A stretch of 64,000 bases of DNA from Gelatoporia subvermispora B (Eukaryota; Basidiomycota; Agaricomycetes; Polyporales; Gelatoporiaceae). Below, piece by piece: positions 1-64,000 of this stretch (position 1 is its first letter; the number at the start of each line of letters is the position of its first letter). The stretch is from contig KB445809.1 of NCBI GenBank assembly GCA_000320605.2, positions 1-64,000 on the forward strand, written 5' to 3'. Position numbers and translations under genes: made by a program. A model generated the notes under the pieces. It did no database searches and was not told the DNA's origin. It worked only from the letters and a program-made list of their open reading frames with translations.

Positions 1-214
1 CCCGGCACGGTCCCCTTCTGGAACGCCCGGGCTCTGTACCCACACCAGGCAAGGCAGCACTACCCAGGTATGTACAGGACGTCACCTCTACACCCACGCT
101 CCGATAGGGCCAGTCACCGGTCCACCGTACTACTAGCAAACTCCTCTACGGGATATATAATAGTATAACCAGGACCGTAAGTAGTGCTGAACCAGCTCGT
201 CGACGCGAACCGAA

Positions 215-600
215 CTATCCCATGGAGCATAGAGGTACATCGGAAAGTGTGCGCGCTCGTACGCCGCTAAACGACGGCGGCCCCCTCGGGCACGCGCATC
301 GCAGCGACTGTTCCCGCAAGATCGCCGGTAGTGCGTCCTCGGCGACTCGTAGTCGCCGCCGGATCTGTGGTTGCTCTTTGTCGACCGCAGCCCAGAGTTC
401 GCTGCGCATCCGCGTCAGCTCCGCATCCCCTTCGCATTCGAATAGCGCGTGCGTCTCATCTTCCACCGCCCGCACGCAGAGGCGGCATATGCGCTGGCCG
501 CGCGGCACTTTTGGGCGGTATCGCTCATTCCAACGCAATTGTGAAGCTGAGGCCGGGGGGTGACTGCGTGTCGCGCCAAAGCCGGCCGCAAGGAAACGGG
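215..600 (-). pseudogene. Non-LTR retrotransposon (LINE) reverse-transcriptase C-terminal remnant
   Basis: On the minus strand, an open frame from about position 600 down to 215 reads through a conserved block with LRWNERYRPKVPRG followed by RICRLC, then VEDETHALFEC. This C-x2-C ... H-x4-C arrangement with the EDE.H core is the zinc-knuckle-like tail found downstream of the reverse transcriptase of fungal LINE elements. The frame continues upstream of the first possible start without a stop, so the element was longer, but no reverse-transcriptase catalytic motif is visible in the preceding bases. It is therefore a 5'-truncated or decayed copy. Family assignment rests on this one motif. Confidence 0.6.
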
Positions 601-639
601 GCGTGGGGCGCCGGCCATGGTTGCGTTGTGCGCTGTACA

Positions 640-2539
640 GAAGTTGTACAGTTGTGGTGTGACAGACGCGAGAGGTGTTGGTGATGCAGCGGGTGCTGCC
701 CGAGGCCTCGGGCGTTCAGTTATGATTTTTAGATAGCAGCGTCGATATCGATATGGTGATCACGGGCGCTTCTTTCACTGCTGTTTGTATTTATTTGCAA
801 AAAATGGTCGGCGCTCATCTCAATATGGGGGTGCAAATTACCCTTGACAAGCAAGGGAATGGTGCACCCCACACAGAACGTCCTTGTACTCATGCGATCT
901 CACCGGATGGCCCGGCGGCGGCTACATCATGATAACGATCGTCGAGCGGCAGATGCATAGCAGGCAGGCAGACACCTTGCAAACCACCTCGGGGTACCGC
1001 GAATAGTAGAGCATCGAATCACCCGAGGCCGGTACCGCTGCTACTTACTGGCTGATACATCATTCACCAGGTCTCCTTTCAGCTCTTCGTTCCCTGAGAA
1101 TATCCGGATGCGAGGCATGTATTTCAATGAATTGGACAGACTTGCAAATCTCGACGCTAGTTACGCTGCCTTGGAGCGGCTTGATCGACCGAGCCTCTTT
1201 ACTGAACGTATATGTCGCTCTTGTGGTCATACTTTAGTGCCCAAAAATCCTATATGAGGCATGCAGAGCCTGAGCGAAGCTTAATTTGATCTTCTATGAG
1301 AGTCGCCATCATGTTAACCCTCCTCGAATCCATTTCAGTAGAGTCCGTCAAGCACATGCAAACACATGATTTGACATTGACTGATAGATGACTCCCTGCC
1401 TACCAATGATTGGTACTTCCGTACGCGTGCCGTCGCTGGTATCGTGTGAACACGTATGGCAAATACTATCAGCAAGGAGCACCAGAAGGGCGGCGGACCA
1501 GCGATAATGCAGACTGACTCGGATATGGTAGGGCTGACACACTGACACAGCTATTGGATGCAGATGACAGTAGATCGTATTCATCTATCACCGTAAGCGG
1601 CCAGCACAGTTCTTGAAAGTTCTACACAGCATGTGCAATCAGCGCCAACACGGACGTATATGATGGCCCCATGCGTGGCGTCCAAATGAGTCTTAAGAGC
1701 GTGCACTTACCCCATTCTACTATCCTGACTCGAGATGAACGCGTACATGTCAATAAGAGGGCCTAGGGGAAGCAGGTTTCACGCTCCGAAGATGTCCCGT
1801 GCAACCGCACCGCCTCAAGTAATCCGAAATGCTCACACGTCCAAAACATATTCCCGAAGATCTTCCAAGAGTCCGCGGTTCCACGCGACGTAACTGCATC
1901 CCTGTCCTAAGATCACTGCTGGAGAAGTAAGCACGGGGTCCCTGATCACGAAATCCAGGAGCTGTACGCACGGGACGAGTTTATGAGTCTAAAACGCGCC
2001 GCCTGATAAGTTGACTCACCACTGCAGTCAACATCGGATGAGAAAGTATCGGAGAGTGGCAGCCGTGTTGTAGAAGGCATCACGAAGTGCATGCGAGTCA
2101 AGATGTACTGCATTGCGAAGAGGCGTCTATGCTACGAATGCTCTTGTTGACTTGTTCACTCTCCGCCGCCGTTCCGAGGCCGCTACCGTGTCCTAGGTTA
2201 GATGACTCCCTTGTTGTGACATTTTGGATAGACATGGCTCACATGTACCTTGTGTTCGTCGTATCAGTTGCGACAGTGCAACTATGACGCATATAAGTTG
2301 CTATTTCCATGATATCACCTACCCTAGACTTGAGCGTGTCCCTCTAATCTGTAAGAGATGCTTGATGTCAACAAGCCTATAAGACTGGCGCATGAGCCAA
2401 TGTGGCAATTTGCACATGTAAAGATCGGCTAACAATGTCGAGCGTGAATATTCACGGGTCAAGAGTAGAGAATATCGGCCCCAATCGAATCGCATGGCAC
2501 AAAGCACTTGAGCTCCTGAAACGTATCGCATTATGCCTT
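640..2539. other. No supported gene
   Basis: Only short unrelated open frames occur here on both strands. No conserved motif, RNA gene or clear repeat was recognised. It is probably decayed transposon or intergenic DNA between the LINE tail and the reductase remnant. Confidence 0.5.
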
Positions 2540-3250
2540 TCACCCATCATTGGCTGCTATGATCCGTTCGCCCTCTGCTTCCGCAATCTCCAGGGCGCAT
2601 ACGTGCGCCTCTGCAACGTCGTATACGTCGACGAAGCTGTTGGCGGTGTTCAGGTATACTGCATCTCGTTCGGGCCCCTTCACGTAATACCAGGACTCGC
2701 TCATGCTGGACGTGAGTGCGGTGAGAGAAGCGGGGTCCGGCACTTCGGGAACATTTCACGATGCACTCATAGACGATTGAATAACGACTCTCTGAGCACG
2801 TTCTCTGTCCCGAGAGCTTCATCACAAGAAGCACCAGTATAAGTGTCGAAAAACGCACCCACGATGTCGGATACTCTGTAGGACGCCCTGAGTACCTTCG
2901 ACTGTAGGATTCACTGTGTCGCGCCATGCAACCGGGTTCATCTCGACTGGTAATGTAGTATGGATAACGGTGTCGACGCCCTGCGCTGCCTTATCAAATT
3001 AGCACCCCTGTGGCATTCCTGTGGGCCAACTCGTCTCGAATGTACAAATCATGAATATGCTCACTTTAGTTATATCATCCACGACAGCATACTCAAACAT
3101 CCGCACGGACTGCGGTTCCTTTGACCGCAGCAGCTTCTCAAGTGCACGCCCTTTCTCTAGGCTGCGTACAGTGCCCCACACTGAGAAGCCCCGTTGAGGA
3201 GGAGCCGGGCTACCCATAAGCTGATGTAGACATTTGCGCCTGTGGTAAGG
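2540..3250 (-). pseudogene. NAD(P)-dependent reductase (dihydroflavonol reductase/GRE2-like), broken
   Basis: Minus-strand pieces follow the order of the extended short-chain dehydrogenase family: TTGANVYISLW (worn nucleotide-binding start), GTVRSLEKGRALEKLL, FEYAVVDDIT, GVDTVIHTTLP, NPTVEGTQGVL, and near the end NSFVDVYDVAEAHVCALEIAEA followed by GERII. These blocks match GRE2/cinnamyl-aldehyde-type reductases. They lie in different frames. A frame change occurs after the first block near 3210, TAA codons interrupt the middle, and a stop follows the AAND segment, so the C-terminal third is missing. A GT-AG intron of about 46 nt (roughly 3013-3058) is still recognisable after DDITK. The catalytic Tyr-x3-Lys could not be placed. 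The family call is good; the exact boundaries are approximate. Confidence 0.7.
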
Positions 3251-4203
3251 ACTCTTGCTGGGGAGCTCAGAAACGGGATACTATTGGCGGGAATATTGGT
3301 TGTCGCAGCTCAAGTATAGAACATATGTCAAAGCCGCTCTTGTTACATGACGCAATGTCCTATTACGCGGTAGGAGCAAGCAAAGCGGAGAGCCAGAGAC
3401 TATTTTCAGAGGATAGATGCTGACAAACACAGTGAAGGGAAGGGAAGACAGGGCCCTCGGCCCACTTATCTTCGGCGCTCAAGCAAAGAGATATGGACTA
3501 GAGTCTAGATGACAGTTCAACGTGCTTGTGAGAAACATTCGCGGGACACGCCAATAGGCGCACATCAGCCGGAAGGAGCTCCAGAGTTGTATTGGCCTAA
3601 TAGAACGTCACCTCTCTTCCATAGTTCACTCTGCATCTCCCGCGTCCATTGCGAAGGGCCAGCATCCTACCAAGGCTGATATGTGTTGATGCCTTACTCG
3701 TTTCCGGGATGCCCTCGAACTCCATGTCGAGGACCCTCCAAGCTTTCACATCTGTAATCCATTCGGATCGCAAACGCGAAAGCTCCTTCTGACTGAATTG
3801 TAAAGAAGGCGAAGAAGAGATGGTCGACGGTCACTGGTTGAAGTCGACGGCTACAACGCCGGGCGGGCGTCTGATTATAGACGAGCAGCCACCGAGAACA
3901 AATATTTGCTTCATCACGTGATGTGTGGCGTGAGGGAATGAAAGGGCGGCGAGACATGGGCTTGGCTCTTCAGTTGGGTCATACACAGTATTTTGATCGG
4001 AAATGGCCTAGCTCATGGGCACACCTTAGACCAATCCGCACGATGCTATGCGCGAAACCACGCGTCATACTCTTCGAGTGCGGAGACCGTATTCGTCGCC
4101 AGACGCCTGGAGCCCCTGAGTCGCCCTGCTACGGTCCGCTAGTTCTTGTCGACGCACTCGTGTAGGACAAGACGCGGCAGTATAGTCGGGGACAAGATCA
4201 TCT
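3251..4203. other. No supported gene
   Basis: Short open frames only (for example 3694-3957 minus), none with recognisable family motifs. Part of the end nearest 4203 is presumably the promoter of the HNH-domain gene, but no convincing TATA box was picked out. Confidence 0.45.
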
Positions 4204-5478
4204 ATGTTCACCGACCAGCTCTTCGCGGCAATATCTCAGAAAACCAAGGAGTCGATGTCAACATCAACACTCGTCCAGCAGGCAGTGCAATTCCTGAACG
4301 AGGCGCGCAAGAAGGTCATATCACCGAGCGACATATCAGTTCAAGAGTTACTCCAAGCTATTTTAGACTATGCGCCATGCGATACTGGGAGAAGATTTGC
4401 AGCGTGCGCTATCATTGGTGCCGCGGAGGCTGTCGGATCGGAGGCCGAGCACGAAGACATGGGTCGTGCAGAGAGATTGGCGCTCTTGGCGAGGGATTGG
4501 CTCAAATTCGTGCTTTGGCCAGGTGCGTCATGTCCCTGATTCGTCTCGCAGCATATACTTGACATGCCGCGCAGTGAAGTCTGCTCATAGATTGTGCTTG
4601 TCTCGCCACTCGTCGATGTCTAGCGCTGGACTCACCGAAATACAACACGTCTCGGCAACTGGCCGAAAGAGACAAGACGAGTTCACGAGAAAGGTACGTT
4701 CGCAGAGAAACTATGGTCCTGTCCATCTCATTCTTTTTGTCCTTAGGTCAAGAAGCGTGAAGCAGGTCGTTGTGCCGTCACATCCCGACGCAATATCCCC
4801 GCCGCTGCGCATTTCATCCGACCACCTATCTATGCCGAGAATGAGCCCGAGATATTCCATGTACGTTCTTCCCACTACTAATACCCCCCGCTTGTAATGG
4901 ACAAACATCTCCAGCGCACGATTACATGGGACATCCTCCGCCTCTACGCGGGGCTTCCCGACGAATGTACGGAGAACCCAGAAAAGTTCTTACGCAGCCC
5001 AGCAAACGGGATGTATCTCAACCCCGAAATGCGCAAAACATTCGACCGCTTCTACTGGTACCTTCTCCCTCTTGTACGCCCGGTCTCTCTCCCACCTCCT
5101 TCTCGCGCTCACATCACTCTCTCCACGCCCCTCCCATGCTCACGCCCGTGCCCATAGGACGAACCAAATACCTACCGCTACGTACCCCTGCACGAGGACA
5201 TGGACGATGCCGTCCCAGCGCACCGCACACTGGTGACATTCTCCGACCACTCCGGGCTCGGCATCGCGCTCCCGCACCCACGCCTCGTTGGGCTGCATGC
5301 CGCGCTCACGCGCGTGCTGCATCACACAGGCACTGGCGAGTTCTTCGACCGCATGTTCGACCGCTACCTCGGCGAGGACCACGACCTGGCCGCGCCCGTG
5401 GGCAAGTTCTGTGGAGACGACTTGGAGCTGCGCATGGCGCTCCTGGCGGTACTGGATGAGGAGGTCTCGTCAGTTTGA
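4204..5478 (+). CDS. HNH-endonuclease-domain protein
   Basis: Five exons give an uninterrupted protein of about 343 residues: 4204-4522, 4575-4693, 4747-4860, 4915-5073 and 5158-5478. All four introns are GT-AG (52, 53, 54 and 84 nt) and reading phase is kept at each junction. The N-terminal half is helical and unrecognised. The middle carries the fold typical of the large basidiomycete HNH family: CAVTSRR, then AAHFI, then SPANGMYLN, followed by FDRFYWYLLP and a C-terminal part rich in TFSDHSGLGIALPHP. The first histidine (AAHFI) and the asparagine (ANGM) are visible. The third catalytic position, usually a histidine before the FD pair, reads arginine (EMRKTFD). The family is nucleic-acid cleaving by type, but the role of these fungal members is unknown, and this copy may be weakly active or inactive. 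Confidence 0.82.
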
Positions 5479-6586
5479 GGAGAGATGGGAGGTGCTACTT
5501 ATCATTGTGAGGACTATGTTTATTCTCTAAACAAAGCGGCACGTTGTACTGTCACATCGTGTTTTCGATGATAGCATGTTGTACAATAGACCCTGAACTG
5601 CATGCCAACCACTTCGGTCATTCTCGCGGCTAATTCTGGTTTCTTTGCGAACTTGTGATGGTCCTACGACCCCCGGACAAGAAATTCGACGAATTGAGTC
5701 AAGGAATGTCAAGCGTTCATTGAAAGGACCTGGCCACTCCAGCCGCAACACCGGCGACTTCGCCTGTGAGCTGGTCAAAGGAAGAGGGCAATAGTGTGTG
5801 TTCCCATTCCGCTCAACTCGAGCAGAACTCGGTGACCGTGGAGTTCACTGAGCGGTCTTCACGGGCTCCTGATATGGCTCACAGCTCGCTTGTATCTGCA
5901 TACTGCTTAAGTACGGGATCGAGGTTCGGATTCACCCCGTCGTAACCGCTGTATACTACACGGTCGTATGGTTGCGCAGTCTGAATTCATGGTGCGTGTG
6001 GGCGGGATGTTGTCCAAAACTGTTTCAGGAATGGCAACGACAGGGTCAAAATCACTGTTTGTGACGCCTCAGGCACCCAGGTCGGGCTCCCGAGAGTATG
6101 ATGTATTATGCATTCACATCGACATCGGATCGTCACCGCCACGTGTTAGCAGTCAGCAGGACCCTCCCTCGGCGTTCGGGGATAATGAAATGGGGCTGAT
6201 ATTCTCCCAAAGGAACACATACAGACTAGAGGATAGCATGTTTCTGAGCCACCGGTGCCGAACCAGGGAACAGTAGGATGCCCGCATCATCAACACGTCC
6301 AATACACCGCAGATGCTACCATGAGGGTCATCGTAGGTTGCGAGAGAGAAACTTGTCATACGGATGGCTAACTTGTGAAACTCGAATAACGGCTCTACTT
6401 GAAGGAACGCGGTCAGCGGATACAAGAAACCATAGGGCGTTCTCTCACGTGCATATTCCGCTCAATAGATCCCAGCCCTTCGTAGGCTTGACCATTTATC
6501 CGCTACTTTTGAGGGCCCGGAAAGTATAGTGCTTTTTTGCGCTGAAAATATAATATGCATTAGGCAGGAAATGATGCGCACATGCG
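5479..6586. other. No supported gene
   Basis: Open frames at 5527-5778 (minus), 5968-6276 (plus) and 6153-6425 (minus) show no family motif and do not splice into a sensible protein. The stretch separates the HNH gene from the 3' end of the first ADP-ribosyltransferase gene. Confidence 0.45.
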
Positions 6587-8029
6587 TCACATTGAGAACA
6601 TACTGTTCCATGTAAATTTGGACAAAATGAACTCGTCTCCCTTGAAAAACAAGAATTGATCTTTGATTGCCGTCGGAAGAATAGCGTCTACTTTGTCAAA
6701 TTTTGCTTCCTTGAGTGCTGTCCACTGGTCGTCGATCTTTACCCGCCCTGGATCTGCTGTGACGAAGTTGTTTGTTTCCGTATCAAAGATGACCTGCAAA
6801 CAATACTGTCCACTGAATAGATACGCTTCTTTGTCGTTGAGTGGATTCGTGAGAACAGCATCAATAGCTTCGATTTTGGCCTTGCGTAGGCCAGACCATA
6901 GTTCACCGATTAGTCCCCGCTGCGTGACAGTCTTCTTATCGTCACGAAGACTCAACAAAGCATATCGATTCCTGCAGAAGAAGTACACCAATCCACGATC
7001 GACTGGATGCAGCATTGCAGCATCAACATGTGTGAATCGCTCTTGTAGAAGCGCGGGAAATGCGTTGTTGATAGCATGCACGCCGCCAACAAGGGCGTCC
7101 TTGCACGCACCCCTGGAATCGTACGTTATCTTGACCTGTACGCAGAACATGTCGGCAAAGAAGTATACGGGATCAGCGCTGGGAGTGATCGAGAGCATGA
7201 AGCATGAGCGCGGGATGTAGGATGAGCCCCGCCTCTTCGCATGCCAAATGTCTGGTTTGAGTACATAGGTTGTAGCTGACGTGGCGCGCGCTTCTATACC
7301 ATCATAATTGGAGCCTGTACTATCCGGGAGAACGGTAATGTTGTTCGACTTGACAACGTCTCGAGGGAAGGCAGGGAAGTCGATGAGAGAGGGGGCCCGG
7401 TCGCCTAAAACGAACGGGTTGAAGAAGAGGTTGCGCCATACCCGAACGACAACGCCATTTGTGCCGTATTCGCGCGCACTACGAATAAGACTGGTCCTGA
7501 TTCCTCCGGGAAAGACGACCGCTTGCTCCTGCGCTGATATGTTGACCCCAGCCCGCAGATTGAAGGTGACAGCAGCATCGATCCCACCGGGTGCGAAGAC
7601 TTCGTACGCGTACCACCCAAAATTTTCCGCAGGGGCCCAGTGGGATATCCTGGCCTGATGCATGACGTAACGCGTGGCCGAAATGAAGAACGACCGGGAG
7701 TTGAAAACAACATGACTGTGGATGTTGAGACTCGCATCATCCAGATTGCGAAACTCTTCCAAAGTGGATGGAGCTTTGAGAGGGAAGCAACCTCTCCCAA
7801 ATATCTCGTTGGGATGGCGGGTGTCCCAACAAGTCAGTGGCTCTGATGCGGCTGCCGCGAACTGCTTCGTAGGAGTGAAAGTGAGGTCGGGGCGAATTGC
7901 GATCTGCAACCTGGGATCCACGTTGTTCAATTGTTTGTTCAGCCTCTCGTATATCTCCTTGGTTTCATGTTCATTGATCTTTCGAGGCCATTCCAGAGCT
8001 GCAGTGGTATGCAATGATTCACGGTTCAT
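6587..8029 (-). CDS. ADP-ribosyltransferase-like domain fused to hemopexin-type repeats (probable pseudoenzyme)
   Basis: A single exon encodes 480 residues. Residues about 60-205 follow the pierisin/Scabin-like ADP-ribosyltransferase layout: WDTRHPNEIF, the serine-containing strand SRSFFISATR (111-120), YEVFAPGGID, and VVFPGGI (171-177) followed by LIRSAREY. In its tandem sister (8846-10504) the corresponding sites read R-W-D and Q-E before the FPGG motif. Here they read C67 and A170, so both the arginine and the glutamate expected for NAD binding and catalysis are replaced. Residues about 285-480 hold four hemopexin-like blades, each with a V/I-D-A segment followed by an aromatic YFF/FFF strand. 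No signal peptide is evident. The open frame is intact despite the active-site changes. A non-catalytic binding role is an inference. Confidence 0.75.
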   Translation of the reverse strand: MNRESLHTTAALEWPRKINEHETKEIYERLNKQLNNVDPRLQIAIRPDLTFTPTKQFAAAASEPLTCWDTRHPNEIFGRGCFPLKAPSTLEEFRNLDDASLNIHSHVVFNSRSFFISATRYVMHQARISHWAPAENFGWYAYEVFAPGGIDAAVTFNLRAGVNISAQEQAVVFPGGIRTSLIRSAREYGTNGVVVRVWRNLFFNPFVLGDRAPSLIDFPAFPRDVVKSNNITVLPDSTGSNYDGIEARATSATTYVLKPDIWHAKRRGSSYIPRSCFMLSITPSADPVYFFADMFCVQVKITYDSRGACKDALVGGVHAINNAFPALLQERFTHVDAAMLHPVDRGLVYFFCRNRYALLSLRDDKKTVTQRGLIGELWSGLRKAKIEAIDAVLTNPLNDKEAYLFSGQYCLQVIFDTETNNFVTADPGRVKIDDQWTALKEAKFDKVDAILPTAIKDQFLFFKGDEFILSKFTWNSMFSM

Positions 8030-8845
8030 ACTGCGATCTTCGACCGATCAGTGCACAGAGTCTGTCGTTACTTTGCTGGACTCCTACCTTTTTCTGTAGT
8101 CGACCGTCTAACTCAATGGCTGACCTCAAAACGGGTGGGTCAATATTGGGTTATTTGAACCGAATCGAGTGAAAATGCGCTCCTGTTTAATTGAGAATCA
8201 GATGCTTGTCAGGTTAATCTCCAAACGAAAAGTGATCCAGTGTGCACCTATTCACAGTGGAGTGTTCTATCTTCGTGATTCTCTGGAAATTGCCAGAGAT
8301 CCGTAGACTCGTTCTGGTACGACTAAGCTATCGTGGTGACGGATAGTAAGCTTGCTGTATGGAGCTATCTCGAAGTCTTCTATACCTTCGTTTCCGTATC
8401 AGAAGTTCAACCGTGTGATGTCACGAGACACCCATTTCTGCTTGCACGCTCGTTGACGCTATCGTTATTGCTTCATGCAAGCACCTTGTATATTCATATC
8501 TAGATGACCGACCGTTGCTTCAAGGGCCTTTGGTGGTGCTCGCGTTCTTCAGGGGACGAAGGTGAAGCCGTCGAGTCCCAGATACGAGCGCCTCGAAGCA
8601 ATTTCGCACTAGAGCGCCTGCTGTTGCCTTTGCCACGTGCACAATGCACGCGTGTTGGTTTCGTCACGCGCGAGGGTTTCAGTCAGCGATAGTTCCGAAA
8701 ACCCCAGGAGTCTGGTCGCGCCGCGGGAGTTGTGCGGGCCTCGATGCTCATACACTAATATACAGCGGATTTCTTCACCCAGCATAGCTATTTTCCATCG
8801 TTCCCAGTCCCAACCGGATATGAAACACGCTAATAAAGTCCTGCC
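8030..8845. other. Intergenic spacer between the paralogous ADP-ribosyltransferase genes
   Basis: About 0.8 kb lies between the start of one copy and the stop of the other, both on the minus strand. No further coding segment was recognised. It must contain the promoter of the downstream copy, but no specific element could be identified. Confidence 0.5.
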
Positions 8846-10504
8846 TTATGCAAGGATCTCCAACCTTTTGCAATTTTTTGAGGCTGTTCGAGTATATGCC
8901 CCGCTCCCGCTAAATATAATCAAGTTAGCCTGAAATGGTCGGGGAGAAATTGCGACTTTACACATACTATTCCAAATTACATCAATGAGAACATAATTCT
9001 CCCCGCTGAAAAAGTATACTTCGCCGTTGCGTAGGCTGGGAAGAACAGTATCCACCACGTTTCCAAATTCTGGGATAGTTGCCAGCGCAGAGAAGTGATG
9101 TATGGTCTTGATAGGCCCGAGAAGTCGAACGGCTGTGTTCTTTTGTCCCCCAAAAGAAACGGCGTTGAATTTAACGCGCATGCATTCATCTCCGCGGAAG
9201 AAGTACGCCTCACGATCATCTGTGAAGCTCGGGAGGACTGCATCGATACCGCGGTCGAACCCAGTTTGAGCTAGATCTGGCCATCGTCTGGCAATCGTCA
9301 TGGTATCCCCAACTATTCTGGGGATGCCATAGACATTGAGCAGAACTGTATTTTCCCTGCAGAAGAAATACGCCTGATCGCGATTGAACGGGTCCGGTAG
9401 AACAGCATCAATGTGCGTGAGCCCGGCGTCAAGCAGCTTCGGCCAAAGACTGCAAATGGCTCCAACACTCTTCTTCGCGAGTTCGTCTGCAAGAGTACCA
9501 TCGTGCTTGAATTTGAGGTCTATCTGAGCGCAGAATCCGTCGGAGAAGAAGTACACCTTTCCCGTGTCGTCGCCTTTCGAACGAAGCCAACAGGCACGGG
9601 GTATAGGTGCAACGTCCGGTCCAATGTATGCATCCGCCCAAGGATCCGGCTGCAGCTGGTAACATGCGATAGAGTCATCTTTGGCATCTGTGTAACGTGG
9701 TGGGATGCCCTTGTGGTTGGAGGATGTGTAGAGTAGCTGAGGATCGACAAGGTCAGGAAAGCGGGGAAGGTCAATGAGACGAGGGATGTTGCCGCAGTTC
9801 GTAGACGGATCAAAGCGTAGGTTCCTCCAGACGCGAGTGACATAGCCTGCTTTGTCATATTCGCGTGCACTCCGAATTAGTTCGCTTCGGATGCCGCCTG
9901 GGAAAACAATCTCCTGGTGATGTGCAGATAGCGAGATGCCGGTCCGAAAATTGAGAGTAAGCCCAACATCAATTCCTCCATGGGCAAAAATCTCGTATTC
10001 ATATAGCCCTTGTGGATTTGCGGGAATCCATCGCTGCATCTCCTGACTCAGAGGATCCTCGGCGTAGCGTGTGGCTGAGACAAACAGAGATGACATGTCC
10101 TTCTTTATAAAGCTGTAGAGGTCGAGATCTTCATCCTTCAACTCCCCGATCCCGAGTGGCTTTATTTTGGGTTTGAAGCCGTAGCGGAAAATGGCATGGG
10201 GATGACGGTCGTCCCAGCGCGAGAGCGGCTCGGCAGACACTTTTGTGCCTTTGCCTGGGAATGTGAAGACGTAGTTCGGGCGTATAACAACGTGTAACTT
10301 GCGGTCCATCTTCATTAGCTGAGCATTGATACGCTCGAAGATGATGCGAGAATCATGCGCAGTAGCCTTCCGAAGGCAATCCAGAGCTGCGTCCGGGAAG
10401 GAGATATCGTCGTTGATACTGCCAAACAACCTGATCACAATGGGTAACACTTGCTAGTATAGTTCGTACCTGAAGATGGAAGGAGAGCAAGCAGAGCCTG
10501 GCAT
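8846..10504 (-). CDS. ADP-ribosyltransferase (pierisin/Scabin-like) fused to hemopexin-type repeats
   Basis: This is the second member of the tandem pair and it keeps the catalytic signature. The ADP-ribosyltransferase region has SRWDDRHP with its arginine, the strand SSLFVSATR, YEIFAHGGIDVG, and HHQEIVFPGG with the glutamate directly before the IVFPGG motif, then SELIRSAREY. Hemopexin-like blades follow: VYFFSDGFC, IDAVLP with AYFFCRENT, IDAVLP with AYFFRGDEC, and VDTVLP with VYFFSGENY. The long open frame starts at 10450, but a better model begins at ATG 10504 with a short first exon to 10470 and a GT-AG intron at 10419-10469 (51 nt) that keeps phase. The predicted product is about 530 residues. 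NAD-dependent ADP-ribosylation of DNA or protein is known for the family; the target here is unknown. There is no clear secretion signal. Confidence 0.78.
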
Positions 10505-12642
10505 CGTGCAGAGTACTGATGGCGAATCTGTCGAACGTGTTGGTTAGTATTATCTGAGATGAAGGGATGCCACCGTATAGACGCACATTGAGTGGGGTAT
10601 GGATTCATGACATGTCTCGCAGTGCCGAGTACTCCCCTCATATAATGTCGTGATAATAGGTCCGCATGATGCTGTGAATCGGAAACCTGTACCCCTGACG
10701 TCGATGATACAATTTCCTGTGGTAGGAGCCAGTACTTATCCCGATGCACCGGTGCATTGCCTCGCTGATGATTGGTTTTCCCGCGTGTGTGGGGATATAC
10801 ATCGGTGCGAACGTCTCAAATCCAGTAATCTGAGCGGCAGATCTGTCATATGCCACGCAAACGCATACATTCAGAGAGCTATAACAAGCTGAAGAACAGC
10901 GCCCCATCGCGTGGCAGTAGTAACTAGGAATGCTGCTAAGACAGTCACGGTGGTAGCTTATGCTATGATCCTTGGAAGACGAAGAGCTCAGACTGAGTAA
11001 ACGTCAGAACCTAGTACAGCATCCGCCGAGCAGCTACCATCCCGGCTCATCGTCTCGACTCTGCGAGTAGGTCCTCCCAATGGCTGAAGCACGTAGCTGA
11101 GATGAGCACAACCGCACAGAGTCTCTGAGGCCCAGAAGAGGCGTGTGCTTATGTCCAAGGAGGTTTAACGCAGGTTGTCGAGTCTGCGAGCTGCCATGAC
11201 ACCGAGGGATTTAGACCGGGGCCGGTCTAGGGTATACTCGAGCCCGTGGGGCCCATTATTAGTATTGTCCACATCCTGTGAAGGCTAGAAAGGCCTCTGC
11301 ATACACATAGTGTCTTCCCAGAGTTCTTTTGATTTCACGTTGTACGGGTATCGTGCGATTCTCAGAGCTCAGGAGGAGGCAAGGAAGTGCAAAATCAGGA
11401 AGCGCTCGCGGCCGATGAGCACAACGGCAGCGCCAATTTGTGGCGCCTTCCCAGCTCGACGTATATGACTGCAGCTTGGACCATACAGTTTCTCCTGCTT
11501 CTGAGCTCATACTGCGAGCTGTCCACTGACGTCTGAACGTGACGATATGATACTCCGATACTTACATTGTATTACCTGCGCCCGCGCTGTGCGGGCTTCC
11601 TTTTGTCGCGCTGTTTGGGTCACCATCTGGATATGACCCTAGATCCTGGCACCCTTGCGAAGGCTACTCCAGGTGGCAAAATATACCGGTCGTGTCCAGG
11701 TATGTTATAACGGGGATCTTGTGCTGTTGTCATGGCGGCATCATACAGATATCCACAAGATGTTTGGCGTTCGCTCAAGGAGACAATGACGTGGCAGGTT
11801 TAGCTGCCGTCCTGTGCTTGGCAGAGACCCGGCCTAACTGGACGCCATGTCTAGTTTAACCTGTTGTGGCGCCTTCATACAGTCCATTGCGGGAGTATTT
11901 GGGGGAGTGATGGTTCAATTGTCAACGAGACTTGGAACTCGACCGACAGTTGATGGACAAGCCTCGTGCCCGGCGTAGCATTCGATCAACATATACATGA
12001 CTCTGTAAAGTTGCATACAACAGTTTTGAACGGTGTCACGACTCGTCATATTTGCCCAGTACATTATCGTGTGAGAGACGATGATATCTGTTCTGTTGTT
12101 CAAGCACAACGAGACCTCGGATTTCGATTCCCTGAGCTGGCAACAATCTCCCTGGTACGTTCCACTTCCAGTAATCAACACCAGAATGTTGTGGAGCTTT
12201 GCACCTCAGTCCTCTCAAGCAAAAATGATGAACTTGCCGCCATCGCGAAATGTCGACTGTTGAGACAAGTCATTGGGCAGGAGAGTGTCTCGACGCGCCC
12301 GGAACGTAGATATCATGCATCATGTGACCATGATCTTTAGTCAGCAAAAGTTGTTGCTCGTTCGTCTTGATCGAGGTGTTGTTTTTCGCTGCTGATCGAC
12401 TCGACCACAAGTTCTCGATCTCATATCAACCACCCTGATGTAAAAGCGTGCAAAAATTGCACGGAATGCCCACTGGGGCGAATGCAGCATGCCAAGGGTT
12501 CCAGGCGCGATCTCTGAGTATACCATACCAGGGTAAGGTTCAGTCTCTCCATACAAGTGCAAACGATGATACTCGTGTTCTGGGGCCCCTGAGAGCATCA
12601 ACTCTTGCCTCTGTCCCTTCTCTCGACCCTCCAATCGGAACG
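10505..12642. other. No firmly supported gene; one possible decayed coding stretch
   Basis: A plus-strand open frame at 11966-12340 has protein-like composition (DLGFRFPEL, VVELCTSVL, ELAAIAKCRLLRQ), but no family or splice partner could be found. The last few hundred bases must hold the promoter and 5' leader of the ubiquitin-system gene starting at 12643. Confidence 0.4.
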
Positions 12643-15600
12643 ATGGAGAGCACAAAGCTACGAGTCATCGTAGAGCTCCCTGCCCACGAAGGGCAGAGAG
12701 CTATGCGCCTCGCGATACCCGCTCCTTCCACCGAGAGAGTCCGTTATCTTGAAGCCGAGGTGGTGAAGCGTGGACGCCTCCATAGTAGCCATGCTGAAGG
12801 ATTACAACTCAGTCTTGCGGATGGTTCCCTCCTTTTCTCAGACGATGAAATAGGAGATGTCATTCGAGCCGACGACGTCTTACACACGCACTTTGGAGAT
12901 GATCAAGCAACTGCTGGCACAGGAGGAGCTACTCCTAGTGCTTCATCGCCCCATATCAGCTCGCAGAGCTCTTCAGACAACTCAAGCACATCTAGGAACC
13001 CTGTCTTACACTTGTCTAGCAACGATCATTCGCATGCGCATGAGCGGGATCAGAGGAGGGTCAAGATTTCACTCGTCACTGCAGAGTCAGCACGCAATGC
13101 TGGGCGTGATGAAATAGCGAAGAGCGAGGCCTTTGGAGGCAGCTCTGTGAGCGTGACGATGCCCATGGTATGTAGTACCCCTTGCCATATCGCACCTCTC
13201 GTGATGACAGATGATATTCTAGAGCGTCCTCAGGAGGGAGGCTGCACGCGTCCTAGGCTGGACCGAGAGTCTTGCATTTACCGAAGACATCCCCGCAAAC
13301 ACCCCTGGGCCCTGCCACAAGACATGCGCATGCATCACCGCAAACATAATCGTAACCCGTTAGTGCTTATGCTCCGGCATTAAACCCTTCAGAACACTGA
13401 TAGAACTCATTGTCGTCGATTAGGGGGCAGATTCGAGCAGCTTCACTGCTCCAGAGAGATCGACGGTAGTCCCTGTCAAGATTCATCTTGCCCTTATTCT
13501 CACGTGCCCCTCGGTCAGTGTGCATCTCGCGAATCCTGGCCAAGCAATGACAACTTGTTCATCAGGGTCTGGAAAATTGACTGATTGCCGAGCGATCTAG
13601 AGTGTAAAATTTGTACTGAGCTATTCGGTGCGTGCATGCATACGTGCATATATCTAGCTGTCAATGCTAACCTCACGCAGGTTTCCCGTGTGCAAAATGC
13701 CTTCAGAAAAGTGCGGACGGTGGCCCGTCTGCTCCCCAGTCACCACAGGAGATTACCCATTGTCCTTTGGTTCAGGTGAGGGCTATTTCGACATCCTCCC
13801 CGTGCTGTTATCAACGAATCGTCTAGAACGCCGGATGTAAACATATCTTTCACGCTCATTGCTACTTCGGCCGCGTAACGACGCTCCAGGGGTGCCCGGC
13901 AGGGTGCCCTACTAGCCGTATATTACCTGAAGCGGTTCCGTTTGGACACGATGGTGTGTCTGCTATTGATATTCGGACAACGTTCATCAGTGACAAGGTG
14001 GCACCGTCACTTCAGGCCCATACATCCTCGTCGCGCATTCGGGGTCTAAATTGGATCGGATTCCCCTTCCTGAACGATACAAGAGCCCTTTGGGATCGTT
14101 CACAACTCTTCCCGACGCCGAACGTAAGTTCCGTGCGATGCTTGGAATTTTAAAACTCGTAGTTGACCGCGTTTCAGTACTGGAAATCCTGCAATCTAGG
14201 TTACAGCGCCTCGGACCAGGGCTCACCGTCAGAATGGCGCGTATCGTAGAGCTTTGGCAAAACTAAGCTGATCGCTTAGGATCTGCGTCCGATGAGCAGT
14301 TTGGGAGGAAGAACACCGGGTACGTCGCTGCATCTACAAGTGTGCACCAATCTCACATGTTCCTAGGATGGTGTCGTTTCATCATGCAACCATAGTCTCG
14401 ATCTGCTGCCAGTCACGGCACCCCGAGCCGGACGGCATTATTCGCTTCCCTCTCAATGGGAGTCCACCGTCTACGGTTCCTCCAAGATATGAGCTTGATT
14501 CACACACATCATCATCGCCTATCTTTTGTGAAGCTCCGAATGGAACACTACATGACCTGGTGCCCGATGTAGATGTGTCAGATGGAAATGAGATCATTCT
14601 CTATGCTGTTAGAAGATCTTCCGGACACAAGCACACTACTGCAGGCCGCGTAGGCAAGGCTGCCTTGTACACGGCACACGACGATTGGGTGCGTACTGAG
14701 TATATCATATATCCTCTTGAGGTTACGTCTGACCTGGGCTGCTCCCCAGCATCCACAAATCAGGCAGACGGATCGCGGCATGGCTGCTTTCCTCTCGTCC
14801 CTCTATGTCGTTGTAAACTATATGGCGTACGTGGCGCATTGATTTTGGCAAACAGTATAGGGCTGAGTTGAGAACACGCTAGTGTGTCCTCAGAAGATGA
14901 TAAAGGCCCAAATATGCGGAACCGCATACTTCATCATCTCTTGGGCTTGACGAGATTCCCACCTGGTGAGTACAGACCGTAATGGCTCTCAGTCGAGTCA
15001 GGGCTCAGTCTCGCGCCTTCTTGGCGACAGGTGTTCGGGCACTATACATCCTCTCTCTGAACAAAAGTTTTCAACCCGAGGAGACGAGAGCCCTGAGTGA
15101 AACTATGTTCCATCTCTCTCAAGATATTGCGCAACCCGCGGTTGCCAAGGGCGATTCAAGCAGGGTCCTCGAAGCTTCTCGCATCGTTTTTGGGGTTCTC
15201 ATTGAGCGAACGAAAGGGCCATTCACGTTGCCAGATGCGCAGACGCGAGTATCAGCCACGAATCCCTTCAAGGAAACCAGTCTTGTGTGGTACGTATGCT
15301 TGTTTTTTCATGGCTGCGAACCTCATTGATCCCCGGGCGAAACAGTGGATTTACCGGAAAACCCTTGAATGATCCTATCATCTACAACAATACTGTTGTC
15401 GATCAGAGTGCGTTCGGAATCCGACAACTCGGTGGAGACCTCTACGATCCATCAGTCGTGATGACAACAGAGGCGGTCCCAGATGAACTTCCATTCATGA
15501 TACGACGGACCGACGGGCGAGTGTCGCAGCTTGTATATCTTGACAATTCCGTCATGGTCCCGCGACTCCTATCTCTACGACTCCAGCAAAGCATGCTGAA

Positions 15601-18600
15601 GGATGCGATTGAGATGGCTAACGTGCAGTTGTGTTTACATGCTCCGCTCAGTCTCCAACACAACGTGATAACACCGTCTCTGACACTCGATGACATTGGG
15701 TTGCATGCAATCTACATTTCTCGTGGTGGGCCTTGCGGTGCTCCCGGAGAAGACGTAATTGTACTGCGGCCGTGTCACGGAGGCGAAGTCGGCGTTGATG
15801 TCCATATAGTGAGTCTCTGTAGTGACTCGACTGTGGTCGTCGCTAATGACCTCGGACGATATAGGTAGCCATGCAGTTACAGCGTGTCCTCGAGCAGCGA
15901 TCTGGGTTCACGGGGTGCGACATAAATGCATTCGGCAGTTCCGAGACGGGGAGAACCCACACAGTAGATACTCGAGCAGTAGAAGAGGCTATTGGTGAGT
16001 TTGTCAAGAAGATTCCATATACTTCGACCAATGCATGCGCAGTCGTCGCATTGGATATCTTCCAGTCGATGGATGAAGACTTCGATCCTGAGGAAGAAAG
16101 TGAAGACAAAACGGATGTAACACCGGATGAACGAGCCGAGGAGGCTCTCTTGGCTCAGTTCCACGCGCGTTGCGTTCGCGTCGCTGATGCTACAGCAACA
16201 GGTAACATCTCTTCCTGCGTGGTACGGTGCTCGGCTAAGACTTGTATCCCTCCAGCTAAGCAATTTCTAGCTTCGCTCGACAGTTTGCCGAGCATCAGAC
16301 GCTATATCACGTATGACGAAGATGCAAATCGCGTCTGGTTCACTTTGAACAGGCGGAGAAGGCGCGCAGAGAACGCTCTGGCTCAGCTCCGTATGTTGTT
16401 CACTCGGCTGCACTGGCAGAATAGCCAGGGGCGAGGCAGTCGAAGAGATACACGGTTTGTGGTCTTCACAAATTCTCGGTTCCGTTGCTCAGTACCCGAT
16501 AGACTTGCAGATTGGGAAGACTTTGTCGCTGTTGCAGCTAGTGGAGAGTTGCAACACCTCGTAGATCATCTCCTCGAACTTGTGCAGGCAGACCGTAATC
16601 TGGCCACATCTAATGGGACTCCTCATGTAAGTCCATCTACGCCCGGATCCGTGCCATCGAGACACTAACCATCGTGATAACAGCGATTTCTTGATCCGCT
16701 CAGTGGCGAGATATTTCACAGCCCTGTGAAGGCCAATGACGGTATGCATGAATTCCCTAGACAATACAGTAATAAGGACCATTCCCCTAGGCTTTACGTA
16801 TGAGCGCGCTCGGATCCAAGCTTGGTGTGAGACGTTTGGGACGTCCCCCCTAAATCCCACAGTCATGCTCAGGTCGGATATGCCGCTGGTACCCGATCAA
16901 GGCCTTGAGCGGGAGATACAATCGTATCTCTCTGGACTAACCAGAGGAAGCTTCTACCCTCCAAGACCTTTGGTAGCGCGGGTCGGAAACTATACATATG
17001 TCGCTTTACCCAAGACAACATCCATCATGTCGATTCTGTTCGACATGTGGGCTTTCCGTAATGTCAGCCCCAGTGATACCCGGCTGTGGCACGGTTGGCG
17101 GTCCCTTTACATTGTCACTGTCTTGCTGATCAATTTTTTTATGACCATACAGGCCTTGTGGATTGCGGAGACAACAGATATCGTGGCGATGCGCTTCAGG
17201 CAGACAGGCTCCTATGCGGGCTTTGTGGACCCAATGACGTAACAATATCATCAAGACGGGGTCAAAGCTACAGTTTGAGCTCAGTCAAATTGGAAATGCG
17301 CCGTACGAACTTTTCTCGCCTGATATTGAGCGGCGTTCAACATTTGTGATGTGCTAGGTTGGTATTATATGCCTACAGCTATGGAACGATTACGCACTTC
17401 TTCGAAAACAATGAGCAGGTGCGTGAGATACAGGACAGTGATACAGGAGGCTGTTGACAATTTACCTTCAAAAGGCTGGATGTCGTGAAACAAGCTTTTG
17501 AGTCGTGAGCAAACACGTCATGACATTCCTCTTCGTGTCTTCAAGGGATTATCAATCTAGCTTTGTTGATAAACTGGAAGCATTTGACCATCCAATCGCT
17601 GTCGGTCAGTGGGTGTTTTTTTCTGCTCCGTCTTCATATTTAAGTATACTTGGGAAAAGGTCTGGTCACATTTGGTCGGCAGGTGACACAGGTTCAGGTA
17701 ATGAGACAATTCACAATGGAGCGATGGAGAAAATTGAGTCGAGATGTCTTCTAGGATGTCACTGTGCTCAAAGAACAGTTCCGTGAATCCATGAAGAACA
17801 TAAAGGTGTGATCGCACTCGTCATCTCATCCACTGTAGCATCTCATGCGCGCAGGCCGATGGTGACACTCCCCTTTACGACAGTATCGGAATCGCCCATT
17901 CTATGCTAACCAATTTCCGAAATGAAGTGCGTAGCTTAATCCTAAGGCAATAGTTGACGGACCTCTGATGACTAACAGCACCCACATGCTGCGCTGAGGA
18001 TCATCTGCTTGACTGATGGTGACAATGCTAATTCTACAGTACCTTATGAATTGGCTGGAGCTTTATTATCACAGGCCAAGACGTTGGGTCCGCATTGGGT
18101 GCGCACACTGTAGCAAAAAGACTGCAGAAATCTCGAGTGTTGCTCGACTCGATGGTCGTTCACTCTGAGCATGAGAGCCACATGCTCCATTCTATAGCTG
18201 TGGCCACTGGAGGATATTCGTTCATAGTGGAAAAAGTCAGCTCACTGAATTTCTGAGTAGCTTGAGAACGCTCTGAATATCGTGGAGTTAGAAACGATGC
18301 TCCGCTCGAGAGATCGGGTTGAACGTGTGCGTTCTCCCACATTCAAGCTGCACATTGAATAACATGCCACAATATAGCCCCCCAAACCTCTGGTTCGTAC
18401 TGTCACGAGTCTAAACCGCTATAGCGACGTGCAGAAATTCCCTGTAGGTACTCTCTACTTGTGATATGGACCCACCGATTCAATGTTCTTATAGCTGGAC
18501 GTTATCACATCTGATAACTGTCCTCCTCGCAAACCACATGCGGTAAGCACTATGCATCATTTCGTGGTCTGCGGCTGTGACCAGAACTCCCATAGCGTCT

Positions 18601-19589
18601 TGATGGTAAATTTCGATGTGCCGAGAGCGCAGCCTCGAGACCCTCAAACTCAGCAGCAAGCACTAGGCAGAGGCGTCTCATGCAAGAACTCCGAGATATT
18701 GTAAATTCACCTCATCGTGTGTTGCTCATTCACATTTGAATTGCAACTATTCTTAACCGGTCGTCATAGCCGCAGTTGACGTATATACCGACGATGACCT
18801 CGCATTCTGGAAGGTACGTCAAGCGCGACATGATTAGCAGACCTTAGCTCAAGCAGCCCCAGATTGTGATTGAGGCACCCCAGGGTGTGAGTGCTGGTGT
18901 ATTCGAACGGGTGGTAAGACTGATTGACAAATGGGTAGTCTCCGTATGAAGGCGGTACATTCCTCGCCTACATTGATTTTGGCGAGGAATACCCACAAGT
19001 CGCCCCTGAAGTGTGAGTGCAACGGAAGGCCATATGTCCGAGGTGCTTATCTAGTCTTGACGCAAGCCGATTTGTTACACCGATCTTGCACCCCAACATC
19101 AATCGGCACGGCAGAGTCTGTCATGCTGCGCTGGACAGGAGCTGGCTCGTTGATATGACTATGACGTGAGTCTGCAACAGTTTCATCGTCTACGCATGCC
19201 TGCTCCTGACTCCGTGTTCAGCATAATACTGCAGATAGTTTACGGTCTATTGTTAACACCCGATACAGATAACCTTGTTCGTCTTTTACCCGGTCTTGTC
19301 TCCGTAAGCCTTGATATTTACTTACATCATAGCTCGATCTGCATGCTACAATGGAGTATAATGACGATGGCGGTAAGCGAGCTGGTTCTCAAGGAGTAAT
19401 GGCGCTGAAACTCTCACAGGTCGACACGCTTTTAAGGCCCACGAAATGGTAAGAGCTGTACTCCTTCTCTAGCGAAGAGACTCTGGAACCCGTAATTAGG
19501 TGCAGAAACATGCTCTCAAGAGTCGCGTACAATGGCGTGAAGAGCTGCAAAGGGCTCAGGATGTGGATGATGAGAACGACGCTACGTGA
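12643..19589 (+). CDS. Multidomain ubiquitin-system protein: RING-like, U-box, vWA and E2 (UBC) domains in one chain
   Basis: More than 30 short exons join in phase into one protein of roughly 1,350-1,400 residues. Domain order: an N-terminal region of about 90 residues that may be ubiquitin-like (MESTKLRVIVELPAHEGQ ... LQLSLADGSLLFSDDEI), a Ser-rich linker, a RING-like Cys/His cluster, a long middle part of unknown fold with an acidic stretch, a U-box, a vWA domain and a C-terminal E2 domain. Early exons are 12643-13167, 13223-13351, 13424-13517, 13601-13627, 13681-13775, 13827-13953 and 14016-14227. Middle exons are 14750-14812, one ending at 15289, then 15346-15808, 15865-16201 and 16256-16626. 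Exons between about 14280 and 14992 could not be chosen uniquely. U-box proteins are E3 ligases and UBC domains carry thioester-bound ubiquitin, so the chain may hold E2 and E3 functions in cis. The start at 12643 is preferred because the upstream extension of the same frame (from 12448) looks non-coding. No frameshift or in-frame stop is needed in the resolved exons. Confidence 0.8.
13601..13907 (+). other. RING-like zinc-binding region of the multidomain ubiquitin gene
   Basis: Exons 13601-13627, 13681-13775 and 13827-13953 read in one frame through CKICTELFG, FPCAKC, then GCKHIFHAHCYF and GCPAGCP. The block C-x-H-x2-H-x2-C is the centre of a RING-H2 finger, and the flanking cysteine pairs have roughly RING order. 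The last pair is C-x3-C rather than the usual C-x2-C, and one linker is long, so this is called RING-like only. The 5' boundary of the first small exon (intron 13518-13600) is the least certain splice in this part. Confidence 0.55.
16684..16941 (+). other. U-box domain of the multidomain ubiquitin gene
   Basis: Exon 16684-16741 reads RFLDPLSGEIFHSPVKANDG. After a 49-nt intron, exon 16791-17093 continues with FTYERARIQAWC, GTSPLNPTVM and MPLVPDQGLEREIQSYL. This is the full U-box pattern: DP.SGEIF..PV, DG.TYER..I..W, SP..., L.PN..L...I. U-boxes recruit ubiquitin-charged E2 enzymes without zinc. Codon phase is kept over both junctions. Confidence 0.85.
17379..18226 (+). other. von Willebrand A domain of the multidomain ubiquitin gene
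   Basis: Small exons 17379-17418, 17475-17504, 17546-17604, 17660-17697, 17755-17805, 17855-17926, 17979-18087 and 18138-18226 join in phase. They give SRLDVVKQAFES, HPIAVGLVTFG, ADGDTPLYDSIGIA, LRIICLTDGDNANST, LLDSMVVHSE and HSIAVATGGYSF. The threonine (GDTPLYD) and aspartate (LTDGD) of the metal-ion site are present. The first motif, normally D-x-S-x-S before SRLD, reads TSSKTMSRLD without the leading aspartate, so metal binding may be impaired or that exon edge may be off. vWA domains bind protein partners. Confidence 0.8.
18665..19589 (+). other. E2 ubiquitin-conjugating (UBC) domain and C-terminus of the multidomain gene
   Basis: Exons 18596-18716, 18776-18813, 18863-18896, 18952-19012, 19067-19165, 19222-19276, 19333-19372, 19420-19448 and 19500-19589 join in phase to the TGA at 19587-19589. 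Helix 1 is RQRRLMQELRDIVNSPH, the core strands are DDLAFWKIVIEAPQG and GTFLAYIDFGEEYP, the HPN motif is TPILHPNINRHG, and the active-site cysteine lies in GRVCHAALDRSW. The tail continues with LQIVYGLLLTPDTDN and VQWREELQ. All E2 landmarks are present, so it should be able to form a ubiquitin thioester. This part is the best supported of the gene. Confidence 0.87.
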
Positions 19590-21128
19590 ATGCGCGCAGG
19601 TCCATTCATAGTGTCTTGATCATTTATTGGATGTCCTATATGGATGCCACAATATTGAGATTATTGCTTATGTTGTGACCGTCCCGTCTGCCCGAATCAC
19701 AAAGCCGATCGAGTTAATTTACTTGGCCAGCTTCGACCTCGCCACATTCGACTCTCCTGCTCGTGACTGCGCAGAATATTGTTCTCTCGTTGCAACCATC
19801 CTAAATCGTATCCAAGGTGTCTGTTTCAAATCCGACCACAGCCAGCAAGCAGCAGTTACACGAAAGATATGTGCAATAGATTGATAGAACCTCAATCCCT
19901 TGTCAGTGCTTGATCCGGCGGCTCGAAAAAGCTCTGTTTTCAACATCCGTTCTGTATGTAAGAGGGCATCTTACTGTATACGTTGTTTCTCCTCTACTAA
20001 CGATTTGCACGCTAACTATGCTCCGCGATTCTGTGATAAGGACCGTTGGTCAGACAAAACACTGAAAAGTGTGTAAGTTCCTTTGTAGACCACCAGGACA
20101 CCCGTTGGACCCAGATGGACGGTCGGCGGGTCGATCCATGAGCATTGTCTCGGAGCAAAACTCACATATGCCTACCAACGCCAACATGATAGGGACGATC
20201 CTCTCTCAAGCTGGAGTCCGCTCAGGCCTGGATGACCCACTTCCCATTCGCACACATTTACCGAGATGCTCGGCCGTAGCCTCGGCATGGTCGCAACGTG
20301 CGAGCTGCACCACGGGCAGCTAACTTTCGCCGAGCGCCTACGGTTCGTGGCACGAAGAAGATACATTCCCTCGTACCAATTTCGGGGACCGGAAGTTGAT
20401 CAACGACTGGTACTACATGCTCTGCGAGGATATATTCAAGATCTCGTTATCACGCATATCAGAAGAGAGCTGGGAAGTCTTCCGTTCATTGACGAACGCG
20501 CACTTGTATGATGGGTAAACGTTCGACACGATCTTACGCTTCGTCTCTCGCGTGTGTTGGGATTCAGACCGGAACATAGGCAGATAAGTTAGTAGAGACG
20601 TCCAGTAGCCAATGCCCAGGTTGCGAGCATTGGGCAATCATTTTCAAGGGCCGACTTGGATTCTCCCTCCAACAGACGGCTCTGCACACGTCGAATGACG
20701 TTGTCACAGCCTTGCTACATATTGCAAAGGCGTCCAAGTCGCGCCCAACCATCGAAAAAGCAGACAGGTCAATCGGACATCTTCGAGATCGACAAGCGAG
20801 GCAGCCGCCTGCCACAGTACCACTGAGGAAGCAGTCGACTAGAAGACTGACCTGTGTACATGATCTTAGCAAATGGATGCAGTGATAGATCGTGAATACA
20901 GATTTTCGGTGTGCATGCATGAATAGATGCACTCGGTGGGGGGTATAACATTCAGCGGAAGCTCAGTGCTCGAAGTCAACTTAGAAACATGACCGCCGGG
21001 CGCCCGCACACGCCGAGCATCTCGCGTAATCTCTTCTAGACCATACTTCCCTTTTCGGTCGCGCCCAGGCTCGGCGACTCAGTAGACATGGTCGTATATT
21101 GGTCCGTCGTGTCGCACTATGCCCCATG
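19590..21128. other. No firmly supported gene; protein-like fragments on the plus strand
   Basis: Plus-strand frames at 20266-20511 (FAERLRFVARRRYIPSYQF, then LVLHALRGYIQDL) and about 20643-20890 (FSLQQTALHTSND, TALLHIAKASKSRP) look like coding sequence of an unknown gene or its remains. They are in different frames, and no intron joining them was convincing. A frame at 19627-19884 is also open. No function can be assigned. Confidence 0.35.
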
Positions 21129-23238
21129 TTAATGCATTTGAAGCTTAGATAATTTCCGAATACGAACAGGAACCGAGACGCCTGGCGCTACACTTGCGCT
21201 GTTGCGTATCGCGGTCAATCTTGAGTTAGTAACCTGCTGAATGAAAGTAGGCAAATTGAGCGTTTTCTCTACTGAAGAGGGTAACTTACTTCGCCGATAG
21301 CAGACGCAAAGTGAAGGCTTCCTGACAATACTGTATTGGGCAGAGCAGCTCGGATTCCATCGCGCATATTGAGCCTGCCAATGTGTCAGCAGTCTACCCG
21401 TAGTTGCGCATAGACTAGCCATACGTATTCAGAAGTGAACTGGTGGCCACTGTTCCTTAGGTTAGAACTGATCGGGCCAATTATGCCCAGCGTACTTGAG
21501 CACTCACATCTCGAGAGGAGGATATAAAACACGGCAAAAACAAGCACATTGGGCGAGGTTATCACCTAGACAGGGACAATTGTGAGTGCAACAAATATTT
21601 TCCGATTGAACAGATGGCATCACCGTCACGAGGCTCAGGATTGCACAGACGCTGGGAATCTACTCAGTAAGACCGCGTTCACCTGCGGCATGCTACTTAC
21701 GACGTGCCGACTCCGGTTGCAACCATGAAGACAACCAGTCGATGAATCACATTGTTTGTCCTTTTGTCGACTGTTGTCAAAGAACGAAGAATGCAAGTAT
21801 CTATGCAAAGCTTACGCTGTGAAAGTACTCTTGGAGCTGTGTAGTAATTGGATGGTTGGGATAGTGATGGCTACTATAGCGGCCACGCCAACGGCACCTA
21901 AGATATAGGCGTAATTCTGCTCAAGTCAGCGCAATGTCCGCACAGGATAAATTGAAGACAGCTCACAATAATTTCATGAACATAAGTTATTAAGGCATGG
22001 TCCTTTCTGCACTAGATATAAGTTGCAGAGCTGAATCAACGTCGGAATTGGCGCACATTTTTGAGTAGTAAACTTGGGTGAACCGTCAGCAACTGAATAT
22101 ATACTACAATAGTTCCTTACGAATTTCTGTTGAGAAGGATGCGAGAGATAACAGAACCTACAAATGGTTCAAGGGTGTGATAACCTTGAGTTGTCAAATG
22201 GCTGGAATATCATAAGCTCACCAACGGTAATACACGCAGGACGGACTGGTGCCCTACTGCACATCCAATGAGTCTTCTCGACACATCACTTATGGGGTGG
22301 CGGGTAACGCACAAAGCCAGACTCTCCATATGAAAAATCTGATTTGCAAAATAAGCCACCAAACGTTGAACATATTGACGCACTGACCCCTCGACGACGA
22401 TGACGTTGAAAGCCTTGTTAAGCCGTTAATATAGTCAGTGTAATTCACTCACGAACAGGAGGCAACTACACACCGTGACTAAAACCTGAACCTAAGGTAG
22501 CAATGGTCATCTCGCTGTCTGCTATAGTTTAAATATAGGAATACTTTTAGGCTCCTGATTCAGGATTCAGTCAGCCCACACTTCACTAGTAGCTACATAG
22601 AATAACCAAAAAGCACCCACCAGACAATCCGAAGGAGATTCAGAGGGTCATTGTACCAAGTAATCAAGTAGGTATATAGGCCGTGTGATATGAGGATCTG
22701 ATGAGCTGTATCCAGAAGGCTAGGGATATATCATCAGCAGATTCGGGTGACGTGTGAATCCATGTGCATACAATGAAACGAGAACCTGAGGAGCTATTGA
22801 GCCCACTGAGTGTCTAGTTCAATTCAGCATGAGACGTACGATTATTCGGAGAGGCCTGGTATCATTGTAGTGCTGCACAAAAGCATGAAGCAGTTGTCTC
22901 AAGAGAAAACTCAGGCGGTACTTGCGGTATAGTAATGATAGACTTGTGCGCAAATGATACCCCATAGTCTGGTTGCAAATGAGAATTTTTGAAATACAAC
23001 CATCACGACTTGTCACGTACGCTGCAGACACTCTTGTATGAGTGATTTTCCCTATTGTAAGTGGACAGACCGCAAGAAATGGTATGTCACGTACAGTATA
23101 CCAATGAGCATAACACCCATCTGTTTGAATGCGAATCAGCTCCCTGCTGCCCCAATTTCGATAACAAACGGGAACGCGTACTGTAGAGTCTAGGGGAGGT
23201 ACGGAAAATCTCCCCAGTGGGTCGGATTGTACGGACAT
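21129..23238 (-). CDS. DUF6534-type multi-pass membrane protein
   Basis: The minus-strand start at 23238 gives MSVQSDPLGRFSVPPLDST followed at once by a GT donor, the same first exon seen in the paralogs at 32389, 36965 and 55725. Later exons include LLDTAHQILISHGLYTYLIT with WYNDPLNLLRIVW (about 22650-22755) and YAYILGAVGVAAIVAI with a following helix ending HSSKSTFT (about 21840-21915). A hydrophilic tail ends near 21129. These are landmarks of the Agaricomycete DUF6534 family, predicted seven-helix membrane proteins of unknown function. Not every intron was resolved, so coordinates inside the gene are approximate and a small lesion cannot be excluded. Confidence 0.7.
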
Positions 23239-23469
23239 TGTGGATTAGATGGTTAATTCGTATCGAGCACGTCGTCAAAAAGGAACCTCATGGATCGACT
23301 GAGAGGGGGTCCTGTTATAGGACTACCAGACGTGAGTAGGCATCTAGAACTAAGGTATGGTGGTATGAAGGGAAATCTTTCTCATCTGTTCCGAACACGC
23401 TTCCGAGCAAAGATAAACACGATTCGTGCTGCGGAGGGACATATATCCCGGTCGGCTCCCTGCTCTGGC

Positions 23470-23592
23470 ACACCACAGCCTCTCGGGCCCTTCTCAGTGG
23501 GGTTCCATACAATGTCAGAACCAGAAAGAAGCAGTGATCGGCGGTTCATCTCAGAGCAGTCATTCAACAAACTGACAAGTGATCGGCGAACT
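23470..23592 (+). repeat. Duplicated segment, copy A1
   Basis: This segment, from ACACCACAGCC to GTGATCGGCGAAC, aligns by eye with 26123-26247. Shared anchors include GTCATTC and TGATCGGCGAAC, with scattered substitutions and small gaps. The parent is unknown. Confidence 0.6.
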
Positions 23593-24814
23593 GTGACCAC
23601 CTGACACCCGCTGTGTTACTTGATTGCATTCATCAGACTCAGCGGACAGATGACTTTGGGATGGGAAGAGAGGCAACTTTCTCGAGCCAGGATCCGACTC
23701 GGAAGATATCGTTCTTGTTGAAACTGCAAGAGCCTCAGTGAGATTAGGGTTCAACTGGACGCTCAGCGGGAACCAGCAGTCGATGACAGTCGACGACGCG
23801 GACGATCCAACATGTCACGTGCCCGGGCTGAGCGCTGAGAGGGGAACCCACCGCCGCGACGTGAGCATGGAGGCGTCTAGCCATTGGCTCTCTCGCCAAC
23901 CTCATCTCTGACATTAGTCCAGAAGTCTGTGTTGCTCCGAGCATTTCATTCTTTCACATCAGCAACATCGCAAATCAGATGATTGAGCCTCTGGCGCGTC
24001 ATAAAACATCGACTTAAGGTGTGTTCTGCGTGCTATTTGGAAGAGAGCGTGCTATAGTGTGCGCCTATACTTAATTCAGACCTGCACACTCACGGCTTAC
24101 AAGAAGACACCTGGCTCATCATAGTAGTCGAAGGACAATCGTGAACCTCTGAACCCGACAGTACTCACGGATTCTGGCCTCAGCGACCCTGACCTCAACT
24201 CCACTACTCGAAAATGCAGAATATCGATCGCCATTACCCTGTTTAATCCCCAGAGGCTCAACCCAAAGAGCGCGGCGGTGTGTTGAAGCGCATCTTCGAT
24301 CACAGTGTCAAACATCGAGTGGTTGCGAAACATTGTACAGGACATCCTCCAGAACGCCGGAGGACGAGTTGAACGGGCCTAGGAGAAGGGGTTTATCACG
24401 CGTAGAGGGCCTCAGCGGGAGGTTAGCGCTTGAGTGGCGCATGGCTATGAAGAACGTCGAGCAGACGGTCGAAGGAAAGCACAGTGGCAAGTCATAATGT
24501 AGTCGGGTGTATCCTGCTTAGTGCCACGAGCAATTTGCTTGTATCCTTAGTTGAAGGTACGCCTATTGTGCCCTCGCATGTTCCGGTGTCCACATCCGGA
24601 GAGAGAAGACTCGTATGGATACATGACCATGCCATCTCGCAGGCTTCACCTGGCGGTCTTCACCTCTCAAAGCGGCAACATCTTGACGAGGGTCAGCTGT
24701 AGATCAGGGAAAGGGTAGGTTGAGAGCTGCGCAAGGTTATGACGGGATACGGTAATACGCTCGAAGGAATGAGATTCCGTACGGCCAGGGTGTACGTTGA
24801 AATGAATACATGTT

Positions 24815-24960
24815 TGCGTAAGCTCACATTTGGCTTCGATGTAGGCTCAGCCTCGGTATCGGCGCGGCAAAACATGAGGCAGTGCCTGCGCTGATGGAGC
24901 ACTACGGAACTGAGATAGTACTTGCCTTGATACAGTTTGCAACAAACGGACTCGATGCAC
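24815..24960 (+). repeat. Duplicated segment, copy A2
   Basis: It shares TCACATT, GGCTTC, ATGTA, CTCAG and GTATC in order, and later CAGTTTGCAACA, with 27665-27812. In one plus-strand frame both copies read a TFGF start and, further on, a QFAT segment, so this is probably an old coding exon. The family was not identified. Confidence 0.55.
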
Positions 24961-25784
24961 AAGTCCACGAGTCATGGACCATCCATATAAGTGATCTCGT
25001 CGCATCGATGATACTCGGTTTGATGAGGGCGGGTCAGTCGCATGATCAGGTATGTATTGCCATTATCCGTGGACGCCATATTTGACCGCTGAGTGGCGTG
25101 TCAAACCATCAAGCCGCTCAACTATGCAACGACATGTGCTGACAGCGGAACCAAGTACGTATGAGGTGTCACTTATCGCGACATGGTCTTGTTCAGCGCA
25201 GATTCCCGGGTATCAGACATTCTCTTGGAAGGACGCCACATGATCCTTGACCGGATTTGATCAACATTTGCTCTGTTCCTGATGGATATCATTGAGTTTG
25301 TCGAACTCAGGCTCCGCGCTTTGGCACGATCTGGGGTGACAATGTCATCTACTCTTCAGGCATCCTCTCCCGTCGCCCCACACGTCCTTGAACATCTGCG
25401 TTGTGAGCTCAGACAATGAAAAGGAGGTGCGAGGCCGACGTGGTGCAGTTCTACCATTACTCTGGGCGTTAAACGCGGTCTCTAAGTATTTGCGAAAATA
25501 ACGCGCGCCTACACGTACTGCTTCGGTGTGGTTCGAGGGGCAGGCAGTGTCAAAGATTGATCTTAGGGCCATGGTAGAGTGATCCAGATGTCACAAGGTA
25601 CTGCACCGATTGGAATGTGGGTGGATAGTGTGGTAGGGAGACCTGATAGCCATCGAGACCCTCCTCGGGCTCACGAGCTTCTGCGTATGACCTGGCCGAC
25701 GTAACATATATCGCCGCTAGCAGAGGGTTTTCCCTGACAGCATGTTCAGGCTCATGGCAAGACATTGGAACCTTACAGACTACA

Positions 25785-25975
25785 GGGCATAGCGCCGTAT
25801 TCCCATAGCTTGATGTACCGTTTACATATCTATATCTCGACGAGAAGCCAATACACAGAGTATTCACCCGAATCCGACATTCGATTATGCCAATAAGACA
25901 GATTTGTCACGGCGGTCTGATCGGTACCACATCATACCACAGTGCTTGTAGTGCGCTTTAAGTATACAAAGCCGT
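25785..25975 (+). repeat. Dispersed repeat, copy R1
   Basis: Aligns with 30848-31030 over about 180 bp. Shared runs include CGACATTCGATTA, GATCGGTAC, ACACAGAGTAT and CTCCCATA/TTCCCATA in the same order and orientation. The copies are clearly diverged. No terminal repeats or coding motif identify it as a known element. Confidence 0.65.
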
Positions 25976-26122
25976 CTGGGGAGGAAGCGCACTGGATACA
26001 ATATGAGGCGCGTTTGTGCTAACTGGACAAGCGCCACAATCGATCACTGGCGTCGTGGTCGCCACCGCGGTCGCGGCGCTCCGCCGTTCACCTGCTCAGT
26101 GCAGTTGGGCCACTTGTTCAGG

Positions 26123-26247
26123 GACACCGCAGCCCATCGGATCCCACTAAGTGGAGTTCGACACAACGTCAGGATGGTGGAGGGAGTAGCGATCGGAGAT
26201 CCTGGCAGCTCAGCACAGTCATTCGATAGATCGGTGATCGGCGAACC
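26123..26247 (+). repeat. Duplicated segment, copy B1
   Basis: Partner of 23470-23592. It lies about 300 bp upstream of the broken SET-MYND gene at 26559. Confidence 0.6.
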
Positions 26248-26558
26248 ACTTCCTGTTCCCGCTGCACACCTGCTTGTATCTATCAGCTTTGAAGAGTAAA
26301 TGGCCTGGCTCAATGAGAGCGGGTGTCGACGGTCGACTGGATGCGAGCGACCCATGGTTGGCGCCGATCTACGCCACGTGCAGGTGAGTTGAAGCGAGCA
26401 ACCCAGTACAGCACTAGTGGGCTCAGGACGCGCAGCTCTCACCCATATCAACTTGCCAAGTTAATCGCTCACTGATCCAGAATGTCCCTCTCCGAATAGC
26501 TCACTCTTGATAATGATTTACGCGTCCGTAAACAAGATGCCCTGGCGTTTGACAGAAC

Positions 26559-27060
26559 GTCAACATGCTTCGAGTGCTCTGACCACACTTGTAGGACGCC
26601 GTCGGACTCAACGTTGCTTTGTATGCGAGAGAGCATGCCACTGTGTATTCCATCCACATCCTTGAGACCAGTGCACTTATGCACATGTTATGCAGCGGAG
26701 CCAGGATGACCAGCAGAGACTGGAAGGTGTATAAGATCCCTTGCAAGCCACGTGGTTCGTCGACAGTCCAAGGACAATCATTGTTCCCTGAGCATTGAGT
26801 CTTTGAGGAAGGTATATACGACAAGTAGCTCCAGAAACTCGATTGAGCGACAGCGGCGGCGTGACGATGTGCATCTTCAGTCCCGATATCAAAGAGGCCA
26901 CCCTTGGCTCCCCGGCGTATACCTCCCTCGCCGCAGATGGTGGCGCACCAAATTGGCAAGAGCCCTGGCCTGGCGCTGAATGACATTCAAGGGGCGCGGA
27001 TTACAGAAGGGACCAAGCAAGTCTATCATCAAGGAGATGTCGGTGGCCGCGTGTAGGGCA
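26559..27060 (+). pseudogene. SET-MYND protein, broken copy
   Basis: The first segment reads TSTCFECSDHTCRTPSDST and ends CMRESMPLC at 26645. It corresponds position by position to the first MYND exon of the copy at 47532 (TATCFQC ... CRRPSYC). A GT-AG intron of about 50 nt (26646-26695) follows, at the same place as in the other SET-MYND genes. The second segment has a worn zinc-finger half, TSRDWKVYKIPCKP, compared with QRRHWKVHKAVCKP in the intact gene. Downstream, TMCIFSPDIKEATLG and AHQIGKSPGLALN are recognisable counterparts of the pre-SET and GLGMFA regions, but they lie in shifting frames with stops. No SET core (NHSC..N) remains. It is a decayed relative of the three other loci in this window. 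Confidence 0.65.
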
Positions 27061-28500
27061 TTCCCTGGAACATGGGAGGACAGCCGACTAGATGTCATCA
27101 CAGTTCATCTGGGTGCAGAAGGCGATTTGAGTGGCTCGGTGGGGAGTCAAGGATCGACTGAACTAGCGAGGTGGTAGGTGAGCTCATGAGAGTGGGGAAC
27201 ATCATATAGATGTCTGAATGGAAGGGCAAGGACAAGTCGAACTGAGATAGGGCGCATCGCCTACTGAGCTGGAGGTACGCCCGGGGTGCCTTCGCCCGCT
27301 TTGCTCCATTCTGACTTCGTAGCGGCATGAGGGTACACCCGCACTCGATTACATGGATCCAGGCCTGGCTTCTCTCGGGTTATTACCAGCCAGTCTAGCA
27401 ACTTTGCCCGCCTTCACTGCCACTTGAACATCGCCTCTCCTAGATTCTACGTCACCCCTTTCAGCCCTCACGCGGCCAAGCATCTGCCAACATGCACCTT
27501 CCTTCCGCAAGTTGAGCGTCGCACAGACGTTCACATTCGTGGCCCTTACCGCAGTTTGTAGATTTTTCCATGCAAAACCGAGCGCCTCGCTAACATTAAC
27601 ACCCGTAGTCAGGGTGCCAGGGTGCGCGTCTGCAAGGGAGGTGCGCCAAAATCCAAATATGTCTGAGTGCGTTCACATTCGGCTTCAATGTATATCCAAT
27701 CTCAGTATCACGGACCCCCGGTGTCGGATGAACCGAGAAGATGCCTTTGCTAATAGGGTTCGACAGAGGGGAGATAATATCTGCGCAGATGCAGTTTGCA
27801 ACAGACGAACGCAGCGCACGAAACACTAATTCCGGAACTGACATAACATAGTATTTCACGTTGACACCAGTACACATCTCCCAAGCTCCACCCTTCCTTG
27901 CTGTGATCTGCGAGATGTAAGTCCGAATCGACACACCTGTGGGATTGTGATATATGAAACACATGAGTAGGAACTAGTCTCAGCTTCGCCTCGGTCAGGT
28001 GTCGATGTTTGTGCCGTCTGACGATGTTCGTCTAGATTCACCGCGGCGCCTCGATTCATTTTGCTATATTCCAGGCATAAGCATAATCTTTGACAGATGA
28101 GGCACAAGGTAATCATCGTGAGTCTCCCCAAGCTGAATGAGCCTTGATTCAATCTCTCGTAGAGAAATGCCTTCAGTGTTGTCGGGCAGTGCTAAAGCGC
28201 AGTTGGTCAGGGTCTCCCTCAACACGCATCTATCATGCTGTATATAGAACATGTTCTCGCCACACGTCTTCTGAGACAGCTGGCGCGTTGATGATGCGAG
28301 TTCACAAGATCTCGTTTGCCAATAGGCTCCATCAGAAGCAAATGTAGTCCACTGCTTGATTCTGAAGCATGATACCGTCTCAGATATCAAACAGTCGCAT
28401 TCTACACGGTGTTATAAAATGCAGCCCCTTTTGATATTCTAGCTCTCATTACCCCCCACTCCACATTTTCTCACGCTGGTATAGCAAAGGATCGCACATT
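27061..28500. other. Decayed sequence, no supported gene
   Basis: Contains the second half of the duplicated pair at 27665-27812 and many short open frames without family motifs. The bases just before 28501 should contain the promoter of the next DUF6534 gene. Confidence 0.45.
27665..27812 (+). repeat. Duplicated segment, copy B2
   Basis: Partner of 24815-24960. The plus-strand frame reads TFGFNVYPISVS and later ISAQMQFATDERSARN, interrupted by one stop. The order A1-A2 and B1-B2 with similar spacing (about 1.35 and 1.54 kb) suggests duplication of one longer unit. Confidence 0.55.
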
Positions 28501-30419
28501 ATGTCCTCTGGGATTGATCGTCTCTCTCTAGGAGCTTGTCTGCTTGGTACGTTCACTCGCTCCCATCGTAGCCCAATATTTGTATTTACCATTTGCCAGG
28601 GGTAATTGGTGCATCAATGTCAGTACACCCCACGTATTCTCTTGTTCATTACTCCCGAGCACTTTGAACAGCCTATTTGGTGTAACAAATGTGCAGACGT
28701 ACACATACTATCAACGGAACGGATCCGATTCACGGTTTCTGAAGACTATGATGAGCTAGTTCTTATTGGGATCCATTCCTTTGACAAAGCCTGGCGGTAA
28801 GGACTAATATATATGGCAGGTTCTGATTCTATGGTAGCGCGGCGTACAACGGCTGTTACACGCGTGGAATGTACTCATGGCACCCCAGGGTTTTGGACAT
28901 CATTCATCAAGTCCTCGCGACGTATACCGTGGTTGATATCTTAGTGATACGGTGGGGTAGCCCTGCTGCACTCGACTCATCTCCCTAGTTTGCTGTGTCG
29001 CTGTATTCTTAGGATGCGACTTAACATATTTTAGGAGCCTCCTGGTAGGTCCTCGGAGCATTACGAGCCAGATTACGGAACTTATCTGAGCCGGTGATAG
29101 TGCTTGTTTGCCATTACGGTAAGCCATATGATCTGATTGGCTTCATAAGATTGACGTGCCTGCTATGAGTCCGTGAGCGACACAATGGTCAGAATGTGAG
29201 TCAAGACAGTAACTTTACATATTCTATGGCGTTGATAGACCAGCCCAGAATGCTGGCCTATCGATTGTGGATATGTGAGTCGCTTCCAAAATTACGCACA
29301 GGCTCACACCTCACACCTACTTCCTCGCAGTGCAATCAAGGAACCGCTATCTTGTCATACCTCCTGTACGCACCCTTGACAATTTTAAACGTATAACAGC
29401 TGATGTATTGCGCAGCTCATTGCAAATGGGTTCGTGATTGGTAGGTATCTTCAGCATACTCTCGCTATGAGCATCAGCACCTGATAGGTGCATATCGTCA
29501 TGATTAGGTGGCTCTGTTGGTCGGTCTGTACTCACAGCCACCGGAACTACTCACTCACGAGTCTACTTTAGCGTTTGAAGTGCAGATGTAAGTTCATCTG
29601 TATGTCCTCCATTGAGCTCCATGCATACCCTACACAGTGCTTCACTGGAATTCGGATCTCATGGAACAGTGGTGTGTAGCCCTTGCCCAAAAGTCGAGTT
29701 CAATATCTAACATTATACAGCAAAGGACCTTTTACGTGGCGTCTGCAGCTGGCGTGGTGGCCGATATCTATCTCACTGTATCATTTGTGATTATCCTCAG
29801 GAATCTTCTTACAGGGCTGAGAAGGTGCATCTGAACTGTCTTTGCGCGTAATCGGACCGCCTCTGATGATCCCAGTTACTCCTATTCGCAGAACCGATTT
29901 GCTCTTGCGGGTTCTCATTCTGTATGGTGTGAACACTTTCTTGGTTACGAGGTGAAGCTTCTATCTTAGTATGCGTAGGGAGACGTATTGATTTTTCGAT
30001 AGCATTTGCGAGCTTTTAAGCTTGATATCCGTGCGAATACGTCGTTGAAGCGCGTGCTCATCTCTGATACTGACTGTGGTACAGTTCGCAGCACTGCCCA
30101 AACGTCTTTTGTACTACGCCTTCTTCATACTTTCACCCAAGCGTACGTTCTACAAGATCTCTGCCAGATCTTCTGACGCAGTGATCCCGAAGTCATGTTC
30201 AATGCGTTATTGGCCACATACAACGCACGGAAGGGCATGCGAGAGATGTCACGGGGACCTAACAGTGCGATTGCAATCCCTTTGTCAACGTTACCGTCTA
30301 CCCGTGCGACGGACTCTATCCGAACGCCAGACAACACAGTCAGTTCTTTCTGCTGCGTTATTCACGAGACCAGTCCACTCACACCAAACAGGCACTCGAG
30401 ATCCATGTCCATAAGATGA
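28501..30419 (+). CDS. DUF6534-type multi-pass membrane protein (divergent subfamily)
   Basis: ATG 28501 begins MSSGIDRLSLGACLLG, then a 51-nt GT-AG intron, VIGASM, another intron, and SLFGVTNVQTYTYYQRNGSD, which is the conserved second-helix exon of DUF6534 proteins. Later exons include AAGVVADIYLTVSFVIILR (about 29750-29800), ALPKRLLYYAFFILSPK (about 30090-30140) and the hydrophilic tail NALLATYNARKGMREM running to a stop at 30419. The exon after TYTYY is unclear near 28745, where an early stop and poor matches appear, so either the intron model is incomplete or the gene is damaged there. The function of the family is unknown. Confidence 0.6.
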
Positions 30420-32388
30420 CCGAGACGGAGGCGGATACGACCCGAGCAGAGTTCATCCAAGATACTCGTGATAGAAGTGACGCCAAGTGAACTCTCGTGG
30501 CAATGGCGGGAGTTTCCGAGTCAGAGTGAAGCCTGAGACATGGATGTACGCTTACGGGCCGCCGAAACAAACGCGAGTAGCTAGCCCATTATGCCTGTCC
30601 CCGATTTGAGTCCTCGATGATACGGTGATACGACCCTTGAGAATGCTAGGAGGATTGCCGTATATATATATGCATTGAGACCATCTACTAATGGTTGGAG
30701 TGGAATCCACTACTGGGAGCCGTGCGGCGTGCTCTAGCGGTCGATGGCGATTCCTGCGCATGTACCTTCGCTAGCGAACTTCTCTCTCCTAACAGCGTGT
30801 CTGAGATTGCGGCGCGGCATTGGGATGAAATAGACTCTAGGGTTCGGGCGTAGCGTTGCACTCCCATACGGCTCGAGGTACTGTTTACAGATCTCTATCT
30901 TGAGGTGAGGCCGATACACAGAGTATGCGCATAAACCCGACATTCGATTAATAAGCCAATGAGTGTAACCTGCAATTACGGTCCGATCGGTACTACACCG
31001 TCATGCAGTGCCTGTAGTCAATTACACGTATTCAAGACCGTTACTATCACCCATCCGCTTTTGCAACTAGGGTTCCTCTTAAAGACATAATAGGGATCTT
31101 TCGAAAAGTTTGGGCACGGTTTGATCACGGTCGCTAAGCTATGATCTGACCAATCAGGGCTCATAGCGCGCATTAGCCGAGGGCCAAAGTCGTCGCCCAA
31201 GTCGTTTCGAAACAGGTCTAATACTGAAAACTCCTCCGAGCTGAAGCCGAGAGCTGCCGGTCACGGAACTATTGAGAGATCTCGCGATCATTTTTGCACC
31301 AGAGCTTACCCTGCTTTGAGAGACACACGTAATTGCTCTCCGTACATTCATCACAACATTTAAGTGATAGTACAGGGAGAAAACGCAGCAGCCGTGAGTT
31401 GCATACAGTATGACGACGGACGCGCGCCGTCTTGCGCAGGGCACAATGCCGATTACTGGCGCCGTCACGGGTCGCTATCACAACCTCCGGCGCTCCGCTC
31501 TCAAGCTCGTCAATACCCAGACAACACACGTGGTGGAACCACACGACCGTACCGTCCAAATTGGTCCTCGCCATACGCCAATACGATCAGGCCATACCCG
31601 TGTGCAAGGGCTTTTACAGCAGTTTTCGTGCATCTCAGCCCTCAGCCTTCCCGAGATTAATGGGTGCCATAGGTACATCAAGTCTGACATCGGAATAACT
31701 ATTGGCGACCCTCGAAGATGAGTAATGTACGAGCGCTACATTATGCATTTTGCTAACTTAGCTTATGCCACCCAGGGGAACCGGATTAAAGAGAATGTCA
31801 GGGATGAGGTATGTCTTTTGACAAGAATGTATTGCTACGTGTTGCTTCGTACTGTACCCCAGAGATCTCCATAATTTGCGATCCATGGACTCTCAATGAT
31901 ATAGTTCCAAGATAGCCAAGATCGACGTAATTATGCATCACACAACCTTTCAGCTCCGTTCACTGCATTGCATACGTATTGACCATCCGTCACTCTTCAC
32001 TGGTGGGTTCAGTGGGAGATGTCACTGTGTAATCTGTACATCGAGACGTACAGTTCCTATAGGCAAAAGGAATCATGCAATCGAGATGCACCATCAGGAT
32101 TTCGTCTGCTGCAGCAGACGGAAATATATTAAGCTGTGCCAATGAAGCTTCCTCGGTGGAGTTAGCACGTGGAAGCTGACCGGAACACAGGCTTCTTAGT
32201 AGTTCCTCATCCTGTTGTCTAGGTGCATGTTCGGAGCGGGCGGACCTATGAAGTCGTGAATGGTTCACAACGTTCTTCGACAATCAATGCCCAGAAGCCT
32301 TAAAATGGGCCCCATCTCTCAGTAATCTGGGGAGTGCCGGGCAACCTCCCAACGACCCCCTCCATACGACATTACAGAGCAAGACAGC
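30420..32388. other. No supported gene; contains one dispersed repeat copy
   Basis: Holds repeat copy R2 (30848-31030). Open frames at 31269-31574 (minus; HHVCCLGIDELESGAPEVV) and 31410-31721 (plus) overlap each other and match no family I can name. Confidence 0.45.
30848..31030 (+). repeat. Dispersed repeat, copy R2
   Basis: Partner of 25785-25975, same orientation, about 5 kb away. Confidence 0.65.
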
Positions 32389-34362
32389 ATGTCAGTAGCA
32401 CCTGGTGTGCTAGAGAAGTTCTCCTTACCCCCTTTGGATGATACTGTATGCCTCTACATTTTGACCAAGCTGGAGAATTGTTTCGGATCTCAATTTAAAC
32501 TAGATCGGTGCCATGTTAATTGGCGTGCTGTATGCGACCCGCCAAATTTGCGACCAGCTCACTAACACTAGTGTGTATCGCACACACCAGAATCTCTGCA
32601 GCGTACGTGATACGTATTTGGTGCTGTGTTGACAGTCCCAAGCGTGCTCACTCCCTTCCCAGGCTTTGGGGCATTAGCTGCGCACAGACGTATCATTATT
32701 GCACTGCAAGTCATATTTGACTTCGACTTCAATCTATGTGCCTCACGCCCTCGCATAGCGCTACAGTGATACATGGCTTCTTCGAACGATTGTAAGCCTT
32801 GGAGTTCATCGCTGTTGTCATTGTTTTCTCAAGATAACTCATAAGGTCCTCACGTCTTTGTATGTTCCTGCTTTCGCTCGTGGATGAGTCTATGTTCAAG
32901 CAATACGAATACTACTAGCCTTCTTGATACAGCTCATCAGGGTCTCGTATCGCACGCTATATATACTTACCTAATCACTTGGTATAGCAATCCTTTGGGC
33001 TTGCTCCGCATCGTGTGGTCAGTGTTTCGTTGTCTAACTTTGTGTCTCATTATGAACTGACTCAACCTTCTATTAGGAGTCTTGAGGTAGCTAATTCTTT
33101 TGATACTGATCGAAAGCAGTATAACCGTGGTGGATTTAGGCCCAGGTTCTCGTTACCGTTCGTTCCCTCGGTTAATATGCGTATATTGCGCTGATGCTGT
33201 AAACAAGGCTGTCAACGTCTTGATTGTTGAAATGTGAGCGTACGTGCGCGCCCACTATACAGGTTAACTCACCTGGTGAATCAGGTTCTACACCTGGAGA
33301 GTCTGGCATTGTACGTGACCCCGTGAGTGACAAGTAGAGATATTTATCGAATACGCAGTGGGAGGCCAATCCATTCTGCGAGTGTCACCCCTGGTGAGGG
33401 TCACTTGAGAGATTCAGGCTTCAAGAACTCATGGGCATGTGTCGGTCACTTTGACTCTCGTAGGCTGTTCTGTCTCTGGCGTCGTTCGCGGCAGAAATCC
33501 GTGAGCAACATTTCCAGTCTATGATCAGCTCCCCACTCATTGCATTCAGTTTTCCGCTCCAAGATGTGTGGCACATGGATTGTGATTATGTATAATGACT
33601 TACGGTTTGTGCAGGAGATCGTGTGGCTCAATTTTTGAGATCAGCAAGCTTCTTGTGAGTTGTCATTCATCCAACTTCCGAGTTTCAAGGCCTTAATCGC
33701 GTAACGGTAGGATTACGCTTATATCTTAGGCGCCTTTGGCGTGGCCGACATTGTGGCCATCACCGTTCCAACCATCTATTTGCTATACAGCTCCAGGAGT
33801 GTTTTCACGGCGTAAGTCGTGCCACAAATGCACAACTTATTTGATAACGTCTTCAAAAGGACAAATAATATCATCCAACGCTTGATAGTCTTCAGTATTA
33901 CCACAGGACTGGCCACCTCGTAAGCAGCACATTGCGTGCGACCACGAGTCAACTCAGTATAATCTTAGTGTCTGCTCTATTATGAGCCTTGTAACGGTGA
34001 CGTAGCTTATCCTGGCAGATAACCTTGGCTTTGCTCACAATGACCTCTGTACAGACGATCGCATTGCCCCGAACCCTTATTTTTGCTGCCCTTTATATCC
34101 TTCTATCGAAACGTGAGTCTAGGGGTCTGATCATCGTAAGTCAACTCATCTTGATCTAAATCTGGCAGTGGCTACGAATTCACTCTTGATGACGTATGGT
34201 TGTTCTGCGTATTCACGCGAGGACGATACTGACCTTTATAGGCTCAATATGCGTGAGGGGATTCGAGCTGCTCTACCAAACACAGTAGCAATAGGAAGTC
34301 TCCGCTTTGCACCTGCTACCACCGAAGTAGTCTATCATCTCAGGGAAGAGAACGCCGAATAG
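32389..34362 (+). CDS. DUF6534-type multi-pass membrane protein
   Basis: The first exon, 32389-32445, reads MSVAPGVLEKFSLPPLDDT and ends at a GT donor. Next come AMLIGVL, LWGISCAQTYHYCTA (about 32660-32710), SLLDTAHQGLVSHAIYTYLI and WYSNPLGLLRIVW (about 32918-33010), and a helix with LGAFGVADIVAITVPTIYLL (about 33728-33790). RTNNIIQRLIVFSITTGL and LPRTLIFAALYILLSK follow, and the tail LNMREGIRAALPNTVAIG ends at the stop at 34362. The order matches the whole DUF6534 fold. It is closest to the copy at 36965, about 4.6 kb downstream in the same orientation, so the pair is a tandem duplication. Some internal introns were not resolved. Confidence 0.72.
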
Positions 34363-36964
34363 ACTCACATGCCCTTAGCAGGTCGCCGGTTCACGACGGA
34401 TTGTGAGGTACAGCAGTACTTGTGCGGCATCGGGTGTCGTAGTAAGCGTTCTCAGACAATATCAGACGATGTATACTGATAGCTCACTGACATTAGCGGC
34501 AGCATGATCTACCTGAGCAAAGTGGGACTGTATCTGGCGTGTCATCGACGCCGAGTGCAACAGACAGAGAATGCATGGTCTAGGGGAAGTGGGTATGTGT
34601 GGGATGTGTGCAGTGTATGCGGACCCTTGATAAGACTATGTGACCAATTGTGCTGTTCTTTGGGTTAGGCCTACCGCAAACGATGTGATGGACACGCTAT
34701 GCTCCTATTCCTATGCCTCGTACGGCTTGAGTCTAGCATCCAGCCCAATGCAGATAGACATAGCTATAGGCAAAGTTGACGTCGGAATCCAGGATGGCGA
34801 AGTGCGCAGATACGAACAGGTGCCGAGGGTTGGAGGACATGCTCGTTATGGGTATAGGAGGTATAGAACAAGACTGGGACGTCGCAATGTCTTCTGCAGG
34901 CCATAAAATCATTGATGGACACCCAAGATCGGTGAAATGGTCTCAAGGCGCCGCTTAAACCAGTGCTCCTCAACGGAGAAGCGCCCCAGACCCCTCAGGC
35001 AAACGCAGACACTCAGAACAACCTCAGACGCTTTCCTGATGAGCTGCGCAAATCGCATTTCTGGTGTGTGTCATCAGAGCGAGACTCGCACAGCAATCAG
35101 CACAGTCTTTCCTCACGACATCAATAATGCGCAGCATCGCTCCAGTGCCGTCAAGGACTTCTCGAAGATCAATCTCAGGTGCTGTATGCGCTGCCTCTGT
35201 GCCCTGGAACTAATGCTAATGCGATAGTTCCAATATGAAGCTGCATGTTGAACACGGCAGATATAAGTACGGAACCCAACTCGGAGTCGCAGCAACTATT
35301 GTGGTCCATCTCATAGCGTCCGGCGAGGGCTGAGTCCGAAATATATGAACTCCAAGACTGGTACCACCTGACTGGAATTACACATGTATTCCACAATGTA
35401 CATAATATCGGGTCAAAGTAGATCACATTCAGGCAGCCATGTAGCACCGTTTTGTTATCTCAGCGATGTTACTGATCAAGTAGGATGGCCAGCACGGCAA
35501 TTGATTGCCAGCTCTTCTACATCATGATCAAAGTCGACGCCACATTGCAGAACTGAACGGTATCTCTTGTGACAAGAGGGTTGGAAGCAGCAATGCAGAG
35601 GCGGGTAGCATTGTGCTCGTGACGAAGGAGTGATAGCGCCAAGGTTACGGTGATCATGAAGCTAGCGTCAAGGCTGTTGCATAGTCGGCATTCTCAGCGC
35701 TCCGCACTCGATGGGTCAGATGGCCGTCAATCATCTCCGCTGCTCTTTTAGATGTTATCATTCCGTTTTCAAGCAGATGGAGATGATTCAAACCGACTTC
35801 ATTGTCCAGTAAGCTCACGGACACCTCATTTCATGCGTCTATGCAGACTTGCGAGCGATTCATTGGTCAGACTGTGCAGAACCTACTGCGCGACACTGGG
35901 TAACCATGATTGCATCCCTCTAGCAATTTTCTCCCAATAGCAGAGGCATAGACTACCTCTGTTCACAAAATTCGATTGCTCATACTTGTATTTGGGTTTG
36001 CAACTTATATGTTTGAGACTTTCAGACTTCCGGATCCCCTACAGCGTCTGAGAATTGAGTGGCTTTTCAGTCACTATGAATATGACACAGCGCACCGTAT
36101 CTACCACATCCGCCTATAGTCTTGAGACAGGCCACGGAGGTGTGAGACATTGGTGCAGTTTCGAATCATACATACAAGTGAGTCGCTATCCTTGTAACTC
36201 TAGCGAAAGAACGCCTCAGACAGCGTATAGAGCCTGCAGAGTAAAATTGTTGACATCGGCCTGCGCTGGTCATGCTATAACTCTTCACATTTATCTGAAT
36301 GATCGTATATCAATGCGTAGCACCGGTGTCATGTTGTACGCAACTCAGAAAGAGTAGAATGAGCTGCCTAAGCGAAGGGCTGACCTCCCGGAGCACTGTT
36401 ATCGTTGTACGTGCTTTTACTATTCTATCAATGGATGACCAACTGTATGAATTGCCATGCCCAGTATCAAATTGCACGGTGATGCCTCAAGCTATGTTCC
36501 CAGCCTATTCGCCTCCGGATGATTGATTGAGTCGCGTGCAAGCACTCCTCCATGGTGAGATTTACTCGACATGCCAACTGTCAGCGAAGCCGACACGAAT
36601 TTGACGGGGCGGAGTGATAACCGTCATGAGAAATACTCATCCCAGATGTAGTCCAGTGCAGAACTGACAAATATATCCTCAGATTTGGTGAATGCTTAAT
36701 AACAGTCTGATCGCGCATACGTGTAGATCATCTCTGTTCCAAGCTTGTGAATTGATCTTTACATTTCACATGCAATGCTTCATGCCCTCCGGATCAGGTA
36801 TCTTGATGGATCGATCGGAGGGCTGCCGATGTCACATGTGGATTGCAAAAACCTGGTCGTGTCAATGATGGTTGCCCATAGCATGCAATATAAGAGCCTC
36901 CTCTCCATCTGTCGTGAACAGAATACCCTTTCGACAACACTCTTTCTAAGATCTCGTAGCTACA
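34363..36964. other. No supported gene between two tandem DUF6534 genes
   Basis: Short frames only, for example 34640-34906, 34937-35227 and 36055-36357 on the plus strand, without family motifs. No repeat longer than a few tens of bases was noticed by eye. Confidence 0.45.
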
Positions 36965-38914
36965 ATGTCTATAGCGCCTGGAGCGCTTGAGAGGCTCAAT
37001 GTACCCTCTCTCGACAATACCGTACGTCTTCATTCTGTTCACCGAAACTATCAGGAATAATTCGGACTCGCGCCTAACTAGATGGGTGCAATGCTGATTG
37101 GTGTATTGTAAGTGGCGCGAAACATTGCCGATCTATTTACTCACATTATTTACACAAGAGTGTCTACGGCGTATGTCCCTCACTGTCATGGTTATATCTG
37201 TGGATTCATTGTTATGGTCTCTGTTCAGCCTATGGGGCACCACTTGCGCGCAGGCATATCACTATTATACCGCAAGTATCGGTGTGTCTTGACCTTGACA
37301 TGCCCTCTAATGCTCCGATACAGCACTACAGCGATGCACAGCTTCTGCAGATGTTGGTGCGTGTCATGTTGACGGGATTGTGCCCCCTTTTGCTAACCCG
37401 TTTAATAGGTTTTCACCTCCATGTAGGCCCTAGACTCTTCATAATGATCATGCAGTCTCCCGCTGAATGTAGCGCGCGTCACTAGCCTTCTAGATACTAT
37501 TCATCAAGTCCTTATATCACACACCATCTACACTTATCTAATCACTTGGTACAATAACCCTCTGAACTTGCTTCACATCGTTTGGTGAGTACATCTCGCC
37601 TCTATTTATGACAGATGCTGATCAAATAAGGAGCATTAAGGTACCATTCTCTTAGCCTTATCATTGTCTAAGGGAAACTAAACGTCTGTTGCCTGTGAAG
37701 GTGCAGATTCTGGTCACTGTGCGTTTTTCCAGATTTTCGGTAGTGCCACATGTTAACACGTAAATTATTTTATGGGCAAGGCTATCAATGTTCTGATCAT
37801 CGAGGGGTAAGTGTTCTGATAATGGTTCTCCAAGAAAGTCGATTCATCTGCCGGACCAGCTTTCTGATATGGAGGATCTGGTGTTGTATGTCCTCACGCG
37901 TTGATCACTATACGCGGCTCACATATTGTACAGTGGGTGGCCAGTCGCTTTTGCGAGTCTCACCTTTGATGAGATTCACATACCCATGGTTTATATCGAA
38001 AATTGACCGCCAAACTACGCATTTGCAGGCAATTCTATCACTTGCATCGTTCGCAACGGAAATCCGTGAGGGAATGTCTCTGAGCGTCTCAACGAGTTAC
38101 TCATGTCTCCTAGTTTTCTACTCCAAAACGTGCGCGACTTCAAATATCACTGTATTCAGTGTTTCACAATTGGTTCAGGCAAGCCTGTGACTCGTTCCTT
38201 GAGGTTGACGGTGTCCTCGTGGGTTGCACCCCATCTACCTCATATGACCTGTGTACTGAATTGAGGCAGGTTTATGCGTATGCCTTAGGTGCCGCAGCTG
38301 TGGCCTCTCACGTCGCAATCACTACTTCGCTCCTTTTCCTGTTGTTCACCTCTAGGGACTGTCTGCCGACGTAAGTGGCGCTACGAATGGGCACATTGCA
38401 CGATAATGATCTTTCGAAGCACAAACCATATCATCCAGCGTTTGATTGTCTTCAACATCACCACCGGACTGCCCTCATCGTAAGCAGCATTGCATGTGAT
38501 CGTAACTTGACTTAGTATTATTAGACTTTGCGCAATTCTGAGTCTCGTGATGGTAGGGCACACTCTCCAGGTGAAAGAATGCGCATCTACTCACAAGCTT
38601 GTACCTTTAGATAATTGTGTATCCAACCACACTACTCTATGCTGTCTTTTATCTCCTGCTATCAAAGTGTGAGAACGGAGAATAATTGCCTGTTCTTCCC
38701 GAGGGGTGCTGACTTAAACGCTCGTCGCTCGGACAGTGGTCACAAACTCATTCTTGATGATGTATGTCCATCCGAGGCTGTCGCTGGGACACACTGACCC
38801 AGTATCAGATTGAACATTCGCGCGAGAATGCGAAATGCGCTACCACGCACGGTCATGCTGGGAAGTCTTTGCTTTGGACCCGTTTTGACCGACGTAAGCC
38901 CATCGGCTTCGTGA
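36965..38914 (+). CDS. DUF6534-type multi-pass membrane protein
   Basis: ATG 36965 starts MSIAPGALERLNVPSLDNT, then a GT-AG intron, MGAMLIGVL, and LWGTTCAQAYHYYTA after a further intron. SLLDTIHQVLISHTIYTYLI with WYNNPLNLLHIVW follows at about 37480-37575. YALGAAAVASHVAITTSLLF and LFTSRDCLPT end at a GTAAGT donor (about 38278-38370). Then come STNHIIQRLIVFNITTGL, VYPTTLLYAVFYLLLSK, and the tail LNIRARMRNALPRTVMLG to a stop at 38914. The helices and loop signatures are complete and the exons resemble those of 32389. The region 37600-37830 was not fully resolved. Predicted integral membrane protein of unknown function. Confidence 0.72.
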
Positions 38915-39727
38915 CGAGAATTCGAAGTTAACACATTAGACGTCAACAGACCGCCGACGCACCAGCTGCCAAAAGGCACAATGGTGCTGATGCAAGGTCG
39001 AGTGCCTCTCTGAATGTCAGTGTTCGAAAAGTATGCACGAGGAAATTGCTGAAGAGCGCGGCAGAGAAACCACCAGTTTGGGTCTTACGTGCCTAAAGTC
39101 CTGCGTGGGACCGAACAAGTGCGACTGTATCTGTGTATCGAAGGGAGTTGTGCCCTATACGAGACATAATACAACGGACTTCGTCGGACACGGTGCTCTC
39201 TGTTGAGTTGGTTTGACCTGTTTTGATATGATTTTATAATGCATAATTGCATTGTGGCAGCAGTTAGGTATGTCCGATTGAGCCGAGTTTGCTTCAAGGC
39301 TGAGCGCAGCTATGCTGAGCAGTGAGAAATTCTATGCGTCCGTGTTCGAAGTAATTACATACTGACGAGTTCAGTATCACTACCACTGTCTATCACGGAC
39401 CGAGTTTCGGTCTGTGATGTGGCATTATCTCAAGATTGCAGTGAATTTTGGGGGAATAAGGGTCGGAAATTCTGAAATAAAGTCAGCTTTAGAACAATCA
39501 ATGACAATGGTCGGTCAACCGATCTTCGCGAGTGATATGTTTGGCGGAGACCTTCCATTTTCGGTTGGTCGCCTGAAGACTTTGTCGACTGCCTTTTGCG
39601 GAAAACCTACAAAGCTCTCGCCACCAACACCGACGTCGACGCCGACAAAACTCTGCGAGGTCCGCCTGACACATATCACAGACGAACTTTCTGATCTCAA
39701 AGTATTCGCTCTATAGCTCTGAGCAGG
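38915..39727. other. Intergenic region upstream of the bL31m gene
   Basis: Open frames at 39414-39716 (plus) and 39515-39763 (minus) overlap on opposite strands and show no family motif; they probably reflect base composition. The last 200-300 bases should contain the bL31m promoter. Confidence 0.45.
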
Positions 39728-40246
39728 ATGATTCTCTCGTCTGCCCTCGCGAGCACGTCTCACTCAGTCGCTCGCCCGCTTACCACCGCTCACCGTCTCA
39801 TCCCGCAAACACACTCGCAACTGCAATCGCTGTCTTCATCCCAGACGCGAGCACGGAGCACATCTGCGGACCACGCGCCACATCCATACGGGCGGACGCA
39901 TATCTGGAAGCACCGTCCACGCACGCTGCCCGCTCCGTGCGTGCCGCACTTCCCGCAGCGTATCGTGCGCTCGGACGGCGCGACCATCATCCACTATGGC
40001 ACATCCCCGCGCTCCTCGCTCCGTCTCACTCGTGACACGAGCAGCAATCCCCTCTGGAACGTTGGCGGCCAGGCGGGCTCTGCGGAGGAAGAGGACGCTG
40101 TCACGGGTCGTCTAGGTCGTTTCAGGAGGAGGTTCGAGGGCCTCGGCGAGGGCGATGGTATCGACTGGACCAGCGAGGCGGCAGGAGAGAGTATGGAGAA
40201 TGTACAGCAGATGGTCGAGGGCAAGGGCAAGGGCAAATCAAGCTGA
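39728..40246 (+). CDS. MRPL36: Mitochondrial large-subunit ribosomal protein bL31m
   Basis: A single exon of 172 residues. The N-terminal 45 residues are rich in Ser, Arg, Thr and Gln with few acids, as expected for a mitochondrial presequence. The core PHFPQRIVRSDGATIIHYGT followed by SPRSSLRLTRDTSSNPLWN matches the conserved region of fungal bL31m proteins, and the acidic, glycine-rich C-terminus resembles their variable tail. It acts in the mitochondrial ribosome. Length is close to the yeast protein. It opens a block of well-kept genes after the decayed middle of the window. Confidence 0.75.
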   Translation: MILSSALASTSHSVARPLTTAHRLIPQTHSQLQSLSSSQTRARSTSADHAPHPYGRTHIWKHRPRTLPAPCVPHFPQRIVRSDGATIIHYGTSPRSSLRLTRDTSSNPLWNVGGQAGSAEEEDAVTGRLGRFRRRFEGLGEGDGIDWTSEAAGESMENVQQMVEGKGKGKSS

Positions 40247-40753
40247 GGCTGTACGCCTTCTGGTCGCCACCCAGGACCTGACTCGTTAACTGGGCCAGAG
40301 GTATGTCCATTGCATTTTCGGATGCTTTGTTACGCTAATGCGCGATACCTGCTAGGTTATCGGTCTTATAACTACTCAAGACCACGCTCGCACCTTGTCA
40401 TGTCATCCATACATGTATTCAGACTCTGACACCTTGCATCCTACCGCTAGCCCATTCAAGCTCGGTGACGGGTGCTGTTGACTGGCTACAAATATTGGCT
40501 GTGTACGGAAAAATGTTGTCTGCATGGTACATGTACTGCGTTGCAGCATCAAAGACCATCTAAATCTCGCTTCTTACGGGTCTTGTTTGATGGCCTCATG
40601 TTTGCGGCTCAAAGCTAGAAGCCGGATGCAGCGATAACTATGGTGAGTTCAATGCCTACATTGCCCAAACCTGGGAGCGCCACCTTCTCTATCAGAGGCC
40701 ATCAAGACGCTCTGATGTGCAGCAGAATAGCACGCTGAAGGACACGTACTGCC
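40247..40753. other. Intergenic region
   Basis: No coding segment recognised. It contains the 3' end of the bL31m transcript and presumably the promoter of the SET-MYND gene. Confidence 0.5.
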
Positions 40754-42297
40754 GTGGTGAAGCACAGCTCTCGTACCACCATGTCCAGACTTCCTCCTGC
40801 AAGTCCACCTTCACAATCAACGGAGCAGTCCAGCTGCACAGGATGCTCAAGGAAGAGAGCTGAATGCACAGCCAAATTCAAAGTCTGTTCTGTGTGCAAA
40901 CGGGCCTGCTACTGCGTACGCACTGCTCGTCATGTCAATATTCCTCCTTGACTCTGAGTATTCCTGCAGAGCGAGGCGTGTCAGCGGAGACACTGGAAGG
41001 TTCACAAGGCAGTGTGCAAGCCACCCCATCCAGACTCATGGCACGACAGCCTCTCCTCCCTGGGTCACCCCGCTGCACATATCGAACTTATCAAGGCCTT
41101 CCGCGGCACCTCAGCCGTGCAACCCACTGGGCTCCGCTTCCTCACACTCCCGCTTCCGCCGCGCGACCCACAGGGGACCACAGAGTGCATCTTCACGGAC
41201 GGTATGAAAAAGGCCATCCTCGCGCAGCCCGGCTTCCCCGTGCGCGTCCTACGTCCACGGATCCCCGCATGTCGTATCGCGCTTGCCCCAGGCGCGGGGC
41301 TCGGCATGTTTGCGACGCGACCCCTCCGCATGCTCGAGCTCATCCACGCAGAGCGCCCGCTGCTCCTTGCGCCCGTCCCGGAGGGAGAGCCAGACGCGGT
41401 CACGACGGGTGAGTACGAGGAGTGGCTTGCGAAGGCGTTGGATCGTATGCTCCCCTACCAGGCGGACGCGTACCGCGCGCTCGCAAATGCAAAGGGGGAC
41501 GCCGCCCCGCCCCTCACGGGGATCCTGCAGACGAACGGCTGGAGCACGCGCGCTGAGCTGTACGAGATCGCAGAGCATCTCCCCTTGGACGTCGCTGCCG
41601 TCGGCACGGTGGCCTCACGAGTGAATCACAGGTACGCGTGCCCGTCACGTCGCACCCCAGTGCTCGAACCATTATTGCTCACTCCTGGCTCGCCCCGCCC
41701 AGCTGTGCGCCGAATGCAACGCTGCTGTTCCGGACAGGGTCGCTCTCGATGCCGCTCATAGCGACCCGCGCGATCGCGGCGGGCGAGCAGATCACCGTGT
41801 CATACATCGACATCTTCGTCCCCGCAGTGCAACGCCAACAGCAGCTCGCTAAGTACAGCTTCCCGTGCGCGTGCGTTGCCTGCATGGACAGTGCTGCCTC
41901 AGACGCACGACGTGCGTGGATTCAGCGGGAGAGGCGCTTCACCGACAAGGCGCTTTTCGAGCGGTGGACTACCGACCTGTCCCTCCCTGATCGGCACCTC
42001 ATTGACCCGCTGTGTGACCTTCTACAGCTCATCGCGGACGAAGGCGCATTTGGGTTCGAGCTCGTATCACACATCCTGAGCCGGCTCGCACGGGTCTGGT
42101 CTGCGCTTGGTCATGAGCAGCTAACGATAATGTCGACAGCTTTGTACCTCGACGTGCTATCCGCACAGTGGGGCGAGCAGGAGACGCAGCTAGAGAGGCT
42201 CGTAATTGAGGTCGTCTGGATTGCATGTTACTGGAAGAGGCGGATTCGGCAGCAGCTGTCAGAGCTGCGACGCAAGCCTTCTAGTCCAGAAGAGTAG
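40754..42297 (+). CDS. SET and MYND domain protein (SMYD-like lysine methyltransferase)
   Basis: Three exons, 40754-40915, 40970-41631 and 41703-42297, give about 472 residues with phase kept at both introns (54 and 71 nt). The MYND zinc finger is split by the first intron: CTGCSRKRAECTAKFKVCSVC then CYC | SEACQRRHWKVHKAVC. The SET domain has APGAGLGMFATRPL, then ELIHAERPLLLAP, then SRVNH | SCAPNATLLF over the second intron, and GEQITVSYIDIF with the terminal tyrosine. The post-SET cysteines are FPCACVAC. All landmarks for S-adenosylmethionine binding and lysine transfer are present. Translation could also start at the second Met (40781). Related loci lie at 26559 (broken), 47532 (broken) and 62496 (intact), with intron positions conserved. 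Confidence 0.87.
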
Positions 42298-42439
42298 AAT
42301 TGCGGAGCTTTGAACGTCTTGTTTGTGAAACGGCGGGCTGAAACAATATCTAGTGCATTATTGCATGAGCAATAACAAGTTGTGCGTTCATTAAGTGATG
42401 CAAGGGACATCTATACCACACGCTGCGCATAGTGCACAT

Positions 42440-43563
42440 CTATACCAGTCGTTTTGGCGGCTCTTCCTTCTTCATCTCAGCCACCTCGGGCTTCGCCTCT
42501 TCCTTCTTGGCCGAGACCAACTCAGCGGCAGCAGCACCAATCTCCTTGACTTCCTCAACCGCCTTCTGCGCCATCGCCTCAGTGGCCTTACCCGCGTCCA
42601 CTGCCGCATGCACGACCGCCTCACCAGCTTTCGACGCTGCCTGCTTCGCCTCTTGCACCGCTTCACTCGTCTTCTCCCGCACCTCCGCCAAGCGGGTGCC
42701 CTCCTGCTCGCCTTCACGCACGCCCAGCGCCGCGCGAAGCTTCAGGCCCGTCGCCTCCTCCGCCCGGCCGAGGCCCTGCGCAATGGACCCGCGGAGGCCG
42801 TCTCGCGCGCCGCCGAACGCCTCTTGCACGCGTGCCCACGTCATCGCGGAGTGCGCGTTCGCGGTCGCGTGCGCCTCAGCGAGGCGCGGCGCGTGTGCAT
42901 CCTCAAGGGCGGAGAGGTACTGGCGCACGTTCGACGCAGTGTGTGGGAGGAAGTGCGCAAATGCGAGCGTGAGCAGGAGCGGGGGCAGCGAGGCGCGGAG
43001 GAGGATGTTGCGGTTCCGCGCGAGGATGGAGCCGGTGAGCCCGGCGACGCCAACGTAGAGCAGGCCCGGGGTGAGCGGTTCGTCCGATGCGACGAGCGAC
43101 TTGATGCGGTCTGGAGAAGGGGTGTGAATTAGGAAAGGGAAGGAGGAGGAGGGACTCACGCTCAACAGCCTGTTCTACACCGATCCAGCGCGAGACGACG
43201 CCCTGCACCCGCGCTTGTGCGTCATTGACAGTGGCTGTCACTGCGCGGCGTGCAACACCGATCTCGGCTTCGAAAGGAAGAGGTGTCTCGACGAGGATGA
43301 GCTCGGGCTCGGGGACGGGGTAGATCGGGAGCTGTACGGCGTTCGGTCAATGTGTCGGTTGGCGGCAGGAGACATAGTAGAATTTGATATGAGTGGTATT
43401 CAAGAACGTGGATGCGTAGAGTGGACATCGGTAAACGGTTAGAGACAGCTACAAACGGTAGGGGAGGAGTACGCACCTTGTCCCTCGACTCGTGCGCCGC
43501 AAGAGCGGCGGCGGGGATGCTCGCGAGCAATGCTCTACGAGTCTGTGTATTATGGCTGTACAT
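42440..43563 (-). CDS. MIC27: MICOS complex subunit of the apolipoprotein O family (Mic26/Mic27-like)
   Basis: Three exons on the minus strand, 43563-43477, 43331-43160 and 43110-42440, give about 309 residues with phase kept. The N-terminus MYSHNTQTRRALLASIPAA is followed by LPIYPVPEPELILVETPLPF and EIGVARRAVTATVNDAQARV, then DEPLTPGLLYVGVAGLTGS with ILARNRNILLR, FLPHTASNVRQYL, and a long Ala/Glu/Lys-rich C-terminal coiled region. This is the apolipoprotein O layout: two short membrane segments around LLYVGVAGLTG and LPPLLLTLAFAHF. Such proteins shape inner-membrane cristae junctions. Mic26 and Mic27 cannot be separated with certainty from sequence alone. The gene converges on the SET-MYND gene, only about 140 bp away. 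Confidence 0.85.
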
Positions 43564-43996
43564 CAAAACATCATTTAAGCATCTCCTTCAACATGTACTC
43601 ACAGTGAGTGCTCGAAACATGAGCTTTTCGCGACAAACGATGGGGGAAATCGAGGTGAGGAGACTCGACCCGGCTCGCACCGTCGACGCTCTCGGCCGCA
43701 AGCGCCCATAATCCAGCACGTGCTGGAACCCAAATTGGAAGATCTCCACCAACATACGCCGTCATGCACTGGGCTCGAGTTGGGGTCATCAAGTCGTGCG
43801 ATCATCCATTCGTGAGTCCGTAAAACATGCAAGAAGTATTACAACAGCTACTCCTACACTAATGTACAACACCACCCGGGAACTGAGACGAAAGCGACGT
43901 GCACAACACAGGGACACCCCACAACTCACCCCCAACGACCCATACAACAAAGCACAGCTAACCGGTCCCCTGCATCAGTGACGTTACTATCCGATG
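43564..43996. other. Intergenic region between two minus-strand genes
   Basis: About 430 bp with no supported coding segment; presumably the promoter of the MICOS gene and the 3' end of the membrane-protein gene. Confidence 0.5.
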
Positions 43997-45031
43997 TCAT
44001 GATTCAGACGTCGACACCGACTGCAAGACTTCCTGGGCATGCGCCACACCCAAGGGAACTTGCGCGATCCCGAACTCGACGCTAGGCAGAGAGCCCGGGT
44101 CGGGCACCTCTGGACTCGGCATCGCAATGAGCACCGCGACACGCATGCTCGCGCTTCCGGAGAGAGATGAATCTGTAGTCGAGCTTGGGGACTGCGAGGA
44201 CACTGCCGGTCTTGGCGATGCTGATGATGACGATGCGGCTGGGGCGGACAAAGATGGTATGGTCTGTGGCGGATGTGGATAGCTGACGGGTTGCAGCTCA
44301 ACCGGCGGTGCGCTCTCCTGGGGCTGGGGCGGTAGTGCCCGGTACCACCCCATCGGGATGCGTATCCGGGATCTCCACGACCTGCGCGGTGCGGGCGTGC
44401 GCGTTGCTTGTGCTGGCCGCACTTGTGCCATCACGGGTGCTATCAGCGTTGCAGATACAGGCTGGACCGCAGACGTTCCGATCAGTGAAACCCTGCTTCA
44501 TTCGAGGAGAAGTGGAGGCACGACGCACCATCATCCGGGACCACTCCCCGCCTTGCCATATCCGCATCTCCCTCTCCTTCATCTTCTCCTTCTCGTCCCG
44601 CTCCTCCTCCAGCATCATTTTGGTGTCGATCCACACATCAGAGAGCACGGGTTTTGGCTGCGTCGCAGCGATGACCGCGGGTGGGGGGATGTAGGTGCCG
44701 TTGGCGATCGCCTCAGCGATAGCGGCACGCGCACGGCGGCGTATAACATATGACCGGAGGATGATTGCAGCGGATACGGATAGCAGTAGCAGCAGTGTCG
44801 CGAGGAATGTGTATACTGTTTGCGGGTGCGCAGCCGGAACATATCAAACGAATCACGACGCCACATGCGAAATGGACGCCACGATCAGTGTCAGCCGCAT
44901 GAAAATGCAGAGCGCTACGTACGATAGAGGGATGCCGACGACGTCAGCGCGGGCGCTGCCGGGTCGAAGTTGTCATTGCCGTTCGTCGCAGAGGACGATG
45001 GCGAGGAGCTCGTTGACGAAATTGTCGGCAT
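43997..45031 (-). CDS. Single-pass membrane protein, conserved in basidiomycetes, function unknown
   Basis: Three exons, 45031-44923, 44815-44529 and 44461-43997, splice in phase (introns of 107 and 67 nt) into about 286 residues. The N-terminus is Ser/Thr-rich (MPTISSTSSSPSSS). One strong membrane helix, LYTFLATLLLLLSVSAAIIL, is followed by the basic stop-transfer RSYVIRRRARA, then NGTYIPPP and a charged helix DTKMMLEEERDEKEKMKERE. The C-terminal half is Pro/Ser-rich with a conserved-looking end, MRVAVLIAMPSPEVPDPG followed by VEFGIAQVPLG. The first exon has no signal peptide, so an N-out/C-in anchor is likely. I recognise the C-terminal AMPSP ... FGIA motif from basidiomycete hypothetical proteins but know no function. 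Confidence 0.75.
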
Positions 45032-47531
45032 GGTGGTGAGGTATCACGGAGGATTGAACCCGGATGAACACCAGAGCAGACGATGAGGAATAGAGCAGAA
45101 GCGGAGCCGTCAAAAACCTCGACGGTGGCACGGTGCGAGGTGGTGGTCGATTGAAGCAGCTCGGATGCGTGCAGGCCAGCGAGTCCGAGCAGTCCGCCGG
45201 AAGTGAAAACGTCTAAAATTCCGCTGAAGGCGGCTGCGCACTGGGTCCCCCTGGGGCAGTACTCTTTCGTGAGGCACACCAAACACAGAAAGGACGAGAA
45301 GCGAGACTAGACACACGAGGAACGGAGGGTGCAGCAGGTGAGGGGAGAGGGCAGGACGAGAATATATTGCATGGGAGGTGCGGGCTAGGGCAGACAGGGT
45401 GCGCAGCAGCCCGGAGGTGTCAGGCTGTCACGACCGTCCGCGTCCCAGGAGTGGCGCAGGCGTGTGTGTGGGGCGGGCAGGGGCGAGTGTATCTCCCACT
45501 ATTTGAGCGCGCGGGGATACCGGCAGCGTCTAACAGGGGGCGTGCGACTGTGACGACGTTAGAGGGGACTTGCCTGGCCTATTGTCCTTTCCGGCCTGGG
45601 CGTACCCCGAGACAGTCGCCGAACGCAGTTCGGGTTCCAAATGGATGGAAGAGCGATGCTAATGGCGGGTTCCGGCGCCCAGCAGAGCAGTGTGGTAGAA
45701 AGGCTGAGAGGGGCGGGGTGGAGCTGAGGTGGTACGTGGGGAGAGATGGTGAGTGCTGGCAAAGAGGAGCCACGCTGCTGCGGGAGGGATATGTTTGGAT
45801 GGTCAGCGGCATCTATCAGCAACCATCTCAATTTTGCTTATCCAGCCATGTCGCATACCTGTCGTTTGGACGTCCCGGTGACCTCTGCTAGGCTTCGATG
45901 AAATTACCTGTTGTTAGCCAACCCGAAGATAGCTAGTGCTAATCCTCCGCGTCGAAACGAGCTGCGCTGGCGGAATCGGGAGCTTTGCTAGCAGTGAAGC
46001 CTAGGTCTGTGCGGGGTATAAGAAAACTGATGATGATCTTCCTGATGCTCTCAGCTTAGCTCGTTCTCTGATTCGCGGCCAGAAGGAGTAGCGGAGTTCC
46101 GCCCGCCAATGAAATGCCTCCGCTGGCTCTTCGAAGCTCCCCGTTTGATTCCGATGTGCGAAACGACGGATCCGGTGCGTGATGATGCTAAACGAGGCGA
46201 GGGGGCTTGGTGGCGCCGGCTAGCTGCGGCAGAGGCGCCCGTACAGCGCACAGGCAATTCGGGAGCTGTCTTTTCTTACCCTTGCTCCGAACATCGATTA
46301 GACCTCGAAGTTGCATTTGCACGTTCTGGTGCACCCTGGTGACCTCGAAATGGCCCCATGATGAACTGCGCAGACGATATTTGCCACGGCCACCATCACA
46401 TTCATGTCCCGCGCAGCGTCGGTGACCACCGGGTCGCACGAATGATACATGCAGCTGCCTGCAGCATGATTGACACCTTTATCTCCCACGAAATATGTTC
46501 GACGCCATGGACACCAACTGCGCATAGGGTGCATGCAATATGTCATCATCTCATCGCCACCTACTTCGAGGCAACCCTGCAGGCCCTCGGATCCATCGCG
46601 CGGCATCGACTGCCATCGCGCAAGGAATTGTATCCTGCACTCTATCGTTCACCTCATCTTCCGAGGTTCATCTGTCTGCCGTCCTGTTCATACCAACTTA
46701 TCTCTATCTGTATATTGGCTGATGCTTGGCTACCCGAGCGTTGGGCAGAGTCGGCATTTATTCCTCCATCCATCCCTATGCTCTCCTAGAATTCAGACGA
46801 GATGATTAAACATGGGCATGTCCGCCTTATTCGGCGGAACCCATACCAAGCGTGTCGCCGAACTCCTGAGCGCCTGAGCGCCGGACATCTGTGAGTCTCG
46901 ACCCGCATCTGACGCCATCTTGACCGTCAGCTCTATATGCACAGGCCAATTTATGTATCACTTCGTGATACTCCTGCCGACCTGCGTATCTGCTCATGAA
47001 TCACTATGATTTAGTCGCTGAGGATATATGTTGTCACCAAGAGTCAGTCCAAGCGCAGACGTCACCGACTATCAGGACAAGTGTGTCTTGACTTACAGTT
47101 GTACCAGAATTTCATTAATGTGGGTTCCAGAACACTTTCCCTGAGACATCGGGTGACCACACGCGCTCCACCAGCCATCCAGATGTCATCGACATCAGTG
47201 CCTAAAGCATGGTACTACCTAGTGATGCTGCCCCACGCAATCGAATTCAATATACCGCGGCTCGCACAATGAATGGACGTCTGTTTAGGGTGCTCGCCCG
47301 ACGCTACTGCGTCTCATACGTTCACTCTTTCGCTCGGATTATACTATTGCTCAAGGTTTCGTCCTCTCAATGTGAGCACCACAGTACGGCGAACGTCATG
47401 AGGCGGCCAGAGTGATCGAACGTAGTCACGTGTAAAGCAACGTGCCCTTCATTGCGCGTCGGCCACACTCATTGATGTTCGTGTCATTCACGCATATGCA
47501 ACTGGTCACAAACGTACTATCGTATTCTGTC
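45032..47531. other. No supported gene
   Basis: Open frames at 45367-45891, 46358-46789 and 46470-46805 overlap others on both strands and carry no recognisable motif. 45300-45750 is noticeably GC- and purine-rich. The first few hundred bases hold the promoter of the single-pass membrane protein gene. Confidence 0.4.
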
Positions 47532-49100
47532 ATGTCTTTCCCTGACGTTTTCACTTCATCCATCAAAGAACAGTTTCGCGAACAGTATATAAAGGGCCCC
47601 GATAGGACGGCGACATGCTTCCAGTGCTCCGTCAGGAGGCCACAAGGCGCTCAACCGTTCAAAGTCTGCTCTGTATGCAGGAGACCATCCTATTGCGTAC
47701 GTACATCGCTTTAATGCCTCTACCTTCAACTTGATATTGTACTACGTCAGACCAAGGATTGTCAGAAGAAGCACTGGAAGGTCCACAAGGCCTTCTGCAG
47801 GCCACCGGGCCCAGTCACAGACGCGTCGGCGCAGAGATTTGACCTCGAAGCTCTGCAAAACAGAAGCACGACTATCACGCTAAGAGAGCGAGATCCGAAC
47901 ATCTCTACCGAAGGTCATGAGGGTTTCATCACTACTAGTATCCCGCCCGCCCCTCTGGGCCCTCGGTACGGCGACCCTGACGGCGTAACGTAGTGTCCTC
48001 TGGGCTGCGATGAAAGAGGCCATACTCTCTCAGTCAGGAGTCCCTGGGCACGTCCCCGCGCCCAATGAGACGTTACATAGGATCAGCGAGGTCCCCGGCC
48101 GCGGACTGGGCATGTTCGCGCAGCGCAAGCTGGTTTACAGTGATCTGATTTTGCGGAGCGCCCTCTGCTCGTCGCGTCTGCATGGTTCACGGTTCCCGCT
48201 CCTCCGACCGAAACCGGAGAGCCGAGTCAGGAATGGGCTCACATGGTATGGGAAGACGTCCTGAAGGTGCCGATTGAACGCATGTCAGCTGAGGATCAGA
48301 ACGCGTTTCGCTCGTTGGCCAACTCGCATCTGCACGACGGCTCGCCGCCGCTTCCGGGAATTACGCGGACGAACGGATTCTCAGCATGCGAGGCAATCGG
48401 GCAGGTCTTTGAGCTGGACGACGACAATATCGAACACCGCTTCACTGCCGTCGAGAAGGTCCTCTCGCGGATCAATCACAGGTATTGTATACGCCTCCTC
48501 TGTACGCTGGAGTCAAGCTCATTCATCACTTTTTCAGTAAGCTGCATGCCGAATGCGACAGTCGTGATGGAACCTCACTCGCGGTCTCTGCAACTCATCG
48601 CGATTCGTTCCATAGAACCCGGAGAAGAGATCACGGTGGCCTATTGCGACATGCTCGACAACCACGTGGAGCGGCAGAGGCAGCTTGCACCCTATGGCAT
48701 TGTCTGCGACTATCCTGCCTGCGCCAACCCTGAAAAATCCGACAAACGCCGCCACCGTATCCGTGCATTGAGCGAGTATCTCAGTGAAGAGAAGTTCGAC
48801 GAATGGATCGCAAACCCGTACCTGCCTGAGGACTATCTCACCAAGCCTACCGAAGGACTCAGGGATCTCGTCTTTGCGGAAGGCGTGCAGAAGTTGGCTA
48901 AGACGGCAACCGCTATGGGCCTCATCAAGACGGTTCTGCGGCTTGTGGATGCGTACCACATGACGCTCATGGTGGGATTTGGCGTTACCTCCCCGGAACT
49001 GGCCCTCAAAACAGTAGACCTTGCAATTCTTCATCTGAAGCATCCCGCGAGAGGTCAAGGCGGTGCTAGCTCACATAACACTCAGAAGCGCCATAGTTAA
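47532..49100 (+). pseudogene. SET-MYND protein with stop and frameshifts
   Basis: Exon 1 (47532-47696) has an intact MYND half, TATCFQCSVRRPQGAQPF then VCSVCRRPSYC. After a 54-nt intron, exon 2 starts at 47751 with TKDCQKKHWKVHKAFC. In the pre-SET region the frame meets TAG at 47991-47993 after DPDGVT, where the intact gene reads a glutamate. The homologous sequence resumes in another frame (AMKEAILSQSG, VPGRGLGMFAQR), and a second frame change falls near 48147-48154, before AERPLLVASAWF. The remainder is well preserved: RINH | SCMPNATVVM over an intron at about 48482, GEEITVAYCDML, and a long C-terminal domain to 49100. Three lesions within about 170 bp suggest recent decay or local sequence error. 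Without them it would be a normal SMYD-like protein. Confidence 0.75.
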
Positions 49101-49921
49101 TGTCGAGTATCCTGGATGACGATGAGTTTCGATGACACTTTCGCCATATTCCCGAACCGCGTGACATGTCAATGTGGTCTGTATCAGACAGTTTGCAACA
49201 TGTAGATTATGTGCAGGAATGTTGAAGCTCTACATGCTATCCGTCTCGCGATGCGATTCATGGCCTTGGCGTATTGTGCTCGCAAGTGACTAGTGACCTC
49301 TGGGTCTGATGCGGACGAACAAGGTTCGGCGATACAGGCAATCATAGTTGTTCTGACGGGGGAAGTATTCCATGTCGGAATAAATAAACAAGTCGAATGA
49401 CAGATTTCGAGCGTGGCATCTGTGTCGAAAATCCGAAGTCCCATTGATGATGTGCCGACTCTAGGCTGCGAATCCCGGACGACAGCTTGCACCATCTCTT
49501 GACCTTAGTATACCTTGATCCTGACCCTTCTCAAACATTTCATCAGTGTCTCACAGCGTAACTCTGCATAGTCAATGATATGTTAGGATTAAAGGGTTGT
49601 CGTCATATGCTCCCACACCGTCTCGGATCTGACGCAAACTTCGCCAAGGACCATTCATCCACAGGGCCAACGCTCGACGCCACCTGCTATTCTTCGCCGA
49701 GGTTCGACACATCATTCCGGTTTAGTGAATAGTCTCGTTATTTGAGATTTGAATCCGAATATATATGTAGACACCATCCTTTCCCGTACGTCTATCAGAA
49801 ACACGAACCCCGAACCCATTGATGACTAGTTTAGCAATCCATACAAAGAGGCGATGTTTGTACTGCAGGACTGATAATAATGACAAATCCCATCTTCGAG
49901 AATGGCAGTCCTAACCCCTGC
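49101..49921. other. Intergenic region
   Basis: No supported coding segment; the minus-strand frame at 49184-49495 has no recognisable motif. The two flanking genes converge here. Confidence 0.5.
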
Positions 49922-51654
49922 CTAGCATACATTCATTGCGTGTCCAGCAACTCCTAAGGAATCCGCGCTGAATTTGGTTTCTGCTGAGCTGTTCAACTCG
50001 CTCTTCAAACATCCGGAGCTGTCATCTACATCCTCCACGTTGTCGAAGGGCTCAAAATCAAAGTCGAGGTTCCCGCCTATACTTCCAATGACTGATGCGA
50101 ACCTGAGAGTTGCTTGGGGGTCATCGCTGGATTCGCGGCTGTAATCGTCCGTCTGCTTGTGAGTAACCTCACGAAGGTTGAGCAGGAAGTGAGTAACGAT
50201 AACGGACGAGAGCCTGGTAATGTTACTTTTGAGCGTAAGGTTTGTCAACAGGCCGCTAAGCTCCTTACGGGATCGTAAAGACACTGGCATATACGAATAT
50301 CTGGAGAGTTATACGAGTGAGCTCTCAAGGATTAAGAAACTACGTCCTCCCCACGTTTGTCATGATGCCAAGCATCTGGAGAACATTCAAAACAAGAAGG
50401 ATACTATAGATAGATACAAAAACAGTGTTGTTAAGAGGAACATCGCTTGCGAGAAATAATTCACCGACATGAAATAAAATGTGCCTGAGGCAAATCCAGG
50501 TTTACAGCAGCTCTCAATCCGAAGGAGGAAAACGTACCGTCACGTAGTAGGAGCGTTATGAGCGGACTTGGAATTCCTGCTCTAGTTAGATCCCGCTTGA
50601 TCGAGTATGTCTTGTACCAAGTGGTGATTAATACGAGGATGTCGGCTGCAATCACGCATGTTCGTGTACTGATCGCCACTGGTGAGCAGTTAGCACTTCT
50701 CTTCGCTTTCTACGAGATGTAAGTGGCACACGTCTAGTTCGAGGACAGTGTTAGTTGAACTTCACACACATATGTTCGATAGAACGCACTTGCTATTAGT
50801 GGCGAGTGAGAGATTTTGGTAGCCAGTCGCACATTCAAGACCGCCTTGGAATGCTGGAGCAAGAACGTAGAACGTGTATGCAAACCATAGACACTGGAGA
50901 GTAGATCCGAAGCGAACACCAGCATTAGCATTGCTGGACAGATATGATTGCCAATACACTTACTGTGTTCACCCCCACAGGAACCAAGTTCAACACAAGC
51001 CCGGCCAGTGCAAGAAGCGAGCTCCCTTGACTCATCATGTATATCCGGGTTGAGGAGAAAACTAATTTGCATTGTCTGAGCACTGGATTATAGCATCCGT
51101 TTGGGTACTTGCCTGCCCACAGAATGAACAGGATGATTTGGATAATTTCCAGCCAGTAGTTGAGGCCTTTGCAGCTGCAAAACATCATGTTAACGATCTT
51201 CCTAGGTTTAGTTCAATCGCAGCCATCGTACATCTAGTGATACAGCTCTCAACTGAGGCGACCCCCAAATAAGACCATGTTGCGTACCGAAATTGTTGGC
51301 AATGGCGACATCGCAAGTGTGATACTTGATACCGCCCATAACAAGAGTGTCCATCGATTGAGATGAAACAATATGGTGGCGAAGTTGAACCCTCGGGACC
51401 ATATGAACTCAACCTCCCGTGATACGGTGCACAAATGATTATAGATGACAAGTGCTACAACGAGTATGATATCAATGGTACACTTCAAATTCTAGTATTT
51501 TAGACACGTACCACCAACTGCTATCATACAATAGCTAGCTATAAGACTGAGCAAATGTATTTGAGTTGAGGACTGCTGAACTACAGTGACACACGCACCC
51601 GGATGCCGCTTCAGATATGAATGCAGAGATTTGTTCAGAATATGCAGCAGACAT
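49922..51654 (-). CDS. DUF6533-type multi-pass membrane protein
   Basis: The start at 51654 reads MSAAYSEQISAFISEAASG. An intron removes a stop, giving YCMIAVG, and a 57-nt intron leads into ALVIYNHLCTVSREVEFIW and FNFATILFHLNRW, the DUF6533 signature (YD..L....E...IW ... ILF..NR). Further exons include CKGLNYWLEIIQIILFILW, STRIYMMSQGSSLLALAGLV with LNLVPVGVN, and about 50540-50680 RTCVIAADILVLITTWYKTY with LITLLLRDGTF. The tail ITRLSSVIVTHFLLNLREV ends at 49922 with an acidic C-terminus. All regions of the family are represented in order. DUF6533 proteins are predicted seven-helix membrane proteins of unknown function, abundant in Agaricomycetes. Confidence 0.75.
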
Positions 51655-53654
51655 CTTCCCCTGGTGAACGGACGAAGAGAAGTAGGTATTCTCGATAAGT
51701 GGAAGAAGGACAACAGGTTGGTGGGCCCTTAGTTTCGGGGTATATTCCCTTAGATCCGGTCCTCTTGATATCCGATACTCGGACGGCTGTGTTGAAGTAC
51801 ATTTAGGATAAAGAGGGCGCTCTAGCAGCGCCATACCATCTTCAGGAAGCGAACCAAAGCACGAGGAAGATTTTGCGTTCAGTCAATCGCCTTCTGCTTC
51901 TTGCGGCGTCCGCGGCGTCTCCCATATATTGCCTTGCCTTGCACAAAAACATCAGATGCGTGCCTGGGAGCACCTTGAAAGATCCCTGATAATATCAGTA
52001 GAAGTTTGCCATCTATGTGGCGGATTCAAATGTCACCTTTGACAGATGCTTCTATCTATAGTACGTGTGCAGGCCCTGCCGAGTGGTTCCAGCCTCATTA
52101 CAGCATATCTACAAGTGTGCAGCAAATTGGTGACGATATACAAATGCGGATCTGCCATCAACATGATCTACCCCCAAAAGACTCCCGCTCAGAGCTGTGT
52201 CCTGACGCTAGAAGACATGCCGCCTGTGCAGTTTGAGTTTGGCATGTGCTGAAGATTGTGGGTCCCTCTTCAGCGTCCCCGGTGCTTAGTGTTCAGCCTC
52301 CGCGCTCATTCTTGATGGCATCGGACAATGATCGAGTTCTGGCCGAACCTTATCTATTAATCAGGCTGAACAACGCACCAAGGGAGCGCATTGGTCAGCT
52401 GGTATGCTGTCTGAAGTCCATATGACTTCAAGGTTTGAAAATTGAGACTGACGCTTCTGGTAGGTGCACGGGTACGTATACGTGTTAGTGTGCACGTACC
52501 TGGGGGTATATCCGTGGTATGCCGCCATTTGTGTCACACATTTTGGTGTTCAAGTGACACCCCATAGTCTGTCTGAAAGAAATGTACACATCATTAGATA
52601 TGACACTCATTGAATCACCCATGCCACTAGAGTGTGTCAAGCTCAATCATATCCGATATTATAACGCGTGCATTTGACGATTGTCCGGATTCGTGTGAAC
52701 CGATGTTAATGCTCCATACGCTGGCCTGTAAGTCGTTGCTATGGGGAGGAAAAGTGACAGCTGAAGTGACCAGTACGAATAGAGTGGTGGCCGGCACATG
52801 TGTAATCTGTGTCTTGTCTAGCAGTCTGACGAGGTTGATGGCGGAGCGCTCACGGTGAACGGAGACGGCGTTCACGGTCATCACGCATAATGATAAAAAA
52901 GGCGCCCGAACCATACCGTTCTTCCTCCTCCCGCATACCAGGTTGGCACTATTGCGGCGTCTCTTCCAAGAATTAAACATAACCATAAGCTCCAGAATTT
53001 GCGCAACCGGCGATTCTAGGGTGATTCTGAGGGTACTCAAACCCGGATAGAGCCATGAGGGGTTATAGGCAAACGGCAGGCCTGGTGTAAAACAGCTTTG
53101 CAGTTAGCAACTCCCTGTCTTCTCTCCCACATGCTTCTCATTGAATTAAGTATATTGCACCCTCGCAATCCCACTCATGCGATCCATCTTTTTCAAGAAA
53201 GACGGGTATCTTCACCATGGACATGGTGCGCGCGTGCCATCAGTCGTGAACCAGCGATATGCTCAGCGGCTGGCAGGCTAGCCTTATGCATGTCAGTTGT
53301 CATATGGGGCACGGCGTGCAGCGCTCCTAGGTGTGGTGGTACGAATTCAGTGACAACTAAAAGCGTATCAGGGGCCGGGTTTCGAATCGCAACCTTGACG
53401 AATTGTGCCGCAGCCATGATGTTCATCAGATAATGTATGGACAGTATTGTCGTCGAGCTTGTTAACCAAGACACGTAGGGTATAGCGTGCCTATCACGGC
53501 TTATTGTGTATCTCATGTAGGCCCCTCTCTAGGCCAACAACTCTTTCACGGTTGCATGCGCGACGGTAGACACATGAGACCTGAATTCAGGTTGCTTAGC
53601 TGAGTTACCCTGTTACGATTGTCAGCGATTGCACAGTATATTCTAGGTAAACAC
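51655..53654. other. Mostly non-coding; possible DUF6533-like remnant on the minus strand
   Basis: A minus-strand frame at 52627-53040 contains ILELMVMFNSWKRRRNSANL, which resembles the helix-loop before the LLLRDGT motif of DUF6533 proteins, and PATTLFVLVTSAVTF. Another at 53193-53516 contains AAQFVKVAIRNPAPDTLLVV. No complete gene could be built. A plus-strand frame near 52040-52250 is also open. Treated as possible decayed relatives of the neighbouring DUF6533 gene. Confidence 0.3.
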
Positions 53655-55725
53655 TTACAATTTAGATGCCGTTTGTTGCCACACTGGCTCTGTTGTGCAT
53701 CGCAGCCTGTCGCGACCCGATAGTCTGCTGGGCGCTAATGTCAGCTTAGGGTTCTTGACAGACAGTAATGAGCTAGCCTCGTGCATGACAGGCGCAAATC
53801 GAAGGCTGCTCCCTAACGCGACCACGCTCGGTAGCGTAGATCGCATCTTTTCACGGACATTCAGCCTTTGAGCATGTTAACGATTGCTTGCGTGCAAATA
53901 TGGCGGACACACCCCATCAAGAACGAATTCGTGACCACTGCTGACGTTAGAATTTGCTGACAAAACATATCAAGATCGATCATGCGGGCTTACACTTCGA
54001 CAGTACGAGATAAAAGATAGCATAAATAAGCGTGGTGGAAAACATAATGAGCTGAGGATGTGGGCTCGTGAGTAAATGCGCATATTTCTACACAAGCATT
54101 GTGTATCACCATGACGAGACCCAGGGCCGCGGAGAGCCTACTTCAATCTACTCAGCTCGATCGCGGTGACGTGAACTATCACTTACGGAGTAGGTATTCC
54201 AGTGGTGACGTTGAAGATGATCACCCGCTGGATCATATGGTTTGTTCTGGGAGATATTGTCATCACAGAATGCGTTCAATGTTGAGGTGACTCACGTCGG
54301 TAGACAGTCCCTGGAGGTGAACAGCAGCAGAATGAGCGCAGTGGTGGTGGCGACGTTCGAGGCCATGCCAGTGGCGCCCATGATATAGCAGTAATGCTGT
54401 GACAAATGAGTAATGAAGCTACATCAGGCCAATCAGTCAGACTCACCACAAGGTTGTCATTATGGAGTAATGTTCCGTGGGCTCTTCTATACGGAGTGTG
54501 AACAACAAGGTCCAATGACAAATACTGTCGCGCACACTTCTGAGTAGAAAACTAGATGTAATGAGTCAACTAGCAGAGGACGGCCAGAGGCGTTCCTCAC
54601 GAATTTCCGCCAAAAAGAAGGCAAGACATAGTACTACCTACAAGTTCGTCAAACGCGTGATGTCTGCTGGTAAGTTCGCAAATGGACCACCGCTATAGTG
54701 CTCTCACCAGCGGCGAAACTCGAAACATAGACTGGCCGCCCACTGTATATGATATGAGTACTGTGCGGGTGCTCGCCCATGTATGTACGCACAGATCCAG
54801 ATCTTCCATAGGAAGAATCTGATGGAGCAGGTGAATTTTCTTTAGTTGCGGGATGCACGCATTGTGGGGTGCAGGCAGGCTCACCCTTCAACAAGCAGCA
54901 CATTGGCAGCCTGATGTTAGAATTATTGTCAGATCACCACAAAACCTGTTGATGAATGTTGGCAACTCACGGTGACTGGGATTAAAACCTGTATTTCGGC
55001 AATTCGTTGTCAAACTATGCTCAGACTCTGAATGATCACGATACCTCAACACTCCTATTTATTATTTAGTGTTCATTGAGCTACGCAGGATACAAAAGCA
55101 CTCACCAGACGACGCGGAGCAGGTTCAAAGGATCATTGAACCAGGTGATCAGGTAGGTATAGATTGTGTGCGAGAGGAGGACCTGATGGGTTGTGTCTAA
55201 GAGTCTAGAAAGGCGAGATATGTGAATCCGCGGAGTCCGTCGTATGGCACAGCCAGGGAGATAAAAACAGGTGAAAACCTGACAAATTCTTTAGCGTAGC
55301 AGGCGATCACTACTATCATACAAAGCCTACAAGTATCCGGAGATATACTGTGTCGCTGTAGTGCTGTACAATTGGATGAGGGAATTTCCTCGAAGTCGAG
55401 GCCAGGATATACTGACGGTGTAGTAATGGTAGGCCTGCGCGCAAGTGATGCCCCAGAGTCTGATCGGAAAACGTCAGCGTCCTTGGATATGGCATTGACA
55501 AAGAATCACGTACACTGCAGTCACTCTCATGTGCACGATGTTCGTTAGCCTCGGTAAATAGAGACGAGTATGATATTTCACTTACAATGCACTAATGAGC
55601 ACAACACCAACCTGACCAGATCCGAATTGGCTCCCTGCCGGCATGCATGAGTGACGGTGAAGACGTACGGTATTGTCTATTGGGGGTAGGTCGAGCCTCC
55701 CAGACACGCTAGATGAACAAGACAT
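53655..55725 (-). CDS. DUF6534-type multi-pass membrane protein
   Basis: The start at 55725 gives MSCSSSVSGRLDLPPIDNT followed by a GT donor, the family's standard first exon. Then come LLDTTHQVLLSHTIYTYLIT with WFNDPLNLLRVVW (about 55110-55205), YYCYIMGATGMASNVATTTA with LLLFTSRDCLPT (about 54295-54400), and a tail MRSTLPSVVALGSSLRFAPV to a stop near 53655. It lies opposite in strand to the copies at 28-39 kb but keeps the same exon order. The LFTSRDCLPT block is identical to that of 36965, which suggests a recent common origin. Some introns were not individually resolved. Confidence 0.7.
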
Positions 55726-56485
55726 ATTGAGATAGGCTGCGAGGTAGTACAGGAGTCGCCGTCGAGAGGGTGGTACCCTATCACCGATAGCTAGAGAGGC
55801 GTCCCTATTATAAGACAGCTCACTGATGAGTCTTTACGTAGGCATTCGTTTGAAATTTCTTTGGGAGTGTGAACTGTAACTCCGTTTGCTCTGAACATGC
55901 AACTGGCAGCTGGACATATGGACCGCACCATGTGGCTCGTAGTGAACAAGGCCTCATTGCCTCATGGCCATGTCAGGAGATAATAAGTGATCGGAGGACC
56001 ACCTCTTGATCTCGGTTGTATCATAACTTGAAAGAAGGTCTACCTTGTACGTCTGGGCCAGTGGCACTGAAAGTACTTGAAATATGAGCACAGAAGGGAG
56101 ATCATCCGTGTCGTTGGATAACTTACTCCGGGATGTGGTAAGTGGCATCTGCCCGCTCAATCGTTGGCCCACGCCAGTGTCGTGGAGAAATTGACGTATC
56201 GCGAAATCCAGGTCATGTAAGTAATTCGCATGAACATACCGCTGGGAAGGAAAATGATTGCCGAAGTGAACCATATGGACTGCGATAGTAGGTAGTAGAG
56301 TGGCAGTCCAATCCTTGTCCGAGGCCAACGAGGTCAAGTGCGGAGCGCCGGCAAAGTTGACGGAAATACCGTTCGGAAAGGCGCCCGACTGCTTCCCTCA
56401 GCCTCACTGCAGTTCCGATGATGTGGGAGCATGAAACGCTGAAAGTACTCCCGTATGTCGTGGCTCCCCCATGAACACTTCTCCG
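55726..56485. other. No supported gene
   Basis: A minus-strand frame at 55954-56337 (ATLLPTIAVHMVHFGNHF) is protein-like but matches no family I know. The first part should be the promoter of the DUF6534 gene ending at 55725. Confidence 0.4.
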
Positions 56486-57550
56486 TTAACGGTGACAGCT
56501 TATGGTATACCATTTTGGCCTCAGGGGTAGCTGAGACTGCACACTGTAGAATGAGTTTTGATCAAATTTGAATTCTGACATTGTGCGGAATTCTGACATT
56601 GTGTCATGCCAGCGTCCAATTTCTCGCCTCCGTGAGTTTAACATTTCATCCCAACTAGCTTCCGGCAGACCGAACGATCGCAACATCTCCGATTCCCTTC
56701 AAGCATTCAGAAAGGATTAGGAACATACCGAACGCAGCGGTCTCACGGGCGCGGGCACGGACATCGAAGATCCTAAGCTCGCCGATTGTACAACATGTCG
56801 TCGCCATTGGCCCGTCGTGCCGAATCCAGGACGCAAAAGTCTGTGAGGGATAGATATATTTTGGTGAGATCGGGACAGCTACATGCGCAAGACAATGATG
56901 CCCCGAGCTGCATATATTGGCTGGTGAGGTCGTTGACAGCGATGGAAGTGACGTTGGGCCAAGACGAGGCCATGTTGCCAACGTCTGCCTCAGGGAAGTC
57001 CCAGTGGCCATGATGGGGTTTGACCATAGGCTGTTCTCAGAGACTATCAGGCCGAAGACGCATCACAGAGATTCATATACTTGCCTGGATTATATTACGT
57101 GGCGCTCATCGTTGTCGATGGCCACACCATCCACACTGCGCAGTAACTCTGCTCATCGTGCGACGTACACACTGTTGCATGTCGTAGAAAGCACCCATGC
57201 TGAGGCGCAGATGTTCAAAGAGGAGGTGCGAATAGCGTTGGTAGAGATCTGCGTGTAGAAAAGCACCGGCCATTGATGAAAAGATATCTTTGAACATGGA
57301 ACTCATGACTTACGCGATCACGCTCCGGGTGCCGACCAAGGTGCGCAACGTGAAGCTCAACGAAACAATTCAAGCTAGATGGGGGGAGTGGACTGAGCAT
57401 CAAGATAGGCTGGTAGGAGTTTTGGAGGTAGCAATGCCCCGGTGCGAAGCGAGCATGGGTGTTGGGGGCCTGCGTCCATTCCTTCCATCACGGGGAGAGA
57501 AGACCGAATCCAATGAGAACAACTCCTCAAAAGCAATGCATCCGTGAACA
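56486..57550 (-). pseudogene. F-box/LRR-like protein gene, partial or decayed
   Basis: Minus-strand segments resemble the leucine-rich part and tail of Agaricomycete F-box proteins: ASSWPNVTSIAVNDLTSQYM and CPDLTKIYLSLTDF (about 56850-56970), then GELRIFDVRAR and the tail EASWDEMLNSRRREIGRWHD (about 56590-56660). Upstream pieces near 57215-57400 (LPPSSLNCFVELHVAHLG) could be earlier repeats. They sit in several frames, some possibly joined by introns, and an N-terminal F-box (LPxE..) was not found. The family call is tentative; the gene may be a fragment. Confidence 0.4.
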
Positions 57551-58439
57551 CAGAGGGGAGCTGGATATTGGAAATATGAGACACGATTCGCTACATACGC
57601 ATCGCGCTCTCAGCGTAGCCCTCGGAGCGTGCGAAGCAATGCTATCCAAAGCGCCTACAGCCTTTCCCAGCGGAGTCGGCTGACTGCCAAAGCGCTCTCT
57701 GAGGGGACGCCCAGCAATGCACTTAGTCTACGACGTCTTCCGCGCGGTCTCGTCGAGCGGTCTACTCGCATTCTCTCTAGTTCGCCCGCGAGTACACGTT
57801 CTACTGTAGACAAGACACGGATCTTCGCAATGAATACCGAGCGTATGCTCCGCACGGACATGAGGCGGCAATCCTGCTGCGACATACAGCGGAGACCTCT
57901 GCGCTGGCAGGCCAGCCTCTTTGTCTGGATTGAGTTCTCATATCGGAGCTAGAGACGGTTGTAGGACGTTGGCTGCTTAACAGAACCGGGTAAGCAACGC
58001 TTTCAGGATGCCAAACGGGGTCACGCGCACGGGAAGCTCCTCTTCCGACTCTAGCTCTGTAGCCTTCGTGAATTGCATTGTGTACGTATTTTGTGTTGCC
58101 CGACGTTTGTATCCATGTGTGATATTGTAGTCGAGCAATACAGGTAGACACGATGTGTGTCCAAGACAGTGTGCTGGATGCCCTCTGCACCCGCTTCATG
58201 CCAAGGATTCTTTCTCTGCTGCATGCGAGACGACGTAAACGCCACATCCGAGCTCACGTTCCTCAGCTGTGGAATTATGACATGCCTGTCAGTGACTTCC
58301 TGATGAAGAATGGTAGAAATCTTACGCCTGATAGGACAGTCGTCCCCGCACCTGTGGTGTCATGCATCGTGATCAGTCGCGAGTTGAGACTCTGCTGAGG
58401 GTGGACACGTCAGTTTAGCAGTCTCGCTACAAGTATGGC
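57551..58439. other. No supported gene
   Basis: Overlapping frames on both strands (57629-57952 plus; 57801-58247 and 57655-57885 minus) with biased Arg/Ser composition and no family motif. It might include the lost 5' part of the F-box-like gene. Confidence 0.4.
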
Positions 58440-59213
58440 CTGTTAACTTCGTTGGTTACATGTGCAAAGCGAACACCTTCAGATGCAGCCGTGCATGGTA
58501 GTGCATCGCGCATTCCTTTCCGGATATTGAGTCCGTAAATGTATCAGTGCCGCGTTCGGGTGTGAATGGGATCATGATACGTCATCAAGAGCGAGTTTGT
58601 GATCACTGACAAAGATAAAACGCCTAAGTGAAATAAGGTGATGGTTCTGGTACGCTCACATTTAGATAGCAGGAGATAGAAGGGGACCCAGATGAGCGTG
58701 GTCGGAAATACAATAATCTGGACACGGATCCGTAAGCCCAAACGCACTTCTGCTACTCAGCCTGCGTATTTTACCATAACGAAACTAAGGATGACACAGG
58801 GTCTACGGGTATCATTAATGATGTCCAAGATTACACGGGATGATATTTACGTCGCGGGCAGTCCGGTGAATATGTTGAAGATGATCAGGCGCTGCACAAT
58901 ATAATTTGTTCTTGCAGAAGATGTCACAAAAGAATGTGTTCATATCTCGAGGCAACTGACTTCGGTAGATAGCTTCTGGATGTGAATAGCCGGGGAATGA
59001 GTGATGCGGAAATGGCGACGTTAGCGGCACCTAGTGCATAGGCATAACTCTACGAGCATCATGGGCCACTCACAGTACACCGATGAGCATGTCCATGTGG
59101 TTGGATGTCAAGTAAGTGGGTTCCTGTAAACGTCGATGAGAAAGGCGGAAACGTGTAGTGTTGTCCAGAGGGTGTACGTCGGACCTTTCAAGCGTTCCAG
59201 GTGCTACTGACAT
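58440..59213 (-). pseudogene. DUF6534 gene with its middle exons deleted
   Basis: The first exon is intact from 59213: MSVAPGTLERSDVHPLDNT, almost the same as the copy at 32389. The second exon, MDMLIGVL, is present near 59070-59095. A few bases further the sequence jumps to YAYALGAANVAISASLI with LFTSRSYLPK (about 58970-59045), then TNYIVQRLIIFNIFTGLPAT, IIVFPTTLIWVPFYLLLSK, and the tail near 58480. In the intact copy at 36965 about 1.2 kb separates MLIGVL from YALGAA; here only tens of bases do. The exons for the CAQ.YHYY, LLDT.HQ and YTYLITW helices are gone. Without those helices it cannot make a normal protein. Confidence 0.75.
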
Positions 59214-59699
59214 GGTGAATAGGCTGCAACCAGGTGCGAAAGATGTGATCGAGAGCGTGCCCTTTATGAGGCCCTAGGTATGATTATTATCGGCCGGAAA
59301 TGAATTCGAAATTAGATGATGACGGCGTCAATTGTACTTGTGCATTCCAAGAATGCTGCTCATCCATGTGTTCCACATCATGTATCACGTGGCTAGTAGT
59401 GTGCGACGTTGGGACTCACCGCTGTGGTCTTGAGCGGTATCTACAGCACGAACATAGTGCGGGGTGATATTAGATACCGCTGTTAGATTGCCTCTGGATA
59501 CACAGCACCAATTCGATCCCATGCACCCACTGCATCGGATCCACTGGACACCGAGAGTGTACGAACAGCAGCTACTAATACCACGGTACCATTAACACGA
59601 ATTTGCTATTCGTTATAGTCCAGAGACTCAAGACATTTCATGCAACTGAACGAACCACGAGTGCTGTGTGGTAGAAGTAGGGGCGAGGTAAGTTCCGCT
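59214..59699. other. Intergenic region
   Basis: No supported coding segment between the deleted DUF6534 copy and the 3' end of the next minus-strand gene. Confidence 0.5.
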
Positions 59700-60642
59700 C
59701 TATTGGACCAGCTCACTGCCAAGCAGTAGGTCAAGAAGCTCAGCCTTTGTCACTTCGATTGGAACCTGGCTCTCAGCAAACACAACACTGTACGATGACG
59801 AGTGGTAGTGCTCAGAGACCAGCTTCCAGGAGCGACGGTCGACTGACTCGACATCTTCAACCGTATCATGAGGTACCTCAAGCAACTTGAATTGGAAGGA
59901 GCTGAGTGTGCGGATATCCATCAAAAGGTCCTTGGCGCGGCTGGCCGTTATACGAACCCCAGAGCCGGCCGCTTGGAAGTGTACTGGGATACGGTTCTCT
60001 CTCTGGTCGGCATCCTCGGTAGTCACCTGCAAAGGAGGTAGCGTGTGGGCATGGCTGGTCATGACACTGAGGTCATGATACTGAGTATGCGCACAAACAG
60101 GTACAAGTAACATGAATACGTACAGTTGAGCAAGACGCTTAGTGTAAATCATGTGGGAACGAGGTATACTGCGAATTGCGCCAGCAATCATATACTTGTA
60201 GAAGAAGATAGCCGCAGAGGAGCAATACGTCGCGCGCCAGAAGTGACTTCGCACAGATGAGACAGCTGGAGTATACCAGTGGGATAGGCACGCACTCTTC
60301 ATATGAGCTTGGCTCCCGCTGAATCATCTCATCGTACTGTTCCAGCGCCTTGCGCAGATCGTCCGGCCGGTAACTCTCTGTGCCTGGGTCACCGAACACA
60401 TAAATCGACGACCCAGGTGCTACCACGTTTGCCTGCCGAGCCTCGGAGGTGAAGGTGCGTGCCCAAAGTTGACGTCCCCTAACTTCATCCTTTGCGAGTG
60501 TTTCGGTGCACAGCTTCTGCACGCGTATATAGTAAGCCATCCGCTGCACTAGCTGCTCTAGAGTCATGCCGGACGGCTCGAGCACTCGTTGGAGCAGATG
60601 ATTCTGCGTCGCCGTGTCCGGGTAATTCTCACGATGAGACAT
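59700..60642 (-). CDS. Uncharacterised protein, three exons
   Basis: Exons 60642-60296, 60246-60120 and 60026-59700 join in phase (introns of 49 and 93 nt) into about 266 residues. The start MSHRENYPDTATQNHLLQ is chosen because the frame upstream looks non-coding. Visible features are a helical N-terminal half (MTLEQLVQRMAYYIRVQKL), LRKALEQYDEMIQREPSSYE, a central segment HFWRATYCSSAAIFFYKYM that could be an amphipathic or membrane helix, and a C-terminal domain with NRIPVHFQAAGSGVRIT and VTKAELLDLLLGSELVQ. I do not recognise the family. It is divergently paired with the FAR-17a/AIG1-like gene across about 430 bp. The clean splicing argues for a real gene. Confidence 0.7.
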
Positions 60643-61072
60643 GACTTTGCTTGTGAGGTGGTAGAACGAAGGAGGAGGCAAACGGGGACACGCGGGTGCC
60701 AGGAACCTTGATGCGCGTCTTCACATTCAACGTTAAATATTACGGGATTTATGCTGTTTAAGGCCGGGGCTGGGAAGGCGCCACAGAGGCCGCGAGCGCT
60801 TTCTGATTTTGCACTCTTCGCCAGCTCCTTCCGCGAATTGAGAACCCCACGATACCCGTATAACGTGACCTCAGGAGAACTCTGGGAAGTGATCATTTCC
60901 CAGCCTTCACAGGATGTGATGATCAGTCCTAATAACGTACGCCACGGGCTCCGATGCCAGAGTCTGTCGTGTACCCCCCTCCCCATCTCCTGCTGGACAG
61001 CTGCCTCCACCGCCGCAGCCACTCTCCTTCGCGGACAATCATATCACTCGAGTCAAATTGTCAAACGACTCC
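60643..61072. promoter_or_regulatory. Divergent intergenic interval, likely shared promoter region
   Basis: About 430 bp between two start codons pointing away from each other. No TATA box or known factor site was identified with confidence; the regulatory role is inferred from geometry only. Confidence 0.35.
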
Positions 61073-62000
61073 ATGGCCTCTCTCAACCCCTCCAGAATCT
61101 GGCAAACAACGGCTCGTGCAATCGCCCTGGCAATTATGACATACGGCTTTGCGAGCTTAACTACATTGCCTGCAGACGAATGGATAAAACTCCAGAAAGG
61201 CGGTCATTACCAATTCCTGACTATTCAAGGGTAAAGTCTTGGGCCTTGGAGTTGGCATCCATCATCATCACCTTCCGCTCACCGTGCGTTATAGCGTCGT
61301 CGTTGCGTGGCTTACGATGGCTGTCGCCCTTGTCGCTGATTTCCTTCCATCTTTGATACGTGCGTGTTTGAAACATCTGCTCCTGTTCGACGAGTCCACC
61401 CTCAAACCCATAATATCCAGTTCTGAAGGCCATGAAGCGTGCCCTCTTCATGATTGCTATGCCGGTGTGTCGTTTATCTGAAGCCTCCTGAGCAACAGAA
61501 ACTGAGCGACTCTTGCCTGATAGTTGGCTGTTTTGATCACCTCCGTGTACTGGACACTACTGGCGTTCACGCCTCATCTAATACTCACACCCGACCCTGC
61601 CACTACAGTCCTCACGTTTCCATCGACTGTCCCTTCATGTCAGCGAATACCGCTTCGTATAGATCTGGCACTCCATGCCACCCCTGCAATTAGCCTCCTC
61701 AGCGACTTTGTGCTCTTCGAGCGCAAGTACCCCAAATCACAGGCTCGTTATGGCGCTACCATAATGGCGGCCATAGCTGGCCTTTGGTATGCGTGCTGGG
61801 TGGAAAATTGTGCTCAATACAATGGCGTGTGTACGTACTACACGTTTCGATATGATAATGATGACATGTCGCTGACGACTTATGCAGTCCCGTATCCATT
61901 TCTGACACAGAGCCCATTTACTGTTCGTATCACGATATACGCAGGAGCCTCTACTCTGGTTCTCGTGTCGTTCTGGATGCTGAACGCTCTTCACCCTTGA
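61073..62000 (+). CDS. FAR-17a/AIG1-like integral membrane protein
   Basis: Five exons, 61073-61230, 61295-61359, 61421-61464, 61524-61830 and 61888-62000, join in phase into about 228 residues. Segments in order: MASLNPSRIWQTTARAIALA, KGGHYQFLTIQG, AWLTMAVALVADFLPSL, LKAMKRALFMIAMPLAVLIT followed by SVYWTLLAF, LRIDLALHATPAISLLSDFV, ATIMAAIAGLWYACWVE, FPYPFLTQSPFTVR, and STLVLVSFWMLNALHP. This is the six-helix FAR-17a/AIG1 layout, including the histidine in DLALHATPA and the threonine in SVYWTLL that act as catalytic residues in the animal fatty-acid-hydroxy-fatty-acid hydrolases of this family. Whether the fungal protein has that activity is unknown. Confidence 0.82.
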
Positions 62001-62495
62001 GTATCGTGTCTATTGGCCTGTACTACCATGATTCGCAGTGGCTGTTGCGGGAGTATCATGATTCATCTCTTCTTATCATAATGTATAGTGTGATTCCTTG
62101 GTTCTGATCACGCCCTCGAATCCTTTACAGACGGTTGCCTGGATAGAGACTGCAAATACAATATTTTCCTTCAGTGCAGTTCCAGTACACGCCGAACCAC
62201 ATGCGATGTGAGAATAATGGGTTGAAGGGTTGACAGATTCTCTCACGATCTTCCCAGACGCCGGTCGTAGTCAGTGAGGAGAGACAGCCTAATTTAACGT
62301 CGAAGCTGCCCTCGTCGAATATGCCAGCAACTTGGCCAAATGACATATACGCGTGGATATGTCGAACCTTATACGTGTCCGACTAGTTGTAGACTCATCG
62401 TGTATTCCCGAATTATAGACGGATACCCTCGTCTCCGCTTTTGTTTTCTATCTCTTTTCATTGCTAGAGCCCCTGCATTCGCCAACTTCTCTGGG
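62001..62495. other. Intergenic region
   Basis: No supported coding segment; the minus-strand frame at 62125-62346 has no recognisable motif. It should include the promoter of the SET-MYND gene at 62496. Confidence 0.5.
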
Positions 62496-63903
62496 ATGTC
62501 AAGTACAGAGAGGCGACTATGTTTACAGTGCGGTGCCGCCAGCTCCGATCGACCCTTACTAATCTGCACAGCATGCAAAGATGCCTATTATTGTGTACGT
62601 CTTCATAGACATCCTCACCGTCTCCATCGCGTCGAGCCATTGGTTCCAGAGCGCGGACTGTCAACGCAGCCACTGGAAGACACATAAACCAGCATGCAGA
62701 TCCAAAAACCCATACGTGGGGATATACGAAATCAGCACTCTTCCAGACGGACCCGGTGGCGAAGACGGGGTCACCCAATGCATCCTGTTCAAGGGAATGA
62801 AGAAAGCTCTACTCCAGCTGCCTACAATCCCAGTAGCGCGTCCATCATCTCCTTGCCACCAAATCGCAGTCGTACCGGGCGCAGGCCTCGGTATGCTCGC
62901 GAGCCGTCCCATCAAAGCCACCGAGCTCATCTACGCTGAACGGCCCCTACTGATGAGCCCGTGGGGCCCTATCCCGATGAATCAGGCACAGGCGATGGCT
63001 GAATGGGAGAGGTTGTGTGGGCAGGCCTTGGCACGCATGTCGCAAGAAGATCAAGACGCGTACCGTGCGCTGACCGGGGGCCCTTCATTGGTCGGCGTTG
63101 CGGGGAATAACGGGTTCGAAGCCTCGGGCATCTTAGCCGTGTTTCAGTCAGTCTTGCCAGAGATGAACAACCAGCGTACGACCTTGAATCACTCTTTCGT
63201 GACAACGGGCAAGATCATATCCCGGGCCAATCACAGGTATGCGCTCACGACTGCGTCTAAATGATGGACTCTTATTATGTCGTGCTCTGTACACAGCTGC
63301 AAACCCAATGCAGGAGTCTTTGTGGATCCCAGATCGCTTTCCATGCAGCTCATTGCGACCAAGGACATCGCTCAAGATGAGGAGATCGTCGTAGCCTATT
63401 GCAACCTGACGAGTCAATATGCAAACAGAAAGAAGGAACTGGATCCGTATGGCTTCGTCTGCGCCTGCTCGTTATGTGTGGATCCAGAGCGCTCTGACAA
63501 GCAGATCATGCGCATCCTCACATTCCAACGCCGGTTCTTGATTGATGACGGATTGTTCGATGAGTGGCTGCGAGTCCCCTCTTTGCCCGACGATCACCTC
63601 GAGAAACAACTCCTAGAAGGCCTATCGCTCATGCGGGAGGAGGGCATGCACGATACCCCAGAATATTTATTCTTGGTCGGAAAGCTTGTCAAGGTTTATG
63701 CAGCATTGGAAAACCTCGAGAGAATGCGGCAGTGCGTGGGATGGAGCCTGGCAGCGCAGCTGACCAAGGGCGGGTATAGAACCATCGAGCAGCGTCAGGC
63801 AGTTATAGGCACGGTGACTCCCGACAGCCCCGATCTCAAGCAGTACTGGGGGAAAAGAAAGAGGAATAACCCGACAGCAAACTGTAAGGGAAGATCGGGA
63901 TAG
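62496..63903 (+). CDS. SET and MYND domain protein (SMYD-like lysine methyltransferase)
   Basis: Three exons, 62496-62594, 62650-63236 and 63297-63903, give about 430 residues with phase kept (introns of 55 and 60 nt). The MYND finger is CLQCGAASSDRPLLICTAC then YYC | SADCQRSHWKTHKPAC. The SET region has VPGAGLGMLASRPIKATELI, YAERPLL, SRANH | SCKPNAGVFV across the second intron, and DEEIVVAYCNLT. The post-SET cysteines are YGFVCACSLC. The C-terminal helical part is complete to a TAG at 63901-63903. Intron positions equal those of 40754, so the two genes are paralogs. Both look catalytically competent; the substrates are unknown. Confidence 0.87.
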
Positions 63904-64000
63904 GACACAGGGGCTGACGACGAAGACGAGGGGACTAAGCGGGATCTTAGATTGAGCTTTGCTTTCCAGCATGTACGGCGTCGCGAAGATACACTTGATA

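What the first reader, a model, noticed from the sequence alone, without database searches (positions are those of the whole stretch)
12643..19589. One gene encoding RING-like, U-box, vWA and E2 domains: a possible self-contained ubiquitin ligase
The sequence shows a U-box (16684-16941), a vWA domain (17379-18226) and a complete UBC domain with HPN motif and GRVCHAAL cysteine (18665-19448), linked by more than 20 in-phase GT-AG introns and preceded by a RING-like Cys/His cluster. Known E2/E3 hybrids such as BIRC6 and UBE2O do not use a U-box; I know of no described U-box-vWA-UBC protein. An E2 beside its own E3 could ubiquitinate partners picked by the vWA domain without a separate E2.
Basis: partly seen in the sequence, partly recalled or inferred. 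Interest (0 to 1): 0.88.

Follow-up and report, generated by a model that had tools for sequence, protein, structure and literature searches.

The report
Fungal protein combining E2 and E3
One fungal gene encodes a 1,608-residue protein that carries both a ubiquitin-carrying enzyme (E2) and ubiquitin-ligase parts (E3), with the U-box ligase part sitting inside a split binding domain; relatives exist in mushrooms and in distantly related eukaryotes, but no study of them was found.

The parts
12643..19589 (+). Whole gene, 40 exons, 1,608 aa
   Evidence: Homology-guided splice model, all introns GT-AG, no stop; tblastn matches of P0001 in order along the gene
13597..13910 (+). RING-H2-like Cys/His cluster, residues 254-323, resembling RBX1/APC11
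   Evidence: zf-rbx1 17.8 bits, below cut-off 31; 9 Cys and 2 His columns invariant in the 5 rows that I chose (own, P0001, P0005, P0007, P0009); profile matches RBX1 E 0.0013, APC11 E 0.078
13929..15957 (+). Conserved region without Pfam match (residues 330-835); block 14893-15346 (residues 540-650) is kept even in distant relatives
   Evidence: block 31-55% identity in 6 fungal relatives, 19-26% in the other 7; no Pfam family there up to E 1
15988..16071 (+). First strand and MIDAS motif of the vWA (residues 846-857, AIVVALDIFQSM); interrupted by intron 15995-16042
   Evidence: alignment; DxSxS in 12 of 14 rows; own copy DIFQS
16072..17410 (+). Insert in the vWA (residues 858-1212): region before the U-box, U-box, conserved LWxGLxDxGDG module
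   Evidence: spacing MIDAS to RLDxVK 364 aa in own, 26 aa in P0013
16621..16933 (+). U-box (residues 1023-1091)
   Evidence: PF04564 36.8 bits, cut-off 21.4; nearest solved 1t1h E 1.1e-4
16964..17199 (+). LWxGLxDxGDG module (residues 1102-1160), fold not assigned
   Evidence: W, W, G, D, G invariant in the 10 rows aligned; no match to ubiquitin pieces, no significant solved sequence
17402..18281 (+). Remainder of the vWA domain (residues 1210-1364)
   Evidence: PF00092 35.3 bits, cut-off 23.8
18674..19436 (+). UBC / E2 domain (residues 1444-1575), HPN 19089-19097, catalytic Cys 19119-19121
   Evidence: PF00179 96.4 bits, cut-off 27; Ubc13 E 4.6e-22; coordinates

Best explanation
The gene encodes a large, probably intracellular E2/E3-type ubiquitin-conjugating protein. 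Its order is: N-terminal tail, RBX1/APC11-like RING-H2 cluster, conserved region, vWA first strand with metal site, insert with U-box and LWxGL module, rest of the vWA, then an E2 (UBC) domain. Shown here: one gene model, the domain order, and that the U-box sits inside a vWA domain. Inferred: E1 charges the C-terminal E2 on Cys1523. The vWA, perhaps with the conserved regions before it, holds a partner or substrate. The U-box and/or RING, the U-box being held on the metal-site loop of the same vWA, activates the E2~ubiquitin in cis or in a dimer, so that substrate binding and ubiquitin transfer are mechanically coupled.
Against: No activity or expression data. At the positions of Ubc13 Met and Ser-Pro-Ala (their role in RING contact is recalled) own has Q and L-V-D; SPA is not kept in full in any of 14 rows, though P0011 keeps S-P and P0003, P0008 and P0013 keep the P. 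Own metal-site motif is DIFQS. P0007 has no U-box hit and P0006 none listed, yet both keep the UBC. The RING cluster is not visible in the aligned rows of P0003, P0008 and P0010-P0013, so it is not a family-wide part. The structure model is weak overall (mean pLDDT 60.9, pTM 0.38) and says nothing about U-box to E2 contact.
Confidence: 0.6

Rival explanations
1. BIRC6/UBE2O-like hybrid in which the E2 domain itself acts without the U-box; the U-box, RING and vWA serve as scaffold or binding surfaces, or recruit another E2.
For: SPA loop not kept in full in any of 14 rows; P0006 and P0007 keep UBC without a recognised U-box; with P0003 as query, a BIRC6 protein and a protein with BIRC6-type domains were the weakest hits, E 1.8e-5 and 5.2e-6.
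Against: U-box retained in 11 of 13 relatives, including very distant ones, and kept even where it lies C-terminal (P0013), which suggests that it matters alongside the UBC.
Confidence: 0.28
2. Degenerating gene in this fungus: the protein family is real but this copy has lost part of its function.
For: MIDAS Ser to Phe; one very short intron of 34 nt had to be assumed.
Against: No stop or frameshift over 1,608 codons and 39 introns; UBC 83% and vWA 59% identical to Laetiporus; catalytic Cys kept.
Confidence: 0.07
3. Two or more neighbouring genes joined by the splice model.
For: No RNA data for this genome; my first splice models without homology ended at 17242 or 17061.
Against: Annotated proteins of Laetiporus (1,613 aa) and Jaapia (1,573 aa) align along nearly the whole own protein, 50% over 1,565 and 43% over 1,526 positions; P0009 has a transcript record; the vWA domain itself spans the U-box.
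Confidence: 0.03

Closest known systems
BIRC6/BRUCE and UBE2O (large hybrid E2/E3 enzymes)
   Same: Very large protein with a UBC domain and ligase function in the same chain (recalled; listed as multidomain E2s in passages of PMC11354881)
   Different: No BIR repeat or other BIRC6 domain found in this protein up to E 1; here a U-box, RING-like cluster and vWA are present
Fungal PARP clade 6A with C-terminal UBCc domain (PMC2964712, passages read)
   Same: Fungal multi-domain protein ending in an E2 domain with active cysteine
   Different: No PARP domain found here; different partner domains
RING-vWA and copine-type E3 ligases such as plant RGLG (recalled; OsRGLG6 seen in a search listing only)
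   Same: Ligase domain together with a vWA domain
   Different: RING not U-box, no E2 domain, vWA not known to be interrupted (all recalled)
vWA domains of a TFIIH subunit (4wfq; Ssl1/p44 by recall) and Rpn10
   Different: Continuous vWA, no U-box or UBC in the chain (recalled)
Public relatives with automatic names, e.g. LAESUDRAFT_814008, A0H81_00199, SCP_1005590, JAAARDRAFT_37425
   Same: Same family; vWA, U-box and UBC listed
   Different: No functional description seen in the listings

Membership tests
E2 ubiquitin-conjugating enzymes (UBC fold) | UBC domain above family cut-off with catalytic Cys and HPN-type Asn | tested here: met
   96.4 bits vs cut-off 27; Cys and Asn in 14 of 14 rows
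E2 ubiquitin-conjugating enzymes (UBC fold) | Forms E1-dependent ubiquitin thioester | not testable with these tools
   needs biochemistry
U-box E3 ligases | U-box domain above cut-off | tested here: met
   36.8 bits vs 21.4; plant U-box chain 1t1h E 1.1e-4
U-box E3 ligases | Stimulates ubiquitin transfer from an E2 | not testable with these tools
   needs biochemistry
vWA domain proteins | vWA domain above cut-off | tested here: met
   35.3 bits vs 23.8
vWA domain proteins | Complete metal site DxSxS, T, D | tested here: not met
   own has DIFQS; 12 of 14 rows have DxSxS; T and D kept. Membership of the domain family does not require the full metal site (recalled)
RBX1/APC11 RING-H2 | Matches zf-rbx1 or zf-ANAPC11 above cut-off | tested here: inconclusive
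   17.8 bits vs 31 and 11.3 vs 25; five-row profile matches RBX1 E 0.0013 but AMFR ranks first, E 0.00071, over a short stretch
BIRC6/BRUCE | BIR repeat and BIRC6-specific domain beside UBC | tested here: not met
   no such Pfam family up to E 1
UBE2O | CR1/CR2 and coiled-coil regions (recalled) | not tested
   no profile at hand
Ubiquitin-like domain in the insert (LWxGL module) | Profile similarity to ubiquitin | tested here: inconclusive
   hhalign against ubiquitin pieces of three relatives found nothing (prob 0.1); best solved match E 0.54 and a UHRF-type Ubl at E 0.92; fold not predicted on its own

The most novel reading that the evidence does not exclude
An ancient, undescribed class of single-chain ubiquitin machines in which the ligase module (U-box) is mounted on the metal-site loop of a vWA domain, so that ligand or metal binding at the vWA switches the U-box and the attached E2 on or off: substrate binding, E3 and E2 in one allosteric unit.
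Probability: 0.2. Interest if true: 0.88.

Novelty: new variant of a known kind. Interest (0 to 1): 0.72.

Why it matters
E2 and E3 are almost always separate proteins, and the known hybrids lack a U-box (recalled). A conserved chain with U-box, vWA and E2 parts would let ubiquitin transfer be studied without guessing the E2-E3 pair. The nested arrangement predicts that what binds the vWA site can move the U-box. The spread over distant eukaryotes suggests an old function that has not been named in the papers searched.

Tried and rejected
One search failed through an off-by-one start. De novo splice models without homology mostly stopped at 17242 or 17061 or misread the stretch around 17.1-17.4 kb. 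For a while I thought that stretch was frameshifted and that the vWA had lost its metal-site strand; relatives showed correct splice sites (17094-17152, 17303-17357) and that the strand lies upstream, so the frameshift idea was dropped.

The module after the U-box looked like a ubiquitin-like fold to me; profile comparison and a solved-sequence search gave no support, so it is left unnamed. Relatives P0009, P0010 and P0011 do carry ubiquitin-family domains. Joining the two vWA pieces raised the VWA_2 score by 7.3, 8.7 and 14.3 bits for P0001, P0005 and P0009 but only 1.1 bits for own, and own lost 0.1 bit on the VWA profile (4 of the 5 pairs made were scanned, not P0003): weak support for own on sequence alone.

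Scans of bacterial/archaeal contigs and of viral contigs with alignment A1 confirmed no relative (40 and 35 pattern matches); both used UBC peptide patterns only, so they are weak negatives. NCBIfam gave nothing useful (4 proteins). Paper searches for the combination: searches gave 0 papers; one search gave 1 (the PARP paper) and one search gave 6, judged from their listings; some searches gave general ubiquitin papers (20 of 3,062, 4 of 4, 12 of 33 and 10 of 15 listed). Of PMC4327156, PMC2964712 and PMC11354881 I read search passages only. The fold listing is filled by vWA matches, so absence of other folds there means nothing. No tree was built, so ancient descent against gene transfer is open. 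A second structure job was not used, since the other relatives exceed the length limit.

Full report
Gene. The stated span is one gene. A splice model guided by tblastn matches to two fungal proteins gives 40 exons and 39 introns, all GT-AG, 34-75 nt, median 54, from ATG 12643 to a stop ending at 19589, 1,608 residues with no internal stop. 21 of the introns lie between 16684 and 19448. I fixed a few junctions by hand against the relatives, and some are choices between near-equal options: the 34-nt intron 18227-18260 (inside the last part of the vWA), the exon start at 13593 (just before the RING cluster), the last intron 19449-19499 (after the UBC), and a possible extra intron near 16454 (in the insert before the U-box). 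None changes the metal-site strand, the U-box or the UBC match.

Domains of the own protein (coordinates). UBC residues 1444-1575 (96.4 bits, cut-off 27), U-box 1023-1091 (36.8, cut-off 21.4), vWA 1210-1364 (35.3, cut-off 23.8), and a RING-H2-like cluster 255-319 that matches zf-rbx1 below cut-off (17.8 vs 31). In five rows that I chose (own, P0001, P0005, P0007, P0009) 9 Cys and 2 His columns of the cluster are invariant. Their profile matches RBX1 over positions 2-61 of 72 (E 0.0013) and APC11 (E 0.078), but the top row is AMFR over a short stretch (E 0.00071). In the 14-row alignment the cluster is seen in own, P0001, P0005, P0007, P0009 and in part in P0006; P0002 and P0004 lack the region in their gene models, and the rows of P0003, P0008 and P0010-P0013 do not show it.

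Relatives. Three protein searches of 5.77 billion sequences, each scoring about 8,000 candidates, returned 13 relatives plus a BIRC6 protein and one with BIRC6-type domains. Named: Laetiporus sulphureus P0001 (45% over 100% of the query), Grifola frondosa P0002, Sparassis crispa P0004, Jaapia argillacea P0005, Antrodiella citrinella P0006, Collybiopsis luxurians P0007. Unnamed: P0003, P0008 and P0013 (EukProt), P0009 (JGI and an MMETSP transcript), P0010-P0012 (source 'lgn', P0011 also ENA). That P0013's 'tig' name is typical of the glaucophyte Cyanophora is recalled, not from a call. UBC is present in 13 of 13 (P0006 from the listed domains only). A U-box is present in 11 of 13 (not P0007 in my scan, not P0006 in the listed domains). 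vWA is above a cut-off in 10 of 13 by my scans; P0010 is just below (26.2 vs 27), P0003 well below (19.4 vs 27), and P0006 was not scanned by me and has none listed. P0006 continues into an unrelated C-terminal part (PF15469 listed), perhaps an annotation merge.

The vWA is split. Aligning own with the 13 relatives places the first strand and metal-site motif upstream of the U-box: DxSxS in 12 of 14 rows; the exceptions are own (DIFQS; bases read again) and P0002 (DLRFS, where its gene model may have a gap). The motif lies 324-580 residues before the RLDxVK helix in 12 of 14 rows; 94 in P0006; 26 in P0013. In P0013 the vWA is one continuous Pfam match (1181-1355) and the U-box (1590-1665) follows the UBC. 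The same parts thus occur unsplit, which argues that the long stretch is an insertion in one domain. P0013 is one gene model from one source, and the only such case seen. In alignment A1 (12 relatives without own and P0013) D191 and S195 before the U-box and T577 and D609 after it are invariant.

E2 activity. The catalytic Cys and the Asn of HPN (HCN in six rows) are in 14 of 14 rows; the best solved match by sequence is Ubc13 (E 4.6e-22), followed by other Ubc13/UBE2N and UBE2D chains. In the printed alignment with Ubc13, own has Q for M and L-V-D for S-P-A. No row keeps SPA in full; P0011 has S-P-D, P0003 and P0008 T-P-N, P0013 T-P-D. That these residues contact RING and U-box partners is recalled. 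I read this as a specialised E2, tied either to its own chain's U-box or RING or to none.

Own copy. With P0001 as query no second copy was found in its genome (37.7 Mb, 52 contigs); the 4 matches outside this gene, of 15, cover the UBC part only (best candidates only). The U-box family search of the same genome lists two other U-box places and not this intron-split one, so such scans can miss this family.

What it likely does. The best reading is an intracellular E2/E3-type enzyme that binds a partner through its vWA and conserved regions and ubiquitinates it with its own E2, helped by the U-box and perhaps the RING. Architecture is shown; every catalytic step is inferred. The rival without U-box help is real. 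Interest lies in the nested design and its wide spread, not in proof of function.

Literature. Searches for the combination returned 0 papers, 1 (a PARP survey) and 6 that by their listings concern other proteins. The library holds open-licence papers only, so a description elsewhere is possible. Passages of PMC2964712 describe fungal PARP proteins ending in a UBCc domain and name the BRUCE-like family as another multi-domain E2. In PMC4327156, a survey of ubiquitin domain architectures, the main text has no 'vwa' (passages only).

Noticed in passing
8846-10453 (-): Open frame of 535 aa with a Scabin-like domain (PF22596, E 3e-41; ADP-ribosyltransferase by recall) and hemopexin repeats (PF00045, E 5.1e-7).
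   Followed up: no
P0009, P0010, P0011: Distant relatives also carry ubiquitin-family domains (PF00240) in the same chain; in P0009 directly after the U-box, in P0011 just before it.
   Followed up: partly
P0008: Relative with a uracil-DNA glycosylase domain (PF03167, E 5.9e-17) at its N-terminus, possibly a merged gene model.
   Followed up: no
window 14893-15346 (residues 540-650): A block containing FPPxVRALYIL is conserved at 31-55% in 6 fungal relatives and 19-26% in the other 7 and has no Pfam match.
   Followed up: no
window 16054-16068: Metal-site motif of this copy reads DIFQS, Phe where 12 of 14 rows have Ser.
   Followed up: partly
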